This document shows positions 1-64,000 of a stretch of 64,000 nucleotides of DNA, piece by piece. The notes beneath the pieces were generated by a model that was not told where the DNA came from, ran no database searches, and saw only the letters and a program-made list of their open reading frames with translations. Both the position numbers and the translations under genes were made by a program. The first letter of the stretch is position 1; every line of letters starts with the position of its first letter. Source of the DNA: Desulfovibrio ferrophilus (lineage in GTDB: Bacteria; Desulfobacterota; Desulfovibrionia; Desulfovibrionales; Desulfovibrionaceae); NCBI RefSeq assembly GCF_003966735.1, contig NZ_AP017378.1, positions 729,501 to 793,500 of the forward strand, written 5' to 3'.

Positions 1-1
1 G

Positions 2-3000
2 ACATGGGTGGATACTCTGTCGGATCTGGCTCAGGGACGGGCTGATATTCATGCCGGGCTGTATAGAAGTGAGCAGCGTGATTTGTGGCTCAATTTTTCA
101 ACGCCGTATTATCCCACTGCCTCGGATGTGTTTTTCACTGCCCGCCAGGGGCCTGTGACTATGGATGCGCTGGATGGGCGCAAGGTTGGCACTTTGGCCG
201 GGTCTTTCCATGAAGCCTGGTTACGCAATAATCATCCACAGATCGATCTGGTGACCTATCTGGAACCGGAAACTGCGATCAAGAGCTTGGTCGACGGTGT
301 CATCCAGGCGTATGTGGGTGAAGATGGCAGCACGTTGGCCGTGATTTCACGTATGGGATTTACCAGTGAGATCGGTCATCTCAGGGACAGGTTGTTTGTT
401 GAGTATTATCGGGCAGCAGTGCCCAAGGGGCGCGACGATCTTCTGCGTGTCGTCGATGAGGGCTTTGCGGCGATTCATCCCAGCGAAATCCTAGAGCTTG
501 AGCGTCGCTGGATTCCTGATCCAGACCAGCGGTTGTATTCGATTCTGCCCAAGGAGGTTGAACTCAACGCCACCGAGAAAAAGTGGCTTGCCGATCATCC
601 CAATATCCGTCTAGGGACGGATATGACCTGGGCTCCTTTTGATTTTTTGAATGCTCAAGGTGAATTTTCAGGCATCGCCTCGGATTACATGCGCAAGATT
701 TCCGAAAAGCTCGGAGTGGAGCTGATTCCGCCCGAAGCACAGCCCTGGCCCGAGGTGATGGCCAAGGCCAAAAAGGGTGAACTGGACGTAATACCCGTCT
801 TGGCAAAGACCCCTGACCGTGAAAGATACCTCAATTTTACAAGGCCCTATCTCAGCTACCCCTTTGTCATTACAACCCGGACGGATTCGGGGTTTGTGGC
901 CTCTCTGGCTGATTTGGAGGGCAAACGTGTTGGTGTGGTGGAAGGCTATGTTTCGGATGAATTTTTGACCAATGATCCTTCTGATCTCAATTTGGTCCGG
1001 GTCGAGAATCTGCGGGAAGGGCTACAGATGCTCTCTGAAGGTAAGCTCGACGCCTTTGTGGACAACCTGTTGTCTATTACCTTCCACATCAAATCCCACG
1101 GTATTGAGAATCTCGTTGTGGCAGCAACCACGCCGTATTCCTCGGAACTCTGCGTTGGAGTTCGCAAGGATTGGCCGGAACTTGTGCCCCTCATCGAGCG
1201 GGTGCTGTGGGCTATTCCTGAACGTGAGCGGATTGATATTCAGGATCGCTGGTTGAATCTGCGCTTTGAAAGCAGAGTGGATTGGGGGCTGATCTGGAAG
1301 GTTGGTGTGGCCGTTGCTGTTGTGACTGGACTTATTTTGTTTGTCATTATTGTCTGGAACCGCCGTCTTGCACGTGAGAGCGAGGCCCGTCGCTTGGCCG
1401 AAGAGCGAACACGGATGGTGTTGGAATCCGTGGGCGAGGGGATTTTCGGAGTTGATGACCATGGGCGAGCCACGTTTGTCAATGCTGCTGCAATGGCGAT
1501 GCTTGGGTACGTCAACGGTGATATCCTCGGACAGAAAATTCACGACCTGGTCCATCATTCTCATGCCAATGGCAGTCATTTTCCTGTGGAAAATTGCCCC
1601 ATGCATGCGGCCTATACCGAAGGCAGTGCCCATCACATTGATGATGAATATCTGTGGCGTAAGGATGGCAGCGGGTTTCCGGTGGAATATTCGGCCGCGC
1701 CCATTAAAAAGGGTGGGACTATTGCCGGTGCCGTTATCGTGTTCAGGGACGTTACCGAACGCAAGGCCGCTGAAGATGCAATACGTGATAGCCAGAAGCG
1801 CATCGAGGCTTTGTTGGAGTCCGCCCCGGATGGCATGATCGTGGTGGATGATCAGGGGACCATTCTGGTGGTGAATTCACAGACGGAAGCCCTTTCTGGC
1901 TATTCTCGCGAGGAATTGCTCGGGAAAAAGATAGAAATGCTGGTGCCCCAAGCGGTGCGCCCGAGGCATCCCAAATTGCGCCAAGGCTATGTGTTGAATC
2001 CAACACGCCGAAATGTCGAGTTGACGCTCCAGAGCAAGGCGGGAGCGCTTATTCCCGTGAGTGTCGGATTGGCGCCCATCCAGACCAAGGATGGCCTGCA
2101 AGTCGTCGCCTCGGTAAGGGACATTACTGAACGCAAGGCAGCTGAGAAGGCTCTTCATGAATCCATGGCCGAACAAAACGCTATTCTGCAAAATAGCCAG
2201 GTTGGGATCATGTTTTTGCGCGGAGGCAGAAATTTTGCCCAAGGAAACCAACGCTTGGCCGAGATCTTTGGATATGACTCGCCCGACGCAATGGTGGGCA
2301 TGAATATGCTTGATCTGCATCTCACCGAGGAAAGCTTCAAGTCTTTTGGTGAAAAATACTACTACCCCTTGACCCAGGGGGAACAGATTCATGTGGAATA
2401 CCAGATGCGCCGCAAGGACGGTGAGCCTGTCTGGTGCGAGCTCTCAGGCTCGGCCCTCGATGATGGTTCACCTCCTGATTTGGATAAAGGGGTGGTCTGG
2501 ATCGTCGATGACATCAGCGAGCGTAAGGCGGCTGAGAAGGCCCTGCGCGAATCCGAGGTGAAGTTCCGTATCATTGCCGATTACACATATGACTGGGAAA
2601 GTTGGATTGATGATGACGGACACTTGCTTTGGGTGAACTCTGCTGTGGAGCGGATGACCCAATACAGCCCTGAACAATGCATGACGATGCAGGAGTATCC
2701 TTTGCCCATCGTCTATGCCGAAGATCAGCCATTCATGCGGGATGTCCTTGAGCAGATGAAGGCTCGCGAAGAGGAAAACGACGTTCCCTTCCGCTACAAT
2801 GCGATAGACGGGACGGTGCGTTGGGCAGCTATTTCCTGGAACCCTGTGTTTGATGGCGAGGGCAAGCCCCTAGGTATGCGCATCAGCGTGCGTGATTTTA
2901 CCGAGCGCAAGCTGGCCGAGGACGCCTTGCGCATGTCAGAGGAACAGGTGCGTCAGATCACGCAATCGGCCACTGATGCCATCACCTCTTCGGACCGCAA

Positions 3001-5965
3001 TGGGCGTATCACGTTCTGGAACAAGGGGGCCGAGGACTTGTTCGGCTATAGCGAGGATGAAGCCATCGATATGCCAACCTCGATGCTCGTACCGGAACGC
3101 GATCGGGATACGCGTGAGGATCGACTTGATGTCTTTCGTGAAACGGGGAGGCATCCTCTCTCCGGTCAGACGGTGGAACAGGTCGGGCAGCGCAAGGATG
3201 GAAGCGAGTTTCCCATGGAAGTGTCCTTCGGCACATGGGAAGTCGGTGGTGAAATATTCACCTCGGCCGTGATTCGCGACATCACCGAGCGCAAGGCACT
3301 GGAGAAGGAGATAGCGGATCAGTTGGCTTTTGTGGAATCCCTTGTGGATACCATCCCGAATCCTCTGTTTGTCAAAGGCCCGGATGCTCATTTCCGTATC
3401 TTCAACAAGGCCTACGCAGAGGCCTTCGGCATGCATCGCCAGGATTATATCGGCAAGACGGTGCTTGATCTTGATTTTATTCCGATGGAAGGACGTAAGC
3501 ACTTCCACAATGAGGACCTGGGCCTGCTGCGCGAAGGGGGAATGACTCATTACGAATTGGACCTTGAATATGCAGATGGAATCCCGCGGACGGCGCTTTA
3601 TTGGGCGACGACTTTTTATCTATCCGATGGTTCTGTCGGTGGTCTGGTGGGGTTGCTGGTAGACATCACGGAGCAGAAACGGTTGGAAAGAGAGCTTGAG
3701 TCAGCCAAGGACGAGGCCGATGAGGCCAACAAAGCCAAGAGCGATTTCCTGGCCAACATGAGTCACGAGATTCGGACCCCCATGAATGCGGTCATCGGTA
3801 TGACTCACCTTGCACTGCAAACGGATTTGACGCCCAAGCAGCATGATTACCTGAAGAAGATAGATGCGTCTGCACATTCCCTACTGCGCATTATCAACGA
3901 CATTCTTGATTTTTCAAAAATCGAGGCTGGTAAGCTGGAGATGGAAGCTGTGGACTTCCATCTGGAAGATGTGCTGGATAATCTCTCGACTCTGATTTCC
4001 ATCAAGGCCCAAGAAAAGGGCGTGGAACTGCTGTTCAAGACATCTTCTGAAGTTCCTTTGTCCCTTGTCGGTGATCCGCTGAGGCTTGGTCAGATTTTGA
4101 TCAACCTGTGCGGCAATTCCATCAAGTTTACGCAAAAGGGTGAAATCGTTGTTGCGACTGAAATCGTGGAGCAGGGGCAAGATGATGTACTGCTACGCTT
4201 TATGGTTTCGGATACAGGCATCGGTATGACGCCGGAGCAAACGGCCAAGCTCTTCCATGCGTTTACCCAGGCTGATACGTCCACAACCAGAAAGTATGGG
4301 GGCACCGGGCTGGGACTGACCATCTCCAAGCGTCTGACAGAGATGATGGGCGGCGAGATTCATGTTGAAAGCGAAAAGGGCAAGGGCAGTCAGTTTATCT
4401 TCACCGCCCGCTTCGGTTTGGGCAAGGAAGGCCGTGAGCGGCGTAACCAGTCTGTCGGCGATTTGCGCGGTATGCGAGTGCTGGTCGTGGATGACAGTGC
4501 CACGTCACGCGACATTCTCTCGGACCATTTGTCATCCTTCAGTTTCGAGGTCGACGTTGCCGTTGACGGTGAGACGGGGCTGGTCATGCTGGATCGAGCT
4601 GCCGATGAAGGAAAACCCTATGAACTGGTCATCATGGACTGGAAAATGCCTGGCATCGACGGCATCGAAGCCTCGCGCCGGGTCAAAAAGGATGATCATC
4701 TGCCCAAGACGCCAGTGATCATCATGGTCACAGCCTATGGTCGGGAGGAAATCATGAAGCAGGCAGAGGATGCCGGGCTTGATGGTTTTCTGATTAAACC
4801 GGCCAACCAGTCCGTTCTGCTCAATACCATCATGGATGTCTTTGGGCGCAAAACCGAAAAGACACATCGCGAGTTGTCGGTCAAAGACCAGGCCCGAGAG
4901 GCGGTGCGCGGCATCCGTGGCGCCCACATTCTGTTGGCCGAGGACAATGAGATCAATCAACAGGTTGCGCAGGAATTGCTGGAATCTGTTGGACTTAGGG
5001 TCAGTATTGCCAATGATGGGCAGGAAGCTCTAGACCTGATCAATACAACCTCCTTTGATGCCGTACTCATGGATATCCAGATGCCGGTCATGGATGGATT
5101 CGAGGCCGTAGCGGCGATCAGAAAAGAAGCGCGTTTCAAGGATTTGCCGGTGATTGCCATGACGGCTCACGCCATGGCCGGGGATCGCGAAAAGAGTCTT
5201 GAAGGAGGCATGAACGATCATGTGACCAAGCCCATTGATCCTGACAAGCTTTTCGCCACCCTGGTGTTGTGGATTCAGCCGCGCGATTTTGGTTCGGATG
5301 ATGACGAAGGCGATGCCCCGGTGGTTCAGACAGAGGTGACTCTACCTGAATCGTTGCCCGGCATTGATATGGACAACGGGCTCAAACGTGTGGCTGGAAA
5401 CAGTAAACTCTACGCCAAGTTGTTGATGGATTTCCACAGGGACTACGTAGAGTGCGTTTCAGAAATCAGGGATTCCATTGCAACGAACAAGCTGGAGTTG
5501 GCCCAGCGCCAGGCTCATACTGTCAAGGGCGTGGCGGGAAATATTGGAGCCAGTGCGTTGTTCGAAGCCGCTGCAAATGTCGATGCCGCTCTGAAAAAAG
5601 AGGACTATGAGCAGGCTTTGGGGATGCTCGGAGCATTGCAGGAGCAGTTGGATGTCGTCCTCGGGCCGCTTGGAGACTTTGCCCAGATCCAGGCCGATGC
5701 CGAGTTGGCCCGTGAGGCAGCCGAAGCCAGCCAGGGTGGTGATATTGACCCGGAGGCTTTGACTCAGGCGTTGGAAGACCTGAAGCGAATGCTCGACAAA
5801 AGCAATCCGGATGCCGAATTGGCTTTGGAGAAGGTGCGCAAGGAGTTGAGAGGAGAGCTGTCCAATCAAGTCCACCAACTGGCGGATAAGTTGGATATGT
5901 TTGATTTCAAGGGGGCGCTGACCGAGTTGGATGGCATCGCCAGGGCCATGGATATTTCTTTGTAA
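2..5965 (+). CDS. Hybrid sensor histidine kinase, 5' end cut by window
   Basis: About 1,985 residues are visible and the frame stays open to the window edge, so the true start and signal peptide lie upstream. Domains in order: remainder of a periplasmic solute-binding domain (SBP_bac_3, residues 1-170), a second complete one (about 185-415), a membrane segment (about 430-451), six PAS domains (about 465-1235), HisKA with the phospho-acceptor His near 1253 in the motif SHEIRTP, HATPase with GGTGLGL near 1431, a receiver with Asp near 1544, a second receiver with Asp near 1689, and an HPt domain with His near 1837 (HTVKG). This is a BvgS/EvgS-like phosphorelay that probably senses small periplasmic ligands and also cytoplasmic cues through PAS. 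The ligand is unknown. It heads a plus-strand run of three receiver-output genes that could be phosphorylation targets. That link is inferred from adjacency. Confidence 0.93.
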   Translation, partial: TWVDTLSDLAQGRADIHAGLYRSEQRDLWLNFSTPYYPTASDVFFTARQGPVTMDALDGRKVGTLAGSFHEAWLRNNHPQIDLVTYLEPETAIKSLVDGVIQAYVGEDGSTLAVISRMGFTSEIGHLRDRLFVEYYRAAVPKGRDDLLRVVDEGFAAIHPSEILELERRWIPDPDQRLYSILPKEVELNATEKKWLADHPNIRLGTDMTWAPFDFLNAQGEFSGIASDYMRKISEKLGVELIPPEAQPWPEVMAKAKKGELDVIPVLAKTPDRERYLNFTRPYLSYPFVITTRTDSGFVASLADLEGKRVGVVEGYVSDEFLTNDPSDLNLVRVENLREGLQMLSEGKLDAFVDNLLSITFHIKSHGIENLVVAATTPYSSELCVGVRKDWPELVPLIERVLWAIPERERIDIQDRWLNLRFESRVDWGLIWKVGVAVAVVTGLILFVIIVWNRRLARESEARRLAEERTRMVLESVGEGIFGVDDHGRATFVNAAAMAMLGYVNGDILGQKIHDLVHHSHANGSHFPVENCPMHAAYTEGSAHHIDDEYLWRKDGSGFPVEYSAAPIKKGGTIAGAVIVFRDVTERKAAEDAIRDSQKRIEALLESAPDGMIVVDDQGTILVVNSQTEALSGYSREELLGKKIEMLVPQAVRPRHPKLRQGYVLNPTRRNVELTLQSKAGALIPVSVGLAPIQTKDGLQVVASVRDITERKAAEKALHESMAEQNAILQNSQVGIMFLRGGRNFAQGNQRLAEIFGYDSPDAMVGMNMLDLHLTEESFKSFGEKYYYPLTQGEQIHVEYQMRRKDGEPVWCELSGSALDDGSPPDLDKGVVWIVDDISERKAAEKALRESEVKFRIIADYTYDWESWIDDDGHLLWVNSAVERMTQYSPEQCMTMQEYPLPIVYAEDQPFMRDVLEQMKAREEENDVPFRYNAIDGTVRWAAISWNPVFDGEGKPLGMRISVRDFTERKLAEDALRMSEEQVRQITQSATDAITSSDRNGRITFWNKGAEDLFGYSEDEAIDMPTSMLVPERDRDTREDRLDVFRETGRHPLSGQTVEQVGQRKDGSEFPMEVSFGTWEVGGEIFTSAVIRDITERKALEKEIADQLAFVESLVDTIPNPLFVKGPDAHFRIFNKAYAEAFGMHRQDYIGKTVLDLDFIPMEGRKHFHNEDLGLLREGGMTHYELDLEYADGIPRTALYWATTFYLSDGSVGGLVGLLVDITEQKRLERELESAKDEADEANKAKSDFLANMSHEIRTPMNAVIGMTHLALQTDLTPKQHDYLKKIDASAHSLLRIINDILDFSKIEAGKLEMEAVDFHLEDVLDNLSTLISIKAQEKGVELLFKTSSEVPLSLVGDPLRLGQILINLCGNSIKFTQKGEIVVATEIVEQGQDDVLLRFMVSDTGIGMTPEQTAKLFHAFTQADTSTTRKYGGTGLGLTISKRLTEMMGGEIHVESEKGKGSQFIFTARFGLGKEGRERRNQSVGDLRGMRVLVVDDSATSRDILSDHLSSFSFEVDVAVDGETGLVMLDRAADEGKPYELVIMDWKMPGIDGIEASRRVKKDDHLPKTPVIIMVTAYGREEIMKQAEDAGLDGFLIKPANQSVLLNTIMDVFGRKTEKTHRELSVKDQAREAVRGIRGAHILLAEDNEINQQVAQELLESVGLRVSIANDGQEALDLINTTSFDAVLMDIQMPVMDGFEAVAAIRKEARFKDLPVIAMTAHAMAGDREKSLEGGMNDHVTKPIDPDKLFATLVLWIQPRDFGSDDDEGDAPVVQTEVTLPESLPGIDMDNGLKRVAGNSKLYAKLLMDFHRDYVECVSEIRDSIATNKLELAQRQAHTVKGVAGNIGASALFEAAANVDAALKKEDYEQALGMLGALQEQLDVVLGPLGDFAQIQADAELAREAAEASQGGDIDPEALTQALEDLKRMLDKSNPDAELALEKVRKELRGELSNQVHQLADKLDMFDFKGALTELDGIARAMDISL

Positions 5966-6057
5966 GGAGGGGGCGAGTCGTGTGTGCCGGTAATGATGAT
6001 AGAGATGCGGCTGGTGATTGTAACCATTCGGAATGCCGGGTGTGCTGAGGGGATGGA

Positions 6058-7146
6058 ATGATGTCTGATTCTCCGAGAATCTTGATTGTGGACGACACCC
6101 CGGCCAATATCAGGCTATTGGCGGATTTTTTGCGTGAGGACTATCAACTGTCCGTGGCGACCAATGGGGCTGATGCCCTGATCCGTGCCCAGGAGGATCA
6201 TCCTGACCTTGTTCTGTTGGACATCATGATGCCGGAAATGGATGGCTATGAGGTTTTGGATAGGCTCAAGAGCTCTCCCCTGACCGCAGGCATTCCTGTT
6301 ATTTTCGTTACCGCTATGTCGGAGGTTCAGGACGAGCAGAAGGGATTGGACTTGGGGGCCGTGGACTACATTGCCAAGCCTTTCCACCCCGGTTTGGTCA
6401 AGGCCCGGGTGCGCAACCATTTGGATTTGAAGCGGCATCGCGACCACCTGGAAGATATTGTGCAGCAGCGAACCTATGAGCTGGCACAGACTAAGAAAGT
6501 CACGGTGGAATGTCTGGCCGGGCTTGCCGAGACCCGTGATCCTGAAACAGGAGGGCATATCCGCCGTACTCAGAATTACGTGCGCTGCCTTGCTCAGCGG
6601 TTGTCCGAGGATTCTGCGTATTCCGACTATTTGACCTCGGAGACCGTGGATATGCTGTACCGTTCCGCCCCGTTGCATGACGTAGGTAAGGTAGGCGTGC
6701 CGGATGGTATATTGCTCAAACCTGGAAAGCTGACTGAGGAAGAATTCGAGGTCATGAAACGTCACGCCATTTATGGTCGGGAAGCATTGCGAGCCGCGGA
6801 GAAGCGTTTGGGAACCAGCTCGTTCCTGCGTTTCGGGGCCGAGATCGCCTACACCCATCATGAATGCTGGGATGGCAGTGGATATCCGCAGGGCTTGGCC
6901 GGGGAGGATATCCCTTTGTCAGGTCGGTTGATGGCCGTTGCGGATGTCTATGACGCCCTCATTAGTCAGCGGGTCTACAAGTCCCCCTTTGAGCATTCGA
7001 AGGCAGTGAGAATAATCCTCGAAGGCATGGGGAGCCACTTTGATCCTGCCTTTGAAGGGCCCTTTCGGGAATTGTCCGAAACATTCAGGGCCATTGCCAT
7101 GAATAATGCGGATAGTGACGCGGAGCGTGAGGCGCTCAGGCGTTAA
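6058..7146 (+). CDS. Response regulator with HD-GYP domain (c-di-GMP phosphodiesterase)
   Basis: 362 residues. The N-terminal receiver has the acidic pair DD and phospho-Asp about 55 (LLDIMMPEMDG). A short helical linker leads to an HD-GYP domain with HD at about 207-208 (HDVGKVG) and GYP at about 275-277 within DGSGYPQG. Family knowledge: RpfG-type proteins hydrolyse cyclic di-GMP to pGpG/GMP in the cytoplasm in response to phosphorylation. The gene follows the large hybrid kinase by 92 bases. The ATG at 6058 is followed by a second ATG at 6061, and a GAGGGG ribosome site lies just upstream, so either could be used. All metal-ligand motifs look intact, so activity is expected. The cognate kinase is inferred only from position. 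Confidence 0.93.
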   Translation: MMSDSPRILIVDDTPANIRLLADFLREDYQLSVATNGADALIRAQEDHPDLVLLDIMMPEMDGYEVLDRLKSSPLTAGIPVIFVTAMSEVQDEQKGLDLGAVDYIAKPFHPGLVKARVRNHLDLKRHRDHLEDIVQQRTYELAQTKKVTVECLAGLAETRDPETGGHIRRTQNYVRCLAQRLSEDSAYSDYLTSETVDMLYRSAPLHDVGKVGVPDGILLKPGKLTEEEFEVMKRHAIYGREALRAAEKRLGTSSFLRFGAEIAYTHHECWDGSGYPQGLAGEDIPLSGRLMAVADVYDALISQRVYKSPFEHSKAVRIILEGMGSHFDPAFEGPFRELSETFRAIAMNNADSDAEREALRR

Positions 7147-7190
7147 TGACCGGGGGCAAGGCGCGGTAGAGAGTCGACGAAGGGGGGGGT

Positions 7191-8693
7191 ATGGGCGAAA
7201 AATCGAGAATTCTGTTGGTGGACGATACCCCGGTCAACATCAAGCTGTTGGCCGACTTGTTACGCGAAGACTACATCCTGTCCGTGGCGACCAATGGGGC
7301 AGATGCCCTGGAACTCGCAGCAAAGGACAGACCCGATTTGGTGCTGTTGGACATCATGATGCCCGATATGGATGGCTACGAGGTCTGCACTCGGCTGAAG
7401 TCTGATGAGTCCACGGCAGATGTGCCGGTGATCTTCGTCACGGCCATGAATGACGTGGAGGACGAAACCAAGGGGTTTGAACTGGGTGCGGTGGATTTCA
7501 TCGCCAAGCCCATCAGCCCAGCCATTGTGCGCAGTCGCGTACGTTCGGCTGTTGCCCTGCGCCGTAAAACTCGCGAGTTGAAGAGCTTGTCGGCCAAACT
7601 CTCCCGTTATCTGTCTCCTCAACTCTATGATTCAATTTTCAAGGGAACAAGGGATGCCCTCATTGGGTCACGGCGCAAGAAACTCACCGTGTTCTTTTCG
7701 GACATCGTGGGGTTTACAGACACAACTGAGCGTCTCGAAGCCGAGGAAATGAGCGCCTTGCTCAATAGTTATCTGGATCGCATGTCTGGAATCGTCATCA
7801 AGCACGGCGGTACCATCGACAAATTCATGGGTGATGCGATTATGGCTTTCTTTGGCGATCCCGATAGTAAGGGCGAAACGCAAGATGCCTTGTCATGCGT
7901 GCTCATGGCCATGGAAATGCGTGAGGCCATGAAGGAGTTTCGTCGTGAGTGGTTTGATCGGGGTGTGGAGACTCCGTTTAGAGTCCGTGCAGGTATCAAT
8001 TCCGGCTATTGCACTGTGGGCAATTTTGGCAGCGCCGAGCGCATGGAGTACACCATCATCGGTGGGCAGGTGAATATTGCCAGTCGTCTGGAAAGTAATG
8101 CCGAACCGGATCAGATACTTATTTCCCATGAAACCTGGTCGCTTGTGCGAGACAAGATCTATTGCATCAAGAAACAGCCCCTGGCTCTGAAAGGTATTCC
8201 GTATCCGGTTCAAACCTATCAGGTTGTGGACCTTATTGAGAACGTGAGCGGTGGGGATTATGCCCATCCCGTTGAGGAACTTGCAGAGCAGGCGCTGACG
8301 ATTGAAGGAGCCACAACCGTTCGTGAAGCCCGAACTCAGCTTTCCGGCGAGGCCTCGACTTGCCTGATTATTATGGGTGGAGAGAGCGAGATTGCTGGTA
8401 TTGTGACCAGGGAGATGATTTTTCAGGCGATGGATTCCGGTAATCCGCTGGCCGTATTGGATGGACCGGTTTCGGCAGTCATGAATCATGCCCCTCTTGT
8501 TGTCGATCCGGGCGTCAGCGTGGCAAGAGCTTCGCAATTGGCGGCGGATCGTAGTGGTGTTTTGGCATATTCACCATTGATTCTAGTCAATGAGAGCGGC
8601 ATCCGGGGCGTCGTGCCGCTGCCTGTGCTGATGGGGCGTTTGGCTAAACTGTGCCTTGGTGAAACATGCAACGATAATAAGGTGATAAATTAA
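7191..8693 (+). CDS. Response regulator with class III adenylate/guanylate cyclase and CBS-like tail
   Basis: 500 residues. Receiver domain with Asp about 54 (LLDIMMPDMDG), a short linker, then a class III nucleotide cyclase domain (about 160-345) with metal-binding aspartates near 171 (FFSDIVGFTD) and 215 (FMGDAIMAF), followed by the motif GGQVNIASRLE. Residues of about 365-495 form two repeats resembling CBS domains (REARTQLSG..., ASQLAADRSG...). The protein should make cAMP or cGMP from ATP or GTP, controlled by phosphorylation and perhaps by adenosine-ligand binding to the CBS-like tail. Substrate choice cannot be read reliably. A strong GGGGGGG ribosome site precedes the ATG. The next gene starts directly after its stop, so translation is probably coupled. 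The CBS assignment is the least certain part. Confidence 0.9.
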   Translation: MGEKSRILLVDDTPVNIKLLADLLREDYILSVATNGADALELAAKDRPDLVLLDIMMPDMDGYEVCTRLKSDESTADVPVIFVTAMNDVEDETKGFELGAVDFIAKPISPAIVRSRVRSAVALRRKTRELKSLSAKLSRYLSPQLYDSIFKGTRDALIGSRRKKLTVFFSDIVGFTDTTERLEAEEMSALLNSYLDRMSGIVIKHGGTIDKFMGDAIMAFFGDPDSKGETQDALSCVLMAMEMREAMKEFRREWFDRGVETPFRVRAGINSGYCTVGNFGSAERMEYTIIGGQVNIASRLESNAEPDQILISHETWSLVRDKIYCIKKQPLALKGIPYPVQTYQVVDLIENVSGGDYAHPVEELAEQALTIEGATTVREARTQLSGEASTCLIIMGGESEIAGIVTREMIFQAMDSGNPLAVLDGPVSAVMNHAPLVVDPGVSVARASQLAADRSGVLAYSPLILVNESGIRGVVPLPVLMGRLAKLCLGETCNDNKVIN

Positions 8694-9800
8694 ATGGCTT
8701 CGGAGTCAAAACCACGCCTGCTGCTCGTGGATGATACGCCAGCAAATTTGCGAATTCTTTCAGATGCGCTGCGCGATAGATACTCGCTGATGGTGGCAAC
8801 GTCCGGTCAGGCTGCGCTCGAGATTGCGCAGGGTGACGAACAACCCGACATGATCCTGCTGGATATCATGATGCCTGAAATGGATGGTTATGAGGTCTGT
8901 GAACGTCTGAAGGCTGATGACAGCACGGCTGATATTCCGGTGATCTTTGTGACAGCCATGCAGGACGTTCAGGACGAGACGCGAGGACTTGCGATGGGGG
9001 CGGCGGATTATATCACCAAGCCGTTTAATCTGGATGTCGTGCGCGCCCGGGTTAAAACGCATCTGTCTTTACTCATGGCCCGTCGCAGGGTGGAGGAGCA
9101 GAATAGGGAGCTGGTCAAGGCCAGTGAGTTGCGAGAGGAAGTGGACCGGATCACTCGTCATGATTTGAAGAATCCGTTGACCAATGTCATCAGTGTTCCG
9201 CAGTTGATGCTCATGGCCGACAATCTGGAAGACCACCAGCGGGAGATGTTGGAGCGGGTGGAAGAATCCGGATTGTCCATGTTGTCCATGATCAATTTTT
9301 CCCTTGATCTCTTCAAGATGGAGCAAGGGACCTACACCCTCCAGCCGGAACCCGTGGATTTGGTTTTGCTCGCTAAGCGCGTGTTTCGAGAGTTGAACGA
9401 ACTTGCAGGTTCCCGGGAGGCGAAGCTTTCTCTGGAGATGGATGGAACACCTCCCGGTGAGGGAGTCGTTTTCGAGGTGATGGGTGAGGAGCTGCTGGTG
9501 TATTCCATGCTTGGCAATCTCGTACGCAACGCCCTTGAGGCTTCGGCGGTGGGAGACGATGTCGTTGTGCGTCTGGAAAGTGCTGATCCCGCCCGTATGG
9601 TTATACATAACCCCCGTGCAGTTCCTTCTGAGATCAGGGACCGTTTTTTTGACAAGTACGTCACCCACGGCAAACGTCAGGGTACGGGGCTGGGTACGTA
9701 TTCTGCCAAATTGTCTGCAAAGACGTTGGGAGGGGCAATCAGTCTGGAGAGCGAGGATGGACGGGGCACGACCGTGACGGTGAGTCTTCCTGTGGCGTAA
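8694..9800 (+). CDS. Receiver-histidine kinase (hybrid, receiver first)
   Basis: 368 residues. N-terminal receiver with Asp about 57 (LLDIMMPEMDG), a coiled-coil linker, a HisKA-like segment with His about 156 in RHDLKNPL, and a HATPase domain (about 240-368) with an N box (NLVRNALEAS) and G box (GTGLGTYSAKL). There is no membrane segment, so it is a cytosolic kinase driven by an upstream phosphodonor. The start codon abuts the stop codon of the cyclase gene and has its own AAGGTGAT ribosome site, so the two are surely co-transcribed. It may pass phosphate on to a further regulator, possibly the convergent CheY. That is a guess from proximity. Confidence 0.92.
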   Translation: MASESKPRLLLVDDTPANLRILSDALRDRYSLMVATSGQAALEIAQGDEQPDMILLDIMMPEMDGYEVCERLKADDSTADIPVIFVTAMQDVQDETRGLAMGAADYITKPFNLDVVRARVKTHLSLLMARRRVEEQNRELVKASELREEVDRITRHDLKNPLTNVISVPQLMLMADNLEDHQREMLERVEESGLSMLSMINFSLDLFKMEQGTYTLQPEPVDLVLLAKRVFRELNELAGSREAKLSLEMDGTPPGEGVVFEVMGEELLVYSMLGNLVRNALEASAVGDDVVVRLESADPARMVIHNPRAVPSEIRDRFFDKYVTHGKRQGTGLGTYSAKLSAKTLGGAISLESEDGRGTTVTVSLPVA

Positions 9801-9864
9801 CTTGTCACGGTGACTTCTTCAGGTTTTTTGAACCATTCATGAAGCAGGGTATGATCAATTCAGG

Positions 9865-10260
9865 CTATAGTTTATCTTTGAAGATATCCTGCATTTTCTT
9901 GTAGATGGTGTTGGGCGTGTAGGGTTTGATCACATAATTGTTGACCCCGGATTGGATGGCCTCGACGACATGCCCGTTTTCGGCCTCGGCTGTAACCATG
10001 AGCACCGGGGTGTCATTGAACTTTTCGGACTCGCGCATCATCTGTAACAGTTCCAGGCCTGTTTTTTTGGGCATGTTCCAGTCCAGCATGACCAAGTTAA
10101 AGTCCTGATCCTCATCATTCAGCATGCGCCAGGCCATGTCGCCATCATCGGCATAGGACAGGTTCTTGAAGCCGACTGCTCGCAGAATATCTGCCAGCAT
10201 GCGGCGCATGGACTGGTAGTCGTCAACGATGAGGATATGGATCGAGCGATCGATGGTCAT
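9865..10260 (-). CDS. CheY-like single-domain response regulator
   Basis: 131 residues forming one receiver domain only: acidic pair at 13-14, phospho-Asp 60 (VMLDWNMPKKTG), switch Thr 90 and conserved Lys 112 (YVIKPYTP). The DWNMP sequence and the overall length are typical of chemotaxis CheY, which binds FliM to alter flagellar rotation. Stand-alone receivers of this form also serve other pathways. It is convergent with the kinase genes and divergent from typA, with no chemotaxis operon in view, so cheY is not assigned as a symbol. All active-site residues are present. Confidence 0.92.
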   Translation of the reverse strand: MTIDRSIHILIVDDYQSMRRMLADILRAVGFKNLSYADDGDMAWRMLNDEDQDFNLVMLDWNMPKKTGLELLQMMRESEKFNDTPVLMVTAEAENGHVVEAIQSGVNNYVIKPYTPNTIYKKMQDIFKDKL

Positions 10261-10466
10261 GATTTCTGCCTCTGAATACTGTTACTGTTGTCTCCACAAT
10301 AGGCCAGAGAACGCTCGAAGAATCAAGCTCTTACTATATGTAATGACCGCTGATGCCGGACTAAAACGTCACGAATACATCATCAGAGTTTCTATTGCCT
10401 TCCTTGGCGTGTTAGGATACCTAGGGCCTCCCATCCCGGGGACTCCCAATATTATAAGGATTAGAT

Positions 10467-12311
10467 ATGCCCAAGAAGACGGCTGCCAACGACCGCATCA
10501 GAAATATTGCCATTATCGCTCACGTTGACCACGGCAAGACCACGCTCACCGACCAAATGTTCAAGCAGAGCGGGCTCTTCCGTGAGAATCAGGAAGTCAA
10601 CGACAGGGTCCTTGACTCCATGGACCTGGAGCGCGAACGCGGCATTACCATTGCCGCCAAGAACTGCTCCATTTCCTGGAAGGGCGCAAAGATCAACATC
10701 ATTGATACCCCTGGTCACGCCGACTTCGGAGGCGAGGTCGAACGTGCTCTGTCCATGGCTGATGGTGCGATTCTGTTGGTAGACGCCTCTGAAGGTCCGC
10801 TGCCTCAGACCCGTTTTGTGCTGGAGAAGGCTTTGAACTCTGGACTGGCGCTGTTTGTGGTTGTGAACAAGATCGACCGTGCTGATGCCCGTCCCGAAGA
10901 AGTGTTGGGTGAGGTCTACGACTTGCTCATCGATCTCGGCGCGGACGAGGAACAGATCGATTGCCCGGTGTTCTACGCCATTGGTCGAGACGGCTTGGCT
11001 TCCACCTCGCTGGAGACCCACGGTGAGAACCTGCATGTTCTTATGGACGCCGTCGTGGAGAAGATGCCCGCTCCTCGTTTTGATCCAGATGCTCCGTTCC
11101 AGATGCTGGTGTCGGACCTGGGGTATTCCGACTATCTTGGCCGCTTGGCTGTTGGCCGAGTCGTGGGTGGAACTGCCAAAGGCAACGAGCAGCTGGTCTG
11201 TATCGGTGAAGACGGCAAGCCTCGCCCTCTGCGTGTGACCCGTCTCCAGACCTACGACGGATTGACTCTGGTGGATTCCACCAATGCCGAGCCCGGCGAT
11301 ATCGCCGTCATCTCCGGCATTGATGACGTGACGATTGGTGACACCATCTGCACCTCTGCCGCACCTGAAGCCTTGCCGCGCATCACCGTGGATGAGCCCA
11401 CCGTGTCCATGCGTTTTGGTATCAACACCTCTCCGCTGGCTGGCACCGAGGGCAAGCTGGTGACGTCTTCCAAGATTCGTGACCGCCTGAACAAGGAAGC
11501 TCTGTCCAACGTGGCCATCCGCGTGGAAGACACCGAAGACAGGGATGCCTTCCTGGTCAAGGGGCGTGGCGAATTCCAGATGGCAATCATCATTGAAACC
11601 ATGCGTCGCGAAGGTTTTGAGCTTAACGTTGGTCGTCCTGAAGTCATCGACAAGATCGACGAAAAGGGCAATCGCCTGGAGCCAGTCGAACACTTGTTCG
11701 TTGATTGCGACGAGCCGTTCATGGGTGTGGTCACCGAGAAGCTTAACCAGCGTAAGGGTCGCATGACCAACCTGATCAATAACGGAACCGGTCGTATCCG
11801 CATGGAGTTCTCCGTGCCTTCGCGTGGCTTGATCGGCTACCGTGATGAATTTTTGACCGACACCAAGGGTACCGGCATCATGAACTCCTATCTTTCGGGA
11901 TATGAGCCTCACCGGGGTGACTTTCCGTCCCGCTTCTCCGGGTCTCTGGTTGGTGACCGCTCGGGTAAGGGTGTGGCCTACGGCATTTTCAACCTTGAGC
12001 CGCGTGGGCAGATGTTTATCCAGCCTGGCGAGCCAGTTTATGAGGGGCTTATCGTGGGTGAGCACAACCGCGATAACGACATTGACGTCAACCCCTGCAA
12101 GGAAAAGAAGCTGACCAACATGCGCGCCAGCGGCAAGGATGAATCCGTGGTCCTGACCAACGTGATTCCCATGACTCTGGAGCGTGCCCTGCACTTTATT
12201 CGTGAGGACGAGTTGGTCGAGGTGACACCGCAGTCCATCCGTTTGCGCAAGGTTGAGCTGTCAGCCATCAAGCGCCATCAGATGGCAGGTAAAAAGAAGA
12301 AGAAGAGCTAA
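10467..12311 (+). CDS. typA: Ribosome-associated GTPase TypA/BipA
   Basis: 614 residues, the usual length for TypA/BipA. GTPase motifs are complete: G1 AHVDHGKTTL near residue 20, G3 DTPGHADFGGEV, G4 NKIDR. EF-G-like domains and the TypA-specific C-terminal domain follow, ending in a lysine-rich tail. The protein binds 70S ribosomes and assists 50S assembly and stress translation. AAGGA before the ATG supports the start. The gene stands alone, followed by a strong terminator. Nothing unusual is seen. Confidence 0.97.
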   Translation: MPKKTAANDRIRNIAIIAHVDHGKTTLTDQMFKQSGLFRENQEVNDRVLDSMDLERERGITIAAKNCSISWKGAKINIIDTPGHADFGGEVERALSMADGAILLVDASEGPLPQTRFVLEKALNSGLALFVVVNKIDRADARPEEVLGEVYDLLIDLGADEEQIDCPVFYAIGRDGLASTSLETHGENLHVLMDAVVEKMPAPRFDPDAPFQMLVSDLGYSDYLGRLAVGRVVGGTAKGNEQLVCIGEDGKPRPLRVTRLQTYDGLTLVDSTNAEPGDIAVISGIDDVTIGDTICTSAAPEALPRITVDEPTVSMRFGINTSPLAGTEGKLVTSSKIRDRLNKEALSNVAIRVEDTEDRDAFLVKGRGEFQMAIIIETMRREGFELNVGRPEVIDKIDEKGNRLEPVEHLFVDCDEPFMGVVTEKLNQRKGRMTNLINNGTGRIRMEFSVPSRGLIGYRDEFLTDTKGTGIMNSYLSGYEPHRGDFPSRFSGSLVGDRSGKGVAYGIFNLEPRGQMFIQPGEPVYEGLIVGEHNRDNDIDVNPCKEKKLTNMRASGKDESVVLTNVIPMTLERALHFIREDELVEVTPQSIRLRKVELSAIKRHQMAGKKKKKS

Positions 12312-12349
12312 ATCGTCCATGCTTTGATTTCAAATTCATGTCTTTAGCT

Positions 12350-12387
12350 ATCCCCCGCGTCACGTTGTGGCACGGGGGATTTTTTTG
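12350..12387 (+). terminator. Rho-independent terminator after typA
   Basis: Perfect 8-bp stem ATCCCCCG/CGGGGGAT (12350-12357 with 12373-12380), a 15-base loop and a following T run. Confidence 0.9.
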
Positions 12388-12455
12388 ATTTTATTTTTGT
12401 TTCAAACAGCTCTTGTTTATTGTGTTCTCTATTCTGATATATTAATGATTCTGCA

Positions 12456-13343
12456 ATGAAAGCACGCGATCTTGTACTGGCCCTTGTCGTTGCCGTTGTC
12501 TGGGGATTTACCTTTGTGGTCATTGAGGTGGGGCTGGAAAGTTTTCCACCGTTGCTCTTCTCAGCACTACGTTTTTTTGCCGCAGCCGTACCGGCTGTTT
12601 TTTTTGTGCGCCGAGGCAATGTGCCTTGGAGTGTCATTGTGTCCGTCGGGCTGGTTTTTGGAGCTGGGTATTTCGGCTTGCTGTTCGTGGGGATGGAGCG
12701 TGGAGTTCCGGCGGGCTTGTCGTCGCTCGTTGTTCAGATTCAGGCGGCGTTTACGGCAATTCTGGCCGCAGCCCTGCTGAAGGATCCTCCTGTCGCGGCC
12801 CAGAAACTGGGCATGACTATCGCCTTTGCCGGGATCGGCCTCATCGCCTGGGAGTTTGTAGGTGAGTCCTCTGCGCTGGGGCTAAGCCTTGTTCTGGCCT
12901 CTGCATTTGTCTGGGCACTGTCCAATATCATTTTGAAGCGGGCCGGGAGTATCGACATGTTTCGGCTCATGGTCTGGATGAGCCTTGTCCCCATTCTGCC
13001 GCTGCTGGGGATGTCCGCCCTGTTTGAATCCGGGCAGATGGAGGCTCTGGCATCATTGGATGTGAAAGGAATTGGAGCCGTCCTGTATGTCGGTTATGGT
13101 GCCACCGTGTTCGGGTTTGGCGTTTGGGGTGACTTGTTCAAACGCTATCCTCCCAATGTTGTGGCTCCCTTCTCCCTGTTGGTCCCGATTTTTGGTATGA
13201 CGTTCTCATGGTTGTTGCTGGGCGAACAATTCACCCTGCTTAAACTTGGGGCGTCCCTTCTGGTCTTCATTGGGCTTGCCACCAATGTTCTGGGGCGAAT
13301 GCGCCATGATGCCGCGTGTGCGCATCGCCAATCCTGTCGCTGA
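12456..13343 (+). CDS. EamA-family (DMT) exporter, EamA-like
   Basis: 295 residues, very hydrophobic, about ten membrane segments arranged as two EamA repeats. The N-terminal pattern (VVWGFTFVVIEVGL) and the inner motif PAGLSSLVVQ closely resemble the E. coli O-acetylserine/cysteine exporter EamA. The protein acts in the inner membrane. The actual substrate here is not established, and amino-acid or metabolite efflux is the family expectation. The ATG has no strong ribosome site. It is followed 79 bases later by a carbonic anhydrase gene on the same strand, with no obvious terminator between them. Confidence 0.88.
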   Translation: MKARDLVLALVVAVVWGFTFVVIEVGLESFPPLLFSALRFFAAAVPAVFFVRRGNVPWSVIVSVGLVFGAGYFGLLFVGMERGVPAGLSSLVVQIQAAFTAILAAALLKDPPVAAQKLGMTIAFAGIGLIAWEFVGESSALGLSLVLASAFVWALSNIILKRAGSIDMFRLMVWMSLVPILPLLGMSALFESGQMEALASLDVKGIGAVLYVGYGATVFGFGVWGDLFKRYPPNVVAPFSLLVPIFGMTFSWLLLGEQFTLLKLGASLLVFIGLATNVLGRMRHDAACAHRQSCR

Positions 13344-13422
13344 AGGGCGTCCTTCTTAATATTTGATCCAGAGACGCTAATTATCTGTTGTGCCTTGCAT
13401 AGCAGGGGTGTAGGGAGCTTGC

Positions 13423-14028
13423 ATGTTTAGAAAAATATCGCCCGAACGGGCCATGGAATTGCTGCGAGAAGGTAACGCCCGCTGGCTGAGCGGAAGGCTT
13501 GAGCACCCCAACCATGACGAGGAGCGTCGGCGCGCCACCGCCAGGGAAGGGCAGCAGCCCTTTGCCACGGTCTTGACCTGCTCGGATTCCCGGGTTGCCC
13601 CGGTTGTGCTGTTCGATGTGGGCATCGGCGATGTCTTTCAGGTTCGCGTGGCGGGGAACGTTTCCGGCCCGGATGTGCTGGGTTCCATCGCGTATGCGGT
13701 GCACGAACTGGGAACCCCGGTTGTCGTTGTACTGGGGCATACTGGTTGTGGAGCCGTCCAGGCGGCCTTGGGCGGTAACCTGCCCGAAGGCACAATTCCT
13801 CCGCTGGTTGAGAAATTGAGACCCATCGTTGAGCAGGCTCGATTGGAGTGTCCGCACTGTGGACCGCATGCTTTGGCCGATCATGCCTCGGCAATCAATG
13901 TAGAGCGCGTTTGTGGTGAGATTCTTCGCGATAGTCCCGTGGTGCGTCAGGCCGTCGAAGAGGGGCATACCGTGGTGGTTGGGGCAATGTATGATTTGGA
14001 TAGTGGCGAGGTCGAATGGTTGGATTAG
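13423..14028 (+). CDS. Beta-class carbonic anhydrase
   Basis: 201 residues. Zinc and catalytic residues are present: Cys53-x-Asp55-x-Arg57 (TCSDSRVAP) and His106-x-x-Cys109 (GHTGCG). It interconverts CO2 and bicarbonate in the cytoplasm and probably supplies bicarbonate for carboxylations. There is no signal peptide. The N-terminal region is typical of the beta class. Length and motifs give high confidence in the family. Physiological context cannot be read from the neighbours. Confidence 0.95.
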   Translation: MFRKISPERAMELLREGNARWLSGRLEHPNHDEERRRATAREGQQPFATVLTCSDSRVAPVVLFDVGIGDVFQVRVAGNVSGPDVLGSIAYAVHELGTPVVVVLGHTGCGAVQAALGGNLPEGTIPPLVEKLRPIVEQARLECPHCGPHALADHASAINVERVCGEILRDSPVVRQAVEEGHTVVVGAMYDLDSGEVEWLD

Positions 14029-14054
14029 GCCGCATGTTTGAATGAACGCGGCCT
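14027..14054 (+). terminator. Weak hairpin after carbonic anhydrase gene
   Basis: AGGCCGC (14027-14033) pairs with GCGGCCT (14048-14054) around a 14-base loop. The stem overlaps the stop codon and only TT follows, so intrinsic termination would be weak. Confidence 0.45.
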
Positions 14055-14166
14055 TACAGTATGAGGCCTGGCAATGTGTCGGATCGGGCTGAGAGGGAGT
14101 TTTGCCCGTCCGTGAATGGAGTCGGAAATCTATGCATTTCTGCGAATGGTTCTGGCTATTTGTGAT

Positions 14167-14532
14167 TTATATTTTGTTGATGCCGTTGAGCTCTTTCTGA
14201 AGCTCAACGAGTCCCACCCTTGTTCCTGTCTTGAATTCCAAACCCATTTCCAAGCCGTGCTTCCAGGCCAGAGTGCATTCAATATTATGCAGGCAATGAC
14301 TTCCGGCCTTGAGGCTGGTCTCTAGTGTGATGTCGGAATCAAAGGGGAATGAATCCAATGATTCCAATGTTGTTATGATTGTTCTTGTGTACTTACTGTT
14401 TATTGAAACAATAAAGCCTTCTGATTTTTCTGCATTAGATAATATTCTGCATGGTTCACTGGCTGGATATGCCTTTAGCATTCGGCTGAGTTGTATAGTT
14501 TTATTGTTTTCTTTTTGTTTATTGGTTTTCAT
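14167..14532 (-). CDS. Small AT-rich protein, possibly PilZ-like
   Basis: 121 residues from the ATG preceded by GGAGG. Upstream in-frame starts lack a ribosome site. The C-terminal half (ECTLAWKHGLEMGLEF) resembles the end of PilZ domains, where a V-x-W-...-G-x-x-F pattern closes the barrel, but the c-di-GMP-binding RxxxR and D/NxSxxG signatures are not evident, so binding would be doubtful. Base composition is clearly more AT-rich than neighbours, with many AAA, ATT and AAT codons, which suggests recent acquisition or relaxed selection. It stands alone. Function is unknown. Confidence 0.6.
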   Translation of the reverse strand: MKTNKQKENNKTIQLSRMLKAYPASEPCRILSNAEKSEGFIVSINSKYTRTIITTLESLDSFPFDSDITLETSLKAGSHCLHNIECTLAWKHGLEMGLEFKTGTRVGLVELQKELNGINKI

Positions 14533-14905
14533 GGTTGCCTCCATTGATTCATTTTGCGTTAATGTTAGCAGTATTTTGGTTTTTTGTGCATAAAAATGAA
14601 TAAATATATTGGCAATGATTTCGTTCGATTGGATAGTCAGGTTCAACTTATGGGGCTGTCGATGAGGAGGATTGAGCGAAATTTGGCGTGCAGCAGTCGG
14701 CTGTTGGGGTTGTTTTCAGGCACAGCAAAGCATGCCGTCGTGACGAGAATATGGCGGTTCAGTACACAACCGTGAACGTTGTGTGGCTGTTTAAAGTCTG
14801 CGTGAGATTGACTCAGACATCGAGGGATTACGCCCGGCTGTAGGCGTTGTTTTGAATTACGCCGTTATTTTTGCGCTGACTTGCGACTCTGGGACAGGGT
14901 GATGG
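14533..14905. other. Intergenic region, AT-rich then normal composition
   Basis: No convincing gene. It contains two short inverted repeats: ACACAAC/GTTGTGT (14764-14770 with 14778-14784) and ACGCC/GGCGT (14830-14834 with 14843-14847), the latter followed on the plus strand by TTGTTTTG. They could be operators or weak terminators; nothing further can be supported. Confidence 0.5.
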
Positions 14906-16183
14906 CTACCCTCGTAACAGTGCGAAATAACTCAGGCCAAATATTGTTAAAAAGAAGCAGGGCACCGCCAGCCTGCGCCAGGCTCGACCAATATCCACCT
15001 TGAAGTGTTGGCAGGTCAGCAGGAAACAGATGTGGATGGGTGAAACCATGACCCCGGCAAAGCCCGCGAACTGTCCAAGGACCAGATAAGGGATGACTTG
15101 GTCCATCATGTTCATCTGCGCCAACAGGCCAAGCATCAAGGGAAAGGTTGCTCCCACGAAGGCGACATTGATGCCGGAGATGAGGCCCACAAGAAATGGC
15201 AGTAGAACGGCCGAGGCGATGAGGGCTACATTGCCACCCGCCATGCGGGCCAGCTCGGTGACGACCCCCGAAGCCTGCATGAATTCCTTGAAGATGAAGA
15301 TGGCTACGATGACGAAAAGCATCTGCCCGAGATGCTTGGAGAATAGGATTTTGCCCAGATCAGAGGCGGACATTCTGTTCTGTAAGACTGCGCAGGTGAT
15401 GGCTGCGCTGAGAGCGGCAAGCACGCCCCATTCAAAGGCGACACCCGGCATGAAGATGCCAATTCCTATCTCCAGTATCACCGCTCCACAAATGGCGACA
15501 ATGAGTGGCAACCCGAGAGAAAGGGTTCGGCCCAGGTTCCTTTGGGTATTCGTGGGTGAGGATGCCGAGGCGGATATCTTGACGCGCCGTAGGACAAAGA
15601 ACCAGCCCAGCAGGAACATGATGGGGATGGCCGGGAAGGTATAGGCGATCAACCGGTGCAAGGGGATGTCCGCAAGGGATGCCGAAAGGATGAGGCCCGG
15701 ATACAGCGGCCAGGCCAGTTCCCAGACGTGACGGAACCAGTAATTGAGCATGACCTTGTCGGCATTGTCCAGATCCATGTCGCGGGAGACTTCATCGACC
15801 ATGGGTGCGGAAAAAATTGCGCCGCCGGGCATGGGCAACAGGCCGATGAGTGCCGGGAAAAAGATGAGGCGAAGCCTGGGACTGCGCAAATAGGCGGTCA
15901 GGGCCTCCATGAGGCGTTTGGATTGGCCTGTCTCGGCCAGGGTGCCCGAGAGCATCATGATCAGTCCAACGATGGCGGACAGGAACAGTGTCTTTTCGTT
16001 GGCCAGTGCTGAGGTAACGGCTCCGGGCCATTGCCCTATGGGCAGGTTGAAAAAGAGTCCCGTCAGGGCTGCCCCTGCCAGAATGGAGGCGCCCAGGCCA
16101 ATACGCAGACGGATCCCAACCAGCATCGCGGTGAAGGCTGCAAGAATTTTAATCAGTGGCATGAGAGAGGCGACGGCATCCAT
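14906..16183 (-). CDS. DUF401 family membrane permease
   Basis: 425 residues, almost wholly hydrophobic, with about ten to twelve membrane spans. The order of motifs (LLPMPGGAIFSAPMVDE near 115, the W-rich WFRHVWELAWPLYPG near 150, GINVAFVGATFPLM near 345, HICFLLT near 390) matches the DUF401 family of putative transporters. These belong broadly to the ArsB/NhaD-like ion transporter group by topology. No substrate is known for the family. The gene stands alone on the minus strand. An AT-rich inverted repeat (ATATTA/TAATAT) about 40 bases upstream is a likely part of its promoter region. Confidence 0.85.
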   Translation of the reverse strand: MDAVASLMPLIKILAAFTAMLVGIRLRIGLGASILAGAALTGLFFNLPIGQWPGAVTSALANEKTLFLSAIVGLIMMLSGTLAETGQSKRLMEALTAYLRSPRLRLIFFPALIGLLPMPGGAIFSAPMVDEVSRDMDLDNADKVMLNYWFRHVWELAWPLYPGLILSASLADIPLHRLIAYTFPAIPIMFLLGWFFVLRRVKISASASSPTNTQRNLGRTLSLGLPLIVAICGAVILEIGIGIFMPGVAFEWGVLAALSAAITCAVLQNRMSASDLGKILFSKHLGQMLFVIVAIFIFKEFMQASGVVTELARMAGGNVALIASAVLLPFLVGLISGINVAFVGATFPLMLGLLAQMNMMDQVIPYLVLGQFAGFAGVMVSPIHICFLLTCQHFKVDIGRAWRRLAVPCFFLTIFGLSYFALLRG

Positions 16184-16302
16184 GATTGAAGCTCCGGGCA
16201 GGGCACTAGGGCTTGGTGTATGATATTAAAATTATAATATATCAGTAAGGTGGCGCAAAATTACACCTACATTGCTCGAGAGGCAATGCTTTTGGTGTGC
16301 GC

Positions 16303-16710
16303 TTAGCGAGAGGGGCGTGAATATGGAGGGACAAGCCGCCAGGTGATCAGCATTAGAGCGAAGAAAAGTATATAAATCAGCATGAAAGCGTTCGTTGGGA
16401 TATCCCAATAGAAGAGCTTCTCCGCCCAGTAGTCCATGAAGGTTGTTTCATATCCAGCTGACTGGTCGGCTACTCGCCGCAGTCGATGTTCCCATTCGGT
16501 AAGGGGACAGAAGACGCCCAACAATGATTCCCCAACGACAATCCCCATGGCCCCCAGATGCGTTAGGCGCAACCAGCGCGAGCGAATGAATTTCCATCCG
16601 TAGAATTTTCCCAGCCAGATAATACCAAGTCCCATGCTGATGAAGGCCGCAAATGCCCAATGCAGGGCGAGAATGAGGTCGGCGAGCACTATGGCGATGT
16701 CTGATGACAT
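16303..16710 (-). CDS. DUF2784 family membrane protein
   Basis: 135 residues with four membrane segments. The diagnostic motif CPLTEWEHRLRR sits between spans two and three, and ADLILALHWAFAAFI opens the protein, as expected for DUF2784. Function of the family is unknown. A longer frame begins at 16779, but it has no ribosome site and adds a charged segment before the first span, so the inner ATG is preferred. The gene is divergent from the receiver-like gene at 16941 and shares its upstream region, which carries a perfect 18-bp palindrome. Confidence 0.8.
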   Translation of the reverse strand: MSSDIAIVLADLILALHWAFAAFISMGLGIIWLGKFYGWKFIRSRWLRLTHLGAMGIVVGESLLGVFCPLTEWEHRLRRVADQSAGYETTFMDYWAEKLFYWDIPTNAFMLIYILFFALMLITWRLVPPYSRPSR

Positions 16711-16858
16711 GACCTGATTGTTCCCCAGAGATTTGTCCCTTGCAATATCCAAAAGAACGTTTGTGACCAATTTCAGCATTTTAATTGCAATTAAAGATAG
16801 ATATCACCTTTGAATTTAAGGGGAGTTTATAAAAAGAGGGGCTTGTGAAAAAAATACT

Positions 16859-16876
16859 TGATTGAACGTTCAATCA
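16859..16876. promoter_or_regulatory. Perfect 18-bp palindrome, TetR-type operator
   Basis: TGATTGAACGTTCAATCA reads the same on both strands. It resembles operators of TetR-family repressors such as BetI, whose sites centre on TTGAACGTTCAA. It lies 65 bases before the receiver-like gene and between two divergent genes. No TetR gene is in the window. The match to the family is by inspection. Confidence 0.6.
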
Positions 16877-16940
16877 GTTTTATTTCTGGATCAACAAGGA
16901 CGCGTAAGCGCCGAACATCGAATGTAAGGAAGTTGATGAT

Positions 16941-17363
16941 ATGACCAAGGAAATACAAGTGCTGGTAGTGGAAGATCACATGGCTGGCGACCTTTTCGTT
17001 TCCGACATGCTACGCGCCCAAGGCGTTTGTGTGCATGTGGCCGAATCCTGTGAGAAGGCCATGAACAAGATGCTGGAGTACATGGATTTAGTTGTTGTGG
17101 ATTCGCGGGTTGAGGGCTGTACGGGCAAGGCCTTGGGAATGATCAAGAGCCGGGTTGCCACGACCAGTGTCATTGCCGCGTGCCCCGCATGCGAGTTGGA
17201 ATCCGTACGCCTTGGTGGCCGTGTGCGGGCTGATGAATACATCGCACTGGATACCACGCGGGATGAGTTCCAGGCCGCAGTGATGTCAGTCTATTCCAGA
17301 AGCTCCAGGGCTGTGGTGGTCGAGACCAGTGCTCCGCGTCGCAGATTTGGTTCTGCCGCATAA
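16941..17363 (+). CDS. Degenerate receiver-domain protein
   Basis: 140 residues. The fold pattern is that of a CheY-like receiver: strand one IQVLVVEDH with acidic residues 11-12 and Asp54 in LVVVDSRVEG. The switch Thr/Ser and the conserved Lys-Pro near the end are not recognisable (the region reads EYIALDTTRDE), so phosphorylation-linked switching may be lost or altered. There is no output domain; the C terminus is short and basic. AAGGAAG precedes the ATG. A TetR-type palindrome lies upstream and a strong terminator follows, so it is a single-gene unit. Confidence 0.75.
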   Translation: MTKEIQVLVVEDHMAGDLFVSDMLRAQGVCVHVAESCEKAMNKMLEYMDLVVVDSRVEGCTGKALGMIKSRVATTSVIAACPACELESVRLGGRVRADEYIALDTTRDEFQAAVMSVYSRSSRAVVVETSAPRRRFGSAA

Positions 17364-17398
17364 AATTTACCTCCAACCTACCGACCAACTGGAGAGAG

Positions 17399-17432
17399 AG
17401 GCCCGGGGTGTTGCGCGACGCCCCGGGCCTTT
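17399..17432 (+). terminator. Rho-independent terminator
   Basis: Ten-base perfect stem AGGCCCGGGG/CCCCGGGCCT (17399-17408 with 17421-17430) followed by TT. It closes the receiver-like gene and shows that the phosphotransferase gene must start downstream of it. Confidence 0.85.
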
Positions 17433-17526
17433 CCACGTCGTGAGTTCAGGCCAATGGAATAGGAACTGGTTGGTGTTTGCAACTTGGCCTTTTCCCCTAG
17501 TCCTGGCGATGTTAGAAGTCACAGCT

Positions 17527-18486
17527 ATGAGACATGATCAGATACCCGAGAATATCGCGGTTGAGACTTCGGAAGAATTCGGACTGAGTCGGATTCTGGT
17601 TAGGCATGACATTGCCATTCCCGGGAGTCCTGAACGCTGTGTGGCCAGGGTTGTCGTAGCAGATGATTCCGCAGGTTTGTGGGTCCTCGAACGTCTGTTC
17701 CCGAAACAGGCTGACCGGCGTGAATCTGTGGCGCGGGCCATGGCCAAGCTCCAGGCCGGAGGTCTGGGCACTGTTCCTGCCTATCGTCCCAGCCGGCAGG
17801 GCAGCCATGTCTTGCGCAAAGGGGGCTGGGACTGGCAGATCGGCCCGTATGTTCCAGGTGATAGACTTCCTCAGCCGGAGTACATTCAGCACGATGAGCG
17901 AGGACGGTCTTTGGCTTCGTTCATAACTGGGTTGCAGCGATTGGGGCCAGAGGCCTCTGCAGGATTGGATGCGGTGTTTTCGCTGCCGGAATATATGGAT
18001 GATCTGCTCGTGACCATCAGCAAGAATCGACCTGAATTGCTGACCGTTGTTCAACCCGTGCGCGAGGCTCTGAGTGAGCTTGATGAAGCCTGGGATGAGT
18101 TGCCACGAAGTCTGGCTCATGGTGATTTTCACCCGTTGAATGTCATCTGGAAAGGACAGCTCGTTCGCTCGGTCATTGATTGGGAATTCTGTGGCTTGCG
18201 ACCGGAACTTTATGACGCAGCCAACATGCTGGGCTGTACGGGTAGTGAGGATCCGAAATTCCTGGCCTCGGGTTTGGCCCGGGCCTTTCTGGTTGAATTG
18301 CGCCAATCGGGGGTGCTGACAACTGCCAATGGACGTTGGCTGTTCCCCCTGTTCTTGGGGCTGCGCTTTGCATGGCTTTCGGAATGGTTGCGCCGGAGCG
18401 ATGATCAGATGATCGAAATGGAAATGGCTTATATGCGCTTGTTGCTTAATAACCGTTCAGATTTGGAACGGATTTGGCTCAGTTGA
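17527..18486 (+). CDS. Aminoglycoside-phosphotransferase-fold kinase (APH family)
   Basis: 319 residues from the ATG at 17527; an alternative ATG is at 17509. Protein-kinase-like APH fold: catalytic loop LAHGDFHPLN around 200 and metal-binding VIDWEFCG around 217. The family phosphorylates small molecules such as homoserine, choline, thiamine or aminoglycosides. The substrate here cannot be told, and an antibiotic-resistance role is not implied. A frame continues further upstream, but it runs through the preceding terminator and is discounted. The gene appears to stand alone. Confidence 0.8.
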   Translation: MRHDQIPENIAVETSEEFGLSRILVRHDIAIPGSPERCVARVVVADDSAGLWVLERLFPKQADRRESVARAMAKLQAGGLGTVPAYRPSRQGSHVLRKGGWDWQIGPYVPGDRLPQPEYIQHDERGRSLASFITGLQRLGPEASAGLDAVFSLPEYMDDLLVTISKNRPELLTVVQPVREALSELDEAWDELPRSLAHGDFHPLNVIWKGQLVRSVIDWEFCGLRPELYDAANMLGCTGSEDPKFLASGLARAFLVELRQSGVLTTANGRWLFPLFLGLRFAWLSEWLRRSDDQMIEMEMAYMRLLLNNRSDLERIWLS

Positions 18487-18716
18487 TCCTTGCCCCGAAC
18501 GTTGTCTGAAAATGAATATCCAACCTCTGTGGTGGTTTCTTTTTTTACCGATTGTGTGGTCAGAAGCGACTCTTGGTTGTGATTATTTCAAGTCCTTAGA
18601 GTGTGGTCTGTATACTGATCCGTTTTGTATGGCTCTTGGGGGTGGTGACTTGGCCCTGAACAATGGTATGGATTGAATGTTGAATTCAAAATCATAGGGT
18701 TGGAGGCATACTGACG

Positions 18717-19199
18717 ATGGAAGGGAAGCAAACGCTGTGGAAGCAGAAGTATCTGTTGGAGATTGATGAAATCGATGAACAGCACAAGGGTTTTTTTGAC
18801 CTGTGCATGAAGCAGGCTCTGCTTTGTGACCGGGCCAGAAAGGGAGAGGCCATTTCCGTTCGCAATATTATCAAAGCCATATTTGCCTTGCGCAACTATG
18901 CCTTTTACCATTTTCACACGGAAGAAGGCCTCATCGTCAAGTATCGCTATCCTGGGGTTTATGGCCACCTACGCAAGCATGACCTGTTTTTGCAGAAATT
19001 GATGGAGTTTTCTGAAGAGCTAGAGGGGTATATTGCTCATCAGGATACCGAGGCCAGTGAATCCTTTCTGGATTTGGCTGATCGAATTTCAGCGTATGCG
19101 ACAACGTGGTGGGGTGAGCATATCGTCGAGGTGGATAAGCAGTATGCCCAGCACATTCGGAGTTGCAAAGGACGCCCATCGGGAGGCGAGTGCTCTTGA
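18717..19199 (+). CDS. Bacteriohemerythrin
   Basis: 160 residues forming a four-helix bundle with a non-haem di-iron site. Ligands are visible in order: His in DEQHKGFFD, His and Glu in YHFHTEE, His in HLRKH, and His and Asp in GEHIVEVDK. Such proteins bind O2 reversibly in the cytoplasm, and in microaerotolerant sulfate reducers they are thought to deliver or scavenge oxygen. There is no chemoreceptor fusion. GGAGG lies ten bases before the ATG. It is a single-gene unit closed by a terminator. Confidence 0.93.
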   Translation: MEGKQTLWKQKYLLEIDEIDEQHKGFFDLCMKQALLCDRARKGEAISVRNIIKAIFALRNYAFYHFHTEEGLIVKYRYPGVYGHLRKHDLFLQKLMEFSEELEGYIAHQDTEASESFLDLADRISAYATTWWGEHIVEVDKQYAQHIRSCKGRPSGGECS

Positions 19200-19226
19200 C
19201 CCCTCGGCGCCGTGCAGGTAGCTAGG

Positions 19227-19262
19227 ACGCCCCGTCGGCATTGGTCGACAGGGGCGTTTTTT
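19227..19262 (+). terminator. Rho-independent terminator after hemerythrin gene
   Basis: ACGCCCC/GGGGCGT (19227-19233 with 19251-19257), with inner TCG/CGA pairing, followed by a run of six T. Confidence 0.9.
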
Positions 19263-19278
19263 CAAGGATAGGAGAGGT

Positions 19279-20445
19279 ATGAAGCGTTGCGATGTGATTG
19301 TGCTCGGGGCCGGAGCTGCGGGGCTTTTTTTTGCCGGACATGCTGCTGGACGTGGGCGGTCCGTGATCGTGTTAGACCCGGGTCCAAAGCCTGCGCGCAA
19401 GGTACGTATTTCCGGTGGCGGGCGATGCAATTTCACGAACCTGGACATGGATGCTGAACATTTCGGCAGTGGCAATCCGCATTTTGTAAAGTCCGCACTG
19501 GCTCGATTCACTCCCTGGGACATGGTTGGGTTTCTGGGCGAGTACGGTTTGTCTTACGAGGAAAAGGCCGAGGGACAGTTGTTCTGTGCCGAGGGCGCGG
19601 GGGCAGTGGCCCGTGCGCTGGAGGGGTTTGCAAAAGGGACAGGAGCCTCCATCAGACTTGGTGAGTCCGCGCTGGGCGTGCTGAAGGACGAAGATGGTTT
19701 TGCTGTGGAGACAGAGCAGGGGCGTTACCGGGCAAAGAGTCTGGTCGTGGCCACGGGTGGCCCTTCCTGGCCCGGAGTGGGCGCTTCCTGGTTTGGATTC
19801 GAACTGGCCCGGCAGTTCGGCCTGCGAGTGGAACCGCCACGCCCGGCCTTGGTGCCGTTGATTTGTGGCAATTGGAAGCATGTCGACCTTGCTGGATTGG
19901 CCCTGCCAGTGCGTGTGAGCTGTGGGGCAGCTGTGGTCGCCGATGATCTGCTGTTTACGCATAGGGGGCTTTCCGGTCCTGCCATTTTGCGTATTTCATC
20001 ACACTGGAAGAAAGGGGAGTCCTTGATTATTGATCTGCTGCCTGGACAACATGTGGCAGCACTCATTGATGACACGCGCCGCGAGTCGGGAAAGACTCTG
20101 ACGCGCAACCTGCTGGGTAAGCATTTGCCTTCTCGCCTTGCCCAACGCGTCTCAGGTCATGTGGGATTTTTGCCTGTGGGCGAGCTGGATCGCGAGACCA
20201 TGGACACGCTCACCGCACGTATTCATGGATGGGAAGTGTTGCCCACCCGCTCCGAGGGTTGGGAAAAGGCCGAGGCCGCTGCGGGTGGTGTGGACACACG
20301 CGCCTTCTCGTCCAAGACCATGGAGGCCCGTGACGTTCCCGACTTGTATTTCATCGGCGAGGTTCTGGACGTGACTGGTGAGCTGGGGGGCTACAATCTC
20401 CACTGGGCCTGGGCTTCGGCCCATGCCGCTGCACAGAACGTCTGA
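19279..20445 (+). CDS. HI0933/BaiN-family FAD-dependent oxidoreductase
   Basis: 388 residues. The N-terminal dinucleotide-binding motif is GAGAAGLFFAG, followed by the family signature RKVRISGGGRCNFTN near residue 35-50 and a C-terminal FAD motif (IGEVLDVTGELGGYN). This is the YhiN/HI0933 family of flavoproteins, some of which reduce C=C bonds in steroids (BaiN). The substrate is unknown. TIGR-type members may act with an uncharacterised partner. The protein is cytosolic and the gene appears monocistronic, starting 17 bases after a terminator with an AGGAGAGG ribosome site. Confidence 0.92.
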   Translation: MKRCDVIVLGAGAAGLFFAGHAAGRGRSVIVLDPGPKPARKVRISGGGRCNFTNLDMDAEHFGSGNPHFVKSALARFTPWDMVGFLGEYGLSYEEKAEGQLFCAEGAGAVARALEGFAKGTGASIRLGESALGVLKDEDGFAVETEQGRYRAKSLVVATGGPSWPGVGASWFGFELARQFGLRVEPPRPALVPLICGNWKHVDLAGLALPVRVSCGAAVVADDLLFTHRGLSGPAILRISSHWKKGESLIIDLLPGQHVAALIDDTRRESGKTLTRNLLGKHLPSRLAQRVSGHVGFLPVGELDRETMDTLTARIHGWEVLPTRSEGWEKAEAAAGGVDTRAFSSKTMEARDVPDLYFIGEVLDVTGELGGYNLHWAWASAHAAAQNV

Positions 20446-20537
20446 TGCCGCTTTCCCGCATTTTTCTGCTCTTTCTGGCGTGCGACGTCCGAGATTGTTT
20501 CGGTGCAGTAAACTTCCATGCATTCCTCTGCGTTGAC

Positions 20538-20576
20538 AAAAAAACAGGCCGCCTCCCGGTATCGGGAAGCGGCCTG
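20538..20576 (-). terminator. Rho-independent terminator after the cyclophilin gene
   Basis: Read on the minus strand, CAGGCCGC pairs with GCGGCCTG (20569-20576 with 20545-20552), with inner pairing CCCG/CGGG, and seven T follow. Confidence 0.88.
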
Positions 20577-20599
20577 AAGTCGTTCAAAGGAATATAATC

Positions 20600-21112
20600 C
20601 TACCACTCGAAGGGGCGGATGGAATTGATGTAAATCGGGTCCGCGGGAACGTCATCATGGAAGCCCATGGATTTGGTGCGGGCTTTGCGGATCTTGTCCA
20701 CAACTTCCATGCCCTCGATGACCTTGCCGAATACGCAGTAGCCCCAGCCAGCCTCATTTTCGGCTCTGAAATTCAAGGAGGCGTTGTCCTCAACGTTGAT
20801 AAAGAACTGTGCGGTGGCCGAATGAGGGTCCATGGTGCGGGCCATGGCAATGGTGCCACGCTCGTTTTTCAGGCCATTGTTGGCTTCGTTCTTGACGGGA
20901 GCGCCGGTGGCCTTTTCCTTCATCATGCCGGTAAAACCACCGCCCTGAATCATGAATGTGGGGATGACGCGGTGGAAGATGGTGCCGTCGTAATGCTCTT
21001 CCTCCACGTATTTCATGAAATTCTTTACGGTCTCAGGGGCTTTGTCTTCGTACAGTTCGATGACGACTTCGCCCATGGCGGTCTCCATCATGACCATCGG
21101 GTGATCGGACAT
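20600..21112 (-). CDS. Peptidyl-prolyl cis-trans isomerase, cyclophilin type
   Basis: 170 residues without a signal peptide, so cytoplasmic. Cyclophilin motifs: [13 protein letters not shown] (active-site Arg, Phe, Met and Gln), [17 protein letters not shown] and [10 protein letters not shown]. It catalyses proline isomerisation in protein folding. An upstream in-frame ATG at 21160 is discounted because AGGAG sits correctly before the ATG at 21112. The gene is monocistronic with its own terminator. Length is typical of bacterial PpiB, but the symbol is not assigned. Confidence 0.95.
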
Positions 21113-21205
21113 ATTGGTCTCTCCTAGGATGTAGTTTTGGGTCCCCCGGCTATAGGCCAAAACCGGACAAACGCCAAGGGGCGGTGCTGGGGGTGCAAAG
21201 GGCCC

Positions 21206-22201
21206 CTAGATCAATGGTGGGGTTGCCACGGACAGTCGGAGGTATTGCGTTCGCAGTTCATGATTGGCGACGCCTTCGGCCATATGGAGGTACAGCAGCT
21301 TGAGGACGCCGTCATGGATATCTGCGACATGGGCCAGTCTTCGAGATCGGTACTTGTCAGATTGGGATCGCAACCAGTCCGAATACTCTCTGGCGCGGTG
21401 CGAGGCGCGATGCTTGGCATCGATCTTGGCAAGGCCGTTCTGTCCGGCCTGTTCGCAGGGGCCATCCAGTGCCAGGAGCCGTTCAGCCTGCTGGATGAGG
21501 GCGTCCATATCGTCTGCGGGATAGGTGTACATGTCTTCGCCAGGGGTGAACAGTTCGTCTTGACCATGGCCCACCTCTGGCGTCAGCAGGCAGGCTCCCG
21601 TTCCGAGTGCTTCAAAGACGCGGAAATTAAGGTCACCTCGTTCGCAATAGTTGAGTACGACCCTGGCCTTGGGGAAGAGTTCGCGGAAATCTCCGTGGGT
21701 CACGTGCAGGGAAGGAAGATGACGCTTGAGTTCGGTTAGGAAAGTGAAGCGCTTTGGGGTGGTTTCGCGGTTCACGGTTCCAGCAAAGAGCAAATCCCAT
21801 TCCTTGTCTACGTCCCGGGGGCGCATGTTGTCCGGCGCCCAAGGGGGGAGCCATTTCAGGCATTCATCAGGCAAGATCTTGCCCTGGAATCCGGGCAGAT
21901 GATCCCTCAGGCTGATGGAACAGAGATCAAAGGCCTGGGCGTAGACCGGCTGCCAGGAATGGATGTGCGAATCCACGCAGTGGAAGGCGGTAAGACAGGG
22001 CCAGGCCTCGATGCCAGCCAGAATGGGAGGCAGACTGGCATCGCCCAGGACCACGGCGTCTGGTTCGCCTTTGCAAGTTGCCACCACTTCGCCCCAGGTG
22101 AGTAACCGGGTTGTGCGCTGCCTTATGACGGTGACATCCCAGCCTAATGCTGTCATTTCATTGGCGAAAAAAGGTGATCCTATCCAACACAGTTTCTTCA
22201 T
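21206..22201 (-). CDS. Glycosyltransferase-like protein (GT-B, CgeB-type)
   Basis: 331 residues from an ATG preceded by GGAGG. The C-terminal part has the pattern of the glycosyl transferase family 1 domain found in CgeB/spore-maturation-like proteins: RVVLNYCERGDLNFRVFEALGTG near residue 190-210, with a nucleotide-sugar pocket motif FRVFEALGTGA, then TPGEDMYTYPADDMDALI. The N-terminal half is a weak Rossmann-like domain. The sugar donor and acceptor are unknown. In Desulfovibrio such genes often accompany surface-glycan or flagellin decoration, but no such cluster is present here. Confidence 0.78.
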   Translation of the reverse strand: MKKLCWIGSPFFANEMTALGWDVTVIRQRTTRLLTWGEVVATCKGEPDAVVLGDASLPPILAGIEAWPCLTAFHCVDSHIHSWQPVYAQAFDLCSISLRDHLPGFQGKILPDECLKWLPPWAPDNMRPRDVDKEWDLLFAGTVNRETTPKRFTFLTELKRHLPSLHVTHGDFRELFPKARVVLNYCERGDLNFRVFEALGTGACLLTPEVGHGQDELFTPGEDMYTYPADDMDALIQQAERLLALDGPCEQAGQNGLAKIDAKHRASHRAREYSDWLRSQSDKYRSRRLAHVADIHDGVLKLLYLHMAEGVANHELRTQYLRLSVATPPLI

Positions 22202-22337
22202 TTTGCCTCCGCGCGCAGGGTAGCTCAATTCGCGCCGGCGGTGAAGAGGGATATGTCATGGGTTGAGGCCAAGGCGCAAAGAGGATATGCACTCCCCGAC
22301 GAGGGATTTTTCCCCGCACCAAGAGAAGGAGAGCCAC

Positions 22338-22865
22338 ATGAGCAAGATAAAAGTGACCCCCCAGCAGACCCAGCCCGAATTCGAGCTGATGTATTTTCTT
22401 GAGATCTGCGGTGAGAGCCGCATTCAACATGATTTGATGGAGAAACTCGAGGCCGCTTGGTTGGATTGGAAAGATCGCGTGCATGCTTACAAGCTCACGC
22501 CCTCCACATCCAAGAATGACGACGGTTTCCTACTGGTCTATCTGACCAAGGGCGTTGAGGATGCCGTGGAAGACGCCTGGCAGGAATCCCCTGACTCGGG
22601 CATGTTCTTCCATAATCTCGCCATCACTCTTGTCATGAGTGCCGCTAGCAGTCTGATTCCTGAAATGGCCGAAGGTTGCGCTCCTCTGCCTCGCCCCGGC
22701 GAGGAAGTACTCGGGATCTTCGAGGAGATGGGGTTGGAGTGGAATCCGGCCATTGGCTCCTTGAATCGTCAGTATGCGGTATACACCCCCATGCCGTACC
22801 GTGGTGGGTGTGAGGTCTGCATGCAGTCCGATACCTGCCCCAATTCGACGCTCAGAGGGGAATAA
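22338..22865 (+). CDS. Conserved hypothetical with C-terminal Cys cluster
   Basis: 175 residues, soluble and acidic. I do not recognise a domain. The C terminus carries a CEVCMQSDTCP cluster that could bind a metal. AAGGAG precedes the chosen ATG; earlier in-frame starts have no ribosome site. The next gene begins two bases after the stop with its own AGAGGGG, so the two form a two-gene operon closed by a terminator at 23371. The pairing suggests a joint function that the sequence does not reveal. Confidence 0.75.
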   Translation: MSKIKVTPQQTQPEFELMYFLEICGESRIQHDLMEKLEAAWLDWKDRVHAYKLTPSTSKNDDGFLLVYLTKGVEDAVEDAWQESPDSGMFFHNLAITLVMSAASSLIPEMAEGCAPLPRPGEEVLGIFEEMGLEWNPAIGSLNRQYAVYTPMPYRGGCEVCMQSDTCPNSTLRGE

Positions 22866-22867
22866 CC

Positions 22868-23335
22868 ATGACCATGCCTGAAACATCCATGCAGGAACAC
22901 GTTCGCAGTGTTGTCCTTGAACGCCTGGATCAGGATGCGGACAAGCGAACCGAAGCCCTGACCGAATTCTTTGGCGTGACCATGAGCGGAGCTGACACCG
23001 TGGCCATGGACAAGCTGGCCGACCTGGTTCCTCCTCTGCTACCCAAACTGTATGAAAAATGGGTGGGCATGTTTGTGGAACGGTTTTTCGAGACCGTACC
23101 TAAGGAACAGATCGAGTTGCTGTGCGATGGCAGTGACGAGAACAACGCAGCAATCCTGCTGATCTATCTGATGTTCCTGGAATCCCAGCGCATGGAGGAT
23201 CAGATTGACAAAGACCTCAAGGAATATGGTCTGTCGATGACCGGCGCCGATGACACCGGTGATCTGGCTTCCAGCTATATTCGAGCCAAGATGACCCAAC
23301 TGGGCAAGACCATCAAGAAGCAGGGCGATAACTGA
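22868..23335 (+). CDS. Conserved hypothetical, helical
   Basis: 155 residues, predicted mostly alpha-helical, with no signal peptide and no cysteine pattern. No family is recognised. It starts two bases downstream of the preceding hypothetical gene and shares its transcript. A central hydrophobic helix (NNAAILLIYLMFLE) is too short and too charged at its borders to be a confident membrane segment. Confidence 0.72.
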   Translation: MTMPETSMQEHVRSVVLERLDQDADKRTEALTEFFGVTMSGADTVAMDKLADLVPPLLPKLYEKWVGMFVERFFETVPKEQIELLCDGSDENNAAILLIYLMFLESQRMEDQIDKDLKEYGLSMTGADDTGDLASSYIRAKMTQLGKTIKKQGDN

Positions 23336-23370
23336 TCGCTTTGCCCTTGTCTGTTTTGAGGTGTAATAAC

Positions 23371-23406
23371 AAAGCCCGTCCGGTTGTGAACCTGGCGGGC
23401 TTTTTG
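23371..23406 (+). terminator. Rho-independent terminator
   Basis: AAAGCCCG (23371-23378) pairs with CGGGCTTT (23396-23403), followed by TT. It closes the two-gene hypothetical operon. Confidence 0.88.
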
Positions 23407-23573
23407 GTGGATTGGCTAACGGTTGTGGGGCGGAGGTTCCTCCTGTGTTTCCCGAGTCTGTTGTGGATATGTGGGCAGGGGAGGCTCTGCGGCATGGCTT
23501 AGGCGTGGTGGTATCGTTGAAAGATGAATACGCCCTTTGGTTTGTTGTGGGATGATGGCTTGATGGAGAGGGG

Positions 23574-24419
23574 ATGAGAATCTTGACTGGTCATATCGTT
23601 GCGCGGAACGCTCCCCGTTGGGCTCGTGCTTGGGACGTGGTGCTGTCCACGTGCATGATGGTCCTCATCGTCCTTGTGATGGGTGGCGTATTTTTTGCGT
23701 ATACTGCCGCTTCGAGTGTTGCAGCTGAACCAGCTCCGATCCAACAGGTTACGGAGGTGTATCGCCTGCCGCATGCGCCGGGGGCGTTCACCCAGGGATT
23801 GTTTTTTGTCGGCGAACGTCTGTTTGAGACGACGGGGCGGCATGGGCAATCCCGCATGATGGAGCTTGATCCGCGCACAGGGGAGATGTTGCGAACCCAT
23901 TTTCTTCCTGCCCGGTATTTTGGCGAAGGAGCGACGGCGATGGGCCCGCACGTGGTTTGGCTGACATGGACCAGGCAACAGGCGTTTATCTTTGATTTGG
24001 AGTCCTTAGAAGCGAGTGGTGAATTCAGTTACCGGGGAGAGGGTTGGGGATTGGCCAGCGACGGTGACCGCTTCATGATGAGCGACGGGAGCAGTGTGAT
24101 CTCCTTTCGTGATCCACAGACCTTTGTTCGTCATGGTGAAGTGCAGGTGACGGATGGCGGTGTAGCGGTGGAGCGTTTGAACGAGTTGGAGTGGGTGAGT
24201 GGGGTGCTCTATGCCAATGTCTGGCGGGATTCGCGGATTGCCGTGATTGATATTCGAACCGGGAATGTGGTGCGTTGGTTGGATCTGGCCCCCTTTCATC
24301 CGCCATTGGATGATCCGGCGGCAGTACTCAACGGCATTGCCTATGACCAGCGTAATGATTGCCTGTTGGTGACGGGCAAGCTGTGGCCGGAGATGATCTG
24401 CGTCCGCCCTGTGCATTGA
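23574..24419 (+). CDS. Glutaminyl-peptide cyclotransferase (glutamine cyclotransferase family)
   Basis: 281 residues. A membrane anchor or signal segment (about 22-50) is followed by a beta-propeller of the glutamine cyclotransferase family: FTQGLFF, ETTGRHGQSR, GEGATAM, MSDGSS, LNELEWV..YANVW and LNGIAYD..TGKLWP occur in the expected order. The family converts N-terminal glutamine to pyroglutamate, here on the outer side of the membrane. Length fits. GGAGAGGGG lies just before the ATG with short spacing. The N-terminal segment is longer than a minimal signal peptide. Confidence 0.87.
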   Translation: MRILTGHIVARNAPRWARAWDVVLSTCMMVLIVLVMGGVFFAYTAASSVAAEPAPIQQVTEVYRLPHAPGAFTQGLFFVGERLFETTGRHGQSRMMELDPRTGEMLRTHFLPARYFGEGATAMGPHVVWLTWTRQQAFIFDLESLEASGEFSYRGEGWGLASDGDRFMMSDGSSVISFRDPQTFVRHGEVQVTDGGVAVERLNELEWVSGVLYANVWRDSRIAVIDIRTGNVVRWLDLAPFHPPLDDPAAVLNGIAYDQRNDCLLVTGKLWPEMICVRPVH

Positions 24420-24618
24420 TTGAATTTCGGCTATATACGGGGCTTTGGTGAAGGTGCGTTTGGTTTCTCGGATTATTTGCTAAACATTGTTGGGAGTTGT
24501 CCCGCAGATCGTTCCTGTTTGATCTAGAAAAAGTCTTGATTTCATGTGGTGATTGCGGATATAGGGGGGTAGTAGATGTCAAGGGAAATTTTTATTGGAT
24601 CAGGACAAGGGGGATTGC

Positions 24619-25044
24619 ATGCCTCAGGTAGCCGCACGGGTTTCCGACGAGCACGAGCAATGGCTCAAGGAATATTTTCGGACCAAAAGCGCTGGCGCTG
24701 AGTTCGTGGTCCCATGGGCCGTGGACACCTTTTTCCGTTCCATCAACGCCGTCCGTGGTCAGTTCTCCACCGCAGAACTCAAAACAGTTCTTGAAGCGCA
24801 TAAGGATGTGAAACTCCTGCCGGACCAGTCCCGGTTGGCGTATCTGCAACTGCGGGTTCAGGATGCTTGCGAGCTGAACATGACCCATACCAAGTATGGG
24901 GCATCCAAGGCTAATCTTGAGGCCAAGCTGAAGCGCTTGAATGATACTCAGGCCGCGGCCTTGATGATTTGGGCCACTGCCTTCTGGGTCAGCAAGGAGC
25001 AGAAGGAGTCTGACATGGAAGAGTACGTTCGTCAGATCAGTTAG
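24619..25044 (+). CDS. Conserved hypothetical, Desulfovibrio type
   Basis: 141 residues from the ATG preceded by AAGGGGG. Soluble, mixed alpha/beta, no recognised domain. The C terminus is rich in acidic residues (KEQKESDMEEYVRQIS). The region around 80-100 (YLQLRVQDACELNM) is amphipathic. It is a single-gene unit with a strong terminator 27 bases after the stop. Function is unknown. Confidence 0.75.
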   Translation: MPQVAARVSDEHEQWLKEYFRTKSAGAEFVVPWAVDTFFRSINAVRGQFSTAELKTVLEAHKDVKLLPDQSRLAYLQLRVQDACELNMTHTKYGASKANLEAKLKRLNDTQAAALMIWATAFWVSKEQKESDMEEYVRQIS

Positions 25045-25070
25045 TTTCCGACAGTTTTATCCCGTCTTTC

Positions 25071-25098
25071 AAGGCCGTGCTTTGCGCGGCCTTTTTTT
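25071..25098 (+). terminator. Rho-independent terminator
   Basis: AAGGCCGTGC pairs with GCGCGGCCTT around a three-base loop (25071-25080 with 25084-25093, one mismatch), followed by a T run. Confidence 0.92.
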
Positions 25099-25287
25099 GT
25101 GGGGAAAATATATCGAAATCACCGAGTGTTCCCGAGATGTGGTGGCAGAGGTGGAGATGATGATGCTAAAGTAATGGTCGAACTAGGCCGATAGGATTGA
25201 AGAGCGCATGTGGGCGTTGCGCCGTGTTGTGTGTGCATGTCTTTCGGCAACACGGTTCAGCCCCGAAACTCGGAAAAGGAACACGTC

Positions 25288-25980
25288 ATGATAAAAAGGC
25301 TAGTCTTGCTTGCGTTGCCGGTATTGCTGGTGGCGGGATGCCAGTCCCAACTGCCCATGGCCAGCAGTTACCCCATGACCACTCAGCACAAGATGCAGGC
25401 TGCCGAGCATTGGGATATTCTTGCTGCAGACGTGGCCCAAAGAATCAAGACGGCGACAGAAGAGCGCATTGAGTTGCGACTGTTGGCCATTGATATCGAC
25501 ACGGACCAGAGTGGTCCGTTTCATGACGTCTTTCAGAACCTGCTCAAGTCACAGCTTGTGTTCAGGGGCTTGCAGGTGGCTGACAAGGAAGAGAATCAGC
25601 TTGAGGTCAAGTACAAGGTACAGGTGGTCAAGCACGGTTCACGCTTTCAGCGGCCTCCTCCGGGATTGCTGACGGCCATTGGCTCCGGTATTGCCGTGAT
25701 GCGTGATCACCTGACGGTTAACGCCAACTATGCCGCTGCTCCCATCGGTTTTCTGGCTGACATTGGCATTGGCTATTTGAATTTCCATTCCAATCATGAG
25801 GTGGTCATCACTACGGAGATGGTCTGGAAGAACAGGTACGTCGTCCATTGCTCGGATATTTATTACATCAACGACCCGGACTACAAGCACTACGGCGATC
25901 CCATCCCCGGAGTCGCCACGGTCCAGCCTGATCCCATGGCCGACATTGGTGTCGCCTCCATGGGTGTGGTGAACGAATAG
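25288..25980 (+). CDS. Lipoprotein of unknown function, partner of FlgO-like protein
   Basis: 230 residues. A lipoprotein signal peptide is clear: MIKRLVLLALPVLLVAGC, with lipobox LVAGC and lipidated Cys18. After it come a helical region and a beta-rich domain. I do not recognise a family. AAAGGAA precedes the ATG; a longer frame upstream lacks a signal peptide and is discounted. The FlgO-like lipoprotein gene starts 16 bases downstream, so the two are co-transcribed and probably work together in the outer membrane or periplasm. Confidence 0.78.
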   Translation: MIKRLVLLALPVLLVAGCQSQLPMASSYPMTTQHKMQAAEHWDILAADVAQRIKTATEERIELRLLAIDIDTDQSGPFHDVFQNLLKSQLVFRGLQVADKEENQLEVKYKVQVVKHGSRFQRPPPGLLTAIGSGIAVMRDHLTVNANYAAAPIGFLADIGIGYLNFHSNHEVVITTEMVWKNRYVVHCSDIYYINDPDYKHYGDPIPGVATVQPDPMADIGVASMGVVNE

Positions 25981-25996
25981 CGGAGGACACGAAGCC

Positions 25997-26788
25997 GTGC
26001 CAGGAAGAATTGTTATTGTCTGCGTTCTGTTTGCCACTACCATTGCCCTGTCCGGGTGTGGGAGCATGATGGGTCATTCTGCGCAGGAGCCCGCACCACA
26101 GGTCAATTACAGCCAGCCCACCACGTATGCCTGGGAGGGCGACGCCCTTATTGCGCAAAGTCACGTGGCTGCGGACGGCATGATTGCCAATCTGGAGAGC
26201 CGGTTGCCGCGAGGAGTGCGAATTCTGGCTGCAACCTTTGTCAATCGCGATAATTTCGACGAGTCTTCGGCTTTTGGCCGTCTGGTGGCCGCTCAGTATG
26301 TCACGCGGCTTTCCCAGGCCGGGTTCGGGGTCATGGAGATTCGTCTACGTAGCGAGATGGGCATCCGTGTGCGTGAGGGAGAGTTTGCTCTGTCGCGCAA
26401 GACCGCCCAGTACATGCGCCAGAACTTTGATGCCAGCGCGATTCTTGTCGGTGATTATACCGTGGATGATGCCGGGGTCTTCGTGTCCAGCCGATTGGTG
26501 CGCCTTGATACCGGCGTTGTGGTGGCAGCATATGATTTTGTTGTGCCTAACCAGGGCATGGTGACACGTTTGCTGGATGACGGCACCGAGGATGTTGTCT
26601 TTGCAAAGTATCTGCGCCAGCGAGCCTATGGCCCGGTGGCTGAGGCCTCCATGCAGGCTCCTGCGGCAGGCTTTGCTCCTCTGGTCCAGGAATTTCCCTT
26701 GATCCCGGTGGCTCCACCCACTGAGCAGGATGGCCCCACGCCGGTGCCTGGGCCATTCAGATTGTTCCCGCCAGCATCTCTCCAATAA
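25997..26788 (+). CDS. FlgO-family outer-membrane lipoprotein
   Basis: 263 residues starting at GTG, with GGAGG 12 bases upstream. Signal peptide with lipobox LSGC. The central region matches the FlgO domain: ILAATFVNRDNFDESSAFGRLVAAQYVTRL region (about 75-105), EFALSRKTAQYM and ILVGDYTVDDAGVFVSSRLV. In Vibrio, FlgO is an outer-membrane lipoprotein linked to the flagellum and motility. The C-terminal third is proline-rich and poorly conserved. No other flagellar gene is in the window, so a flagellar role is not certain here. Confidence 0.8.
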   Translation: MPGRIVIVCVLFATTIALSGCGSMMGHSAQEPAPQVNYSQPTTYAWEGDALIAQSHVAADGMIANLESRLPRGVRILAATFVNRDNFDESSAFGRLVAAQYVTRLSQAGFGVMEIRLRSEMGIRVREGEFALSRKTAQYMRQNFDASAILVGDYTVDDAGVFVSSRLVRLDTGVVVAAYDFVVPNQGMVTRLLDDGTEDVVFAKYLRQRAYGPVAEASMQAPAAGFAPLVQEFPLIPVAPPTEQDGPTPVPGPFRLFPPASLQ

Positions 26789-26819
26789 CGCTGGCAGGTC
26801 TTTTGTGCATTCCAGCCAT

Positions 26820-26851
26820 GAAAACGGCCATTCTTCGGGGTGGCCGTTTTC
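26820..26851. terminator. Symmetric terminator hairpin
   Basis: Perfect 11-bp stem GAAAACGGCCA/TGGCCGTTTTC (26820-26830 with 26841-26851). A and T runs lie on the two sides, so it could act on either strand. It ends the lipoprotein operon. Confidence 0.85.
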
Positions 26852-26914
26852 AATTGCACGGGCTTCCCTGAGTAGGGTGGTGTGCGGTATGACTGTTCAA
26901 AACACGGAGGCTCC

Positions 26915-27892
26915 ATGTTCCGTTCTCACTGCATAGTGTTGATCGTCTTGATCCTGCTGACCTCAGGGTGCGCCATTAATGTGGAAACCTTCCGCGATTA
27001 TGATGAACCGTTGGAAGAAATCGTGCTGCAGGGAGAGGGAGACGCCAAGGTGCTGGTCATCCCCGTGCGCGGGATCGTGTCCACCAGTCCTCATGAAGGT
27101 CTGGTGTCACGGCGGCCCAGCTTGGTTCAGGAGGTCGTTTCGCATCTTTCCCGTGCTGCGGATGATCCACAGATCAAAGCCGTTGTCTTGCAGATCGACA
27201 GCCCGGGCGGCACCGTGGTCGCTAGTGAGATTCTGTATAACGAGCTCATGCGCTGGCGTGAGCGGACCGGGGCCAAGATTGTGGCTCTACAGATGAGTGT
27301 GGCTGCCAGTGGCGGGTACATGACCTCTCTAGCAGGAGATGCGATCGTGGCACACCCCTCTACCATTACCGGCTCCATCGGGACTGTGTTCATCTCACCC
27401 AACGTGGCGGGGCTGATGGACAAGATAGGTGTTTCAGCCGAGGTCTACAAGTCCGGGAAGCATAAGGATATCGGATCTCCCTTGCGCGCTTCCACGGATG
27501 AAGAGCGACGCATCATGCAGGGCATGATCAATGAAATGAATAGCCGTTTTCTGGCGCTGGTTACCGAGCGTAGAGGGCTTGACCAAGCGGCCTTGGAAGA
27601 TGTAGCCGATGCGCGGGTACTGACGGCGGGTCAGGCCTTGAAACTGGGCCTGATCGACCGCGTAGGCTATGTGCACGAGGCGCTGGAAGAAGCCATGCGC
27701 CTGGCAGAACTGCCCGAGGATGCACGTGTGGTTGTGTACCGGCGAACACATTTTGCCGAGGATAACCTGTACAACACGGCAACCAGTGACTATCAAGGGC
27801 GCACCCCTGCTTTGATTGATTTGGGGTTGCCAGCTTTGCCTGGGGTCGGTGTCTCCGGTTTTTGCCATCTGTGGGCACCGGAATTCGACTGA
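26915..27892 (+). CDS. sppA: Signal peptide peptidase SppA-type serine protease
   Basis: 325 residues from the ATG preceded by GGAGG. The N terminus is a lipoprotein-type signal (LILLTSGC), so it is probably anchored facing the periplasm. The S49 peptidase domain has the substrate-groove motif QIDSPGGTVVASEI, the nucleophile serine in VAASGGYM, and the catalytic lysine in KSGKHKD. It degrades cleaved signal peptides and other membrane-associated peptides. This is the short 36K-type form rather than the duplicated E. coli protein. The lipobox is unusual for the family but common in this lineage as far as I know. Confidence 0.9.
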   Translation: MFRSHCIVLIVLILLTSGCAINVETFRDYDEPLEEIVLQGEGDAKVLVIPVRGIVSTSPHEGLVSRRPSLVQEVVSHLSRAADDPQIKAVVLQIDSPGGTVVASEILYNELMRWRERTGAKIVALQMSVAASGGYMTSLAGDAIVAHPSTITGSIGTVFISPNVAGLMDKIGVSAEVYKSGKHKDIGSPLRASTDEERRIMQGMINEMNSRFLALVTERRGLDQAALEDVADARVLTAGQALKLGLIDRVGYVHEALEEAMRLAELPEDARVVVYRRTHFAEDNLYNTATSDYQGRTPALIDLGLPALPGVGVSGFCHLWAPEFD

Positions 27893-27944
27893 CCCTGTTT
27901 GTTGATAACAAGATGCCCTGCGGGGTGTGACGAGGAGGATACCA

Positions 27945-28151
27945 ATGAGTGATGAATGGTTTTCCGTGGGAACCTTCCCCGAATACAATGACGATGCCTG
28001 GGCCGAGCAGAAACGTTGGGCCGATGTTGCCGAAGACGTGGCTCTGTACCCCGAGATGAACGTGCGCGTGGTCAAGACCGACGACAAGGGCGGCGTGCGT
28101 GTCGAGGTCTCCGAAGAATTGTACAGCTTTTTCAAGGGCCGCCCCATGTAG
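27945..28151 (+). CDS. Small acidic hypothetical protein
   Basis: 68 residues with a strong GGAGG ribosome site six bases before the ATG. No recognised domain; the sequence is acidic and aromatic (MSDEWFSVGTFPEYNDDAW). It is 52 bases downstream of sppA on the same strand and ends at a strong terminator, so it may be its second cistron. The good ribosome site and the terminator support a real gene. Confidence 0.7.
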   Translation: MSDEWFSVGTFPEYNDDAWAEQKRWADVAEDVALYPEMNVRVVKTDDKGGVRVEVSEELYSFFKGRPM

Positions 28152-28171
28152 GGCGCCAGCTCATTGAAACG

Positions 28172-28206
28172 AAAAGGCCGGAAGCATTTGCTCCCGGCCT
28201 TTTTTT
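28172..28206. terminator. Rho-independent terminator between convergent genes
   Basis: AAAAGGCCGG with inner AGC pairs with GCT and CCGGCCT (28172-28184 with 28188-28200, one mismatch), followed by seven T. It ends the plus-strand unit and lies just beyond the end of the mrp gene on the other strand. Confidence 0.88.
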
Positions 28207-28250
28207 ATGTGTTGATGGAAGTCGTCTTCATGGACGGCTTCGATGCAAGG

Positions 28251-29519
28251 CTAGTGATCGCAGATGTTCTGACCCAGCGTCAAACCGCCAGCGAGGTAGG
28301 ATTTCACCACGTCTTCGGCCGGAGCCGGGGTGGCGCCCACAAGTACCTTGAGGCCGCGTTCGGTGAATAGGGACTGGGCACGCGAGCCCATGCCACCTGC
28401 GATAATGAGATGAGCGCCCTGGTCCGCGAGCCAGTTGGGCAGTACGCCCGGCTCGTGCGGCGGTGGGGTACGATCCTCGGAAGACTTGATGGTCTTGGTC
28501 TCGTTGTCCACAGTGATGAAGGTGAACACGTCGCAGTGCCCGAAGTGCTGGCACAACTGGCCTCCGGCCACGGGGATGGCGATGACGGATTCTCCGTTAC
28601 TGGAGATGACAGGCTCGGCCTTGATACTCGCAGCACCTGGGGCCACGAGTTCCTGTAGACGTTCGGCCATGCCCAGCATGGGCTTGATGATGCGATTCAT
28701 GGCTTCTGAAGTTGGAGTGTGCTCACCCAACTTCAGAATGGAGTAGCCTTCGTCACCGGAGCGAGCCACGGCCGGGTCCAGAGGGATGCGCCCCAGGAAG
28801 TTGACGTTCATTTCCTTGGCCAGGGCTTCGCCGCCGCCGGAATTGAAGATGTCTTCCACGTGGCCGCATTTGGAGCAGGTGAAACCACTCATGTTTTCCA
28901 CGATGCCGAAGACCTTGTTACCCACCTGATCGCAGAAGGTCACGGAACGACGTACGTCGTCAATGGCCACGCCCTGCGGGGTGGTGACGATGACGGCCTG
29001 GGCATCCGAACCAAGCTCCTGCAAGGCGGACAGAGGCTCGTCGCCGGTTCCCGGAGGGCAGTCGACGATCAGGTAATCCAACTCGCCCCAGACCACGTCG
29101 GAGATGAACTGACGGATCAGACCGATTTTTACGGGACCGCGCCAGATGACTGCGTCGTTCTTGCTGGGCAGCAGGAATCCGAGGGACATGACATAGAGAT
29201 TGTCGGAATAGGGCACCGGCTCCATGCAGTCGCGTTCCATGTGCGGCTTGGCGTCGGACAGGGACAACAGACGCGGTACGCTGGGGCCGTGGACGTCAAC
29301 GTCCAACAGACCGACCTTCATGCCCGCCATGGACAGGGCCACGGCGATGTTGGTGGCCACCGTGGATTTGCCCACGCCACCCTTGCCCGACATGACGACC
29401 AGCTTGCGCTTGATCTTGGACAGGGTATTTTTGATCTTCTCGTCCTGGGGATTGGTTCCGCAGCTATCGGGGGAGCAGCTCCCGTCGTTGCCGGAGCAGT
29501 TTCCGCATTCGTGGCTCAT
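28251..29519 (-). CDS. MrpORP: Mrp/NBP35 ATPase fused to a NifX-like domain
   Basis: 422 residues. A Cys-rich start (CGNCSGNDGSCSPDSCG) leads to a P-loop ATPase of the Mrp/ApbC family with GKGGVGKST near 45 and a C-terminal CxxC (CSKCG) that binds a bridging Fe-S cluster. After about residue 310 comes a second domain of the NifX/NifB C-terminal type (VIAIPVAGGQLCQHFGHCDVF region, then GGMGSRAQSLF). That fusion is the hallmark of MrpORP, described in Desulfovibrio vulgaris as part of the orange-protein complex. It probably carries Fe-S clusters and may load or position the metal cofactor of ORP. It is the last gene of the ORP run; AGGAGG precedes the ATG. Confidence 0.9.
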   Translation of the reverse strand: MSHECGNCSGNDGSCSPDSCGTNPQDEKIKNTLSKIKRKLVVMSGKGGVGKSTVATNIAVALSMAGMKVGLLDVDVHGPSVPRLLSLSDAKPHMERDCMEPVPYSDNLYVMSLGFLLPSKNDAVIWRGPVKIGLIRQFISDVVWGELDYLIVDCPPGTGDEPLSALQELGSDAQAVIVTTPQGVAIDDVRRSVTFCDQVGNKVFGIVENMSGFTCSKCGHVEDIFNSGGGEALAKEMNVNFLGRIPLDPAVARSGDEGYSILKLGEHTPTSEAMNRIIKPMLGMAERLQELVAPGAASIKAEPVISSNGESVIAIPVAGGQLCQHFGHCDVFTFITVDNETKTIKSSEDRTPPPHEPGVLPNWLADQGAHLIIAGGMGSRAQSLFTERGLKVLVGATPAPAEDVVKSYLAGGLTLGQNICDH

Positions 29520-29540
29520 ATTCGTTTTCCTCCTCGGAAG

Positions 29541-30440
29541 TTACTGGTCTTGTTGGTTCAGTCGCGTTTGGATGCGTTCCCAAATGGCGGCGAGGTCCTT
29601 GCCCCGGCCTTCGGGGTCGTATTCTACGACAGACATGGCGTTGATCTGGGCCTGAGTGAAGGCTTTGTCGTACGGCAGCGTTCCCGCTACCTCAACGCCG
29701 TTGTCCTTGCAGTAGTCCCGGATGACCTTGGCGGTTTCTTCGTTGATGCCGGATTTGTTGATAATCACCATCAAGGGAATGTCAAAGTGTTTCGTCAGGC
29801 CAAAGACTCGTTTGAGGTCGTGCAGGGCACTGGTTGTGGGTTCGGCCACGGCTATGGCCAGGTTGGCTCCACCCAGTGAGGCGATGACCGGGCACCCGAT
29901 GCCCGGAGGGCCATCAGTGAGAATCAGGGAGGCGCCCTGGGCTTCGGCCAATTCACGGGCAGTCTTGCGCACCGTGGTTACCAGTTTGCCAGAGTTCTCT
30001 TCGGCGATGCCGAGGCGGGCATGGACCATGGAACCGAAGCGGGTTTCTGCAACATGCCAGACTCCGCAGGTGCGCGGTAGCATCACCGCTGCATCTTCGG
30101 GGCAGACAAAGGCGCATACGCCGCAGCCTTCGCAGTTTTCGGGGATAATCTGGAAATCCTCCGAGACCGCACCGTAGCGGCAGTGCTCAAGGCACAGTCC
30201 GCAATCCACACAACTGTCAGTATTGATGAAGGCTCGTTCGCCAGCGACGAAGTCTTCGGTGCGAATATTCTTCGGGGCCAGCACCAGGTGCAGGTCCGCA
30301 GCATCCACATCGCAGTCGGCCAGGACTTTCTGAGGACCCAGCGAGGCCAGGGCCGCGGTCACGGAAGTTTTGCCCGTGCCGCCCTTGCCGCTGATGACGA
30401 CGATTTCCTTGATGGTCTTGGTATTCATGCTCGGGCTCAT
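29541..30440 (-). CDS. Ferredoxin-containing P-loop ATPase of the ORP cluster (second)
   Basis: 299 residues. MinD/ParA-type P loop GKGGTGKTS near residue 20, with an inserted pair of [4Fe-4S] motifs CVDCGLCLEHC and CEGCGVCAFVC around 75-115, then the nucleotide-binding TDGPPGIGCPV. This is the MinD superfamily P-loop ATPase with an inserted ferredoxin domain, found next to orange-protein genes in anaerobes. It overlaps the previous gene by four bases (ATGA), so translation is coupled. A GGGAGG site supports the ATG at 30440. It probably forms a complex with its paralogue and the ORP protein. Confidence 0.9.
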   Translation of the reverse strand: MSPSMNTKTIKEIVVISGKGGTGKTSVTAALASLGPQKVLADCDVDAADLHLVLAPKNIRTEDFVAGERAFINTDSCVDCGLCLEHCRYGAVSEDFQIIPENCEGCGVCAFVCPEDAAVMLPRTCGVWHVAETRFGSMVHARLGIAEENSGKLVTTVRKTARELAEAQGASLILTDGPPGIGCPVIASLGGANLAIAVAEPTTSALHDLKRVFGLTKHFDIPLMVIINKSGINEETAKVIRDYCKDNGVEVAGTLPYDKAFTQAQINAMSVVEYDPEGRGKDLAAIWERIQTRLNQQDQ

Positions 30441-31300
30441 GACCGGGCCTCCCCGATGCTCTGCTGGATATTCTCCCAGAGCTTGGCGTAGTGGTCGTCG
30501 AAACCCTCCACGTTACCCACGTGCAGCAGGCCTTTGGAATAGGCTTGTGCCGCTTTCAGGGAGTGGGGGATTGCGCCCAGGAGTGTGATCTTTTCACGGT
30601 TCAGGTAGTCGTGCACGCATGAATTCCCCATGCCGTCGCGGTTGATGACCACGCCGAAGGGAATGCGCAGTTGGCGCAAAGTCAGTACGGCCAGATCCAG
30701 ATCATGCAGCCCGAAGGGGGTCGGCTCGGTGACGAGTACGGCAAAATCGACTCCATCCAGAGCCTTGATCACCGGGCACGAGGTGCCCGGGGGGCAGTCG
30801 ATGAGTTCAATGTCACATTGTGGCGAAGCGGCTTTGACCTCTTCGATGAGCGGCGGAGCCATGGCTTCGCCGATTTTCATTTCACCCTCGGTGAAGGGAA
30901 TGCAATTGGCCTTTCCGCTACGTACTACACCTATGGCCCGGCTACCTTCAGTGATTGCTTTCTCCGGGCAGGCCAGGGTGCACAGTCCGCAGCCGTGGCA
31001 CAACTCGGGAAAGACCATGACCTCGCCGGCCATGAGGATGAGCGACTTGAAGCGGCAGAGCTGCGCGCACAGGCCGCAGTCGTCACCTGTGCAGAGTTCG
31101 TTATCCACTTCCGGAATGGGCACTACGGCGGTTTTTTCGATATCCAGATGGGGGTTCAGGAACAGGTGCAGGTTTGGCTCCTCCACATCGCAGTCTGCGA
31201 CCGCGACGGAGTGCTTCGAATTTTTCAGATGAACGGCAAGATTTGCGACCACGGTCGTTTTGCCGGTGCCGCCTTTGCCGCTTGCAATGGCTATGCGCAT
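30437..31300 (-). CDS. Ferredoxin-containing P-loop ATPase of the ORP cluster (first)
   Basis: 287 residues. P loop GKGGTGKTT near residue 8, [4Fe-4S] motifs CTGDDCGLCAQLC and CHGCGLCTLAC around 65-110, and the ATPase motif IDCPPGTSCPV. It is a paralogue of the next gene, with which it overlaps by four bases. In D. vulgaris two such ATPases belong to the orange-protein complex and were linked to cell division. Catalytic residues are intact. A strong hairpin lies in the 90-base gap before it, after the ORP gene. Confidence 0.9.
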   Translation of the reverse strand: MRIAIASGKGGTGKTTVVANLAVHLKNSKHSVAVADCDVEEPNLHLFLNPHLDIEKTAVVPIPEVDNELCTGDDCGLCAQLCRFKSLILMAGEVMVFPELCHGCGLCTLACPEKAITEGSRAIGVVRSGKANCIPFTEGEMKIGEAMAPPLIEEVKAASPQCDIELIDCPPGTSCPVIKALDGVDFAVLVTEPTPFGLHDLDLAVLTLRQLRIPFGVVINRDGMGNSCVHDYLNREKITLLGAIPHSLKAAQAYSKGLLHVGNVEGFDDHYAKLWENIQQSIGEARS

Positions 31301-31330
31301 GGATGATTCAACCTTGTTGTAATGAATGGT

Positions 31331-31378
31331 GCACCGGGGCAGACATGGGTGGTTCGGAGGAAAGTCCTGCCCCGGTGC
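31331..31378 (-). other. Intercistronic hairpin inside the ORP operon
   Basis: Perfect 12-bp stem GCACCGGGGCAG/CTGCCCCGGTGC (31331-31342 with 31367-31378) with a 24-base loop. It lies between the ORP gene and the first ATPase gene, with no T run on the minus strand. A role in RNA processing or in protecting the 5' part of the transcript is likely. Confidence 0.75.
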
Positions 31379-31390
31379 GTGTGGTATGGC

Positions 31391-31750
31391 CTACCAGTGT
31401 CCCTGTTTGTCAGGGGCGCTTGCGGGCTGCATGGTCCCATTCTTATAGGCTTCCAGAGCCTCGGCGACTGTGCCGGATGCGCCCAGGAATATTTGAATCT
31501 TGCCCTTATCCAAAGCCAGGAAGGCCTTGGGGCCGACATGTCCGGTCAGGATAGCCTGTGCGCCGGTTTTGGCCACGTTTTGCGCCGCCTGGATACCTGC
31601 GCCCTGGGCCAACTGGAGGTTTTGCTCGTTGTCGAAATAACTGTGCTCATCAGTGTCGGTGTCTATGACCACGAATCCGGCGGCGCGTCCGAATCTGGGG
31701 TCTATCGAACTGGCCAGGCCGGGGCCTTGGCTGGATACGGCGATGATCAT
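31391..31750 (-). CDS. orp: Orange protein ORP (NifX-like, Mo-Cu cluster protein)
   Basis: 119 residues forming a single dinitrogenase Fe-Mo cofactor (NifX/NafY) fold: MIIAVSSQGPGLASSIDPRFGRA at the start, then ILTGHVGPKAFLAL and the helical end VAEALEAYKNG. Desulfovibrio ORP binds a mixed molybdenum-copper sulfide cluster non-covalently. The protein has no cysteine, consistent with that. It overlaps the upstream gene by four bases (ATGA) and heads the ATPase genes. Assignment rests on size, fold pattern and the flanking ATPases and MrpORP. Confidence 0.88.
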   Translation of the reverse strand: MIIAVSSQGPGLASSIDPRFGRAAGFVVIDTDTDEHSYFDNEQNLQLAQGAGIQAAQNVAKTGAQAILTGHVGPKAFLALDKGKIQIFLGASGTVAEALEAYKNGTMQPASAPDKQGHW

Positions 31751-32226
31751 TTGGTGTCTCCTGTCTTGCCGCCCTGATGACGCAAGCGTCCGGGGCGGGA
31801 GATTGATTCATTGGTGCAGATGCCGTTGCGTCGCCCCTGGCCACAGCCTTGACCTCTGGTTCCTTGCCCCGGGCCATTACCCGGGCCGCAACGTGGACCG
31901 CCGCAGCCCGGCATAGCGAGTGAATCCAAGGTTTTGGATGCCCAGGCGCCGAGGACTTCATCCAGCGTTCCCTTGATCCACGGATGGACAGTGATTCCAG
32001 CCTGGGTCAAAAAACGACGGGTACAGCCAGTCATGCCGCCGCAGATCAGTTCATCCACACCGCAAGAGGTCAGCGCCGCCGTGAGGGCGGCGGGTTCCCG
32101 TCCAGGAGGATTGATACTACCCTCCTGGTTGGGAACTCCGCCGTCCACTCGATAGAGGCGGAAACAATCTGCATTCTCGGCCAATGAGGCGAGCCGGTCG
32201 CCGAAGCAGGCCATGCACAACAGCAC
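31747..32226 (-). CDS. NifX-like protein with Cys/Gly-rich tail, first gene of ORP operon
   Basis: 159 residues from GTG, with AAGGAG six bases upstream. The first 110 residues resemble the dinitrogenase Fe-Mo cofactor fold (MLLCMACFGDRLASLAENAD, then ELICGGMTGCTRRFL). The tail from about 108 is Cys- and Gly-rich (MPGCGGPRCGPGNGPGQG) and could bind a metal. It is the promoter-proximal gene, about 43 bases downstream of the inferred sigma54 start. In D. vulgaris a small hypothetical gene lies in the same place beside ORP. Its own function is not known. Confidence 0.78.
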   Translation of the reverse strand: MLLCMACFGDRLASLAENADCFRLYRVDGGVPNQEGSINPPGREPAALTAALTSCGVDELICGGMTGCTRRFLTQAGITVHPWIKGTLDEVLGAWASKTLDSLAMPGCGGPRCGPGNGPGQGTRGQGCGQGRRNGICTNESISRPGRLRHQGGKTGDTK

Positions 32227-32279
32227 AAAATTCTCCTTGGTCTTTCAGGCGCAAGCTCTGCGGCTGATAGATTCAAGAG

Positions 32280-32295
32280 AGCACAATGAGTGCCA
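32280..32295 (-). promoter_or_regulatory. Sigma54-type promoter of the ORP operon
   Basis: On the minus strand TGGCACTCATTGTGCT has GG and GC exactly ten bases apart and matches the consensus TGGCACG-N4-TTGCW at nine of eleven defined positions plus W. The expected start is near 32269. Its target gene begins at 32226, and a sigma54 activator gene lies upstream. Confidence 0.8.
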
Positions 32296-32383
32296 AATAA
32301 AATATTGTTATATTATAGGCTGTTGATGTCTTTAGATGGGGAAGATGGGCGCGGGCTGCGCCTTGTTGTGGAGCTGTTTGGGC

Positions 32384-33726
32384 TTATTTTACGCCTAGCT
32401 CACTGCAGCGGGCCAGCATGCGGCGCAAGGTGTCCTTGGAGATATTCAGTTCGCGGCAAGTGGCCATGCGTTTGCCGTTGTTACGCGAGAGCGCGGCGAG
32501 AACGGTGTGGCATTTGGCTTCTTCAAGAGTCATGGGGGTGTTGAGTTGAGGTTGCCCTTGGGTGGGAATGTCTTGAGGCTGGATTTGTTCGGGGAGATGT
32601 TCGAGTTGAATGAACCCCGAGGGGCAGAGGATGAATGCGAATTCAAGGATATTCTCAAGCTCGCGGACGTTTCCCGGGAAGTCGTGGCGCATGAAGATGG
32701 CCATGACGTCTTCGGAGATGCCTTGAAGGTCTTTGCCCTGGATTGTGTTCAGGCGGCGCAGGCAATGGTTGACCAGTAGTGGCAGGTCCTCACGTCGATC
32801 CCGCAGGGGGGGAGAGTCATCTGCACTACATTGAGGCGGTAATACAGGTCCTGTCGAAAACGGCCTTCGGCAACCAGCGAAGCCAGGTCGTGGTTGGTGG
32901 CGGCAACGACCCTGGCGTCGGTGGTCTCACTGCGGACCGACCCCAAGGGCTCGTAGGTCTTGTCCTGAAGCACGCGTAGCAGCTTGACCTGTAGGGACAT
33001 GGGCATGTCACCAATCTCGTCCAGAAAGATGGTGCCGCCTTTGGCTTGGTGAAAGCGCCCTGGCTTGTCGCGCTTTGCGTCGGTGAAGGCTCCTGCCTTG
33101 TATCCGAAGAGCTCGGATTCCAGCAGGGTCTCGGGCAGTGCGCCACAATTGACGGTGATGAAAGGGCCTTTGGCGCGTTCGGAGAGGTTGTGCAGGGCGC
33201 GGGCAAAGAGCTCCTTGCCTGTGCCCGATTCGCCCAGAATCAGGGCGGTGGCATTGGAGCGTGCAACTTGGGGCAGAATACCGAAGATCTTGTCCAGGGC
33301 CGGGCTCTTGCCAACGATGTCCTCAAAGGTGTGTGAGCGTTCCACCTCGCGGCGTAGGCGATGGAGTTCGGACAGGTCGCGAAATGTTTCCACACCGCCG
33401 ATGAGGTTGCCTTGGGCGTCGTGCAGGGCCGCTGCCGAGATGGAAACGGGCACCTTTTCACCGTCTGGTCGGACGATGAATATGGATTTGCATCCAATGG
33501 GCGGTGCTCCGTCCATGCAGGCTCGCAAGGCGCAGGCTCCGTCACAAAGGCTGGAATGAAAAACTTCCCAGCATTTCTGACCTAGAGCCTCGTCGCGGGA
33601 AACACCCGTAATACGGGTGGCGGCTTGGTTGAAGGACGTGACGTTCCAGTCCAGGTCGACGGTGAAGACACCGTCGGCGATGCTCTCGAGGATGGCCTCG
33701 CAGGGGAGTTGGTCCGGAATCGCCAT
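32384..33726 (-). pseudogene. Sigma54-dependent activator of the ORP cluster, frameshifted
   Basis: The N-terminal piece (from 33726) has a PAS domain (about 10-120) and most of the AAA+ domain: Walker A GESGTGKE, GAFTDA loop (GAFTGA variant), Walker B IFLDEIGDM. At a run of seven C on the minus strand (32806-32812) the frame runs out to a stop at 32749. Adding one base restores RDRREDLPLL and continues through FPGNVRELEN to a Fis-type helix-turn-helix that ends at 32384. Either a real lesion, a phase-variable tract, ribosomal slippage or a sequencing error fits. GGAGG precedes the ATG, and the gene starts 12 bases after hypB, so it is co-transcribed with it. In D. vulgaris the matching regulator activates the ORP operons with sigma54. 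Confidence 0.88.
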
Positions 33727-33738
33727 GCTACCCTCCAG

Positions 33739-34398
33739 CTAGGCTTCTTTCTTTTCCTTGGTCTTGACGCGCAGCCATTCGTACCAGGCGTCCAGGCCTT
33801 CGCTGGTTTTGCAGGAGATGGGGAAGATATTGATGTCCTTGTTCAAGGCCCTGGCGAACTTGGAGGCCTGCTCCATGCTGAAGTCCACGTAGGGCAGCAG
33901 GTCGGTCTTGTTCAGAAGCATGACCTGGGATTCGGCGAACAGCAGGGGGTATTTCTCCGGCTTGTCGTCACCCTCGGTGACGGACAGCAGTGAAATCTTG
34001 TAGTCCTCTCCGACTTCGAATTCGGCGGGGCAAACCAGGTTGCCGACGTTTTCCACGAACAGGATGTCCAGGCCCTCGATGTCGATGGAATCCAGGGCTT
34101 CGAGCACCATGGAACTGTCCAGATGGCAGGCGCCGTCTGTATTGATCTGCACGGCTTGGGCACCGGTGGCAGCTACGCGGCGGGCATCGTTGTCGGTGAG
34201 CAGATCGCCTTCGATAACGGCCATTTTCATCTCATCACGCAGGTCGGTCAGGGTACGCTCCAGGGTGGAGGTCTTGCCCGATCCGGGTGAGCTGATGAGG
34301 TTCAGGACCAGGATTTTGTTGGCTTTGAAGATCTTGCGCAGCTGGTTGGAGATGCGATCGTTGGCTTCCAGAATATTACGGACGACGGGGATTTCCAT
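33739..34398 (-). CDS. hypB: Hydrogenase nickel-insertion GTPase HypB
   Basis: 219 residues from the ATG preceded by AAGGAG. P loop SSPGSGKTS near 37, the HypB metal-site region INTDGACHLDSSM with Cys and His, and NKTDLLPY for guanine recognition. HypB uses GTP to help load nickel into [NiFe] hydrogenase together with HypA. The N-terminal His-rich or CxxCGC nickel-storage segment found in some HypB proteins is absent, so it is the short form. It lies 81 bases after hypA and 12 bases before the activator gene. Confidence 0.95.
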   Translation of the reverse strand: MEIPVVRNILEANDRISNQLRKIFKANKILVLNLISSPGSGKTSTLERTLTDLRDEMKMAVIEGDLLTDNDARRVAATGAQAVQINTDGACHLDSSMVLEALDSIDIEGLDILFVENVGNLVCPAEFEVGEDYKISLLSVTEGDDKPEKYPLLFAESQVMLLNKTDLLPYVDFSMEQASKFARALNKDINIFPISCKTSEGLDAWYEWLRVKTKEKKEA

Positions 34399-34479
34399 GG
34401 GGTTCTCCTTGTCAGGTTCAGTCTTGGGGCAAAACGTAACTGTCTGGTTGGGATTTGGCAATGCTCCCAGACCGAAACG

Positions 34480-34830
34480 CTATTCCGCTTCCATGTTGTC
34501 GAGGTAGAGTTCCTTGCCTTGCAGGACTTCGTGTCCAAGGCCTTCTCCGCACTTTGGGCAGGGCATGAACAGATCCGACCTGTCTGGCGAAAACTGTTCG
34601 CCGCAATCAGAGCACTTGAGGACCACCGGGATGGGAATCATCTCCAGAGTGGCGCCTTCCATGTCTGTGCCCAGGGTGCAGGCTTCGAAGGCAAACGTCA
34701 GGGCTTCAGGCACCAGAGCGGCTAATTCACCGTAGGCCACACGTACGCTGTGCAGTTTGGTGACCCCGTGTTTTTCCATCTCTTCCTTCATGATGGCGAT
34801 CAGGCCTTGTGCAATGGACATCTCGTGCAT
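34480..34830 (-). CDS. hypA: Hydrogenase maturation nickel metallochaperone HypA
   Basis: 116 residues starting MHEMSIAQ, with nickel-binding His2 conserved. The zinc site is made of CSDCG and CPKCG around 73-95. It delivers nickel to HypB and hydrogenase. A longer frame begins at 34920, but HypA always starts MHE, and AGGAG lies 12 bases before this ATG. It opens the hypA-hypB-activator unit. No hydrogenase structural gene is in the window. Confidence 0.95.
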   Translation of the reverse strand: MHEMSIAQGLIAIMKEEMEKHGVTKLHSVRVAYGELAALVPEALTFAFEACTLGTDMEGATLEMIPIPVVLKCSDCGEQFSPDRSDLFMPCPKCGEGLGHEVLQGKELYLDNMEAE

Positions 34831-35228
34831 GGGGCGGTCTCTCTCCTGGGCAAAGATGGGTGAATCCGTTGGGTCTCTTGGGTCGGTGGATGTTGTATAC
34901 TTCGTGGCGAAGAATGCCAAGAGGCAATCCGCGAGAGGGCGAAAAGGCGCAAATTCTGATATATCACGTAAAAGTCTTGACGACGCGATCGATTATGATG
35001 TTAAACAGGTGTGAACGACTAACTCGTCATATCTATTATGTTTGCCGTACAGCTACGACTACTATAAATTCCTCTCTATGAGGACGGGTTCCCCGGTCAC
35101 GGGGGCACTTCGCCCGTTCACGGAAAACGTACGGCAAATGCCATTGTCTTCATTGTAAGGCACACTTCTCTCGAAAACCCCCGCTTCACTATACGAACCG
35201 AATGCTATTTCGGTAAAGGAGACGCACT
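34831..35228. other. Divergent intergenic region between hypA and the CBS-ACT gene
   Basis: 398 bases without a gene. It must hold the hypA promoter and the promoter of the transporter operon. A TATAAA-like -10 (35063-35068) lies in the middle, and a nested inverted repeat covers 35041-35138. AAGGAG lies before 35229. Confidence 0.6.
35041..35138 (+). other. Candidate structured leader RNA
   Basis: Outer arms TTTGCCGTAC (35041-35050) and GTACGGCAAA (35129-35138) are perfectly complementary. Inside, ACGGG (35084-35088) pairs with CCCGT (35113-35117) around CCCCG/CGGGG (35091-35095 with 35100-35104, four-base loop). The layout suggests a multi-stem 5' leader of the CBS-ACT/transporter operon, or a regulator-binding site. 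No known riboswitch class is matched by eye. Confidence 0.5.
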
Positions 35229-35882
35229 ATGTACGTCGGTCTGAAGATGCTAACGGATTTCGTGACCATTACTTCCGAAACCCTGGTCAGCGATGCCGAC
35301 AGGATCATGGAGAATGAGCAGTTGTGGATGCTGCTGGTCAAGGATGGAGATAAGCTTGCCGGTTATGTCCGCAAGGAAGATGTGCGCAAGGCCTTGCCTT
35401 CGGATGCGACCACCCTTGAACGCCATGAATTGAACTATCTGCTCTCCAAGCTCAAGATCGGCAAGATCATGCATACGGACCTGACCACCGTCTCTCCCGA
35501 AACCGAGATCGAGGAAGCCGCAGAGATCATGTTCACCAAGAACATTGCCGGATTGGCGGTGGTAGACGTGAAGAACAATCTGCTGGGCTTTATCAATCGC
35601 AACGTCATGCTTGATGTTCTGGTTGAGGAAATGGGGCTCAGGCAGGGGGGATCGCGCATCGTCTTTGAGGTGGAGGATCGCACCGGCGTCATCCATGAGG
35701 TGTCGGGCATTATTATGGAGATGGGCATCTCCATCATTTCGACAGGAACGTTCTTTCATAACGGCACCCGCATTGTTGTCTTCCGAGTGCAAGCCGATGA
35801 TCCTACCCCCATTGCCAAGGAACTGAGTGATCGCGGCTACAAGCTGGTCGGTCCTGATACATTCAAAGAGAATTGGAAATGA
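35229..35882 (+). CDS. CBS-pair and ACT-domain regulatory protein
   Basis: 217 residues: two CBS repeats (about 10-60 and 75-135; IGKIMHTDLTTVSPETEIEEAAEIM is the second) followed by an ACT domain (about 143-210). The arrangement resembles AcuB-like proteins. CBS pairs bind adenosine nucleotides and ACT domains bind amino acids, so a sensor for an amino-acid-linked transport or metabolic pathway is likely. AAGGAG precedes the ATG. Its stop overlaps the start of the livG-type gene (ATGA), so it belongs to that operon. The exact ligand is unknown. Confidence 0.88.
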   Translation: MYVGLKMLTDFVTITSETLVSDADRIMENEQLWMLLVKDGDKLAGYVRKEDVRKALPSDATTLERHELNYLLSKLKIGKIMHTDLTTVSPETEIEEAAEIMFTKNIAGLAVVDVKNNLLGFINRNVMLDVLVEEMGLRQGGSRIVFEVEDRTGVIHEVSGIIMEMGISIISTGTFFHNGTRIVVFRVQADDPTPIAKELSDRGYKLVGPDTFKENWK

Positions 35883-36661
35883 ACACCTTGCTTTCCGTAG
35901 ATAACATCACCTTGACGTTCAAGGGCATTGCCGCCCTGTTGAATGTCAGCTTTCAGGTCGGGGAGGGGCAGATCGCCTCGCTGATCGGTCCCAACGGCGC
36001 GGGCAAGACCAGCATGCTGAATTGCATCAGCGGTCGCTATACCCCCGACGAGGGCGGCATCAGCTTGAACGATGCCCCGCTGCTGGGCAAGAAGGCTCAT
36101 CAGCGAACCCATGATGGCCTGTCTCGTACATTCCAGAACATTGCTCTGTTCCGTGGGTTGTCTGTGTTGGACAACATGATGGTCGGGCGTCACAGCCGTC
36201 TGGATTATGGACTGCTGGCATCGATGTTCTATTTTGGAAAGGCTCGCAGGTCCGAGGATGCCCATCGCCGCCGGGTGGAGGACATCATCGATTTCCTGGG
36301 ACTGTCTCCCTATCGTCATCAGGCCGCTGGGCGTCTGCCCTATGGCGTGCAGAAGCGTGTCGAGCTTGGGCGGGCCCTGGCTGCCGAACCCCGGCTCATC
36401 CTGCTGGATGAACCCATGGCGGGTATGAACCTTGAGGAAACCGAGGACATGGCTCGCTACATTCTGGATATTAATGAGGAGTGGGGCGTGACCGTACTCC
36501 TGGTGGAACACGACATGGGTGTGGTCATGGACCTTTCCGATCATGTGGTGGTCTTGGACTTCGGTCAGGTGCTGGCTTCGGGCAGTCCCGATGAAGTGAA
36601 GAACAACCCGGACGTGGTTGCTGCCTATTTGGGTAGTGACGCGGCCTATGCAGGACGCTAG
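35879..36661 (+). CDS. livG: Branched-chain-type ABC transporter ATP-binding protein LivG
   Basis: 260 residues. Walker A GPNGAGKTS near 38, Q-loop in SRTFQNIALF, signature around LPYGVQKRVELGRAL (LPYG-Q variant of LSGGQ), Walker B LILLDEPMAGMN and a switch His in VEHDMG. The C-terminal extension is typical of LivG. It overlaps the preceding CBS-ACT gene by four bases. Partner LivF is encoded at 41793. The ATPase drives import of branched-chain amino acids or related substrates. Confidence 0.93.
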   Translation: MNTLLSVDNITLTFKGIAALLNVSFQVGEGQIASLIGPNGAGKTSMLNCISGRYTPDEGGISLNDAPLLGKKAHQRTHDGLSRTFQNIALFRGLSVLDNMMVGRHSRLDYGLLASMFYFGKARRSEDAHRRRVEDIIDFLGLSPYRHQAAGRLPYGVQKRVELGRALAAEPRLILLDEPMAGMNLEETEDMARYILDINEEWGVTVLLVEHDMGVVMDLSDHVVVLDFGQVLASGSPDEVKNNPDVVAAYLGSDAAYAGR

Positions 36662-36670
36662 GGAGGCGTG

Positions 36671-38560
36671 ATGAGTCAAGTACACGATACCACGCTGCCC
36701 AAGTTGCTGGTTGAGCAGGCTCGCCGTCAGGGCGACAGTGTGGCCCTGCGCGAAAAGGAGTGGGGCGTTTGGCAGCCCTTTAGTTGGAACGAATACCTTC
36801 AGGCCGCGAGCGAATTCGCGGGTGGGTTGAAGACCCTCGGCTTTGGTCGGGGCGATATTGTCATTCTCATTGGCGACAACCGGCCTGAATGGTTGTGGGC
36901 CGAGTTGGGTATCCAAGCCTTGGGGGGCATGGCCCTGGGCCTGTATCAGGATGCAACGCCTGATGAGGTCGGCTATATTTTTGAACTTGCGGAAGCAAAA
37001 ATGGTTATCGCAGAGGATCAGGAACAGGTGGATAAAATCCTGACCCTGCGTCCAGATTTGGCGGATCTGAAATACATCGTCTACCACGACCCCAAAGGGT
37101 TATCGAGCTACGACGAACAGGGTCTGCACTCCTTCGAGGATATCCGCGCCATAGGTAAGGATAAAGCCTCGCGTTTCGAGGCCTGGGCAGATGATTTGTC
37201 ACCTGATGATCCCTGCCTCATTGCCACGACATCGGGCACAACGGGTCGCCCCAAGCTGGCCATGATGAGCCATCGCAATATGTTGTCCATGGCTGCGAAC
37301 CTTGGTGCGGCTGATCCTAAACACGTCTCTGACGAGTTTGTGTCCTTCCTTCCTCTGGCCTGGATGGGCGAGCAGATGATGGCAGTAGCCTCAGCCCTGC
37401 TGTTTGGGTTCACCGTGAACTTCCCCGAGGAACCCGATACCGTGCAGGAAAACATTCGCGAAATAGGGCCGAACCTGATCTTCAGCCCTCCACGAGTCTG
37501 GGAGAACATGGCAGCCAAGGTTCAGGTCAAGATCATGGAAACCACCTCGCTCAAGCGTGGGCTGTACAACCTGCTGTTGCCCTGGGGCACAAAGTGGGCT
37601 GATCGCATCCTGGCGGGTGAGACACCGAGCCTTGTGGAGCGCGTGAAGCATCGCATTGCGGACTGGTTGCTGTTCCGTGCTCTGCGCGATCGGCTTGGGT
37701 TTTCCAATTTGCGCAGTGCTTCGACCGGTGGTGCGGCTCTTGGACCGGACACCTTCCGTTTCTTTCACGCCTTGGGTGTGAATCTGAAACAGATTTACGG
37801 CCAGACCGAGATCGCGGGCATCTCCTGCATCCATCGCAATGGGGCCATTGATTTTGACACGGTGGGTGAACCCATCCCCGAGACCGAGATCAAAATCAGT
37901 GAACTGGGTGAGATTCTTTCCAAGAGCCCGGCGGTGTTCCTTGGCTACTACAAAAATGAGGAAGCCACTGCCGAGACCATCGAGGACGGTTGGCTGCTTT
38001 CGGGCGATGCTGGATATTTCAAGGACAACGGCCAGTTGGTGGTCATCGATCGCCTGAAAGACGTAATGCACCTGAATGACGGCACCCGTTTTTCCCCGCA
38101 GTTTATGGAGAACAAGCTCAAGTTTTCGCCCTACGTCAAGGAAGCCGTGGTCCTTGGAGAGAAGCGCGAGGCCATTGCCGCCATCATCTGTCTGGATGCG
38201 GAGATCGCTGGGCGTTGGGCTGAATCCCAGCTGATTACCTACACCACCTATCAGGATCTGTCCGCCAAGGAACAGGTCTATGACCTTGTGGCTCGTGAGG
38301 TGCAGCAGATCAATTCCACGTTGCCCTCCGAAACACAGATCAGTCGATTTGTGCTGTTGTTCAAGGAACTGGATGCCGACGATGGCGAGTTGACCCGAAC
38401 CAGAAAGGTGCGCCGCGCTGTTGTATCCGAGCGTTACGGCGAGGTCATCGAGGGACTGTATTCGGGCAAGACCAGTGTGGAGCTTACGGCCTGTATCCAA
38501 TACCAGGACGGCCGGACCCGGGAGATGTGCGGAACCATGCAACTTCGAGACGTCGAGTAG
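36671..38560 (+). CDS. AMP-forming acyl-CoA ligase (long-chain type) within the transporter operon
   Basis: 629 residues. ANL-family motifs: ATP-binding TSGTTGRPKLAMMSH near 190, YGQTEIAGIS near 378 and a C-terminal LSGDAGYFKDNGQL with the hinge VIDRLKD. Size and sequence resemble bacterial long-chain fatty-acid and aromatic acid CoA ligases (FadD15-like). It activates a carboxylic acid to its CoA thioester in the cytoplasm. Placement between livG and livH suggests its substrate arrives through this transporter. GGAGG lies just before the ATG; GTG at 36668 is the alternative. Substrate is not readable. Confidence 0.9.
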   Translation: MSQVHDTTLPKLLVEQARRQGDSVALREKEWGVWQPFSWNEYLQAASEFAGGLKTLGFGRGDIVILIGDNRPEWLWAELGIQALGGMALGLYQDATPDEVGYIFELAEAKMVIAEDQEQVDKILTLRPDLADLKYIVYHDPKGLSSYDEQGLHSFEDIRAIGKDKASRFEAWADDLSPDDPCLIATTSGTTGRPKLAMMSHRNMLSMAANLGAADPKHVSDEFVSFLPLAWMGEQMMAVASALLFGFTVNFPEEPDTVQENIREIGPNLIFSPPRVWENMAAKVQVKIMETTSLKRGLYNLLLPWGTKWADRILAGETPSLVERVKHRIADWLLFRALRDRLGFSNLRSASTGGAALGPDTFRFFHALGVNLKQIYGQTEIAGISCIHRNGAIDFDTVGEPIPETEIKISELGEILSKSPAVFLGYYKNEEATAETIEDGWLLSGDAGYFKDNGQLVVIDRLKDVMHLNDGTRFSPQFMENKLKFSPYVKEAVVLGEKREAIAAIICLDAEIAGRWAESQLITYTTYQDLSAKEQVYDLVAREVQQINSTLPSETQISRFVLLFKELDADDGELTRTRKVRRAVVSERYGEVIEGLYSGKTSVELTACIQYQDGRTREMCGTMQLRDVE

Positions 38561-38569
38561 GGACTGATC

Positions 38570-39457
38570 ATGGAATATTATCTTCAGTTGATCATCAACG
38601 GGTTGGTTGTGGGCAGTATCTACAGCCTTGTGGCTCTGGGATTCGTGATCATCTACAAGGCCACCAAGGTCGTGAACTTTGCCCAGGGTGAATTGGTCAT
38701 GGTCGGCGCGTACATGTGTTTTTCGCTGACCGTTCAGTTTCAGATTCCATTTCTGCTGGCGTTTGTCATGACGCTTGGTTTTTCGGTTATTCTGGGAATG
38801 GCCATCGAGCGCATGATCCTGAGGCCGCTCATTGGCGAACCCATTATCAGCGTGATTATGGTCACCGTGGGGCTGTCCAGCGTGTTGAAAGCTCTGGTTC
38901 AGATGTTCTGGGGAACGCAGCTGCGGGCGTATCCGCCTGTGCTGCCGCAGGAGCCGGTGTTTATCGCCGGGCTGCCCATTTCTCCTGTATATATCGCCGC
39001 CTTTGTGCTTTCGGTTGTGCTGTTCGCCATTTTCTCGGCCTTCTTCAAATACTCGTCGGTGGGCATTGCCATGCGTGCAACGGCGCAGGACCAGCAGGCC
39101 GCTCAGAGCATGGGCATTGGCATCAAGAATATTTTTGCCCTGTCTTGGTGTATCGCGGCTGTGGTCTCGAGCATCGGTGGTGTGATTCTGGGTAATATCA
39201 ATGGCATCAATTCGCAGCTCGGACACCTTGGACTCAAGGTCTTCCCGGCGGTGATTCTGGGTGGACTGGATAGCCTGCTTGGTGCTGCTTTGGGTGGACT
39301 GATTATTGGTGTGCTGGAGAATATCGGCGACGGTCTGGCCAAGGATATCCTCGGGCTCGGCGGTTTCCGCGAAGTCGCGGCCTTTGTCATCCTGGTGCTG
39401 ATTCTGATGATCAGGCCTTATGGCTTGTTCGGAACCGAAGAGATCGAGAGGGTCTAG
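38570..39457 (+). CDS. livH: Branched-chain-type ABC transporter permease LivH
   Basis: 295 residues, about eight membrane spans. The opening YYLQLIINGLVVGSIYSLVA, the motif KVVNFAQGELVMVGAY and the closing GLFGTEEIERV are typical of LivH. It forms the inner-membrane pore with LivM. Nine bases separate it from the acyl-CoA ligase and three from livM, so all are in one transcript. Confidence 0.94.
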   Translation: MEYYLQLIINGLVVGSIYSLVALGFVIIYKATKVVNFAQGELVMVGAYMCFSLTVQFQIPFLLAFVMTLGFSVILGMAIERMILRPLIGEPIISVIMVTVGLSSVLKALVQMFWGTQLRAYPPVLPQEPVFIAGLPISPVYIAAFVLSVVLFAIFSAFFKYSSVGIAMRATAQDQQAAQSMGIGIKNIFALSWCIAAVVSSIGGVILGNINGINSQLGHLGLKVFPAVILGGLDSLLGAALGGLIIGVLENIGDGLAKDILGLGGFREVAAFVILVLILMIRPYGLFGTEEIERV

Positions 39458-39460
39458 GGC

Positions 39461-40510
39461 ATGAGCAACGGTAAATGCGGACTGTTTTTTGAGACGTACC
39501 GTGGCGAGGCCCAGCTGTTGCCCAGCGCTTTCCAGAAATGGAGCCTTGGGCTGTTCATGGTGGTTCTGCTGGGCGCTCCATACATGCTTGATTCCTATAT
39601 GGTCTCGGTGCTGAACCTGGTGAATATTGCGGTCATTGGCGCGGTTTCATTGAACTTGCTGACTGGTTACTGTGGTCAGATATCTTTGGGCCATGGCGCG
39701 TTCATCGGCGTTGGTGCCTATGCTACGGCCAAGTTCACCGCTCTGGGGGTGCCCTTCCTGCTGGCATTGCCCCTTGGTGGGGCCGTGGCTGCGGTTGTGG
39801 GCATGATCTTCGGTATTCCGTCATTACGTCTGAAGGGCATCTACCTGGCCATTGCCACCCTGGCTGCCCAGTTGATCCTGGAATACGTGTTCCTGCACTG
39901 GGAGTCTGCCACTGGCGGTTCATCCGGTGTGGCCGTGGATTCACCAGAAATATTCGGATTCATCTTCGATACCGACGAGAAGATGTTCTATCTCACGCTG
40001 GCCGTAGCCGTGGTCGCGGTGCTGGCCGTGAGCAACATGGTACGCACCCGCCAGGGCAGGGCATTCGTCGCCATCCGAGACTATTATCTGTCCGCGGAGA
40101 TCGTGGGCGTGAACCTCTTCACCACGAAACTCCAGGCCTTTGGCGTCAGTTCTTTTCTGGCTGGCGTTTCCGGTGGCCTGTGGGCCTACTATACCATGTA
40201 CATCACGCCCGAGCAGTTCAATATCGGGCTGTCCATCAGCTATCTGGCCATGATCATCATCGGTGGCATGGGCAGTGTGCAGGGGGCCATCTTCGGGGCG
40301 ATATTCATTACGTTGCTGCCGGAGTTCCTGAATATCACCGCCAGCGCGCTGGGTGACATCTTCCCTGATGTGAGCACCTACCTGCTTGCCATGAAGGAAG
40401 GCATCTTCGGCCTGGTTCTGGTTCTGTTCCTGATTTTCGAGCCTGAAGGTCTTGCACACCGTTGGCGGCTCGTGAAGGCATATTGGAAGCTGTATCCCTT
40501 CGCCCATTAG
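39461..40510 (+). CDS. livM: Branched-chain-type ABC transporter permease LivM
   Basis: 349 residues, about eight to nine membrane spans. The LivM signature LTGYCGQISLGHGAFIGVGAY is visible near residue 68-88, and GGMGSVQGAIFGAIFITLLP near 270. It pairs with LivH. It lies three bases after livH, and 66 bases separate it from the binding-protein gene. Confidence 0.94.
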   Translation: MSNGKCGLFFETYRGEAQLLPSAFQKWSLGLFMVVLLGAPYMLDSYMVSVLNLVNIAVIGAVSLNLLTGYCGQISLGHGAFIGVGAYATAKFTALGVPFLLALPLGGAVAAVVGMIFGIPSLRLKGIYLAIATLAAQLILEYVFLHWESATGGSSGVAVDSPEIFGFIFDTDEKMFYLTLAVAVVAVLAVSNMVRTRQGRAFVAIRDYYLSAEIVGVNLFTTKLQAFGVSSFLAGVSGGLWAYYTMYITPEQFNIGLSISYLAMIIIGGMGSVQGAIFGAIFITLLPEFLNITASALGDIFPDVSTYLLAMKEGIFGLVLVLFLIFEPEGLAHRWRLVKAYWKLYPFAH

Positions 40511-40576
40511 GCCGGGAGAGCCTGGGGCGTTTGCACCGGGGCAATCAATGTTTTGATAACCAGAGGGAGGAATGAA

Positions 40577-41740
40577 ATGAAACGCATCATCACCATCATC
40601 ATGGCCATGGCATTCATGGTCGCCGCCGTGTCTGCATCGGCAGCCGAGATCAAGATCGGTGTGCTGTCCGACCTGTCGGGCCCCACTTCGGCCGTTGGTC
40701 AGCCTTATGCCGAAGGCATCAAGGCCTGCGCTCAGTACCTGAATGACAATGGGGGCATCAATGGCAAGCAGGTCAAGTTGCTGCAGGTGGACTACGCCTA
40801 CAATGTGCAGCAGGCACTGGCTGCCTACAAGCGCTTCAAAAGCCAGGGCATGGTCGCTTTGCAGGGCTGGGGCACTGCAGACACCGAAGCGCTGACCAAG
40901 TTCGTGGCCCGCGACAAGATGCCGACATGGTCCGCGTCCTACTCGGCGCACCTGACCGATCCCAAGGTTGCTCCATACAATTTTTTTGTGGCCGCAGACT
41001 ACACCACCCAAATGCGCGCTGGCTTGAAGTATCTGAAGGAAAACTGGAAGGAGGCGCGTGCGCCCAAATTGGCCTTCATTTATCCTGATCATCCCTATGG
41101 CTTGTCCCCCATCAAGGGTGGCAAGGAATACGCAGCTGAGATCGGTTTTGAAATTGTGGGCGAAGAGAATGTCAGCCTGAAGGCCATGGATGCCACCACC
41201 CAGCTGTTGGCTCTGCAGAAGAAGGCTCCGGACTTTTGCTGGATTGGTGGGACGACTCCTTCCACTTCCGTTATTCTGAAGGACGCCAAGAAGCTGTCCA
41301 TGACCACCACCTTCCTGATCAACCTCTGGGGTAATGACGAGAGTCTGATTGACCTCGCAGGTGAAGCTGCCAAGGGGCAGGTCGGCCTGCAGGCGGCTGC
41401 CGTTTACAACGATGACGTGCCCGGTGCCGCTCTGATCCGTGAGCGGACCGGTGGTCAGGCCGTGATGTCGCATTATCTGCGTGGATTTGCTTCCACTCTG
41501 GTCATGGCTGAGGCCATCAAGATTGCAGACGCTGCCGGTAACTTGAACGGCAAGGGGATCAAGGAAGCAGCCGAGACCCTGCGCGACTTTGATCCCATGG
41601 GCCTGACTCCTGCCATCAGCTACTTTGCTGATGACCATCGCCCGAACATGAGTGTGAATATCTACACGATCGAGGGTGGCAAGCTGGTCAAGACCGCTTC
41701 CCCGACCCTGGAACGCAAGGCCGAGTGGCTCGGTCACTAA
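40577..41740 (+). CDS. livK: Periplasmic substrate-binding protein of the Liv-type transporter
   Basis: 387 residues. A clear signal peptide (MKRIITIIMAMAFMVAAVSA, cut after SASA) precedes a type I periplasmic binding fold: AEIKIGVLSDLSGPTSAVG opens it, and the ligand hinge residues lie in QGWGTADTEAL and PTWSASYSAHLTD. GGAGG precedes the ATG. Binding proteins of this family take branched-chain amino acids, short amides, urea or aromatic acids. The neighbouring CoA ligases favour a carboxylic acid, but the ligand is not proven. Confidence 0.92.
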   Translation: MKRIITIIMAMAFMVAAVSASAAEIKIGVLSDLSGPTSAVGQPYAEGIKACAQYLNDNGGINGKQVKLLQVDYAYNVQQALAAYKRFKSQGMVALQGWGTADTEALTKFVARDKMPTWSASYSAHLTDPKVAPYNFFVAADYTTQMRAGLKYLKENWKEARAPKLAFIYPDHPYGLSPIKGGKEYAAEIGFEIVGEENVSLKAMDATTQLLALQKKAPDFCWIGGTTPSTSVILKDAKKLSMTTTFLINLWGNDESLIDLAGEAAKGQVGLQAAAVYNDDVPGAALIRERTGGQAVMSHYLRGFASTLVMAEAIKIADAAGNLNGKGIKEAAETLRDFDPMGLTPAISYFADDHRPNMSVNIYTIEGGKLVKTASPTLERKAEWLGH

Positions 41741-41792
41741 GAACCTTCTGAGCGGGGCGGCCAAGGGTCGCCCCGCAACCCGGAGAACACAC

Positions 41793-42590
41793 GTGGAATT
41801 GTTGCAAGTCGAGAATGTCGAGGTCGTCTACAACGACGTCGTGCTCGTGTTGAAGGGGCTGTCCCTGGCTGCCGAGGAAGGCAAGATCACCGCGCTTCTC
41901 GGTGCCAACGGTGCAGGGAAATCGACCACCCTGAAGGCTATTTCCGGTCTGCTGGAAAGCGAAGATGGGGAAGTCACTGATGGTGCTGTGGTCTATGACG
42001 GAACACCCATCAATAAATGGGCCCCGGAAAAGGTCGTGCGCGAGGGGATTTTCCAGGTCATGGAGGGTCGTCGCATTTTCGAGGATCTGACCGTGGAAGA
42101 GAACCTTCGCTGCGGTGCTTATACGCGCCCCAGAGGCGAATACGCAGCCGGGGTGGAACGTGTGTACGAATATTTCCCACGTCTCAAGGAGCGCCGTAAG
42201 CAGGTTGCCGGCTATATGTCCGGCGGTGAGCAGCAGATGCTGGCCATTGGCCGGGCGCTGATGGCCAAGCCGCGGTTGCTCCTGCTGGATGAACCCTCCC
42301 TGGGGCTGGCCCCGTTGCTGGTGGAGGAGATCTTCGGCATCGTCAGGCGCATCAATGCCGAAGAGGGCGTCACGGTCCTTCTGGTCGAGCAGAATGCTCG
42401 GGCGGCACTGGGTATCGCTGAAATGGCCTATATCATGGAGAACGGGCGCATCGTCATGGACGGCAAGTCCGAAGACCTGTTGAACAACCCCGACGTACAG
42501 GAATTTTATCTGGGCATGGGCCATGGTGGCGAGAAGCGCAGTTTCCGTGATGTGAAACACTACCGACGCCGCAAGCGTTGGCTGGGTTAA
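41793..42590 (+). CDS. livF: Branched-chain-type ABC transporter ATP-binding protein LivF
   Basis: 265 residues from a GTG start with GGAG seven bases upstream; no ATG lies at a suitable place. Walker A GANGAGKST near 36, signature YMSGGEQQMLAIGRAL and Walker B LLLDEPSLGL. The C-terminal 30 residues are basic (RDVKHYRRRKRWLG), longer than in many LivF proteins. It is the last transporter gene; a 130-bp imperfect palindrome begins at its stop codon. Confidence 0.92.
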   Translation: MELLQVENVEVVYNDVVLVLKGLSLAAEEGKITALLGANGAGKSTTLKAISGLLESEDGEVTDGAVVYDGTPINKWAPEKVVREGIFQVMEGRRIFEDLTVEENLRCGAYTRPRGEYAAGVERVYEYFPRLKERRKQVAGYMSGGEQQMLAIGRALMAKPRLLLLDEPSLGLAPLLVEEIFGIVRRINAEEGVTVLLVEQNARAALGIAEMAYIMENGRIVMDGKSEDLLNNPDVQEFYLGMGHGGEKRSFRDVKHYRRRKRWLG

Positions 42591-42714
42591 AACGTTTTTG
42601 AATCGACGAAGGCGTTGTTGCTTTGGAGAGATCAAACCCTCATGTACCTCTAAGTACACTTCGGTCTTGATCTCACCTCGCGCCTAGTCTTCGTTGTTCC
42701 AAAACATTTTAACC
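42585..42714. repeat. 130-bp imperfect palindrome after livF
   Basis: Outer arms GGTTAAAACGTTTT and AAAACATTTTAACC are complementary with one mismatch, then ACGAAG pairs with CTTCGT, GAGATCAA with TTGATCTC (42628-42635 with 42667-42674), and TGTAC with GTACA around a six-base loop (42643-42647 with 42654-42658). It starts inside the stop codon of livF. The form is that of a structured intergenic repeat or a very long hairpin. No second copy was noticed in the window. Confidence 0.75.
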
Positions 42715-43000
42715 AGAGAGGGGGCTGCTGCACAATATTCAAATTCTCGCGAACAGAAGATTACGCGTCGAATTTCAATGTTCTGAGACAACGCCGCCAC
42801 CGCAGAATATAAATCGATTCACCGGAGACTGACCCGCATGGAAAGGCCGTGCGACGTTGACGAGCAACATTTGAATTGATGCGAATGAGATGGGCTGATT
42901 CGGCTTTTGAGGTAAAAGGGATCGGCCCTTTCCGCTGCGCATTCAATTTGTTATAAAGAGTTCAACCCCTTTTATTTTCTCATTCGACAAGGAGTACGGC
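42715..43000. other. Intergenic remainder before the PaaK-like gene
   Basis: No gene found. A hairpin AAAGGG/CCCTTT (42915-42920 with 42926-42931, five-base loop) lies about 70 bases before the start codon. AAGGAG at the end serves the next gene. Confidence 0.5.
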
Positions 43001-44269
43001 ATGACTCTGGCTGAGCGCATGAGTGGCGTATATCACGATCTGGAAACCATGAGTCCAGGTGAGCGGGCCGAACGTACATGGAATCGTCTTGAACAGGTCA
43101 TTGAGGTGGCCTGGGACAATGGTGGTGAGTTCGTGACTCGCCTGGACGGGGCCGGATTGACCTTGTCGGATATTGGCTCCCTGGCGGATTGGGCACGTGT
43201 GCCCGTGCTGCGCAAGAAGGAACTCATTGAGATGCAGAGTCATGGACCTCGCATGGGAGGGCTGCTGGCCTGTGAGTTGGGCGATTTGCGCCGTATCTAT
43301 CAGTCTCCCGGACCGATCTTTGACCCGGAAGGGCAAGGGCCGGATTATTGGGGCTGGGCCGAGGCTTTTCATGCCGCCGGGTTCCGCAAACGCGATGTCG
43401 TGCAGATGACCTTTTCCTATCATCTGACTCCGGCTGGTTTGATGCTGGAAGAACCACTCCGGGAAATTGGTTGTGCTGTTATCCCTGCTGGTCCGGGTAA
43501 CACGGAAAAACAGTTGGAGCTCTTGACAGAACTGCCGGTGACCGGTTTTGTGGGCATGGCCAGTTACCTGCGTATTATCGCTGATAAGGCCGTGTCCAAA
43601 GGTCTGGATCTCAAGCGGGATTTCCAGCTGGAAGTGGCCTTTGTGGCGGCTGAACGGCTGTCCTCATCCTTGCGCTCCGGCCTGGAACATGATTTTGGGA
43701 TGCTCATTCGTCAGGGCTACGGTACGGCTGATTTGGGCTGCATTGCCTATGAATGTCCTGCCCTTGGTGGCATGCACGTTTCCAATCGTTGTCATGTCGA
43801 GATTTGTGATCCCCAGACCCATGAGCCTTTGCCCATGGGTGAGACGGGGGAAGTGGTGGTAACGCCGTTCTCGACTCAGTATCCTCTGGTTCGATTTGCC
43901 ACGGGTGATTTGTCGTACTTTGTGGATGAACCCTGCGACTGTGGGAGGACTAGCCTGCGTCTGGGGGCCATTGTCGGGCGTGTGGATGACACTGCCAAGG
44001 TCAAGGGACAGTTCATTTACCCTGCACAGGTGGCGGAGGTTGTGGCCTTGTTTGAACAGATCGAACGGTGGCAGGTTCTGGTCACCAACCCCCGAGGACA
44101 GGATCGATTGGAATTGAAGCTGAAGTTGAGCGGGGCATTGGATGAGGATGCATTCGCTCAGGCTTTTCAGGCCAAGTGCAAGCTGCGCCCAGTGCTGACA
44201 GTGCTTGGTGCTGGCGAAGATCTGGCTAAGGAAGCTCCTGCTCTGCTGGATAAGCGTCTGTTTGAATAG
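43001..44269 (+). CDS. Phenylacetate-CoA ligase family protein (PaaK-like)
   Basis: 422 residues, the length of PaaK-type ligases. Features of the family: RIYQSPGPIFDPEG replaces the usual SSGTTG-type phosphate loop, GYGTADLGCIAYEC is the adenylate-binding region, and GRVDDTAKVKGQFIYPAQV is the C-terminal hinge. The altered loop means ATP binding may differ from true PaaK. It would activate an aryl or similar acid to its CoA ester. It follows the transporter operon on the same strand but is separated by the 130-bp palindrome, so it may have its own promoter. AAGGAG precedes the ATG. Confidence 0.85.
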   Translation: MTLAERMSGVYHDLETMSPGERAERTWNRLEQVIEVAWDNGGEFVTRLDGAGLTLSDIGSLADWARVPVLRKKELIEMQSHGPRMGGLLACELGDLRRIYQSPGPIFDPEGQGPDYWGWAEAFHAAGFRKRDVVQMTFSYHLTPAGLMLEEPLREIGCAVIPAGPGNTEKQLELLTELPVTGFVGMASYLRIIADKAVSKGLDLKRDFQLEVAFVAAERLSSSLRSGLEHDFGMLIRQGYGTADLGCIAYECPALGGMHVSNRCHVEICDPQTHEPLPMGETGEVVVTPFSTQYPLVRFATGDLSYFVDEPCDCGRTSLRLGAIVGRVDDTAKVKGQFIYPAQVAEVVALFEQIERWQVLVTNPRGQDRLELKLKLSGALDEDAFAQAFQAKCKLRPVLTVLGAGEDLAKEAPALLDKRLFE

Positions 44270-44295
44270 ACCAGGTTGCTAGAATTTTTGATACA

Positions 44296-44325
44296 AAAGG
44301 GCGGTCCGTGGGTGGACCGCCCTTT
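44296..44325. terminator. Terminator between convergent genes
   Basis: Perfect 12-bp stem AAAGGGCGGTCC/GGACCGCCCTTT (44296-44307 with 44314-44325) with a six-base loop. T-rich ends on both strands let it serve the PaaK-like gene and the IscA-like gene. Confidence 0.9.
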
Positions 44326-44357
44326 CTGTTTGGAGAGGGGGAAAAAGACTCGTTGAA

Positions 44358-44705
44358 TCAGCCGCAGCCGCAGCCGCCGCCATCGCTGGAACCGCAACCG
44401 CCGGATCCACAACCGGAACCGCAGCCTCCGCCGCCAAGCTCCATCTCCGACTCTACAATGAATCCTGTGTAAGTCAGGTCCACCTTCACGGGCTTGGCTT
44501 CGTCGAGCAGGTCCTTGTTGATGACGAATTGGATGTCGTCGCCCAGTTCCAGGCTCACATCATTGTCACGCTTCTCGTCCAGCGCCAGGGAAAGTCGTGG
44601 TCCTGAGCATCCGCCCGGGGCAAGATATACACGCACTGGAGCGTTATCGTGGTCTTCGAAATACTTAACCAATTCGCCTTTGGCGGCGTCTGAAACTTGA
44701 ATCAT
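44358..44705 (-). CDS. IscA/HesB-like protein, cysteine form
   Basis: 115 residues of the HesB/IscA (A-type Fe-S carrier) family. Cys33 lies in APGGCSGPRLSLALDE, the expected place for the first cluster-ligand cysteine. The C-terminal tail is Gly- and Cys-rich (GGGGCGSGCGSGGCG), replacing the usual CGC end. It would bind or carry Fe-S clusters, though the tail is unusual. The gene next door at 44868 is its paralogue with an in-frame TGA at the same codon 33. A GGAGG ribosome site precedes the ATG. Confidence 0.88.
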   Translation of the reverse strand: MIQVSDAAKGELVKYFEDHDNAPVRVYLAPGGCSGPRLSLALDEKRDNDVSLELGDDIQFVINKDLLDEAKPVKVDLTYTGFIVESEMELGGGGCGSGCGSGGCGSSDGGGCGCG

Positions 44706-44811
44706 GAATGCCTCCTTATGTTTGTCTCAGGCATCAGTGTAAATCTCTCATTGATGTTGTCAATGGCCTGCATCAGGAAAAGCTTTTTAGTCGGGTATTT
44801 TGTGCGGGTAT

Positions 44812-44842
44812 AAAAAAACCGGCGCCTCCGAAGAGACGCCGG
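44812..44842 (-). terminator. Terminator after the selenoprotein gene
   Basis: CCGGCG with inner CTC pairs with GAG and CGCCGG (44819-44828 with 44833-44842, one mismatch) around a four-base loop, with seven T downstream on the minus strand. Confidence 0.85.
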
Positions 44843-44867
44843 CGATTCGACAGAGTCGAAAGGCGTG

Positions 44868-45218
44868 CTAGCTGCAGCAGCTGCCAGCGGAGCCGCAGCC
44901 ACCACTGGAGTCGGTGCCACAACTACCGGATCCACAACCGCCGCCGCCAAGCTGGAGGTTGGAGTCCACGGAGAAACCAGTGTAGGTAATGTCTACTTTC
45001 ACGGGCTTCGCAGCTTCAAGAAGTTCTTTTTCCATGACGAACTTGATGTCACCATCAAATTCGAAGACTTCGTCGGTATCCTTAGGCTCATCCAGAGCCA
45101 ATGACAGTCGTGGGCCTGCTCAGCCGCCCGGCGCGAGATACACCCGGATGGGGGAGAGCTCTTTGTCCTTGAAGTAGGACAAAAGCTCCTCGCGAGCTTT
45201 ATCGGTCACTTCCAGCAT
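44868..45218 (-). CDS. HesB-like selenoprotein (Sec at codon 33)
   Basis: 116 codons from an ATG with GGAGGAAATC upstream to a TAG/TGA-type stop at 44868, read through an in-frame TGA at 45120-45122. Translated with U at that codon the protein is MLEVTDKAREELLSYFKD... then APGGUAGPRLSLALDE, aligning residue for residue with its paralogue, where codon 33 is Cys. The Gly/Cys-rich tail (GGGGCGSGSCG) is also shared. HesB-like selenoproteins are a known prokaryotic family. A hairpin with a GG-containing loop lies about 20 bases after the TGA. Read without Sec, the gene would look broken, with a later false start at 45101. Role: probably Fe-S or metal carriage, with Sec as ligand or redox residue. 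Confidence 0.85.
45083..45122 (-). promoter_or_regulatory. SECIS-like element with the Sec TGA codon
   Basis: On the minus strand, after TGA (45122-45120) comes a hairpin TTGGCTC-TGGAT-GAGCC-TAA with five perfect inner pairs and a loop holding GG, about 20 bases past the TGA. Position and loop fit bacterial SECIS elements read by SelB. The fit is by inspection only. Confidence 0.6.
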
Positions 45219-45436
45219 GATTTCCTCCGATGGAATTGTGATGTGAATGAGTCAAGTAATGCTGGGTTTCGTTGCTGTCAATAGTATTGATTATTATTTA
45301 GTTTAGCATCGAGAATATCTATATCATACATTGGTGACATATATTGCAATGCGTGCCGGGATTACGTATCGTTGGATCATTCGATATTTCGCGCCCCTGA
45401 GGGGGCTGTTCGCCATAACCATGGAGAGACGCGAAG

Positions 45437-45970
45437 ATGAGCGAGAGCAAGGTACTGATGACTGCGGAGGAGATCTCCCGCACCATGGATCGGCTTGCAA
45501 TGGAAATTGTTGAACGTCACGGCAACTGCGAGTCTGTTGCCATTCTCGGGATTCAGCGACGGGGTGTTGACCTCGCTGCACGGTTGAAGGTTGCTCTGGA
45601 AAAGCGCGCACAACGCGAAATTCCTGGAGGCCAGCTGGATATCAATCTGTATCGGGATGATTGGACCTCTCTGGAGGTGCAACCGCAGATCAACAAGACC
45701 GAAATCTTTTTTGACATCGATGGCAAGGATATCGTGCTTGTGGACGATGTCCTGTTCACCGGGCGCACGACACGTGCGGCGCTGGAGGCCATTTTGGATT
45801 TCGGGCGTCCCAATCGGGTGGAACTGCTGGTGCTGGTGGACCGCGGGCACCGCGAGTTACCCGTTGCCGCCGACTATGTCGGCAAGACCATTGATACCCG
45901 TCGCGGTGAACACGTGGATGTGTATCTTTCCGAGCGAGATGAGCGCGAGGAAGTGGTCCTCACCAACTGA
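45437..45970 (+). CDS. pyrR: Bifunctional pyr operon regulator / uracil phosphoribosyltransferase PyrR
   Basis: 177 residues. The PRPP-binding motif VLVDDVLFTGRTTRAAL near 96-112 and GIQRRGVDLAARL near 39 are typical of PyrR. It makes UMP from uracil and PRPP, and in many bacteria it also binds pyr leader RNA to attenuate transcription. No pyr biosynthesis gene follows, so RNA-based control would act elsewhere. It is monocistronic, closed by a terminator. Confidence 0.93.
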   Translation: MSESKVLMTAEEISRTMDRLAMEIVERHGNCESVAILGIQRRGVDLAARLKVALEKRAQREIPGGQLDINLYRDDWTSLEVQPQINKTEIFFDIDGKDIVLVDDVLFTGRTTRAALEAILDFGRPNRVELLVLVDRGHRELPVAADYVGKTIDTRRGEHVDVYLSERDEREEVVLTN

Positions 45971-45989
45971 TTCGGCTGGAATTGAAATG

Positions 45990-46026
45990 AAAGCGGCGCG
46001 CAGGATATTGTCCTGTGCGCCGCTTT
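45990..46026. terminator. Terminator between pyrR and argB
   Basis: AAAGCGGCGCGCAGGA pairs with TCCTGTGCGCCGCTTT (45990-46005 with 46011-46026, one G-T pair) around a short loop. It sits between convergent units. Confidence 0.9.
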
Positions 46027-46092
46027 GTTATTGGTAATTCCGAACTCTTTGGAAAATCAATTTATGTCCAAAGATGCTCATCACTTCAATGA

Positions 46093-46980
46093 CTAGTCCT
46101 TGACGATCTGCGTTCCCACGCCCTGGACCGTGAACATCTCCAGCAGAATGGAGTTCTCCAGTCGGCCGTCGATGATCTGAGCCTTTTCCACGCCTGCATC
46201 CAGGGCTTCGAGGCAGCATTTGAGTTTGGGGATCATGCCGCCCTTGGCGGTGCCGTCCTCAATGGCCTGGGCAGCTGTACGAGCAGTCATGGAGGAGATC
46301 AGTCCGCCATTGCTGTCCAGAACACCCTCAACGTCGGTCAGCAGGATCAGGCGGCGCGCTTCCAGCGCACCAGCCACGGCTGCAGCCACGGAGTCGGCGT
46401 TGATATTGTAGGTGTTGCCTTCGTCATCCACGCCCACGGGAGCGATGACCGGGATGAATCCTTTGGCTTCCAGAGTCCGAATCAGGGCAGGGTCGATTTC
46501 AGTGACCTCGCCAACCTGGCCCAGATCGATGATCTCCGGAGCGATGGACGGGTCATCGGGCTGAATGGCCATCTCCAACCTGTGGGCGCGGATGGTCTGA
46601 CCATCCTTCCCGGACAGGCCAACGGCTTTGCCACCGTTCTGATTAAGCAGGTTGACGATCTGTTTGTTGACCTTGCCCGCAAGCACCATTTCGACCACAT
46701 CCATGGTGGCTGCGTCGGTTACTCGCAGTCCTTCGCGGAACTGGCAGTTGATGTTCAGTGCTTCCAGCATCTGACCGATCTGGGGACCGCCGCCATGGAC
46801 GATGACGGGGTTGACCCCAATGTATTTCAGCAGGATGACACACTTGGCGAAGGCCTGCTTCAGCTCCTCGTCCTTCATGGCGTGTCCGCCGTATTTGATG
46901 ACGATGGTCTGCCCGTAGAATTTGCGCAGATAAGGCAGGGACTCCAGCAGGAGTTTTGCGATTTTGCTTTCTTTCTTCAC
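46093..46980 (-). CDS. argB: Acetylglutamate kinase ArgB
   Basis: 295 residues from a GTG start with AAGGA seven bases upstream. Amino-acid kinase fold: [12 protein letters not shown] near 26, [12 protein letters not shown] near 61 and [15 protein letters not shown] near 195. It phosphorylates N-acetyl-L-glutamate in the second step of arginine synthesis. It lies 118 bases downstream of hslU on the same strand and may share its transcript. The N-terminal helix suggests the arginine-sensitive hexameric form, which is an inference. Confidence 0.96.
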
Positions 46981-47098
46981 GATGCGGTCCTTTGTTCAAT
47001 GGACTGATGCAGGATGTTTTGGCTCGATAATCGTTTGTTGCTTTTGCACCAAAACCGGGGTGGAAGCAATCCCACGCTCCGCCCCAGATGACGACCTG

Positions 47099-48472
47099 TT
47101 ACAAAATGTAGCGCGACAAGTCCCGATCCTTGGTCACGTCTTCCAGATGCTTGGTCACATATTCCTGGTCCACCACGACCTGCTGGCCGCTCTTGTCCGG
47201 GGCCTCGAAGGACAGATCAGAGAGAATCTTCTCGAGGATGGTGTACAGGCGTCGCGCCCCGATATTTTCAGTTTCCTCGTTGATCTTCTGGGCAAAGGCA
47301 GCCACTTCCTGCAGAGCTTCGTCCTCGAAGGTCAACGTGACCCCTTCGGTGGCGAGCAGGGCCCTGTACTGTACTGTCAAAGCGTTCTGCGGTTCGGTCA
47401 GGATGCGATAGAACTCTTCCTTGTTCAGGGAATCCAGCTCGACCCGCAGCGGGAAGCGGCCCTGAAGTTCGGGGATCAGGTCAGAAGGCTTGGACAGGTG
47501 GAAGGCGCCCGCGGCAATGAACAGGATGTGATCCGTGTTGACCATGCCGTACTTGGTGTTGACCACGCTGCCTTCCACAATGGGTAGCAGGTCGCGCTGT
47601 ACGCCTTCGCGTGAGACGTCTGCTGTGCCTGCGCCTCGGCTGGCGGTGGAAGAGCAGACCTTGTCTATTTCGTCTAGGAAGACGATGCCGCTTTGCTCAA
47701 CGCGCTCCTTTGCGGTCTCTGTGACCTTGTCCATGTCAACGAGGCGTTCGGATTCCTGCTGAATGAGAATTTCGTAGGCCTCACGCACGTTCATCTTGCG
47801 TGGTTTGCTCTGTTTGGGGAATAGCTGGCCCATCATGTCCCGGACCTGCATCTCCATGTTTTCCATACCGGGCATGGCCATGACGCCGATCTGGGTGCCA
47901 CTCTGCTCGGAGACTTCAAGCTCTACGATGCGGTCATCCATTTTGCCTTCACGCCACAATTTGCGCAGTTTCTCACGAGTGGAGGAACTGCTTTCCGCAG
48001 GCTGGGCGCTGCCCGGCTGGGTACCGGAGGCAATGACTGTGCCCTGGCTCTGGGGCGGGGTTGGGTAGAGCAGGTCCAGCAATCGTTCCTCGGCATGCCG
48101 TTCCGCCTTGACCTGGACCTTTTCCAGCTCTTCGTTGCGGACCATGTTTACGCCGATTTCCATCAGGTCGCGGATCATGGATTCCACATCGCGTCCAACA
48201 TAGCCCACCTCGGTGAACTTGGAGGCCTCGACCTTGAAGAACGGAGAGCCGGAGAGCCGCGCCAATCGGCGGGCGATTTCGGTCTTGCCCACACCGGTGG
48301 TGCCGATCATGATGATGTTCTTGGGGGCTATTTCATCGCGCAGTTCGGGTGGAACCTGCTGGCGCCGCCAGCGGTTGCGCATGGCGATGGCGACCATGCG
48401 TTTGGCGTCGTTCTGGCCGATGATGAATTTATCCAACTCGGAGACGATTTCACGTGGGGTCAGTGGCTGCAC
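47099..48472 (-). CDS. hslU: ATP-dependent protease ATPase subunit HslU
   Basis: 457 residues from GTG, with AAGGAG five bases upstream. HslU signature [17 protein letters not shown] at the start, Walker [16 protein letters not shown] near 57, GYVGRDVES, Walker [11 protein letters not shown] near 250 and the C-terminal DLSRYIL that docks into HslV. It unfolds substrates for HslV. It lies 30 bases after hslV. The usual I domain is somewhat longer and carries a Gln/Ser/Gly-rich segment ([17 protein letters not shown]). Confidence 0.97.
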
Positions 48473-48502
48473 GGGGGCTCCTTATCTGTGAAGAGACGGG
48501 CG

Positions 48503-49048
48503 CTAGGCCTCTATCTCGATGGTTTCCAAGGTGACGGAATTATTGGTGTACACGCACAGCTCGGCGGCGATGGCCATGGCCTTGGTGGCAATTACGGCTG
48601 CAGGCAGGTCGGTTTCGCGTTTCAGGGCACGAGCAGCGGCCAGAGCGTAGGCTCCGCCGGAGCCGATGCCAACGACTCCGTCGTCAGGCTCGATAACGTC
48701 GCCGGTACCGGTCAGAATGAGGATGGTTTCGGCGTCAGCTACGACGAGCATGGCCTCCAGGCGGCGCAGATACTTATCCATGCGCCATTCCTTGGCCAGT
48801 TCAACACTGGCGCGGGTGAGGTTGCCGCCGAATTCCTCCAGCTTGGCCTCGAAGCGTTCAAACAGGGTAAAGGCATCAGCGGTGGCTCCGGCAAAACCGG
48901 CCAGAATCTTGTCATGATAGAGCCGGCGAACCTTGCGGGCACCGTGTTTGAGGGCCACGCTTTGGCCAAAGGTCACTTGGCCGTCACCTGCCACGGCGAT
49001 GCCATTGGCATCCTTAACGGCGAGGATAGTGGTTCCGCGCAGTTCCAT
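48503..49048 (-). CDS. hslV: ATP-dependent protease peptidase subunit HslV
   Basis: 181 residues. The N-terminal nucleophile threonine is in [12 protein letters not shown], so a five-residue propeptide must be removed. The motif [11 protein letters not shown] and the ion-binding GGAYAL region are typical. It forms the proteolytic dodecamer with HslU. GGAGG precedes the ATG. It is followed directly by hslU and preceded by the macro-domain gene. Confidence 0.97.
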
Positions 49049-49088
49049 GAGGCCTCCAGTCAGTCTATTGGGTTGGGCGGGATCGGTT

Positions 49089-49655
49089 TTAGACCGGAGT
49101 CCCGAAGAGTTCAGTTGCCGTTTCGGCCCAGTGAGCCGCGGCGTTGGGGGAGAATATAACCATGGAAACCGCCTTGACCACCCCCTTGCTTAAACTTTGT
49201 GCGAGGGTTTTCAGGGCGATAGGCATGGCTCGTTCAAGGGGAAATCCATAGGCTCCGCAGGAAATGGCAGGGAAATCGACACAGTCGATATTGTTTTCCC
49301 GGGCCAGACGCATGCTTTCGGCATAGGCCGATGCAAGGAGTTCCTCTTCGTTTTGATTGCCGCCGTGCCAGATGGGGCCAACGGTATGGATGACCCACTT
49401 GGCCTGGAGGTTGAACCCGGGGGTGATGATGGCCCGGCCCGTGGGCAGGAGGCCATTGTCCTGGACCCAGAGCCTGCCTGCGGTTAGCAATGCCGGGCCA
49501 GCGGCCTTATGGATGGCTCCATCCACGCCCCCACCTCCTGCAAGCTGCGGATTGGCGGCGTTGACGATGGCCTGGGCCGTGGAGTGCGTAATGTCGCCCT
49601 GGCGGACGGAGAGTCGTCCGTTGCCGAATTGCCAGACTCCCCGAGGTGCGTTCAT
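49089..49655 (-). CDS. Macro-domain protein (O-acetyl-ADP-ribose deacetylase-like)
   Basis: 188 residues. Macro-domain motifs: [20 protein letters not shown] near 30-50, with the catalytic Asn and Asp region, and [17 protein letters not shown] near 128. Proteins of this YmdB/MacroD type remove ADP-ribose or acetyl groups from ADP-ribose esters. The start overlaps the stop of the protease gene by four bases (ATGA), so it is translationally coupled to it. Location is cytoplasmic. Confidence 0.92.
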
Positions 49656-51121
49656 TTCTTCTTACCCTTTCCCATTTCCTTCCAGAACTCATCCCGTTCG
49701 TCGAAGATTTTGGTCAAGGTTTCAAATGCAGCTTTCTGTTCTTCGGTTTCGGCCAGGGCCTGTACTTTTTCCTTGTGGAAAATGGCTTTTTTCTTGTTCA
49801 GACTGTAGATGCCCCAATAGGCCAGATGCAGATGCCCATCGAAATCATTGCCGGAGCGGCCCATGGTTCGGCCCAGATAGAAGTGTACTTCAGGGTCCTC
49901 GGGTAAGGTTTCCAGAATACGATTGTAATAGCCCACCGCGCGGTTAATCTCACCTTTGTCCGCCTGCAGGCGGGCCATGAAGAACAAGGCCATGAGATCG
50001 TCGGAGTTGAGCAGCATGGCCTTGGTCAGATAGCTGGCCGCTTTTGAGACATCGCCCTGAAGATAGTGGAAACGTCCCGTTTCGCGCAGAATCAGCGGAT
50101 CATTGGGAGCCAATCGCAAGGCGGAATCAAAGGCTTGTGCGGCCTCGGGAATGTTGTTTTGGCGGGAAAGGATAATGCCTGTTCCCATGAAGTCCAAAGC
50201 GGGATTCCCCGTGCCGGTCCTGAACGTGCTCAGCGCGCCGTCGATATCGGTATAGCGGGCCAGCGCAAGGGTTTTGATGCGTTGGAAGCGGTTCTCGGTT
50301 TCCGTGCGAGCCTTGATGTCTGTAGACAGGCCTGCAATGCGATCCTCGAGGTAGCCGATGCGTTCGTCCACTGCCGGGTGGGTGGAAAGATAGGCGGGGA
50401 TGCTGCGGCCCGACAGGTATTGCTTGCGTCTGATTTTCTTGAAGCCGTCCATCATGCCCGTGGGAGGATAGCCAGCTTCCAGCAGATAGTTCATGCCCAC
50501 CTGGTCAGCTTCGCGCTCGTCGATGCGGCTGTAATTAAGCATGGAGCTTTGTGCTCCTGCCATTGACCCGATGATCAGGGCCTGACTGGCGGCACGGCCA
50601 CTGTCTCCTCCTGAGGCCTGTCCGATAAGCATTCCGGCCAGAACCCCCGCGAGCATACCCAGTGAAGTGACCTGCTGCTGGGCAATACGCTTGGCTACGT
50701 GGCGTTGTGTCACATGGGCAAGTTCGTGGGCAATGACTCCTGCCAGTTCGGCTTCATTCTCGAATTCGGTGATCAGGCCGGTGAAGACATAGACGTAGCC
50801 GCCCGGAGTGGCAAAGGCGTTGATGGCGTTGTTGCGCACCACCGTGGTTGTGACGGGGAAAGGCTGAGGTGGCAGTGTCTCGGCCACACGGTTAACAACA
50901 TCCTTGATGTAGCGGACGATTTCCGGGTCCTCAACGATAGGGTAGGTGGCCTTGATCAGAGTATAATATTTTTTCCCGAGTTCTTTCTCATCCTTCAAGG
51001 TGAAATCACCGAACAGACCAGCCAGAGCCTGGGCGGGTGCTGCGATCTGCCCGAGGGTGAGGGCAAAGATCAGAATCAATATGGCCGGTGACTTCGCGTG
51101 CCGGCGGGAGAGGGATATCAT
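49652..51121 (-). CDS. M48 metalloprotease with TPR repeats (BepA-like)
   Basis: 489 residues. A signal peptide (about 1-34) leads to an M48 peptidase domain with HELAH at 132-136 as zinc site and a downstream Glu in DEREADQVG, then several TPR-like helices (about 300-430) and a basic tail. E. coli BepA, with the same order, works in the periplasm on outer-membrane assembly and LptD quality control. The TPR part has recognisable repeat units such as ALRLAPNDPLIL. It is the first gene of a run with the macro-domain gene. Confidence 0.92.
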   Translation of the reverse strand: MISLSRRHAKSPAILILIFALTLGQIAAPAQALAGLFGDFTLKDEKELGKKYYTLIKATYPIVEDPEIVRYIKDVVNRVAETLPPQPFPVTTTVVRNNAINAFATPGGYVYVFTGLITEFENEAELAGVIAHELAHVTQRHVAKRIAQQQVTSLGMLAGVLAGMLIGQASGGDSGRAASQALIIGSMAGAQSSMLNYSRIDEREADQVGMNYLLEAGYPPTGMMDGFKKIRRKQYLSGRSIPAYLSTHPAVDERIGYLEDRIAGLSTDIKARTETENRFQRIKTLALARYTDIDGALSTFRTGTGNPALDFMGTGIILSRQNNIPEAAQAFDSALRLAPNDPLILRETGRFHYLQGDVSKAASYLTKAMLLNSDDLMALFFMARLQADKGEINRAVGYYNRILETLPEDPEVHFYLGRTMGRSGNDFDGHLHLAYWGIYSLNKKKAIFHKEKVQALAETEEQKAAFETLTKIFDERDEFWKEMGKGKKK

Positions 51122-51232
51122 ATGGTTGTCCTGCTGGGGTGGTGAAGGCCTCTGTCTTGAAGCCGTCCAGTAGGTACGGAGCTTACTCTAAAGCTTATGT
51201 GACGCCAAGGGAGTCAATCTTAAGAACTATTG

Positions 51233-51266
51233 ATAAAAAAAGGCCGATCCCCGCGAGGATCGGCCT
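51233..51266 (-). terminator. Rho-independent terminator after rho
   Basis: AGGCCGATCC pairs with GGATCGGCCT (51241-51250 with 51257-51266) and eight or more T follow on the minus strand. Confidence 0.93.
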
Positions 51267-51291
51267 GAATAAGCTTGATGCAAAGACGTTC

Positions 51292-52593
51292 CTATTTGCT
51301 CATCATGTCCAGGAATTCTTTGTTGCTCTTGGTATTCTTCATCTTGCCCAGCAGGAATTCCATGGAGTCGATGGAATTCATTGGAGCTAGAACCCGCCTA
51401 AGAACCCACATGCGGTTCATGATGTTGGGTTCCAGAAGCAGATCTTCCTTACGGGTGCCGGAACGGTTGATGTCGATGGCAGGCCAGACACGTTTCTCAG
51501 CCAGATGGCGCTCCAACTGGATTTCACAGTTGCCGGTGCCTTTGAACTCCTCGAAAATGACATCGTCCATGCGGGAGCCGGTATCCACCAAGGCGGTGGC
51601 GATGATGGACAGGCTGCCGCCTTCTTCGATGTTGCGCGCTGCGCCGAAGAAGCGCTTGGGGCGCTGCAGGGCGTTGGCATCCAGACCACCGGACAGCACG
51701 CGTCCCGAAGATGGAGTCACGGCGTTGAAGGCGCGGCCCAGGCGAGTGATGGAATCCAGCAGGATAACAACATCCATCTTGCGCTCTACAAGTCGTTTGG
51801 CTTTTTCCATGACCATCTCTGCAACCTGTACGTGGCGCTGCGGAGGCTCGTCAAAAGTGGAGCTGACCACTTCGGCATTGACCGTACGCTGCATATCCGT
51901 GACTTCCTCAGGGCGCTCGTCAATGAGCAGCACGATGAGGTAGGCATCTGGGTTGTTGGTGCTGATGGAGTTCGCAATGGTCTGAAGGAGGATGGTTTTA
52001 CCGGTGCGGGGCGGGGCGACGATCAAACAACGCTGCCCCTTGCCGATGGGTACCATGAGATCGATGATTCGGGAGGAATATCCTTCGGCACCGTTTTCGA
52101 GCTTGAACTGTTCATCCGGGAAGATGGGAGTCAGATTGTCGAACAGGACCAGATGCTTGGTGGCTTCCGGTTTTTCGAAACCAATCTCGTTGACCCGGAG
52201 CAGAGCGAAATAACGCTCACCCTCTTTGGGGGGGCGAATCTGGCCGGTAATGACGTCACCCTTACGCAGGCCAAAGCGGCGAATCTGCGAAGGAGAGACA
52301 TAGATGTCGTCCGGTCCAGGGGTGTAGCTGTACATTGGAGAGCGGAGAAAACCGAATCCATCGGGGAGGATCTCGAGAACACCTTCGCCATAGATGTTGC
52401 CATTTTGCGAAGCGCACGCTTTAAGCAGGGCGAAAATCAATTCCTGCTTCTTCATGCCGCTGGGGTTTTCGATCTTGTACTCTTTGGCGAGTTCCATGAG
52501 ATCACTCATGGACTTCATCTTTAGCTCGGACTGATTCATCTCAGACTCCGGATCCTGGTTTTTCCCTTGGCTTTTCGGTTTTGGATTGCCCAT
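51292..52593 (-). CDS. rho: Transcription termination factor Rho
   Basis: 433 residues. Rho N-terminal domain, RNA-binding cold-shock-like domain ([16 protein letters not shown] near 70), Walker A APPRTGKT near 193, Q-loop region and Walker [15 protein letters not shown]. It is a hexameric RNA-dependent helicase that ends transcripts. Start uncertain: ATG at 52593 has GGAG upstream, but a second ATG at 52539 also has GGAG and gives the length usual in Desulfovibrio. The extra N-terminal stretch is hydrophilic. A 320-base leader separates it from carD, which suggests autoregulation. Confidence 0.97.
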
Positions 52594-52913
52594 GCTGCTC
52601 CATTGAGATGCACTCCGACTATACGGTACGAATAACGTACGCGTAATGCGAGGTGCTCTGTCTTTAGCGTTGAAATTGTAAATGATCTGTGGACGGCGAC
52701 AATGCCGAATTTATTGCGGTGAGTCTTTAAGGCGCCTATTGTTATGATTGTTCTGCAATATCAGAACAAATTTTAAAAAGGCTTTAGACTCTAGTAATCT
52801 ATAATATGGGGATTGTTACAAGAGCTTTTTGTGGCTCGCTGCTATATCTGGATTGGTTCGTAGGTGCGTTAAAAATCCATTAGCGCAAGCCACGAATAAT
52901 GGCAAGGGGGTAT
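52594..52913. other. Intergenic region between carD and rho
   Basis: 320 bases without a gene. It holds the rho leader. Two inverted repeats are seen: TTGTTCTG/CAGAACAA (52748-52755 with 52762-52769, six-base spacer) and GTGGCT/AGCCAC (52831-52836 with 52888-52893). The first resembles an operator, and the second could be a weak carD terminator or part of a leader structure. Neither has a clear T run on the minus strand. Confidence 0.5.
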
Positions 52914-53435
52914 TTATTGATTTTCTTTGGGTCTGATCACATCTGCGAACAAGGCTTCAATGTCTGTTCTGATGACATCCTGCTCGACTTCCATGGCATG
53001 CGCCAGTTCCAGAGACAGCAGTCCCATGGCCTGCTCCAGCAAGCGATGCTCACCAAAGGACAATTCCTTGTCTTTGCCAATGAGCAGCAATTCCTTGAGA
53101 ACATAGGCGACATCACAGAGTTCGCCACTTTTGAGTTTTTCAGAATACTCACGATAACGGCGGTTCCAGTTCTGACCGGAATAGCCCGTAAAGTCGGAGC
53201 GATCCTTCAAAGAGTCTATGATGGCAGTTGCTTTTTTCTTGGAGCAAACAGCACGTAAGCCAACGTTTGTGGCGTTGGATACGGGCACCATCAGAGTTAC
53301 ATTGTTGGATAAAATCCTGACAATGTAAAACTCGGCAGTAGCACCACCGATTTCCTGATTCTCGATACGCTCGACCATGCCCACACCTTGTGCGGGATAG
53401 ACGACGAGTTCGTTGATCTTAAAACCCTTGGACAC
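52914..53435 (-). CDS. CarD-family transcriptional regulator
   Basis: 173 residues from GTG, with AAGGTGG upstream. The N-terminal CarD/CdnL/TRCF RNA-polymerase-interacting domain (about 8-60; FKINELVVYPAQGVGMVERIE) is followed by a helical domain (about 65-165). Such proteins bind the RNA polymerase beta subunit and stabilise open complexes at rRNA and stress promoters. It lies 65 bases downstream of pth and upstream of rho. Both are general transcription factors. Confidence 0.93.
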   Translation of the reverse strand: MSKGFKINELVVYPAQGVGMVERIENQEIGGATAEFYIVRILSNNVTLMVPVSNATNVGLRAVCSKKKATAIIDSLKDRSDFTGYSGQNWNRRYREYSEKLKSGELCDVAYVLKELLLIGKDKELSFGEHRLLEQAMGLLSLELAHAMEVEQDVIRTDIEALFADVIRPKENQ

Positions 53436-53499
53436 TCTTCAACCACCTTGCAAAAAAGCACATACGGGTAAGAACCGTACCGCAATTTTAGCATTTAGT

Positions 53500-54129
53500 C
53501 TAGGTTTCATCGGGCTTTTCAAGCTTTGGCCTAGCGTCGAAGCTGTTGATGTGCTGTACCGCGGGCTGCAAGCCCATTCGTAGCAACACATTGATGCCCT
53601 TGATGGCACTGGACAGAACTTCATTCACAATTTCAGTGTCTTGAGAATCGAAGTTGTCCAGCACGTAATCTCTGGTTCCGCCACGCCCTTCGGGGCGTCC
53701 CACTCCAAGCCTTAGTCGGAGGAAGGCAGCTGAACCGAGGTGCTCAACGATGGATTTAATGCCATTATGTCCGGCATCTCCCCCACCTTTTTTGAGCTTC
53801 ATTCGTCCAAGTTCCAGGTCGAGATCGTCATGGATGACGAGGATTCGTTCCGGAGGTAGTTCGAATTTATTTGCCAGCTTGCCCACAGCTATACCTGAAA
53901 GATTCATGTAGGTCTGCGGCTGGGCCAGCAGAACCTTGGGCTTGTTGCGCACGGGTTGGCATTCCCAGGTCAAACAATCACCACGCACTTCGATTCTGGG
54001 ACACCGATCAGGCCCCCCCGATCGTTCGATTAGTCGGTCTATGACCAGGAATCCGAAGTTGTGTCTGGTGAGTTCGTACTCCGGACCAGGATTTCCCAGC
54101 CCGGCGATGAGCATCGCGTAATTTTTCAT
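53500..54129 (-). CDS. pth: Peptidyl-tRNA hydrolase Pth
   Basis: 209 residues. Motifs: AGLGNPGPEYELTRHNFGF with catalytic His, QTYMNLSG, and DDLDLELGRMKLKKGGGDAGHNG. It recycles tRNA from stalled peptidyl-tRNA. It follows rplY and is separated from it by a strong terminator, so pth may have its own promoter or rely on read-through. It is slightly longer than E. coli Pth because of the C-terminal tail. Confidence 0.96.
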   Translation of the reverse strand: MKNYAMLIAGLGNPGPEYELTRHNFGFLVIDRLIERSGGPDRCPRIEVRGDCLTWECQPVRNKPKVLLAQPQTYMNLSGIAVGKLANKFELPPERILVIHDDLDLELGRMKLKKGGGDAGHNGIKSIVEHLGSAAFLRLRLGVGRPEGRGGTRDYVLDNFDSQDTEIVNEVLSSAIKGINVLLRMGLQPAVQHINSFDARPKLEKPDET

Positions 54130-54191
54130 GGCACAGCGTCTTGCGGTCTTGCCTGTGTGGTCCAGGTGCTGGTGTACAGGCCTGAGCCGAC

Positions 54192-54229
54192 AAAAAACGA
54201 GGGCCCCGGAGACGCCTCCGGAGCCCTCG
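54192..54229 (-). terminator. Terminator between rplY and pth
   Basis: CGAGGGC and further CCGGAG/CTCCGG pairing (54198-54229) give a long GC-rich hairpin, followed on the minus strand by six T. Confidence 0.9.
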
Positions 54230-54252
54230 GCATAGTCGATTGACGTACGGTA

Positions 54253-54870
54253 TTATTCCGTAGTTTCTTCGGCGACCGGCTCGTCGGCAGCCTCTTCGCC
54301 ATCTTCCGAGGCTTCTTCGGCCTTGGCGGCAACACCAACAACGGCGAAGTTCTCGTCGAAGATAGCGGTGGCACCCTTGGGCATCTCGATGTCTTCAATG
54401 TTGATGTGATCGTTCACATCAAGTGCCGTGACATCCAGGGAAATTTCCTGAGGGATGTCGGAAGGCAGACATTCGATTTCAATGGAATCACGGAAGATGG
54501 TCAGCACACCGCCCTTGTCGATACCTTCGGGCTTGCCGGTGGTAACGATCTTGACCTGGATGCGCACGGTCTTCTTCATGTTAACGCCGTAGAAATCGAC
54601 GTGATCGATGCGGTTCTTATAAGGATGACGAATCATCTCCTTGATGATGACCGGAACGGGCTCTTCGCCTTCGATTTCCAAGGTCATCAGGTGGGAGGTG
54701 CCAACCTTCCTGAAAGCTTTTTCCAGGGGCAGCAGCGCCATCTTGACGGGGATGTTCGACTCCTTGGAGTAGAACACACCGGGGACGATGCCCTCGGCTC
54801 GAAGCTGGCGGTTGGGACCTTTACCCTTCTCATCACGCTTGGCTACTTTCAGGGTGACCTGTTCAGACAT
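54253..54870 (-). CDS. rplY: Ribosomal protein L25, CTC form
   Basis: 205 residues. An N-terminal L25 domain (KGKGPNRQLRAEGIVPGV near 14-31) binds 5S rRNA, and the C-terminal TL5/CTC domain (about 95-185) is the extended stress form. The last 20 or so residues are acidic. AGGAG lies upstream. It sits between prs and pth, a common order in proteobacteria. Confidence 0.96.
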   Translation of the reverse strand: MSEQVTLKVAKRDEKGKGPNRQLRAEGIVPGVFYSKESNIPVKMALLPLEKAFRKVGTSHLMTLEIEGEEPVPVIIKEMIRHPYKNRIDHVDFYGVNMKKTVRIQVKIVTTGKPEGIDKGGVLTIFRDSIEIECLPSDIPQEISLDVTALDVNDHINIEDIEMPKGATAIFDENFAVVGVAAKAEEASEDGEEAADEPVAEETTE

Positions 54871-54939
54871 TTCGTATTCTCCTGATTGGACTATTTTCCT
54901 GCCGTCTGGCCGCTTGGCCTTGGCGGGTGACTTTTCTAA

Positions 54940-55881
54940 TTATACGAACAACACGCTCACGGACGATTCCGTGTGGATGTTGTGAATAGCTTTGCCCAGA
55001 ATACTGGCCAGGGACAGCGACTTGAGCTTGGAACATTGTGCAGCTTTCTCGTTCACCGGGATCGAGTTGGTAACGACAATCTGTGAGTACTGAGAATTTT
55101 CGAGGCGCTCAACAGCAGGACCCGAGAGTACGGCGTGGGTCGCACAGGCGATGCAGTCCTTGGCGCCGTTTTCTTTCAGCACGTCGGCTGCGGCTACGAT
55201 GGTACCAGCGGTGTCAATCATATCATCAAGAACGATGGCTGTCTTGCCAGCAACATCGCCGATGACGTTCATTGCTTTGGCCTGGTTGGGCGCATCACGA
55301 CGTTTGTCGATAATGGCCAGACCGGCGCCCAAGCGCTTGGCGTAGGCTCGTGCACGTTCCACACCGCCGGCATCCGGGGAGACGATAACCAGATCGTCAT
55401 CGGTGGTGCGCAGGTGATCCAGCAGGACCGGAGCAGCGTAGAGGTTGTCCACGGGTAGGTTGAAGAAGCCCTGGATCTGCCCGGCGTGCAGGTCGACGGT
55501 GACCAGACGGTCAATGCCCGCAACGGTCAGGAAGTCGGCCACCAGCTTGGCGGTGATGGGCGCACGCGGAGCAACCTTGCGGTCCTGGCGTGCATAACCA
55601 TAATAAGGAACCACTGCGGTGACGCGTCCGACGCTGGCCCTTTTCAGGGCGTCCAGCACGATGCACATCTCCATCAGATGGAAATTTACCGGAGCGCAAG
55701 TAGGCTGTACCAAAAACACATCGGCTCCACGTACGTTGGAGCCGATTTCCACACGGATTTCACCGTCGGAAAAGGTGTCTGTCAGGCACTGCGTCAGTTC
55801 GCAACCCAGGTGGTCGCAGATCTCGCGGGCCAACTTGGGGTTGGCCGAGCCAGTCATGATCTTCAATTCGCCGATGGCCAT
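54940..55881 (-). CDS. prs: Ribose-phosphate pyrophosphokinase Prs
   Basis: 313 residues. PRPP synthetase motifs: [13 protein letters not shown] near 94, [12 protein letters not shown] near 127, and [19 protein letters not shown] near 167, plus the PRPP-binding [12 protein letters not shown]. It makes PRPP from ribose 5-phosphate and ATP. It lies directly downstream of tRNA-Gln and upstream of rplY on one transcript. The C-terminal end is slightly longer than usual. Confidence 0.97.
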
Positions 55882-55903
55882 CGTGCTTTTTCCTCAAAAT
55901 ATA

Positions 55904-55980
55904 TGGCTGGGGTGGGAGGACTCGAACCCCCGAATGACGGGACCAAAACCCGTTGCCTTACCGGACTTGGCTACACCCCA
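55904..55980 (-). tRNA. tRNA-Gln (anticodon TTG)
   Basis: Read on the minus strand it starts TGGGGTG and ends CACCCCA-G-CCA, giving a seven-base acceptor stem and an encoded CCA. The anticodon stem CGGGT-TTTGGTC-CCG places TTG in the loop. The TPsiC arm contains GGTTCGAGTCC. It sits between ispE and prs, and is probably cut from their common transcript. Confidence 0.95.
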
Positions 55981-55984
55981 GCAA

Positions 55985-56872
55985 TTACAAACAGTGCAGG
56001 TGTGCGGGGATGCCCTGCTTTTTAAACTCAATGCGAGCTGCCTCAGCAATCCTCGAATCACGAAAAAGGCCGAGGAGGCTAGCCCCGCTACCACTCAAAA
56101 CCGCTCCACATGCCCCTTGGGCGAGAAGTTTTTCCTTGTATCGCAATAATTTGTGATGTTTCGGGAAAACAACGTCTTCAAAGCTGTTGTGAAGTAGGAT
56201 TCGAGAGCGAGGGGAGTTTTTAAACTCAGTTTGGGCGCATGTCAAGAAACCAAGCGTGTTTTCGACGCGGTGGGGGCGTTTTGTTTTTAATTTGTCCCAT
56301 GCGTGGTAGGCCCAGGCACTGGAAACGTGCATAGGAGGGCATATTAATACGAGGCTTAACCCCTGCAAATCAACATTTACGGGATGCAGCTCTTCGCCGA
56401 TGCCTTCTGCCCAAGCCGGGCCATCCAGCAGGAAGAACGGCACATCCGCTCCGATGGAGGCGGCCAGCTCGTTCAGTTGGTCCGGTGGTAACGCCTTGTC
56501 ACCCGCACGGGTATTCAATTCCCGCAGAACTGCTGCCGCGTCGGCACTGCCGCCGCCAAGTCCGGCTCCCATGGGAATCCCCTTGTCCAGCTTCACCGAC
56601 AGACCAGGGGCAAACCCCGTCTGTTCGGTGAACACCTTCCAGGCTTTGGCAATGGTGTTGGAGTCGGATTCCAGCTCAGGGTCACCAGCAGAGAGCGTGA
56701 ACTCCCCGCCTTGTTTACCAAAGGTGAGAGTCAGGGTGTCGTGGGGAGTCGGTAAGGGGTAGAACAGGGTTTTCAGGGTGTGGTAGCCGTTGTCCAGGCG
56801 TCCTGTGATCTCAAGGTACAGATTGACCTTGCAACCTGCGCGAAGAGTGATTGTATCCGGGGATGTGTTCAT
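55985..56872 (-). CDS. ispE: 4-diphosphocytidyl-2-C-methyl-D-erythritol kinase IspE
   Basis: 295 residues from the ATG at 56872 (an alternative at 56893 adds seven residues and has no better ribosome site). GHMP kinase motifs: ITLRAGCKVNLYLEI with Lys near 16, PMGAGLGGGSADAAAVLR near 102 and GAVLSGSGASLLGLF near 265. It phosphorylates an intermediate of the non-mevalonate isoprenoid pathway. It is four bases from tRNA-Gln. Confidence 0.93.
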   Translation of the reverse strand: MNTSPDTITLRAGCKVNLYLEITGRLDNGYHTLKTLFYPLPTPHDTLTLTFGKQGGEFTLSAGDPELESDSNTIAKAWKVFTEQTGFAPGLSVKLDKGIPMGAGLGGGSADAAAVLRELNTRAGDKALPPDQLNELAASIGADVPFFLLDGPAWAEGIGEELHPVNVDLQGLSLVLICPPMHVSSAWAYHAWDKLKTKRPHRVENTLGFLTCAQTEFKNSPRSRILLHNSFEDVVFPKHHKLLRYKEKLLAQGACGAVLSGSGASLLGLFRDSRIAEAARIEFKKQGIPAHLHCL

Positions 56873-56911
56873 GGCCACGCAAACCTGCCGCATAACGTTT
56901 GCTCGTGCAAG

Positions 56912-56940
56912 AAAAAGCAGGGGGGCCTGATGGCCCCCTG
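56912..56940 (-). terminator. Rho-independent terminator after degP
   Basis: CAGGGGGCC pairs with GGCCCCCTG (56918-56927 with 56932-56940) around a four-base loop, with CTTTTTC after it on the minus strand. Confidence 0.9.
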
Positions 56941-56960
56941 AAGTTGTTTTAATGAGATCC

Positions 56961-58388
56961 CTAGTCCTTGGGCAGCGAGATGGTCCTGAAGACGCTTTGG
57001 CCCTGACGCTGGATGAGCAGCAGCAGGACGCCCTTGTCCTTGGCGTCGCCCTCGATGATCTCTTTCAGATCCTTGGGGGTCAGCACTCGGGTCTGGTTAG
57101 CCTGGGTGATGACATCGCCGGGCCGGACTTCGCTTTCCTGAGCCAGGGAGCCTGCGGCAACCTCGGTGACGATGAGTCCCTTGGCTTCTGCAAGGCCCAT
57201 GGCAGTGGCTTCCTCGCTGGTGACGGGGCGAACCACCATGCCCAGGAATGCATCTGATTGCTGGTCCTCAGGCTGTTGATTTTTGCCCTGCGAGAGCATC
57301 TTGGTGTCGCGCTCGCCCAGAGTGGCGCTGATTTTCTTTTTGCGACTATTGCGCCATATTGTGAGGTCGATTTTCTTGCCCGGGGTGAAGGAGGCAATCG
57401 TGCGCAGCAGGTCGCTGGAGTCCTTTACTTCCTTGCCTTCGATACCGATGATGACATCTCCGGCCTTGATGCCTGCCTTCTGGGCGGGCTGGTCCGGGAT
57501 GACGGAGGCAATGAGTGCGCCGTAGGCTTTGGGCAGTCCCAGAGCCTTGGCCGTGTTTTCGTCAACGGCCTGGATGGTCACGCCGAGCCAGCCGCGCGAG
57601 ACCTTCTGGTTGTCGCGAAGCTGAGCGATGACCTTCTTGGCCATGGTCGCCGGGATGGCAAAGCCGATGCCCTGGCCTGAGGCAATGATGGCGGTATTGA
57701 TACCGATGACTTCACCGTCGAGGTTCAGGAGCGGCCCGCCAGAGTTGCCGGGGTTGATGGAGGCGTCCGTCTGAATAAAGTCGTCAAAGGGGCCGGAGCC
57801 GATGATGCGGCCCTTGGCACTGATGATGCCTGCTGTGACGGAATGATCCAGCCCGAAGGGGTTGCCGATGGCCATGACCCATTGGCCTACCTTGACCTTG
57901 TCGGAGTCACCGAACTTCAGGGTGGGGAAGTTGCGCTTGGTGTTGATCTTAAGCAGCGCCAGATCTGTTTCTGGGTCGCGCCCGATCAACTCGGCGTCAT
58001 AGGATTCCTCCTCGCCTTGGAGTTTGACCTTGATTTCGTCGGCTTCGGCGATGACATGGTTATTGGTCACCACATAACCGTCGGACGAGATGATGAAGCC
58101 GGAACCCAAGGAGCGCTCCTTGCGTGGCTTGGCATCGGGGGCGTTCTTGAAGTGTTTTTCGAACTGGTCGAAGAACTCGTCGAATGGAGTGCCACGCCTG
58201 CGGAACTTGAAGAAGTCCTTCATCTGGTCGGTTTGTTTGACCAGCTTGACCGTATGGATATTGACGACAGCGTTGCCGGCCTTGGCAGCGAGTTCTGTGA
58301 ACTCGGGCAAGGCTGCAGAGGCGATTGCCGGGGCGCTGATGGCCAACATGATAAACAGAGCCAGTAGATTCGTGAGTCGTTTGTGCAA
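56961..58388 (-). CDS. degP: Periplasmic serine protease DegP/HtrA (Do family)
   Basis: 475 residues from TTG at 58388, with GGGAGG eight bases upstream; the signal peptide LTNLLALFIMLAISAPAIASA begins there. A frame from 58421 starts at TTG without a ribosome site. The protease domain has the triad His (TNNHVIAEAD), Asp (DPETDLALLKI) and Ser (NPGNSGGPLLN). Two PDZ domains follow (about 265-355 and 375-465). It degrades misfolded periplasmic proteins. It is monocistronic. The TTG start is unusual but fits the ribosome site. Confidence 0.93.
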   Translation of the reverse strand: MHKRLTNLLALFIMLAISAPAIASAALPEFTELAAKAGNAVVNIHTVKLVKQTDQMKDFFKFRRRGTPFDEFFDQFEKHFKNAPDAKPRKERSLGSGFIISSDGYVVTNNHVIAEADEIKVKLQGEEESYDAELIGRDPETDLALLKINTKRNFPTLKFGDSDKVKVGQWVMAIGNPFGLDHSVTAGIISAKGRIIGSGPFDDFIQTDASINPGNSGGPLLNLDGEVIGINTAIIASGQGIGFAIPATMAKKVIAQLRDNQKVSRGWLGVTIQAVDENTAKALGLPKAYGALIASVIPDQPAQKAGIKAGDVIIGIEGKEVKDSSDLLRTIASFTPGKKIDLTIWRNSRKKKISATLGERDTKMLSQGKNQQPEDQQSDAFLGMVVRPVTSEEATAMGLAEAKGLIVTEVAAGSLAQESEVRPGDVITQANQTRVLTPKDLKEIIEGDAKDKGVLLLLIQRQGQSVFRTISLPKD

Positions 58389-58687
58389 TTGTATGTCCTC
58401 CCTATGGGGTTCCGTCTGCAAGGGGCACGGTTAACGGAATTTGAAGCCGCTTGAGACATCCATCAGTATAAAGCATCCGGAAATTGTGTAAACCTGTTGT
58501 GTCGATATTTTCACATATTTTTTGGGTAATTGTAACGGCCTGATTGGGTTCGATAGGTTGCTGTGCTGATGCGCGGAAACCTGCCCGGGCAGAAAGCGGT
58601 TGCAATTTCAGGGGCGCTCGGCTAGATAATCCGCCTCTCGGGACTGGCTGCCGGCACCAAGTTGGTCTATCATCCCGGGAACCAAGC
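58389..58687. other. Divergent intergenic region between degP and tRNA-Arg
   Basis: About 300 bases. It contains the degP upstream region and, near its right end, a sigma70-type promoter for tRNA-Arg. No gene is seen. Confidence 0.6.
58600..58628 (+). promoter_or_regulatory. Sigma70-type promoter for tRNA-Arg
   Basis: TTGCAA (58600-58605), 17-base spacer, TAGATA (58623-58628) followed by AT. The predicted start is about 50 bases before the tRNA. Found by inspection. Confidence 0.6.
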
Positions 58688-58764
58688 GCGCCTGTAGCTC
58701 AGCTGGATAGAGCATCTGCCTCCTAAGCAGAGGGCCACAGGTTCGATTCCTGTCAGGCGCACCA
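58688..58764 (+). tRNA. tRNA-Arg (anticodon CCT)
   Basis: Acceptor arms GCGCCTG and CAGGCGC pair fully, followed by discriminator A and encoded CCA. The anticodon stem CTGC/GCAG frames the loop CTCCTAA with CCT in the centre; the TPsiC loop contains GGTTCGATTCC. It is followed by a strong terminator. Confidence 0.96.
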
Positions 58765-58774
58765 TGATTGTAAG

Positions 58775-58802
58775 GGGCCAGCACGAAAGTGCTGGCCCTT
58801 TT
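58775..58802 (+). terminator. Terminator after tRNA-Arg
   Basis: Perfect 10-bp stem GGGCCAGCAC/GTGCTGGCCC (58775-58784 with 58789-58798) with loop GAAA, followed by TTTT. Confidence 0.93.
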
Positions 58803-58983
58803 CTTATACCACAACTCACGGGCAAGGGGCTCTTCAAGATTGAAGGCTTGGCATGAGATGATCGAGAATAAAACGACGAGTAGTGGGTATTAATTGTTAT
58901 CATAGTAGTTCCTTAGCGTAATTGACATGCGGTTGTCTTTGCTCGTAGCAACGCAGCATTAACCCCAGATGGAGATGAGATAG

Positions 58984-59388
58984 ATGAAAGAATGCATGCT
59001 GTTTATCAAGGATTGGGAGACTGACCCCAATGAGGTTAAATCTGTTTTTGAGCACTTCAAGACTGTTCTGGAATCCTTTGAAGGCGCAGATGTTTCTTTC
59101 AACGCACGCCCGAACGTGAGCTATTCCCTGCGGGGTGCCTGCCCGGAACACGAGCGCGATCTGTTCGTGATGGTCGATGTGGTGGATGATGATCCTGCCG
59201 AGCGTTGGCTGTCGGTCTGTTTTTATGATGATCAGATCACCGATGCCGACGACATCGGTGATTGGGTTCCCGAGGGGTTGAATGGTTCCGATGCCCGCTG
59301 TTTTGATGTCTCTACGTCCGATAAGGATTTGGTTGCATACACCGAGGCCAGAATTCGCGAGGCTTGGCAAGCTGCAAGAGGAGCATAG
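58984..59388 (+). CDS. Conserved hypothetical, Desulfovibrio type
   Basis: 134 residues, acidic and soluble, no domain recognised. The pattern MKECMLFIKDWETDPNEVKS at the start and LRGACPEHERDLFVMVDVVDD near 50 shows a mixed alpha/beta protein. GGAGATGAG lies upstream of the ATG with longish spacing. It is monocistronic and closed by a terminator at 59414. Confidence 0.75.
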   Translation: MKECMLFIKDWETDPNEVKSVFEHFKTVLESFEGADVSFNARPNVSYSLRGACPEHERDLFVMVDVVDDDPAERWLSVCFYDDQITDADDIGDWVPEGLNGSDARCFDVSTSDKDLVAYTEARIREAWQAARGA

Positions 59389-59413
59389 CCGAACGGTATC
59401 TCTTGGTGTGCTG

Positions 59414-59446
59414 AAAAGCCCTGGTCCATTGATCAGGGCTTTTTGT
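59414..59446 (+). terminator. Rho-independent terminator
   Basis: AAAAGCCCTGGTC pairs with GATCAGGGCTTTT (59414-59426 with 59431-59443, one mismatch) around CATT, within a T-rich end. Confidence 0.88.
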
Positions 59447-59562
59447 TTTATGCCGTTAGGGTTTTCCGTTGCGTGATATTCGACATGCAAGTGGTATTGA
59501 CTGGTGGTTCTTCCCCCCATCTATTGCTATACTGAGTGCTAACCGTTTTGGAGGTACCTCCC

Positions 59563-60339
59563 ATGCAGCGATCTAATACACTTACAATACTGATCCTTGT
59601 GGCGATAGTGATTGGCCTGTCACCCGTTGCCGCCCGTGGCGGCTGGCTGGATACGGTCAAGGAAGTCGCGCCCGTGATTATTGACGATGGCGGTAGCAAG
59701 ACAGGCACAAGCGCAACCTCTGCCCTGAGTTCCGACGAGGTCATTTCCGGCCTGAAGCAGGCGCTCAATGTGGCCGTGGACAAGGCCACGTCGTCTCTGG
59801 GCAGTCCCGGTGGATATCTGGATAATCTGGATGTACGCATTCCCATGCCATCCTCCCTGACTCGCGCCGAGCAAATGGCCCGTGGGCTTGGGCAGGACAA
59901 GTTGGCCGACGAATTCATCACTTCCATGAACCGTGCTGCGGAACAGGCAGCGCCCGAGACCGTCTCCATCTTCAGCAATGCCATCCGTAAGATGAGTTTT
60001 GCCGATGCCCGGGCCATTCTGAATGGGCCGGACGATGCCGCCACCAAGTATTTCGAGCGCACCAGCTCCGCGGCGCTTATCAAGCGCATCCGGCCCATCG
60101 TTGAAAAGGCCACCGATTCCGTGGGAGTGACCAGCAAGTACAAGAGTTTCATGGGCGGGGTCTCGACCCTTGGTGCAGTGACTGGAATGCAGGTGGATGA
60201 TCTGGATGGCTATGTCACGGACAAGGCGACTGAAGGTCTGTTCCTGATGATGGCTCGCGAGGAAAAGATGATTCGGGACAACCCCGTGGCCCGAACCACC
60301 GATTTGCTGCGCAAAGTTTTCGGGTCTGTGGGTAAGTAG
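59563..60339 (+). CDS. DUF4197 family exported protein
   Basis: 258 residues. A signal peptide (about 1-26, ending VAARG) is followed by the DUF4197 domain with LSSDEVISGLKQALNVAVDKA near 55-75, and DAARAILNGPDDAATKYFE-like motifs near 150. Function of the family is unknown; it is exported to the periplasm. GGAGG lies eight bases before the ATG, inside a perfect palindrome GGAGGTACCTCC that could hide it. The gene is monocistronic. Confidence 0.88.
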   Translation: MQRSNTLTILILVAIVIGLSPVAARGGWLDTVKEVAPVIIDDGGSKTGTSATSALSSDEVISGLKQALNVAVDKATSSLGSPGGYLDNLDVRIPMPSSLTRAEQMARGLGQDKLADEFITSMNRAAEQAAPETVSIFSNAIRKMSFADARAILNGPDDAATKYFERTSSAALIKRIRPIVEKATDSVGVTSKYKSFMGGVSTLGAVTGMQVDDLDGYVTDKATEGLFLMMAREEKMIRDNPVARTTDLLRKVFGSVGK

Positions 60340-60416
60340 ATCGGAGGGCGTTCACTGGCTGTTCTGATTGTTTGCGCCCTTGTCGTGGGCTATGGAGAGG
60401 CTGATCATTGAATGCA

Positions 60417-60454
60417 ACAAAGCCCCCGGTATCGATCTGATCCGGGGGCTTTGT
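60417..60454. terminator. Bidirectional terminator between convergent genes
   Basis: ACAAAGCCCCCGG pairs with CCGGGGGCTTTGT (60417-60429 with 60442-60454), 13 perfect pairs with a 12-base loop. It serves the DUF4197 gene and the DUF1566 gene. Confidence 0.9.
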
Positions 60455-60456
60455 CG

Positions 60457-61980
60457 TTATTGCATGCCGCCTCGTCGCCCATTGGCTGGTGCGCAGACCA
60501 GTTGATCTTGGGGAGCAATGCACAGGCCCTCCATTGTCCCACGCGGAGTGTTGAAACTACACTGATCTCCTTTGGATTTATTCTCACAGGCTGTGAACGC
60601 CTCGCGCGGTGGCCCTTGGCGGCCCTGTTTGCCCATGCCACGGTGACCTTGTTGACCCATCCCGGAGGAGCCCTGATTCATCCTTTGGCCATCACTGGGA
60701 GGGCTTTGTCTGGGGTGCGTGCCCGTGCTTATGGCACCGGTGGGGATGGAAGATGTGCCGTCCCACGGCGGGAGTGCGGACAGTGCCTTGGGCACGTAGG
60801 CTGCGGTCTGTCCGCCCCTGACGCAGCGGACGAAGTTGTAGATTCGTCGGTCATCCCCTTGGGGCCCCTGGCCCTGTGGATAGGCTGCGGGATCGCCGGA
60901 TTTTGGATCACTGCGCTGCGCACCTGCTCCATGGACATCCATGAAAGTCTTTTGGGCGGAGCCGCGTTTGTTCATATATCCCATGGCTCGGCCGAAGGCG
61001 ATATACACGGCGGCGTCGCCATTGTGTGGGCCATCCAGATGAGTGGTGCTGGTCCAGTAGTAGGATTCGATTTTGCTCACTGAAAATGCGGGATCAATGG
61101 CCGCCGACTTCGTGGCTGTGGGGCTGCGGCTATAATCCACGATACTTTGCAGTTCCTTGGCGTTGGGCAGTCGCCAGTCGCTTTTGCCACCGAGGTTCAG
61201 GGCTTCACAGTAGTTGAGAGCATCCTGCCAGTTCAGCGTCTTGCCACTATCCTCCTGCTGCCAGACAAGGGACGTCGCCCGATCCGTGACGGTTCCGTTG
61301 CCATTGGCTTTGAAATCATTGCTGCCGTAAGTGCGGTTGCCACGCACATAGCGCATAAAGCGGAGGCCTCTTTGGTCGCGAGTGGCGGTAGGATAGCCCT
61401 TGATGCGTCCGTCTGCGAAGTTGACGCCAAAGGCTGTGGGCTGGTCTTTCATGGTCGTGCCCTGGTATCTGGTGGCGGACCAGTCTTGGCAGTCAATATT
61501 ACGCGCTCCAGTGCGGGTGTCACCGTACTGGAAATCGAAATATCGGGTGTCCAGATAAGGGATCGATTTTGCGGAGAACCTTTGAACTCTGCCTCGAAAG
61601 TCGATGAGGGAATAGAGTTCCTTGATGGTGGGGGCGCGCCAGTCGTTGTATCCTCCCACTCGACAATTTTGGGCACCGCGCATGGCTTGTTTCCAGCTCA
61701 TTTTGTCACCGCGTTCCTTGACCCACATCAGGCCCGTGTTCAGATCGCTGACGGTCCCGTCGCCATTGTCGCGGTAGGCTGGGGCATTGCCCGTGAACTG
61801 GGCGTCCTGACCACTGAAAGTCCTGCCTGTCTTGGGGCAGAGAATCTGGCGCGTGTCGCTGTAGCAGGTCTGTTGCCCGGTATCCACTATGGGGTAGGGC
61901 AGTTGCCCGGCAATGGCAGTGCCTTCCAGGATGATTAGCGCCATAAGGCAACTGAAAACGAGAGGCAGGTGGCGGCTCAT
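60457..61980 (-). CDS. Exported protein with two DUF1566 domains
   Basis: 507 residues from the ATG preceded by GAGGAG; the long upstream frame is discounted for lack of a ribosome site. A signal peptide (about 1-25) is followed by two DUF1566 domains: DNGDGTVSDLNTGLMWVK near 72 and GNGTVTDRATSLVWQQ near 226, each with WRAPTIKEL or WRLPNAKEL. The C-terminal part (about 400-507) is Gly/Gln/Arg-rich with a GMGQQGHRGMGKQG stretch and ends with a Cys-containing segment. DUF1566 is related to FGE/Lcl-like surface domains. Function is unknown; a secreted or surface role is likely. Confidence 0.85.
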   Translation of the reverse strand: MSRHLPLVFSCLMALIILEGTAIAGQLPYPIVDTGQQTCYSDTRQILCPKTGRTFSGQDAQFTGNAPAYRDNGDGTVSDLNTGLMWVKERGDKMSWKQAMRGAQNCRVGGYNDWRAPTIKELYSLIDFRGRVQRFSAKSIPYLDTRYFDFQYGDTRTGARNIDCQDWSATRYQGTTMKDQPTAFGVNFADGRIKGYPTATRDQRGLRFMRYVRGNRTYGSNDFKANGNGTVTDRATSLVWQQEDSGKTLNWQDALNYCEALNLGGKSDWRLPNAKELQSIVDYSRSPTATKSAAIDPAFSVSKIESYYWTSTTHLDGPHNGDAAVYIAFGRAMGYMNKRGSAQKTFMDVHGAGAQRSDPKSGDPAAYPQGQGPQGDDRRIYNFVRCVRGGQTAAYVPKALSALPPWDGTSSIPTGAISTGTHPRQSPPSDGQRMNQGSSGMGQQGHRGMGKQGRQGPPREAFTACENKSKGDQCSFNTPRGTMEGLCIAPQDQLVCAPANGRRGGMQ

Positions 61981-62371
61981 AGAGGCTCCTCTGGGTGCTT
62001 TGGCGTATTTGGGGCGCTGGACGCGCTTTGCAGTATATCTCTGGATAGTAGTCAGGAACACTCCCTTCTTTGAAACTAACGCATGACGCGTCCAAACCCT
62101 GCGCATAAAAAAATCCCAGCAGCTGAAATCACGGAGATTACGGTGTGATCTGTGGCGTTGCGGGAAGGGCGGTGAGCACCATCGCAGAGTTGGGAGACCC
62201 GCGGCTTCCGGGCACCATGTCCGCGAAGTGGAAGACAGATTTATCAAAGGGGAATGGGGAAGGCAGCGAAAAAAGAGAAAGGTCCATGACGACCGCCGCC
62301 ATGGACCCTTCTCGTACGTCAGTTGCGCGTTCATTCGTGGAGGAGAACGAAGCGCGCGTGTGAATCAATAT
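61981..62371. other. Intergenic region between tdh and the DUF1566 gene
   Basis: 391 bases. It holds the tdh terminator (62268-62307) and the upstream region of the DUF1566 gene. A short frame on the minus strand within it has no ribosome site and is not called. Nothing else is evident. Confidence 0.55.
62268..62307 (-). terminator. Rho-independent terminator after tdh
   Basis: GGTCCATG pairs with CATGGACC (62281-62288 with 62300-62307) around an 11-base loop, then TTTCTCTTTTTT on the minus strand. Confidence 0.85.
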
Positions 62372-63406
<1,035 letters not shown>

Positions 63407-63420
63407 GGCTGTGGCCTCCA

Positions 63421-64000
63421 TCAGTTGATCACTCCCAGTTCGCGGCCCACCTTGATGAAGGCGTCCACCGCGCGATTGATTTGGTCACGGGTGTGGGCAG
63501 CGGACATCTGGGTGCGGATGCGTGCCTTGCCCTTGGGCACAACAGGGAAGCTGAAGCCGATGACGTAGATGCCTTTTTCCAGCAGCCCTGCGGCCATTTT
63601 CTGGGCCAGAACAGCGTCGCCAAGCATCACCGGGATAATGGCATGTTCGCCAGGAACCAGATCGAATCCGGCCTCCTGCATGCGGCTGCGGAAATGGTGG
63701 CTGTTGTCAGTCAGGCGTTCGCGCAGTTCCGTTGTCTCGGACAGCATGTCCAGCACGGCGATGGACGTGGCCGCGATGACCGGGGCCAGACTGTTGGAGA
63801 AAAGATACGGGCGTGAACGCTGCCTGAGCCACTCTATGATTTCCCTGCGCCCGGAGGTGTAACCGCCGGAGGCACCGCCCAGAGCTTTGCCCAGGGTGCC
63901 GGTGATGATGTCTACCCTGCCCATGACCCCGCAGTGCTCATGAGTACCGCGGCCTGTTTGACCGACAAAGCCCACTGCGTGGGAGTCATCCACCATGACC
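63421..64000 (-). CDS. kbl: Glycine C-acetyltransferase (2-amino-3-ketobutyrate CoA ligase), 5' part cut
   Basis: 193 residues of the C-terminal half are visible; the gene continues past the window edge. PLP-dependent alpha-oxoamine synthase: [20 protein letters not shown], the PLP lysine in [14 protein letters not shown], and a C-terminal domain with [15 protein letters not shown]. It cleaves 2-amino-3-oxobutyrate with CoA to glycine and acetyl-CoA, the product of Tdh. It is first in the kbl-tdh pair. Confidence 0.94.

Follow-up and report, generated by a model that had tools for sequence, protein, structure and literature searches.

HesB was named among the known selenoproteins in 2005 (PMC1242214), and one year later a paper recognized a family of HesB-like selenoproteins, carried by D. 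vulgaris and D. desulfuricans among others (PMC1794560). The same paper describes a conserved G in the loop of the SECIS element, as well as changes from selenocysteine (Sec) to Cys that left remnant SECIS structures behind; a HesB-like protein from Desulfitobacterium hafniense is one such case (PMC1794560). The gene DVU_1382 of Desulfovibrio vulgaris was listed in 2007 as encoding a HesB family protein with an in-frame TGA (PMC1914089). The gene described below resembles it in both respects, a likeness taken from the published listing. More recently, a 2026 review gave the motif of the HesB-like family as UxGP and stated that, for most selenoproteins, the function is still unclear (PMC13188914). 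The same is said of the HesB-like selenoprotein of Methanococcus maripaludis, found through mutagenesis and 75Se labelling; an unpublished observation quoted in the same source has it that a disruption mutant still fixed nitrogen (PMC11097638).

We analyzed a stretch of 64,000 nucleotides of Desulfovibrio ferrophilus (the window, hereafter) that carries a gene of this already described kind, so that the locus confirms a known family. Of further interest are the pairs of Sec and Cys copies across the family and the lack of canonical carriers. In the translation of the window DNA, the protein starts with MLEVTDKAREELLSYFKDKELSPIRVYLAPGG, followed by U at the single in-frame UGA and by AGPRLSLALDE. 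The original prediction, made from the letters of the window, had the positions of the gene right and its strand left out (the gene lies on the minus strand). The in-frame TGA at codon 33, past which the frame continues to the stop codon, and the good ribosome-binding site before the start were both found where it had placed them (Table 1). It had also stated that automatic annotation would miss the gene or call it broken. This is true of a naive list of open reading frames, which takes UGA as a stop and yields just a fragment of 77 residues with a TTG start (44868-45101), but not of the NCBI family model NF038090, which covers the gene.

The adjacent paralogue, or twin, aligns without gaps with the Sec protein through codon 33, where it reads APGG-C-SGPRLSLALDE; the Cys at this codon and the matching flanks are thus as predicted. 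The two copies are 62% identical, and the genome search gave no third match except one at E 1.09. A promoter-like site precedes each of them, a terminator-like hairpin lies in between, and this arrangement is repeated in a sister species (L012) with identical promoter hexamers. Given these predicted sites, which are consensus hits whose number per region is near that of shuffled sequences, the two genes are likely transcribed separately. A gathering-level Rfam scan of the window returned two tRNAs and nothing else.

Table 1. Coordinates, in the window, of the HesB-like selenoprotein gene, its Cys twin and the neighboring elements.
Feature	Coordinates	Strand	Remarks
HesB/IscA-like selenoprotein gene	44868..45218	-	116 aa, Sec at codon 33, TAG stop
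In-frame UGA, Sec codon 33	45120..45122	-	Position shared by 105/199 homologous genes kept
SECIS-like stem-loop GGCUC-UGGAU-GAGCC	45085..45099	-	nt 24-38 counting from the U of UGA
GGAGG ribosome-binding site, Sec gene	45224..45228	-	5 bases 5' of ATG; read by eye
Promoter-like site upstream of Sec gene, TAGATA-17-AATAAT	45293..45321	-	Consensus match only; hexamers and spacing unchanged in L012
Gly/Cys/Ser-rich tail, residues 91-116 of Sec protein	44871..44948	-	Alignment, dN/dS, pLDDT
Terminator-like hairpin between Sec gene and twin	44818..44843	-	Similar hairpin in L012
Promoter-like site of twin, TTGACA-16-TACACT	44736..44763	-	Consensus match only; hexamers and spacing identical in L012
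Cys twin	44358..44705	-	115 aa; Cys33 at 44609-44607; NF038090 114.3 bits

The genome encodes the machinery for Sec. The tRNA-Sec scores 80.9 bits for a cut-off of 47, and selB (396.6), selA (617.9), and selD (340.5) are all above their cut-offs. In a set of 14 control genomes, the cut-off was reached by tRNA-Sec in 5, by selB and selD in 2 each, and by selA in 1. A search for selA, selB, selC, and selD had been proposed as a check, with the absence of the machinery as one refuting condition; all four are present, each over its curated cut-off, and the condition does not apply. The selD gene of the same genome, which lies outside the window (G000:C1:455441-456355; L078), carries an in-frame TGA of its own and is very likely a selenoprotein gene too.

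At the scale of the order, selA has a match in 249 of 297 genomes, and 48 lack one (28 of these were deduced from their absence among the selA matches). A HesB-like match was found for 19 of the 48, among the matches listed. Twelve of them have no UGA copy among the matches listed (G125, G139, G158, G169, G208, G209, G229, G232, G255, G258, G259, and G272), and seven have a UGA copy without a selA match (G047, G069, G222, G266, G275, G281, and G287). The latter are 77-93% complete, and missing pieces of the assemblies may account for them. Among the selA-less genomes that are at least 95% complete, none of 7 has a UGA copy in the matches listed. This distribution fits with the use of Sec. In the genus g26, the first seven genomes (G208, G209, G215, G229, G255, G258, and G272) show no UGA among the matches listed; the selA match is absent from six of them and weak in G215, and another genome of the genus, G186, has both a UGA copy and selA. 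These genomes are 82-96% complete, and g26 may be a lineage that is giving up Sec.

A total of 297 open frames matched, from which we left out those scoring below 40, those without the motif, and those with identical DNA. This resulted in 199 distinct homologous genes, 105 with UGA and 94 with Cys at the site of codon 33. The 80 regions fetched were hand-picked from the best matches listed and are not a random sample. Another refuting condition, homologues that always end at this codon, does not apply either, as they do not end there.

In bacteria, the SECIS is a stem-loop located at a short distance after the UGA. We made the 48-base stretches distinct, which left 99 Sec and 92 Cys sequences, and found the five-pair stem (nt 24-28 with 34-38 after the UGA) intact in 96 of the former vs 4 of the latter, with the loop UGGAY in 98 of the 99 Sec sequences. 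The stem pairs in 492 of 495 cells in the Sec genes, vs 74 to 230 when it is slid by 1-3 bases. Three extra pairs below the stem (127/297 cells) do no better than slid ones and are not conserved. The codons of the stem are near-frozen in the Sec genes (GCT in 96, CTG in 98, and GAG in 96 of 99), while the same Ala is written GCC, GCG, GCT, and GCA in the Cys genes. Seven sequences show paired double changes at 24-38 and two at 26-36, with the outlier L191 left out. Taken alone, the UGA region of the window gene folds into this stem-loop, though the local RNA fold is no stabler than shuffles (z -0.09), and the case for a SECIS therefore rests on comparison.

Three Sec sequences fall short of five pairs. 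In L049 and L172, the difference is confined to the outermost pair. The third, L191 (G098:C32), has one codon fewer between the UGA and the stem-loop (GGUSPRL), so that the two are 3 nt closer together than in the rest of the Sec sequences kept; either the shorter spacing is tolerated or this copy is decaying. Among the Cys genes with pairing stems, the one of G234 (L047) retains the exact stem-loop of the Sec type, likely as a fossil, and the other three have a different, GC-rich sequence.

The codons on either side of the UGA are under purifying selection. The dN/dS of the core 3' of the UGA ranges from 0.07 (L012) to 0.23 (L161) among five relatives, and that of the tail is 0.17, 0.31, and 0.29 vs three relatives, the synonymous sites being saturated in two more. 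The TGA is also found in the sister species, at 89% identity. Judging from these sequence comparisons, UGA codon 33 is almost certainly a site of Sec insertion.

The Sec protein matches NF038090 (IscA_HesB_Se) with 132.2 bits, and the twin also exceeds the cut-off of 85; both matches span all 101 positions of this model. Matches above this cut-off are present in 262 of the 297 genomes of the order. We found nothing that sets the window gene apart from this family, although the match stops at residue 97 and leaves out most of the tail. The match to TIGR01911 (HesB_rel_seleno) is partial, at 37.2 bits for a cut-off of 66.35 that none of the 297 genomes exceeds, even if the UAGP of the window protein fits the UxGP motif. 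The Sec protein is also below the cut-offs of PF01521 (23.6 vs 26.3) and TIGR00049 (30.5 vs 58.8), and the twin is likewise below those of TIGR01911, TIGR00049, and PF01521, with no match at all to the latter.

A-type carriers have three ligand cysteines, one in a GGCSG motif and the others in a CGC at the end of the protein. When we compared a profile of 38 relatives with chains of solved structure, it matched AQ_1857, HI1723, IscA (yfhF), and SufA, and the Sec column aligned with the GGCSG-type cysteine of IscA-type chains in all three alignments examined. The predicted model of the Sec protein has a mean pLDDT of 75.6, with values below 50 from residue 92 onward except at one residue. Its best matches in Foldseek are IscA 1x0g, AQ_1857, HI1723, SufA 2d2a, and IscA 1r94/1s98, with E-values of 1e-5 to 2e-4 for 1x0g, 2d2a, and 1s98. 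According to this model, the Sec protein has the IscA fold, i.e., that of an A-type carrier.

The protein is like IscA, SufA, and ErpA in its fold and in the position of Sec, which sits on their GGCSG cysteine. It differs from them in having Sec in place of Cys at this first ligand position; where the alignments show a CGC end for these carriers, it has a longer tail rich in Gly, Cys, and Ser. The tail has five cysteines, and there is no fixed CGC across the family. It had been singled out as unusual, but at least three tail cysteines are present in 102 of the 105 Sec proteins and in 92 of the 94 Cys ones. The central claim of the original prediction, a HesB-like selenoprotein with Sec at a conserved Cys, is upheld by the Sec machinery, the UGA-linked stem-loop, the selection past the UGA, NF038090, and the alignment of the Sec column. 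We expect the protein to work as an A-type carrier, even though it does not reach the cut-offs of the curated A-type families.

The canonical carriers themselves seem to be missing. A search of the genome with PF01521 gave no match, whereas 10 of the 14 controls have one (9 over the cut-off); this search missed the Sec gene and its twin too, and is therefore not very sensitive. The cut-off of TIGR00049 is reached in none of 59 genomes of the bacterial family, 48 of which have a completeness of 90% or more and a contamination of 5% or less, vs 8 of the 14 controls. Matches below this cut-off occur in 49 of the 59 genomes, many at the loci of these same genes and some elsewhere (e.g., in G230 and G147). 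The genome also has two matches to NifU/IscU-type scaffolds. A phylogenomic study of 2009 had already reported that A-type carriers are missing from many Delta-Proteobacteria (PMC2682760). The literature that we searched gave no report of the absence of a canonical carrier over the cut-off across the 59 genomes of this family.

The Cys twin had also been regarded as unusual, but in 68 fetched records both types of copy occur within 0.9 kb in the same stretch. The two copies share a strand in every such record and are separated by 21-894 bases, with the Sec gene first in 47 records and the Cys gene first in 21. These records, which were picked and are not a random draw, span 20 coded genera plus named ones. 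Our literature search, limited to titles and the openings of abstracts and hence not a proof, did not turn up any description of Sec/Cys tandems in the IscA_HesB_Se family.

A quick tree of 142 rows has 26 changes of label between Sec and Cys, 8 of them forced by starred branches. We then built a careful tree of 62 rows and 91 columns, the rows being chosen by genus after the quick tree had been seen, which is a weakness, and one long row (L114_C_1831) being dropped. In this tree the Sec and Cys copies interleave, with 22 label changes, at least 15 of which are forced by starred branches. A single Sec/Cys split was found in 0 of 200 bootstrap trees, and the AU test rejects one Sec clade (p 2e-88). 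The clustering of labels in the 62-row tree is no stronger than in shuffles (409/500 as low), as is to be expected when one pair per genus is taken. The Sec and Cys copies are not sisters in g10, g17, g19, and g31, among others. At four-fold sites, copies of the same locus are alike in 1242 of 2460 cells vs 2078 of 5231 for random Sec x Cys pairs, a level of agreement that shows they are not freshly homogenised. We take as a lead, given the short alignment and the chosen sample, that the Sec and Cys copies pair mostly genus by genus and do not form two old branches; the literature searched gave no report of such a pattern.

Putting these elements together, we propose with a probability of roughly 0.7 that the gene encodes a genuine selenoprotein, an A-type carrier of iron or Fe-S clusters that uses a selenolate, with the Cys twin as a backup. 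The proposal draws on comparison for the reading frame, the machinery, the conservation of the stem-loop, the selection, and the similarity of fold; the separate promoter-like and terminator-like sites suggest independent expression, and metal binding, cluster transfer, and the backup role are inferred. The SelB/tRNA-Sec system would insert Sec at UGA codon 33, directed by the downstream stem-loop, to give an A-type-carrier-like protein with the IscA fold. The selenolate at position 33 would stand where IscA and SufA have their first conserved Cys, with the remaining ligands provided by the flexible Gly/Cys tail. The protein would then bind iron or an Fe-S cluster and hand it to client proteins. 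The twin would do the same job with Cys, presumably as a selenium-independent backup expressed from its own promoter.

Other readings have to be weighed against this one. The intact Cys twin next to the gene might mean that the UGA is a plain stop and that the twin has taken over from a pseudogene, which we regard as extremely improbable: the genome has the full Sec machinery, the UGA occupies the same place in more than half of the homologous genes kept, the stem-loop is kept with UGA and not with Cys, and there is purifying selection past the UGA. On the strength of this selection and of the same TGA in L012, we rejected both the pseudogene and a sequencing error. A selenoprotein that is not a cluster carrier is less easily dismissed, even if we deem it rather unlikely. 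In such a protein, Sec and the Cys-rich tail would bind another metal, a metalloid, or selenium, or would do redox chemistry, and the near-constant presence of several cysteines in the tail, unlike the short end of IscA, speaks for it. On the other hand, the protein has the fold of IscA with Sec placed on a ligand cysteine, and none of the 59 family genomes has another A-type carrier over the cut-off.

The history of the pairs can be read in two ways that are both compatible with these functional readings: either duplication was repeated, with a change from Sec to Cys, or gene conversion kept neighbors alike. We consider it doubtful, though worth keeping in view, that conversion between two old neighbors and not repeated duplication explains the genus-wise pairing. 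The close spacing of the copies on one strand, in all 68 pairs found in the same stretch, is a setting that favors conversion. Yet the four-fold sites indicate no recent homogenisation, the order of the copies varies, and the two copies of G093 (g12) are sisters in the tree while lying ~68 kb apart.

The comparison suggests that, in organisms rich in Fe-S proteins, a selenoprotein may take over a task that falls to IscA, ErpA, or SufA in other organisms, and that the spare Cys copies arose repeatedly beside the Sec gene. One could go further and speculate, tentatively, that the Sec protein and its Cys neighbor are the sole A-type Fe-S carriers in this family of sulfate reducers, and that the Cys copy was remade lineage by lineage beside the Sec gene as a recurrent selenium-sparing switch for core Fe-S delivery. 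The dozens of natural Sec/Cys pairs provide material to ask what selenium adds. Some genomes have more than two copies. For example, the locus L131 (G129:C1:3066800-3074500) has three copies with the motif (one Sec, two Cys) and an odd fourth one, and the genome G187 has nine matches to NF038090.
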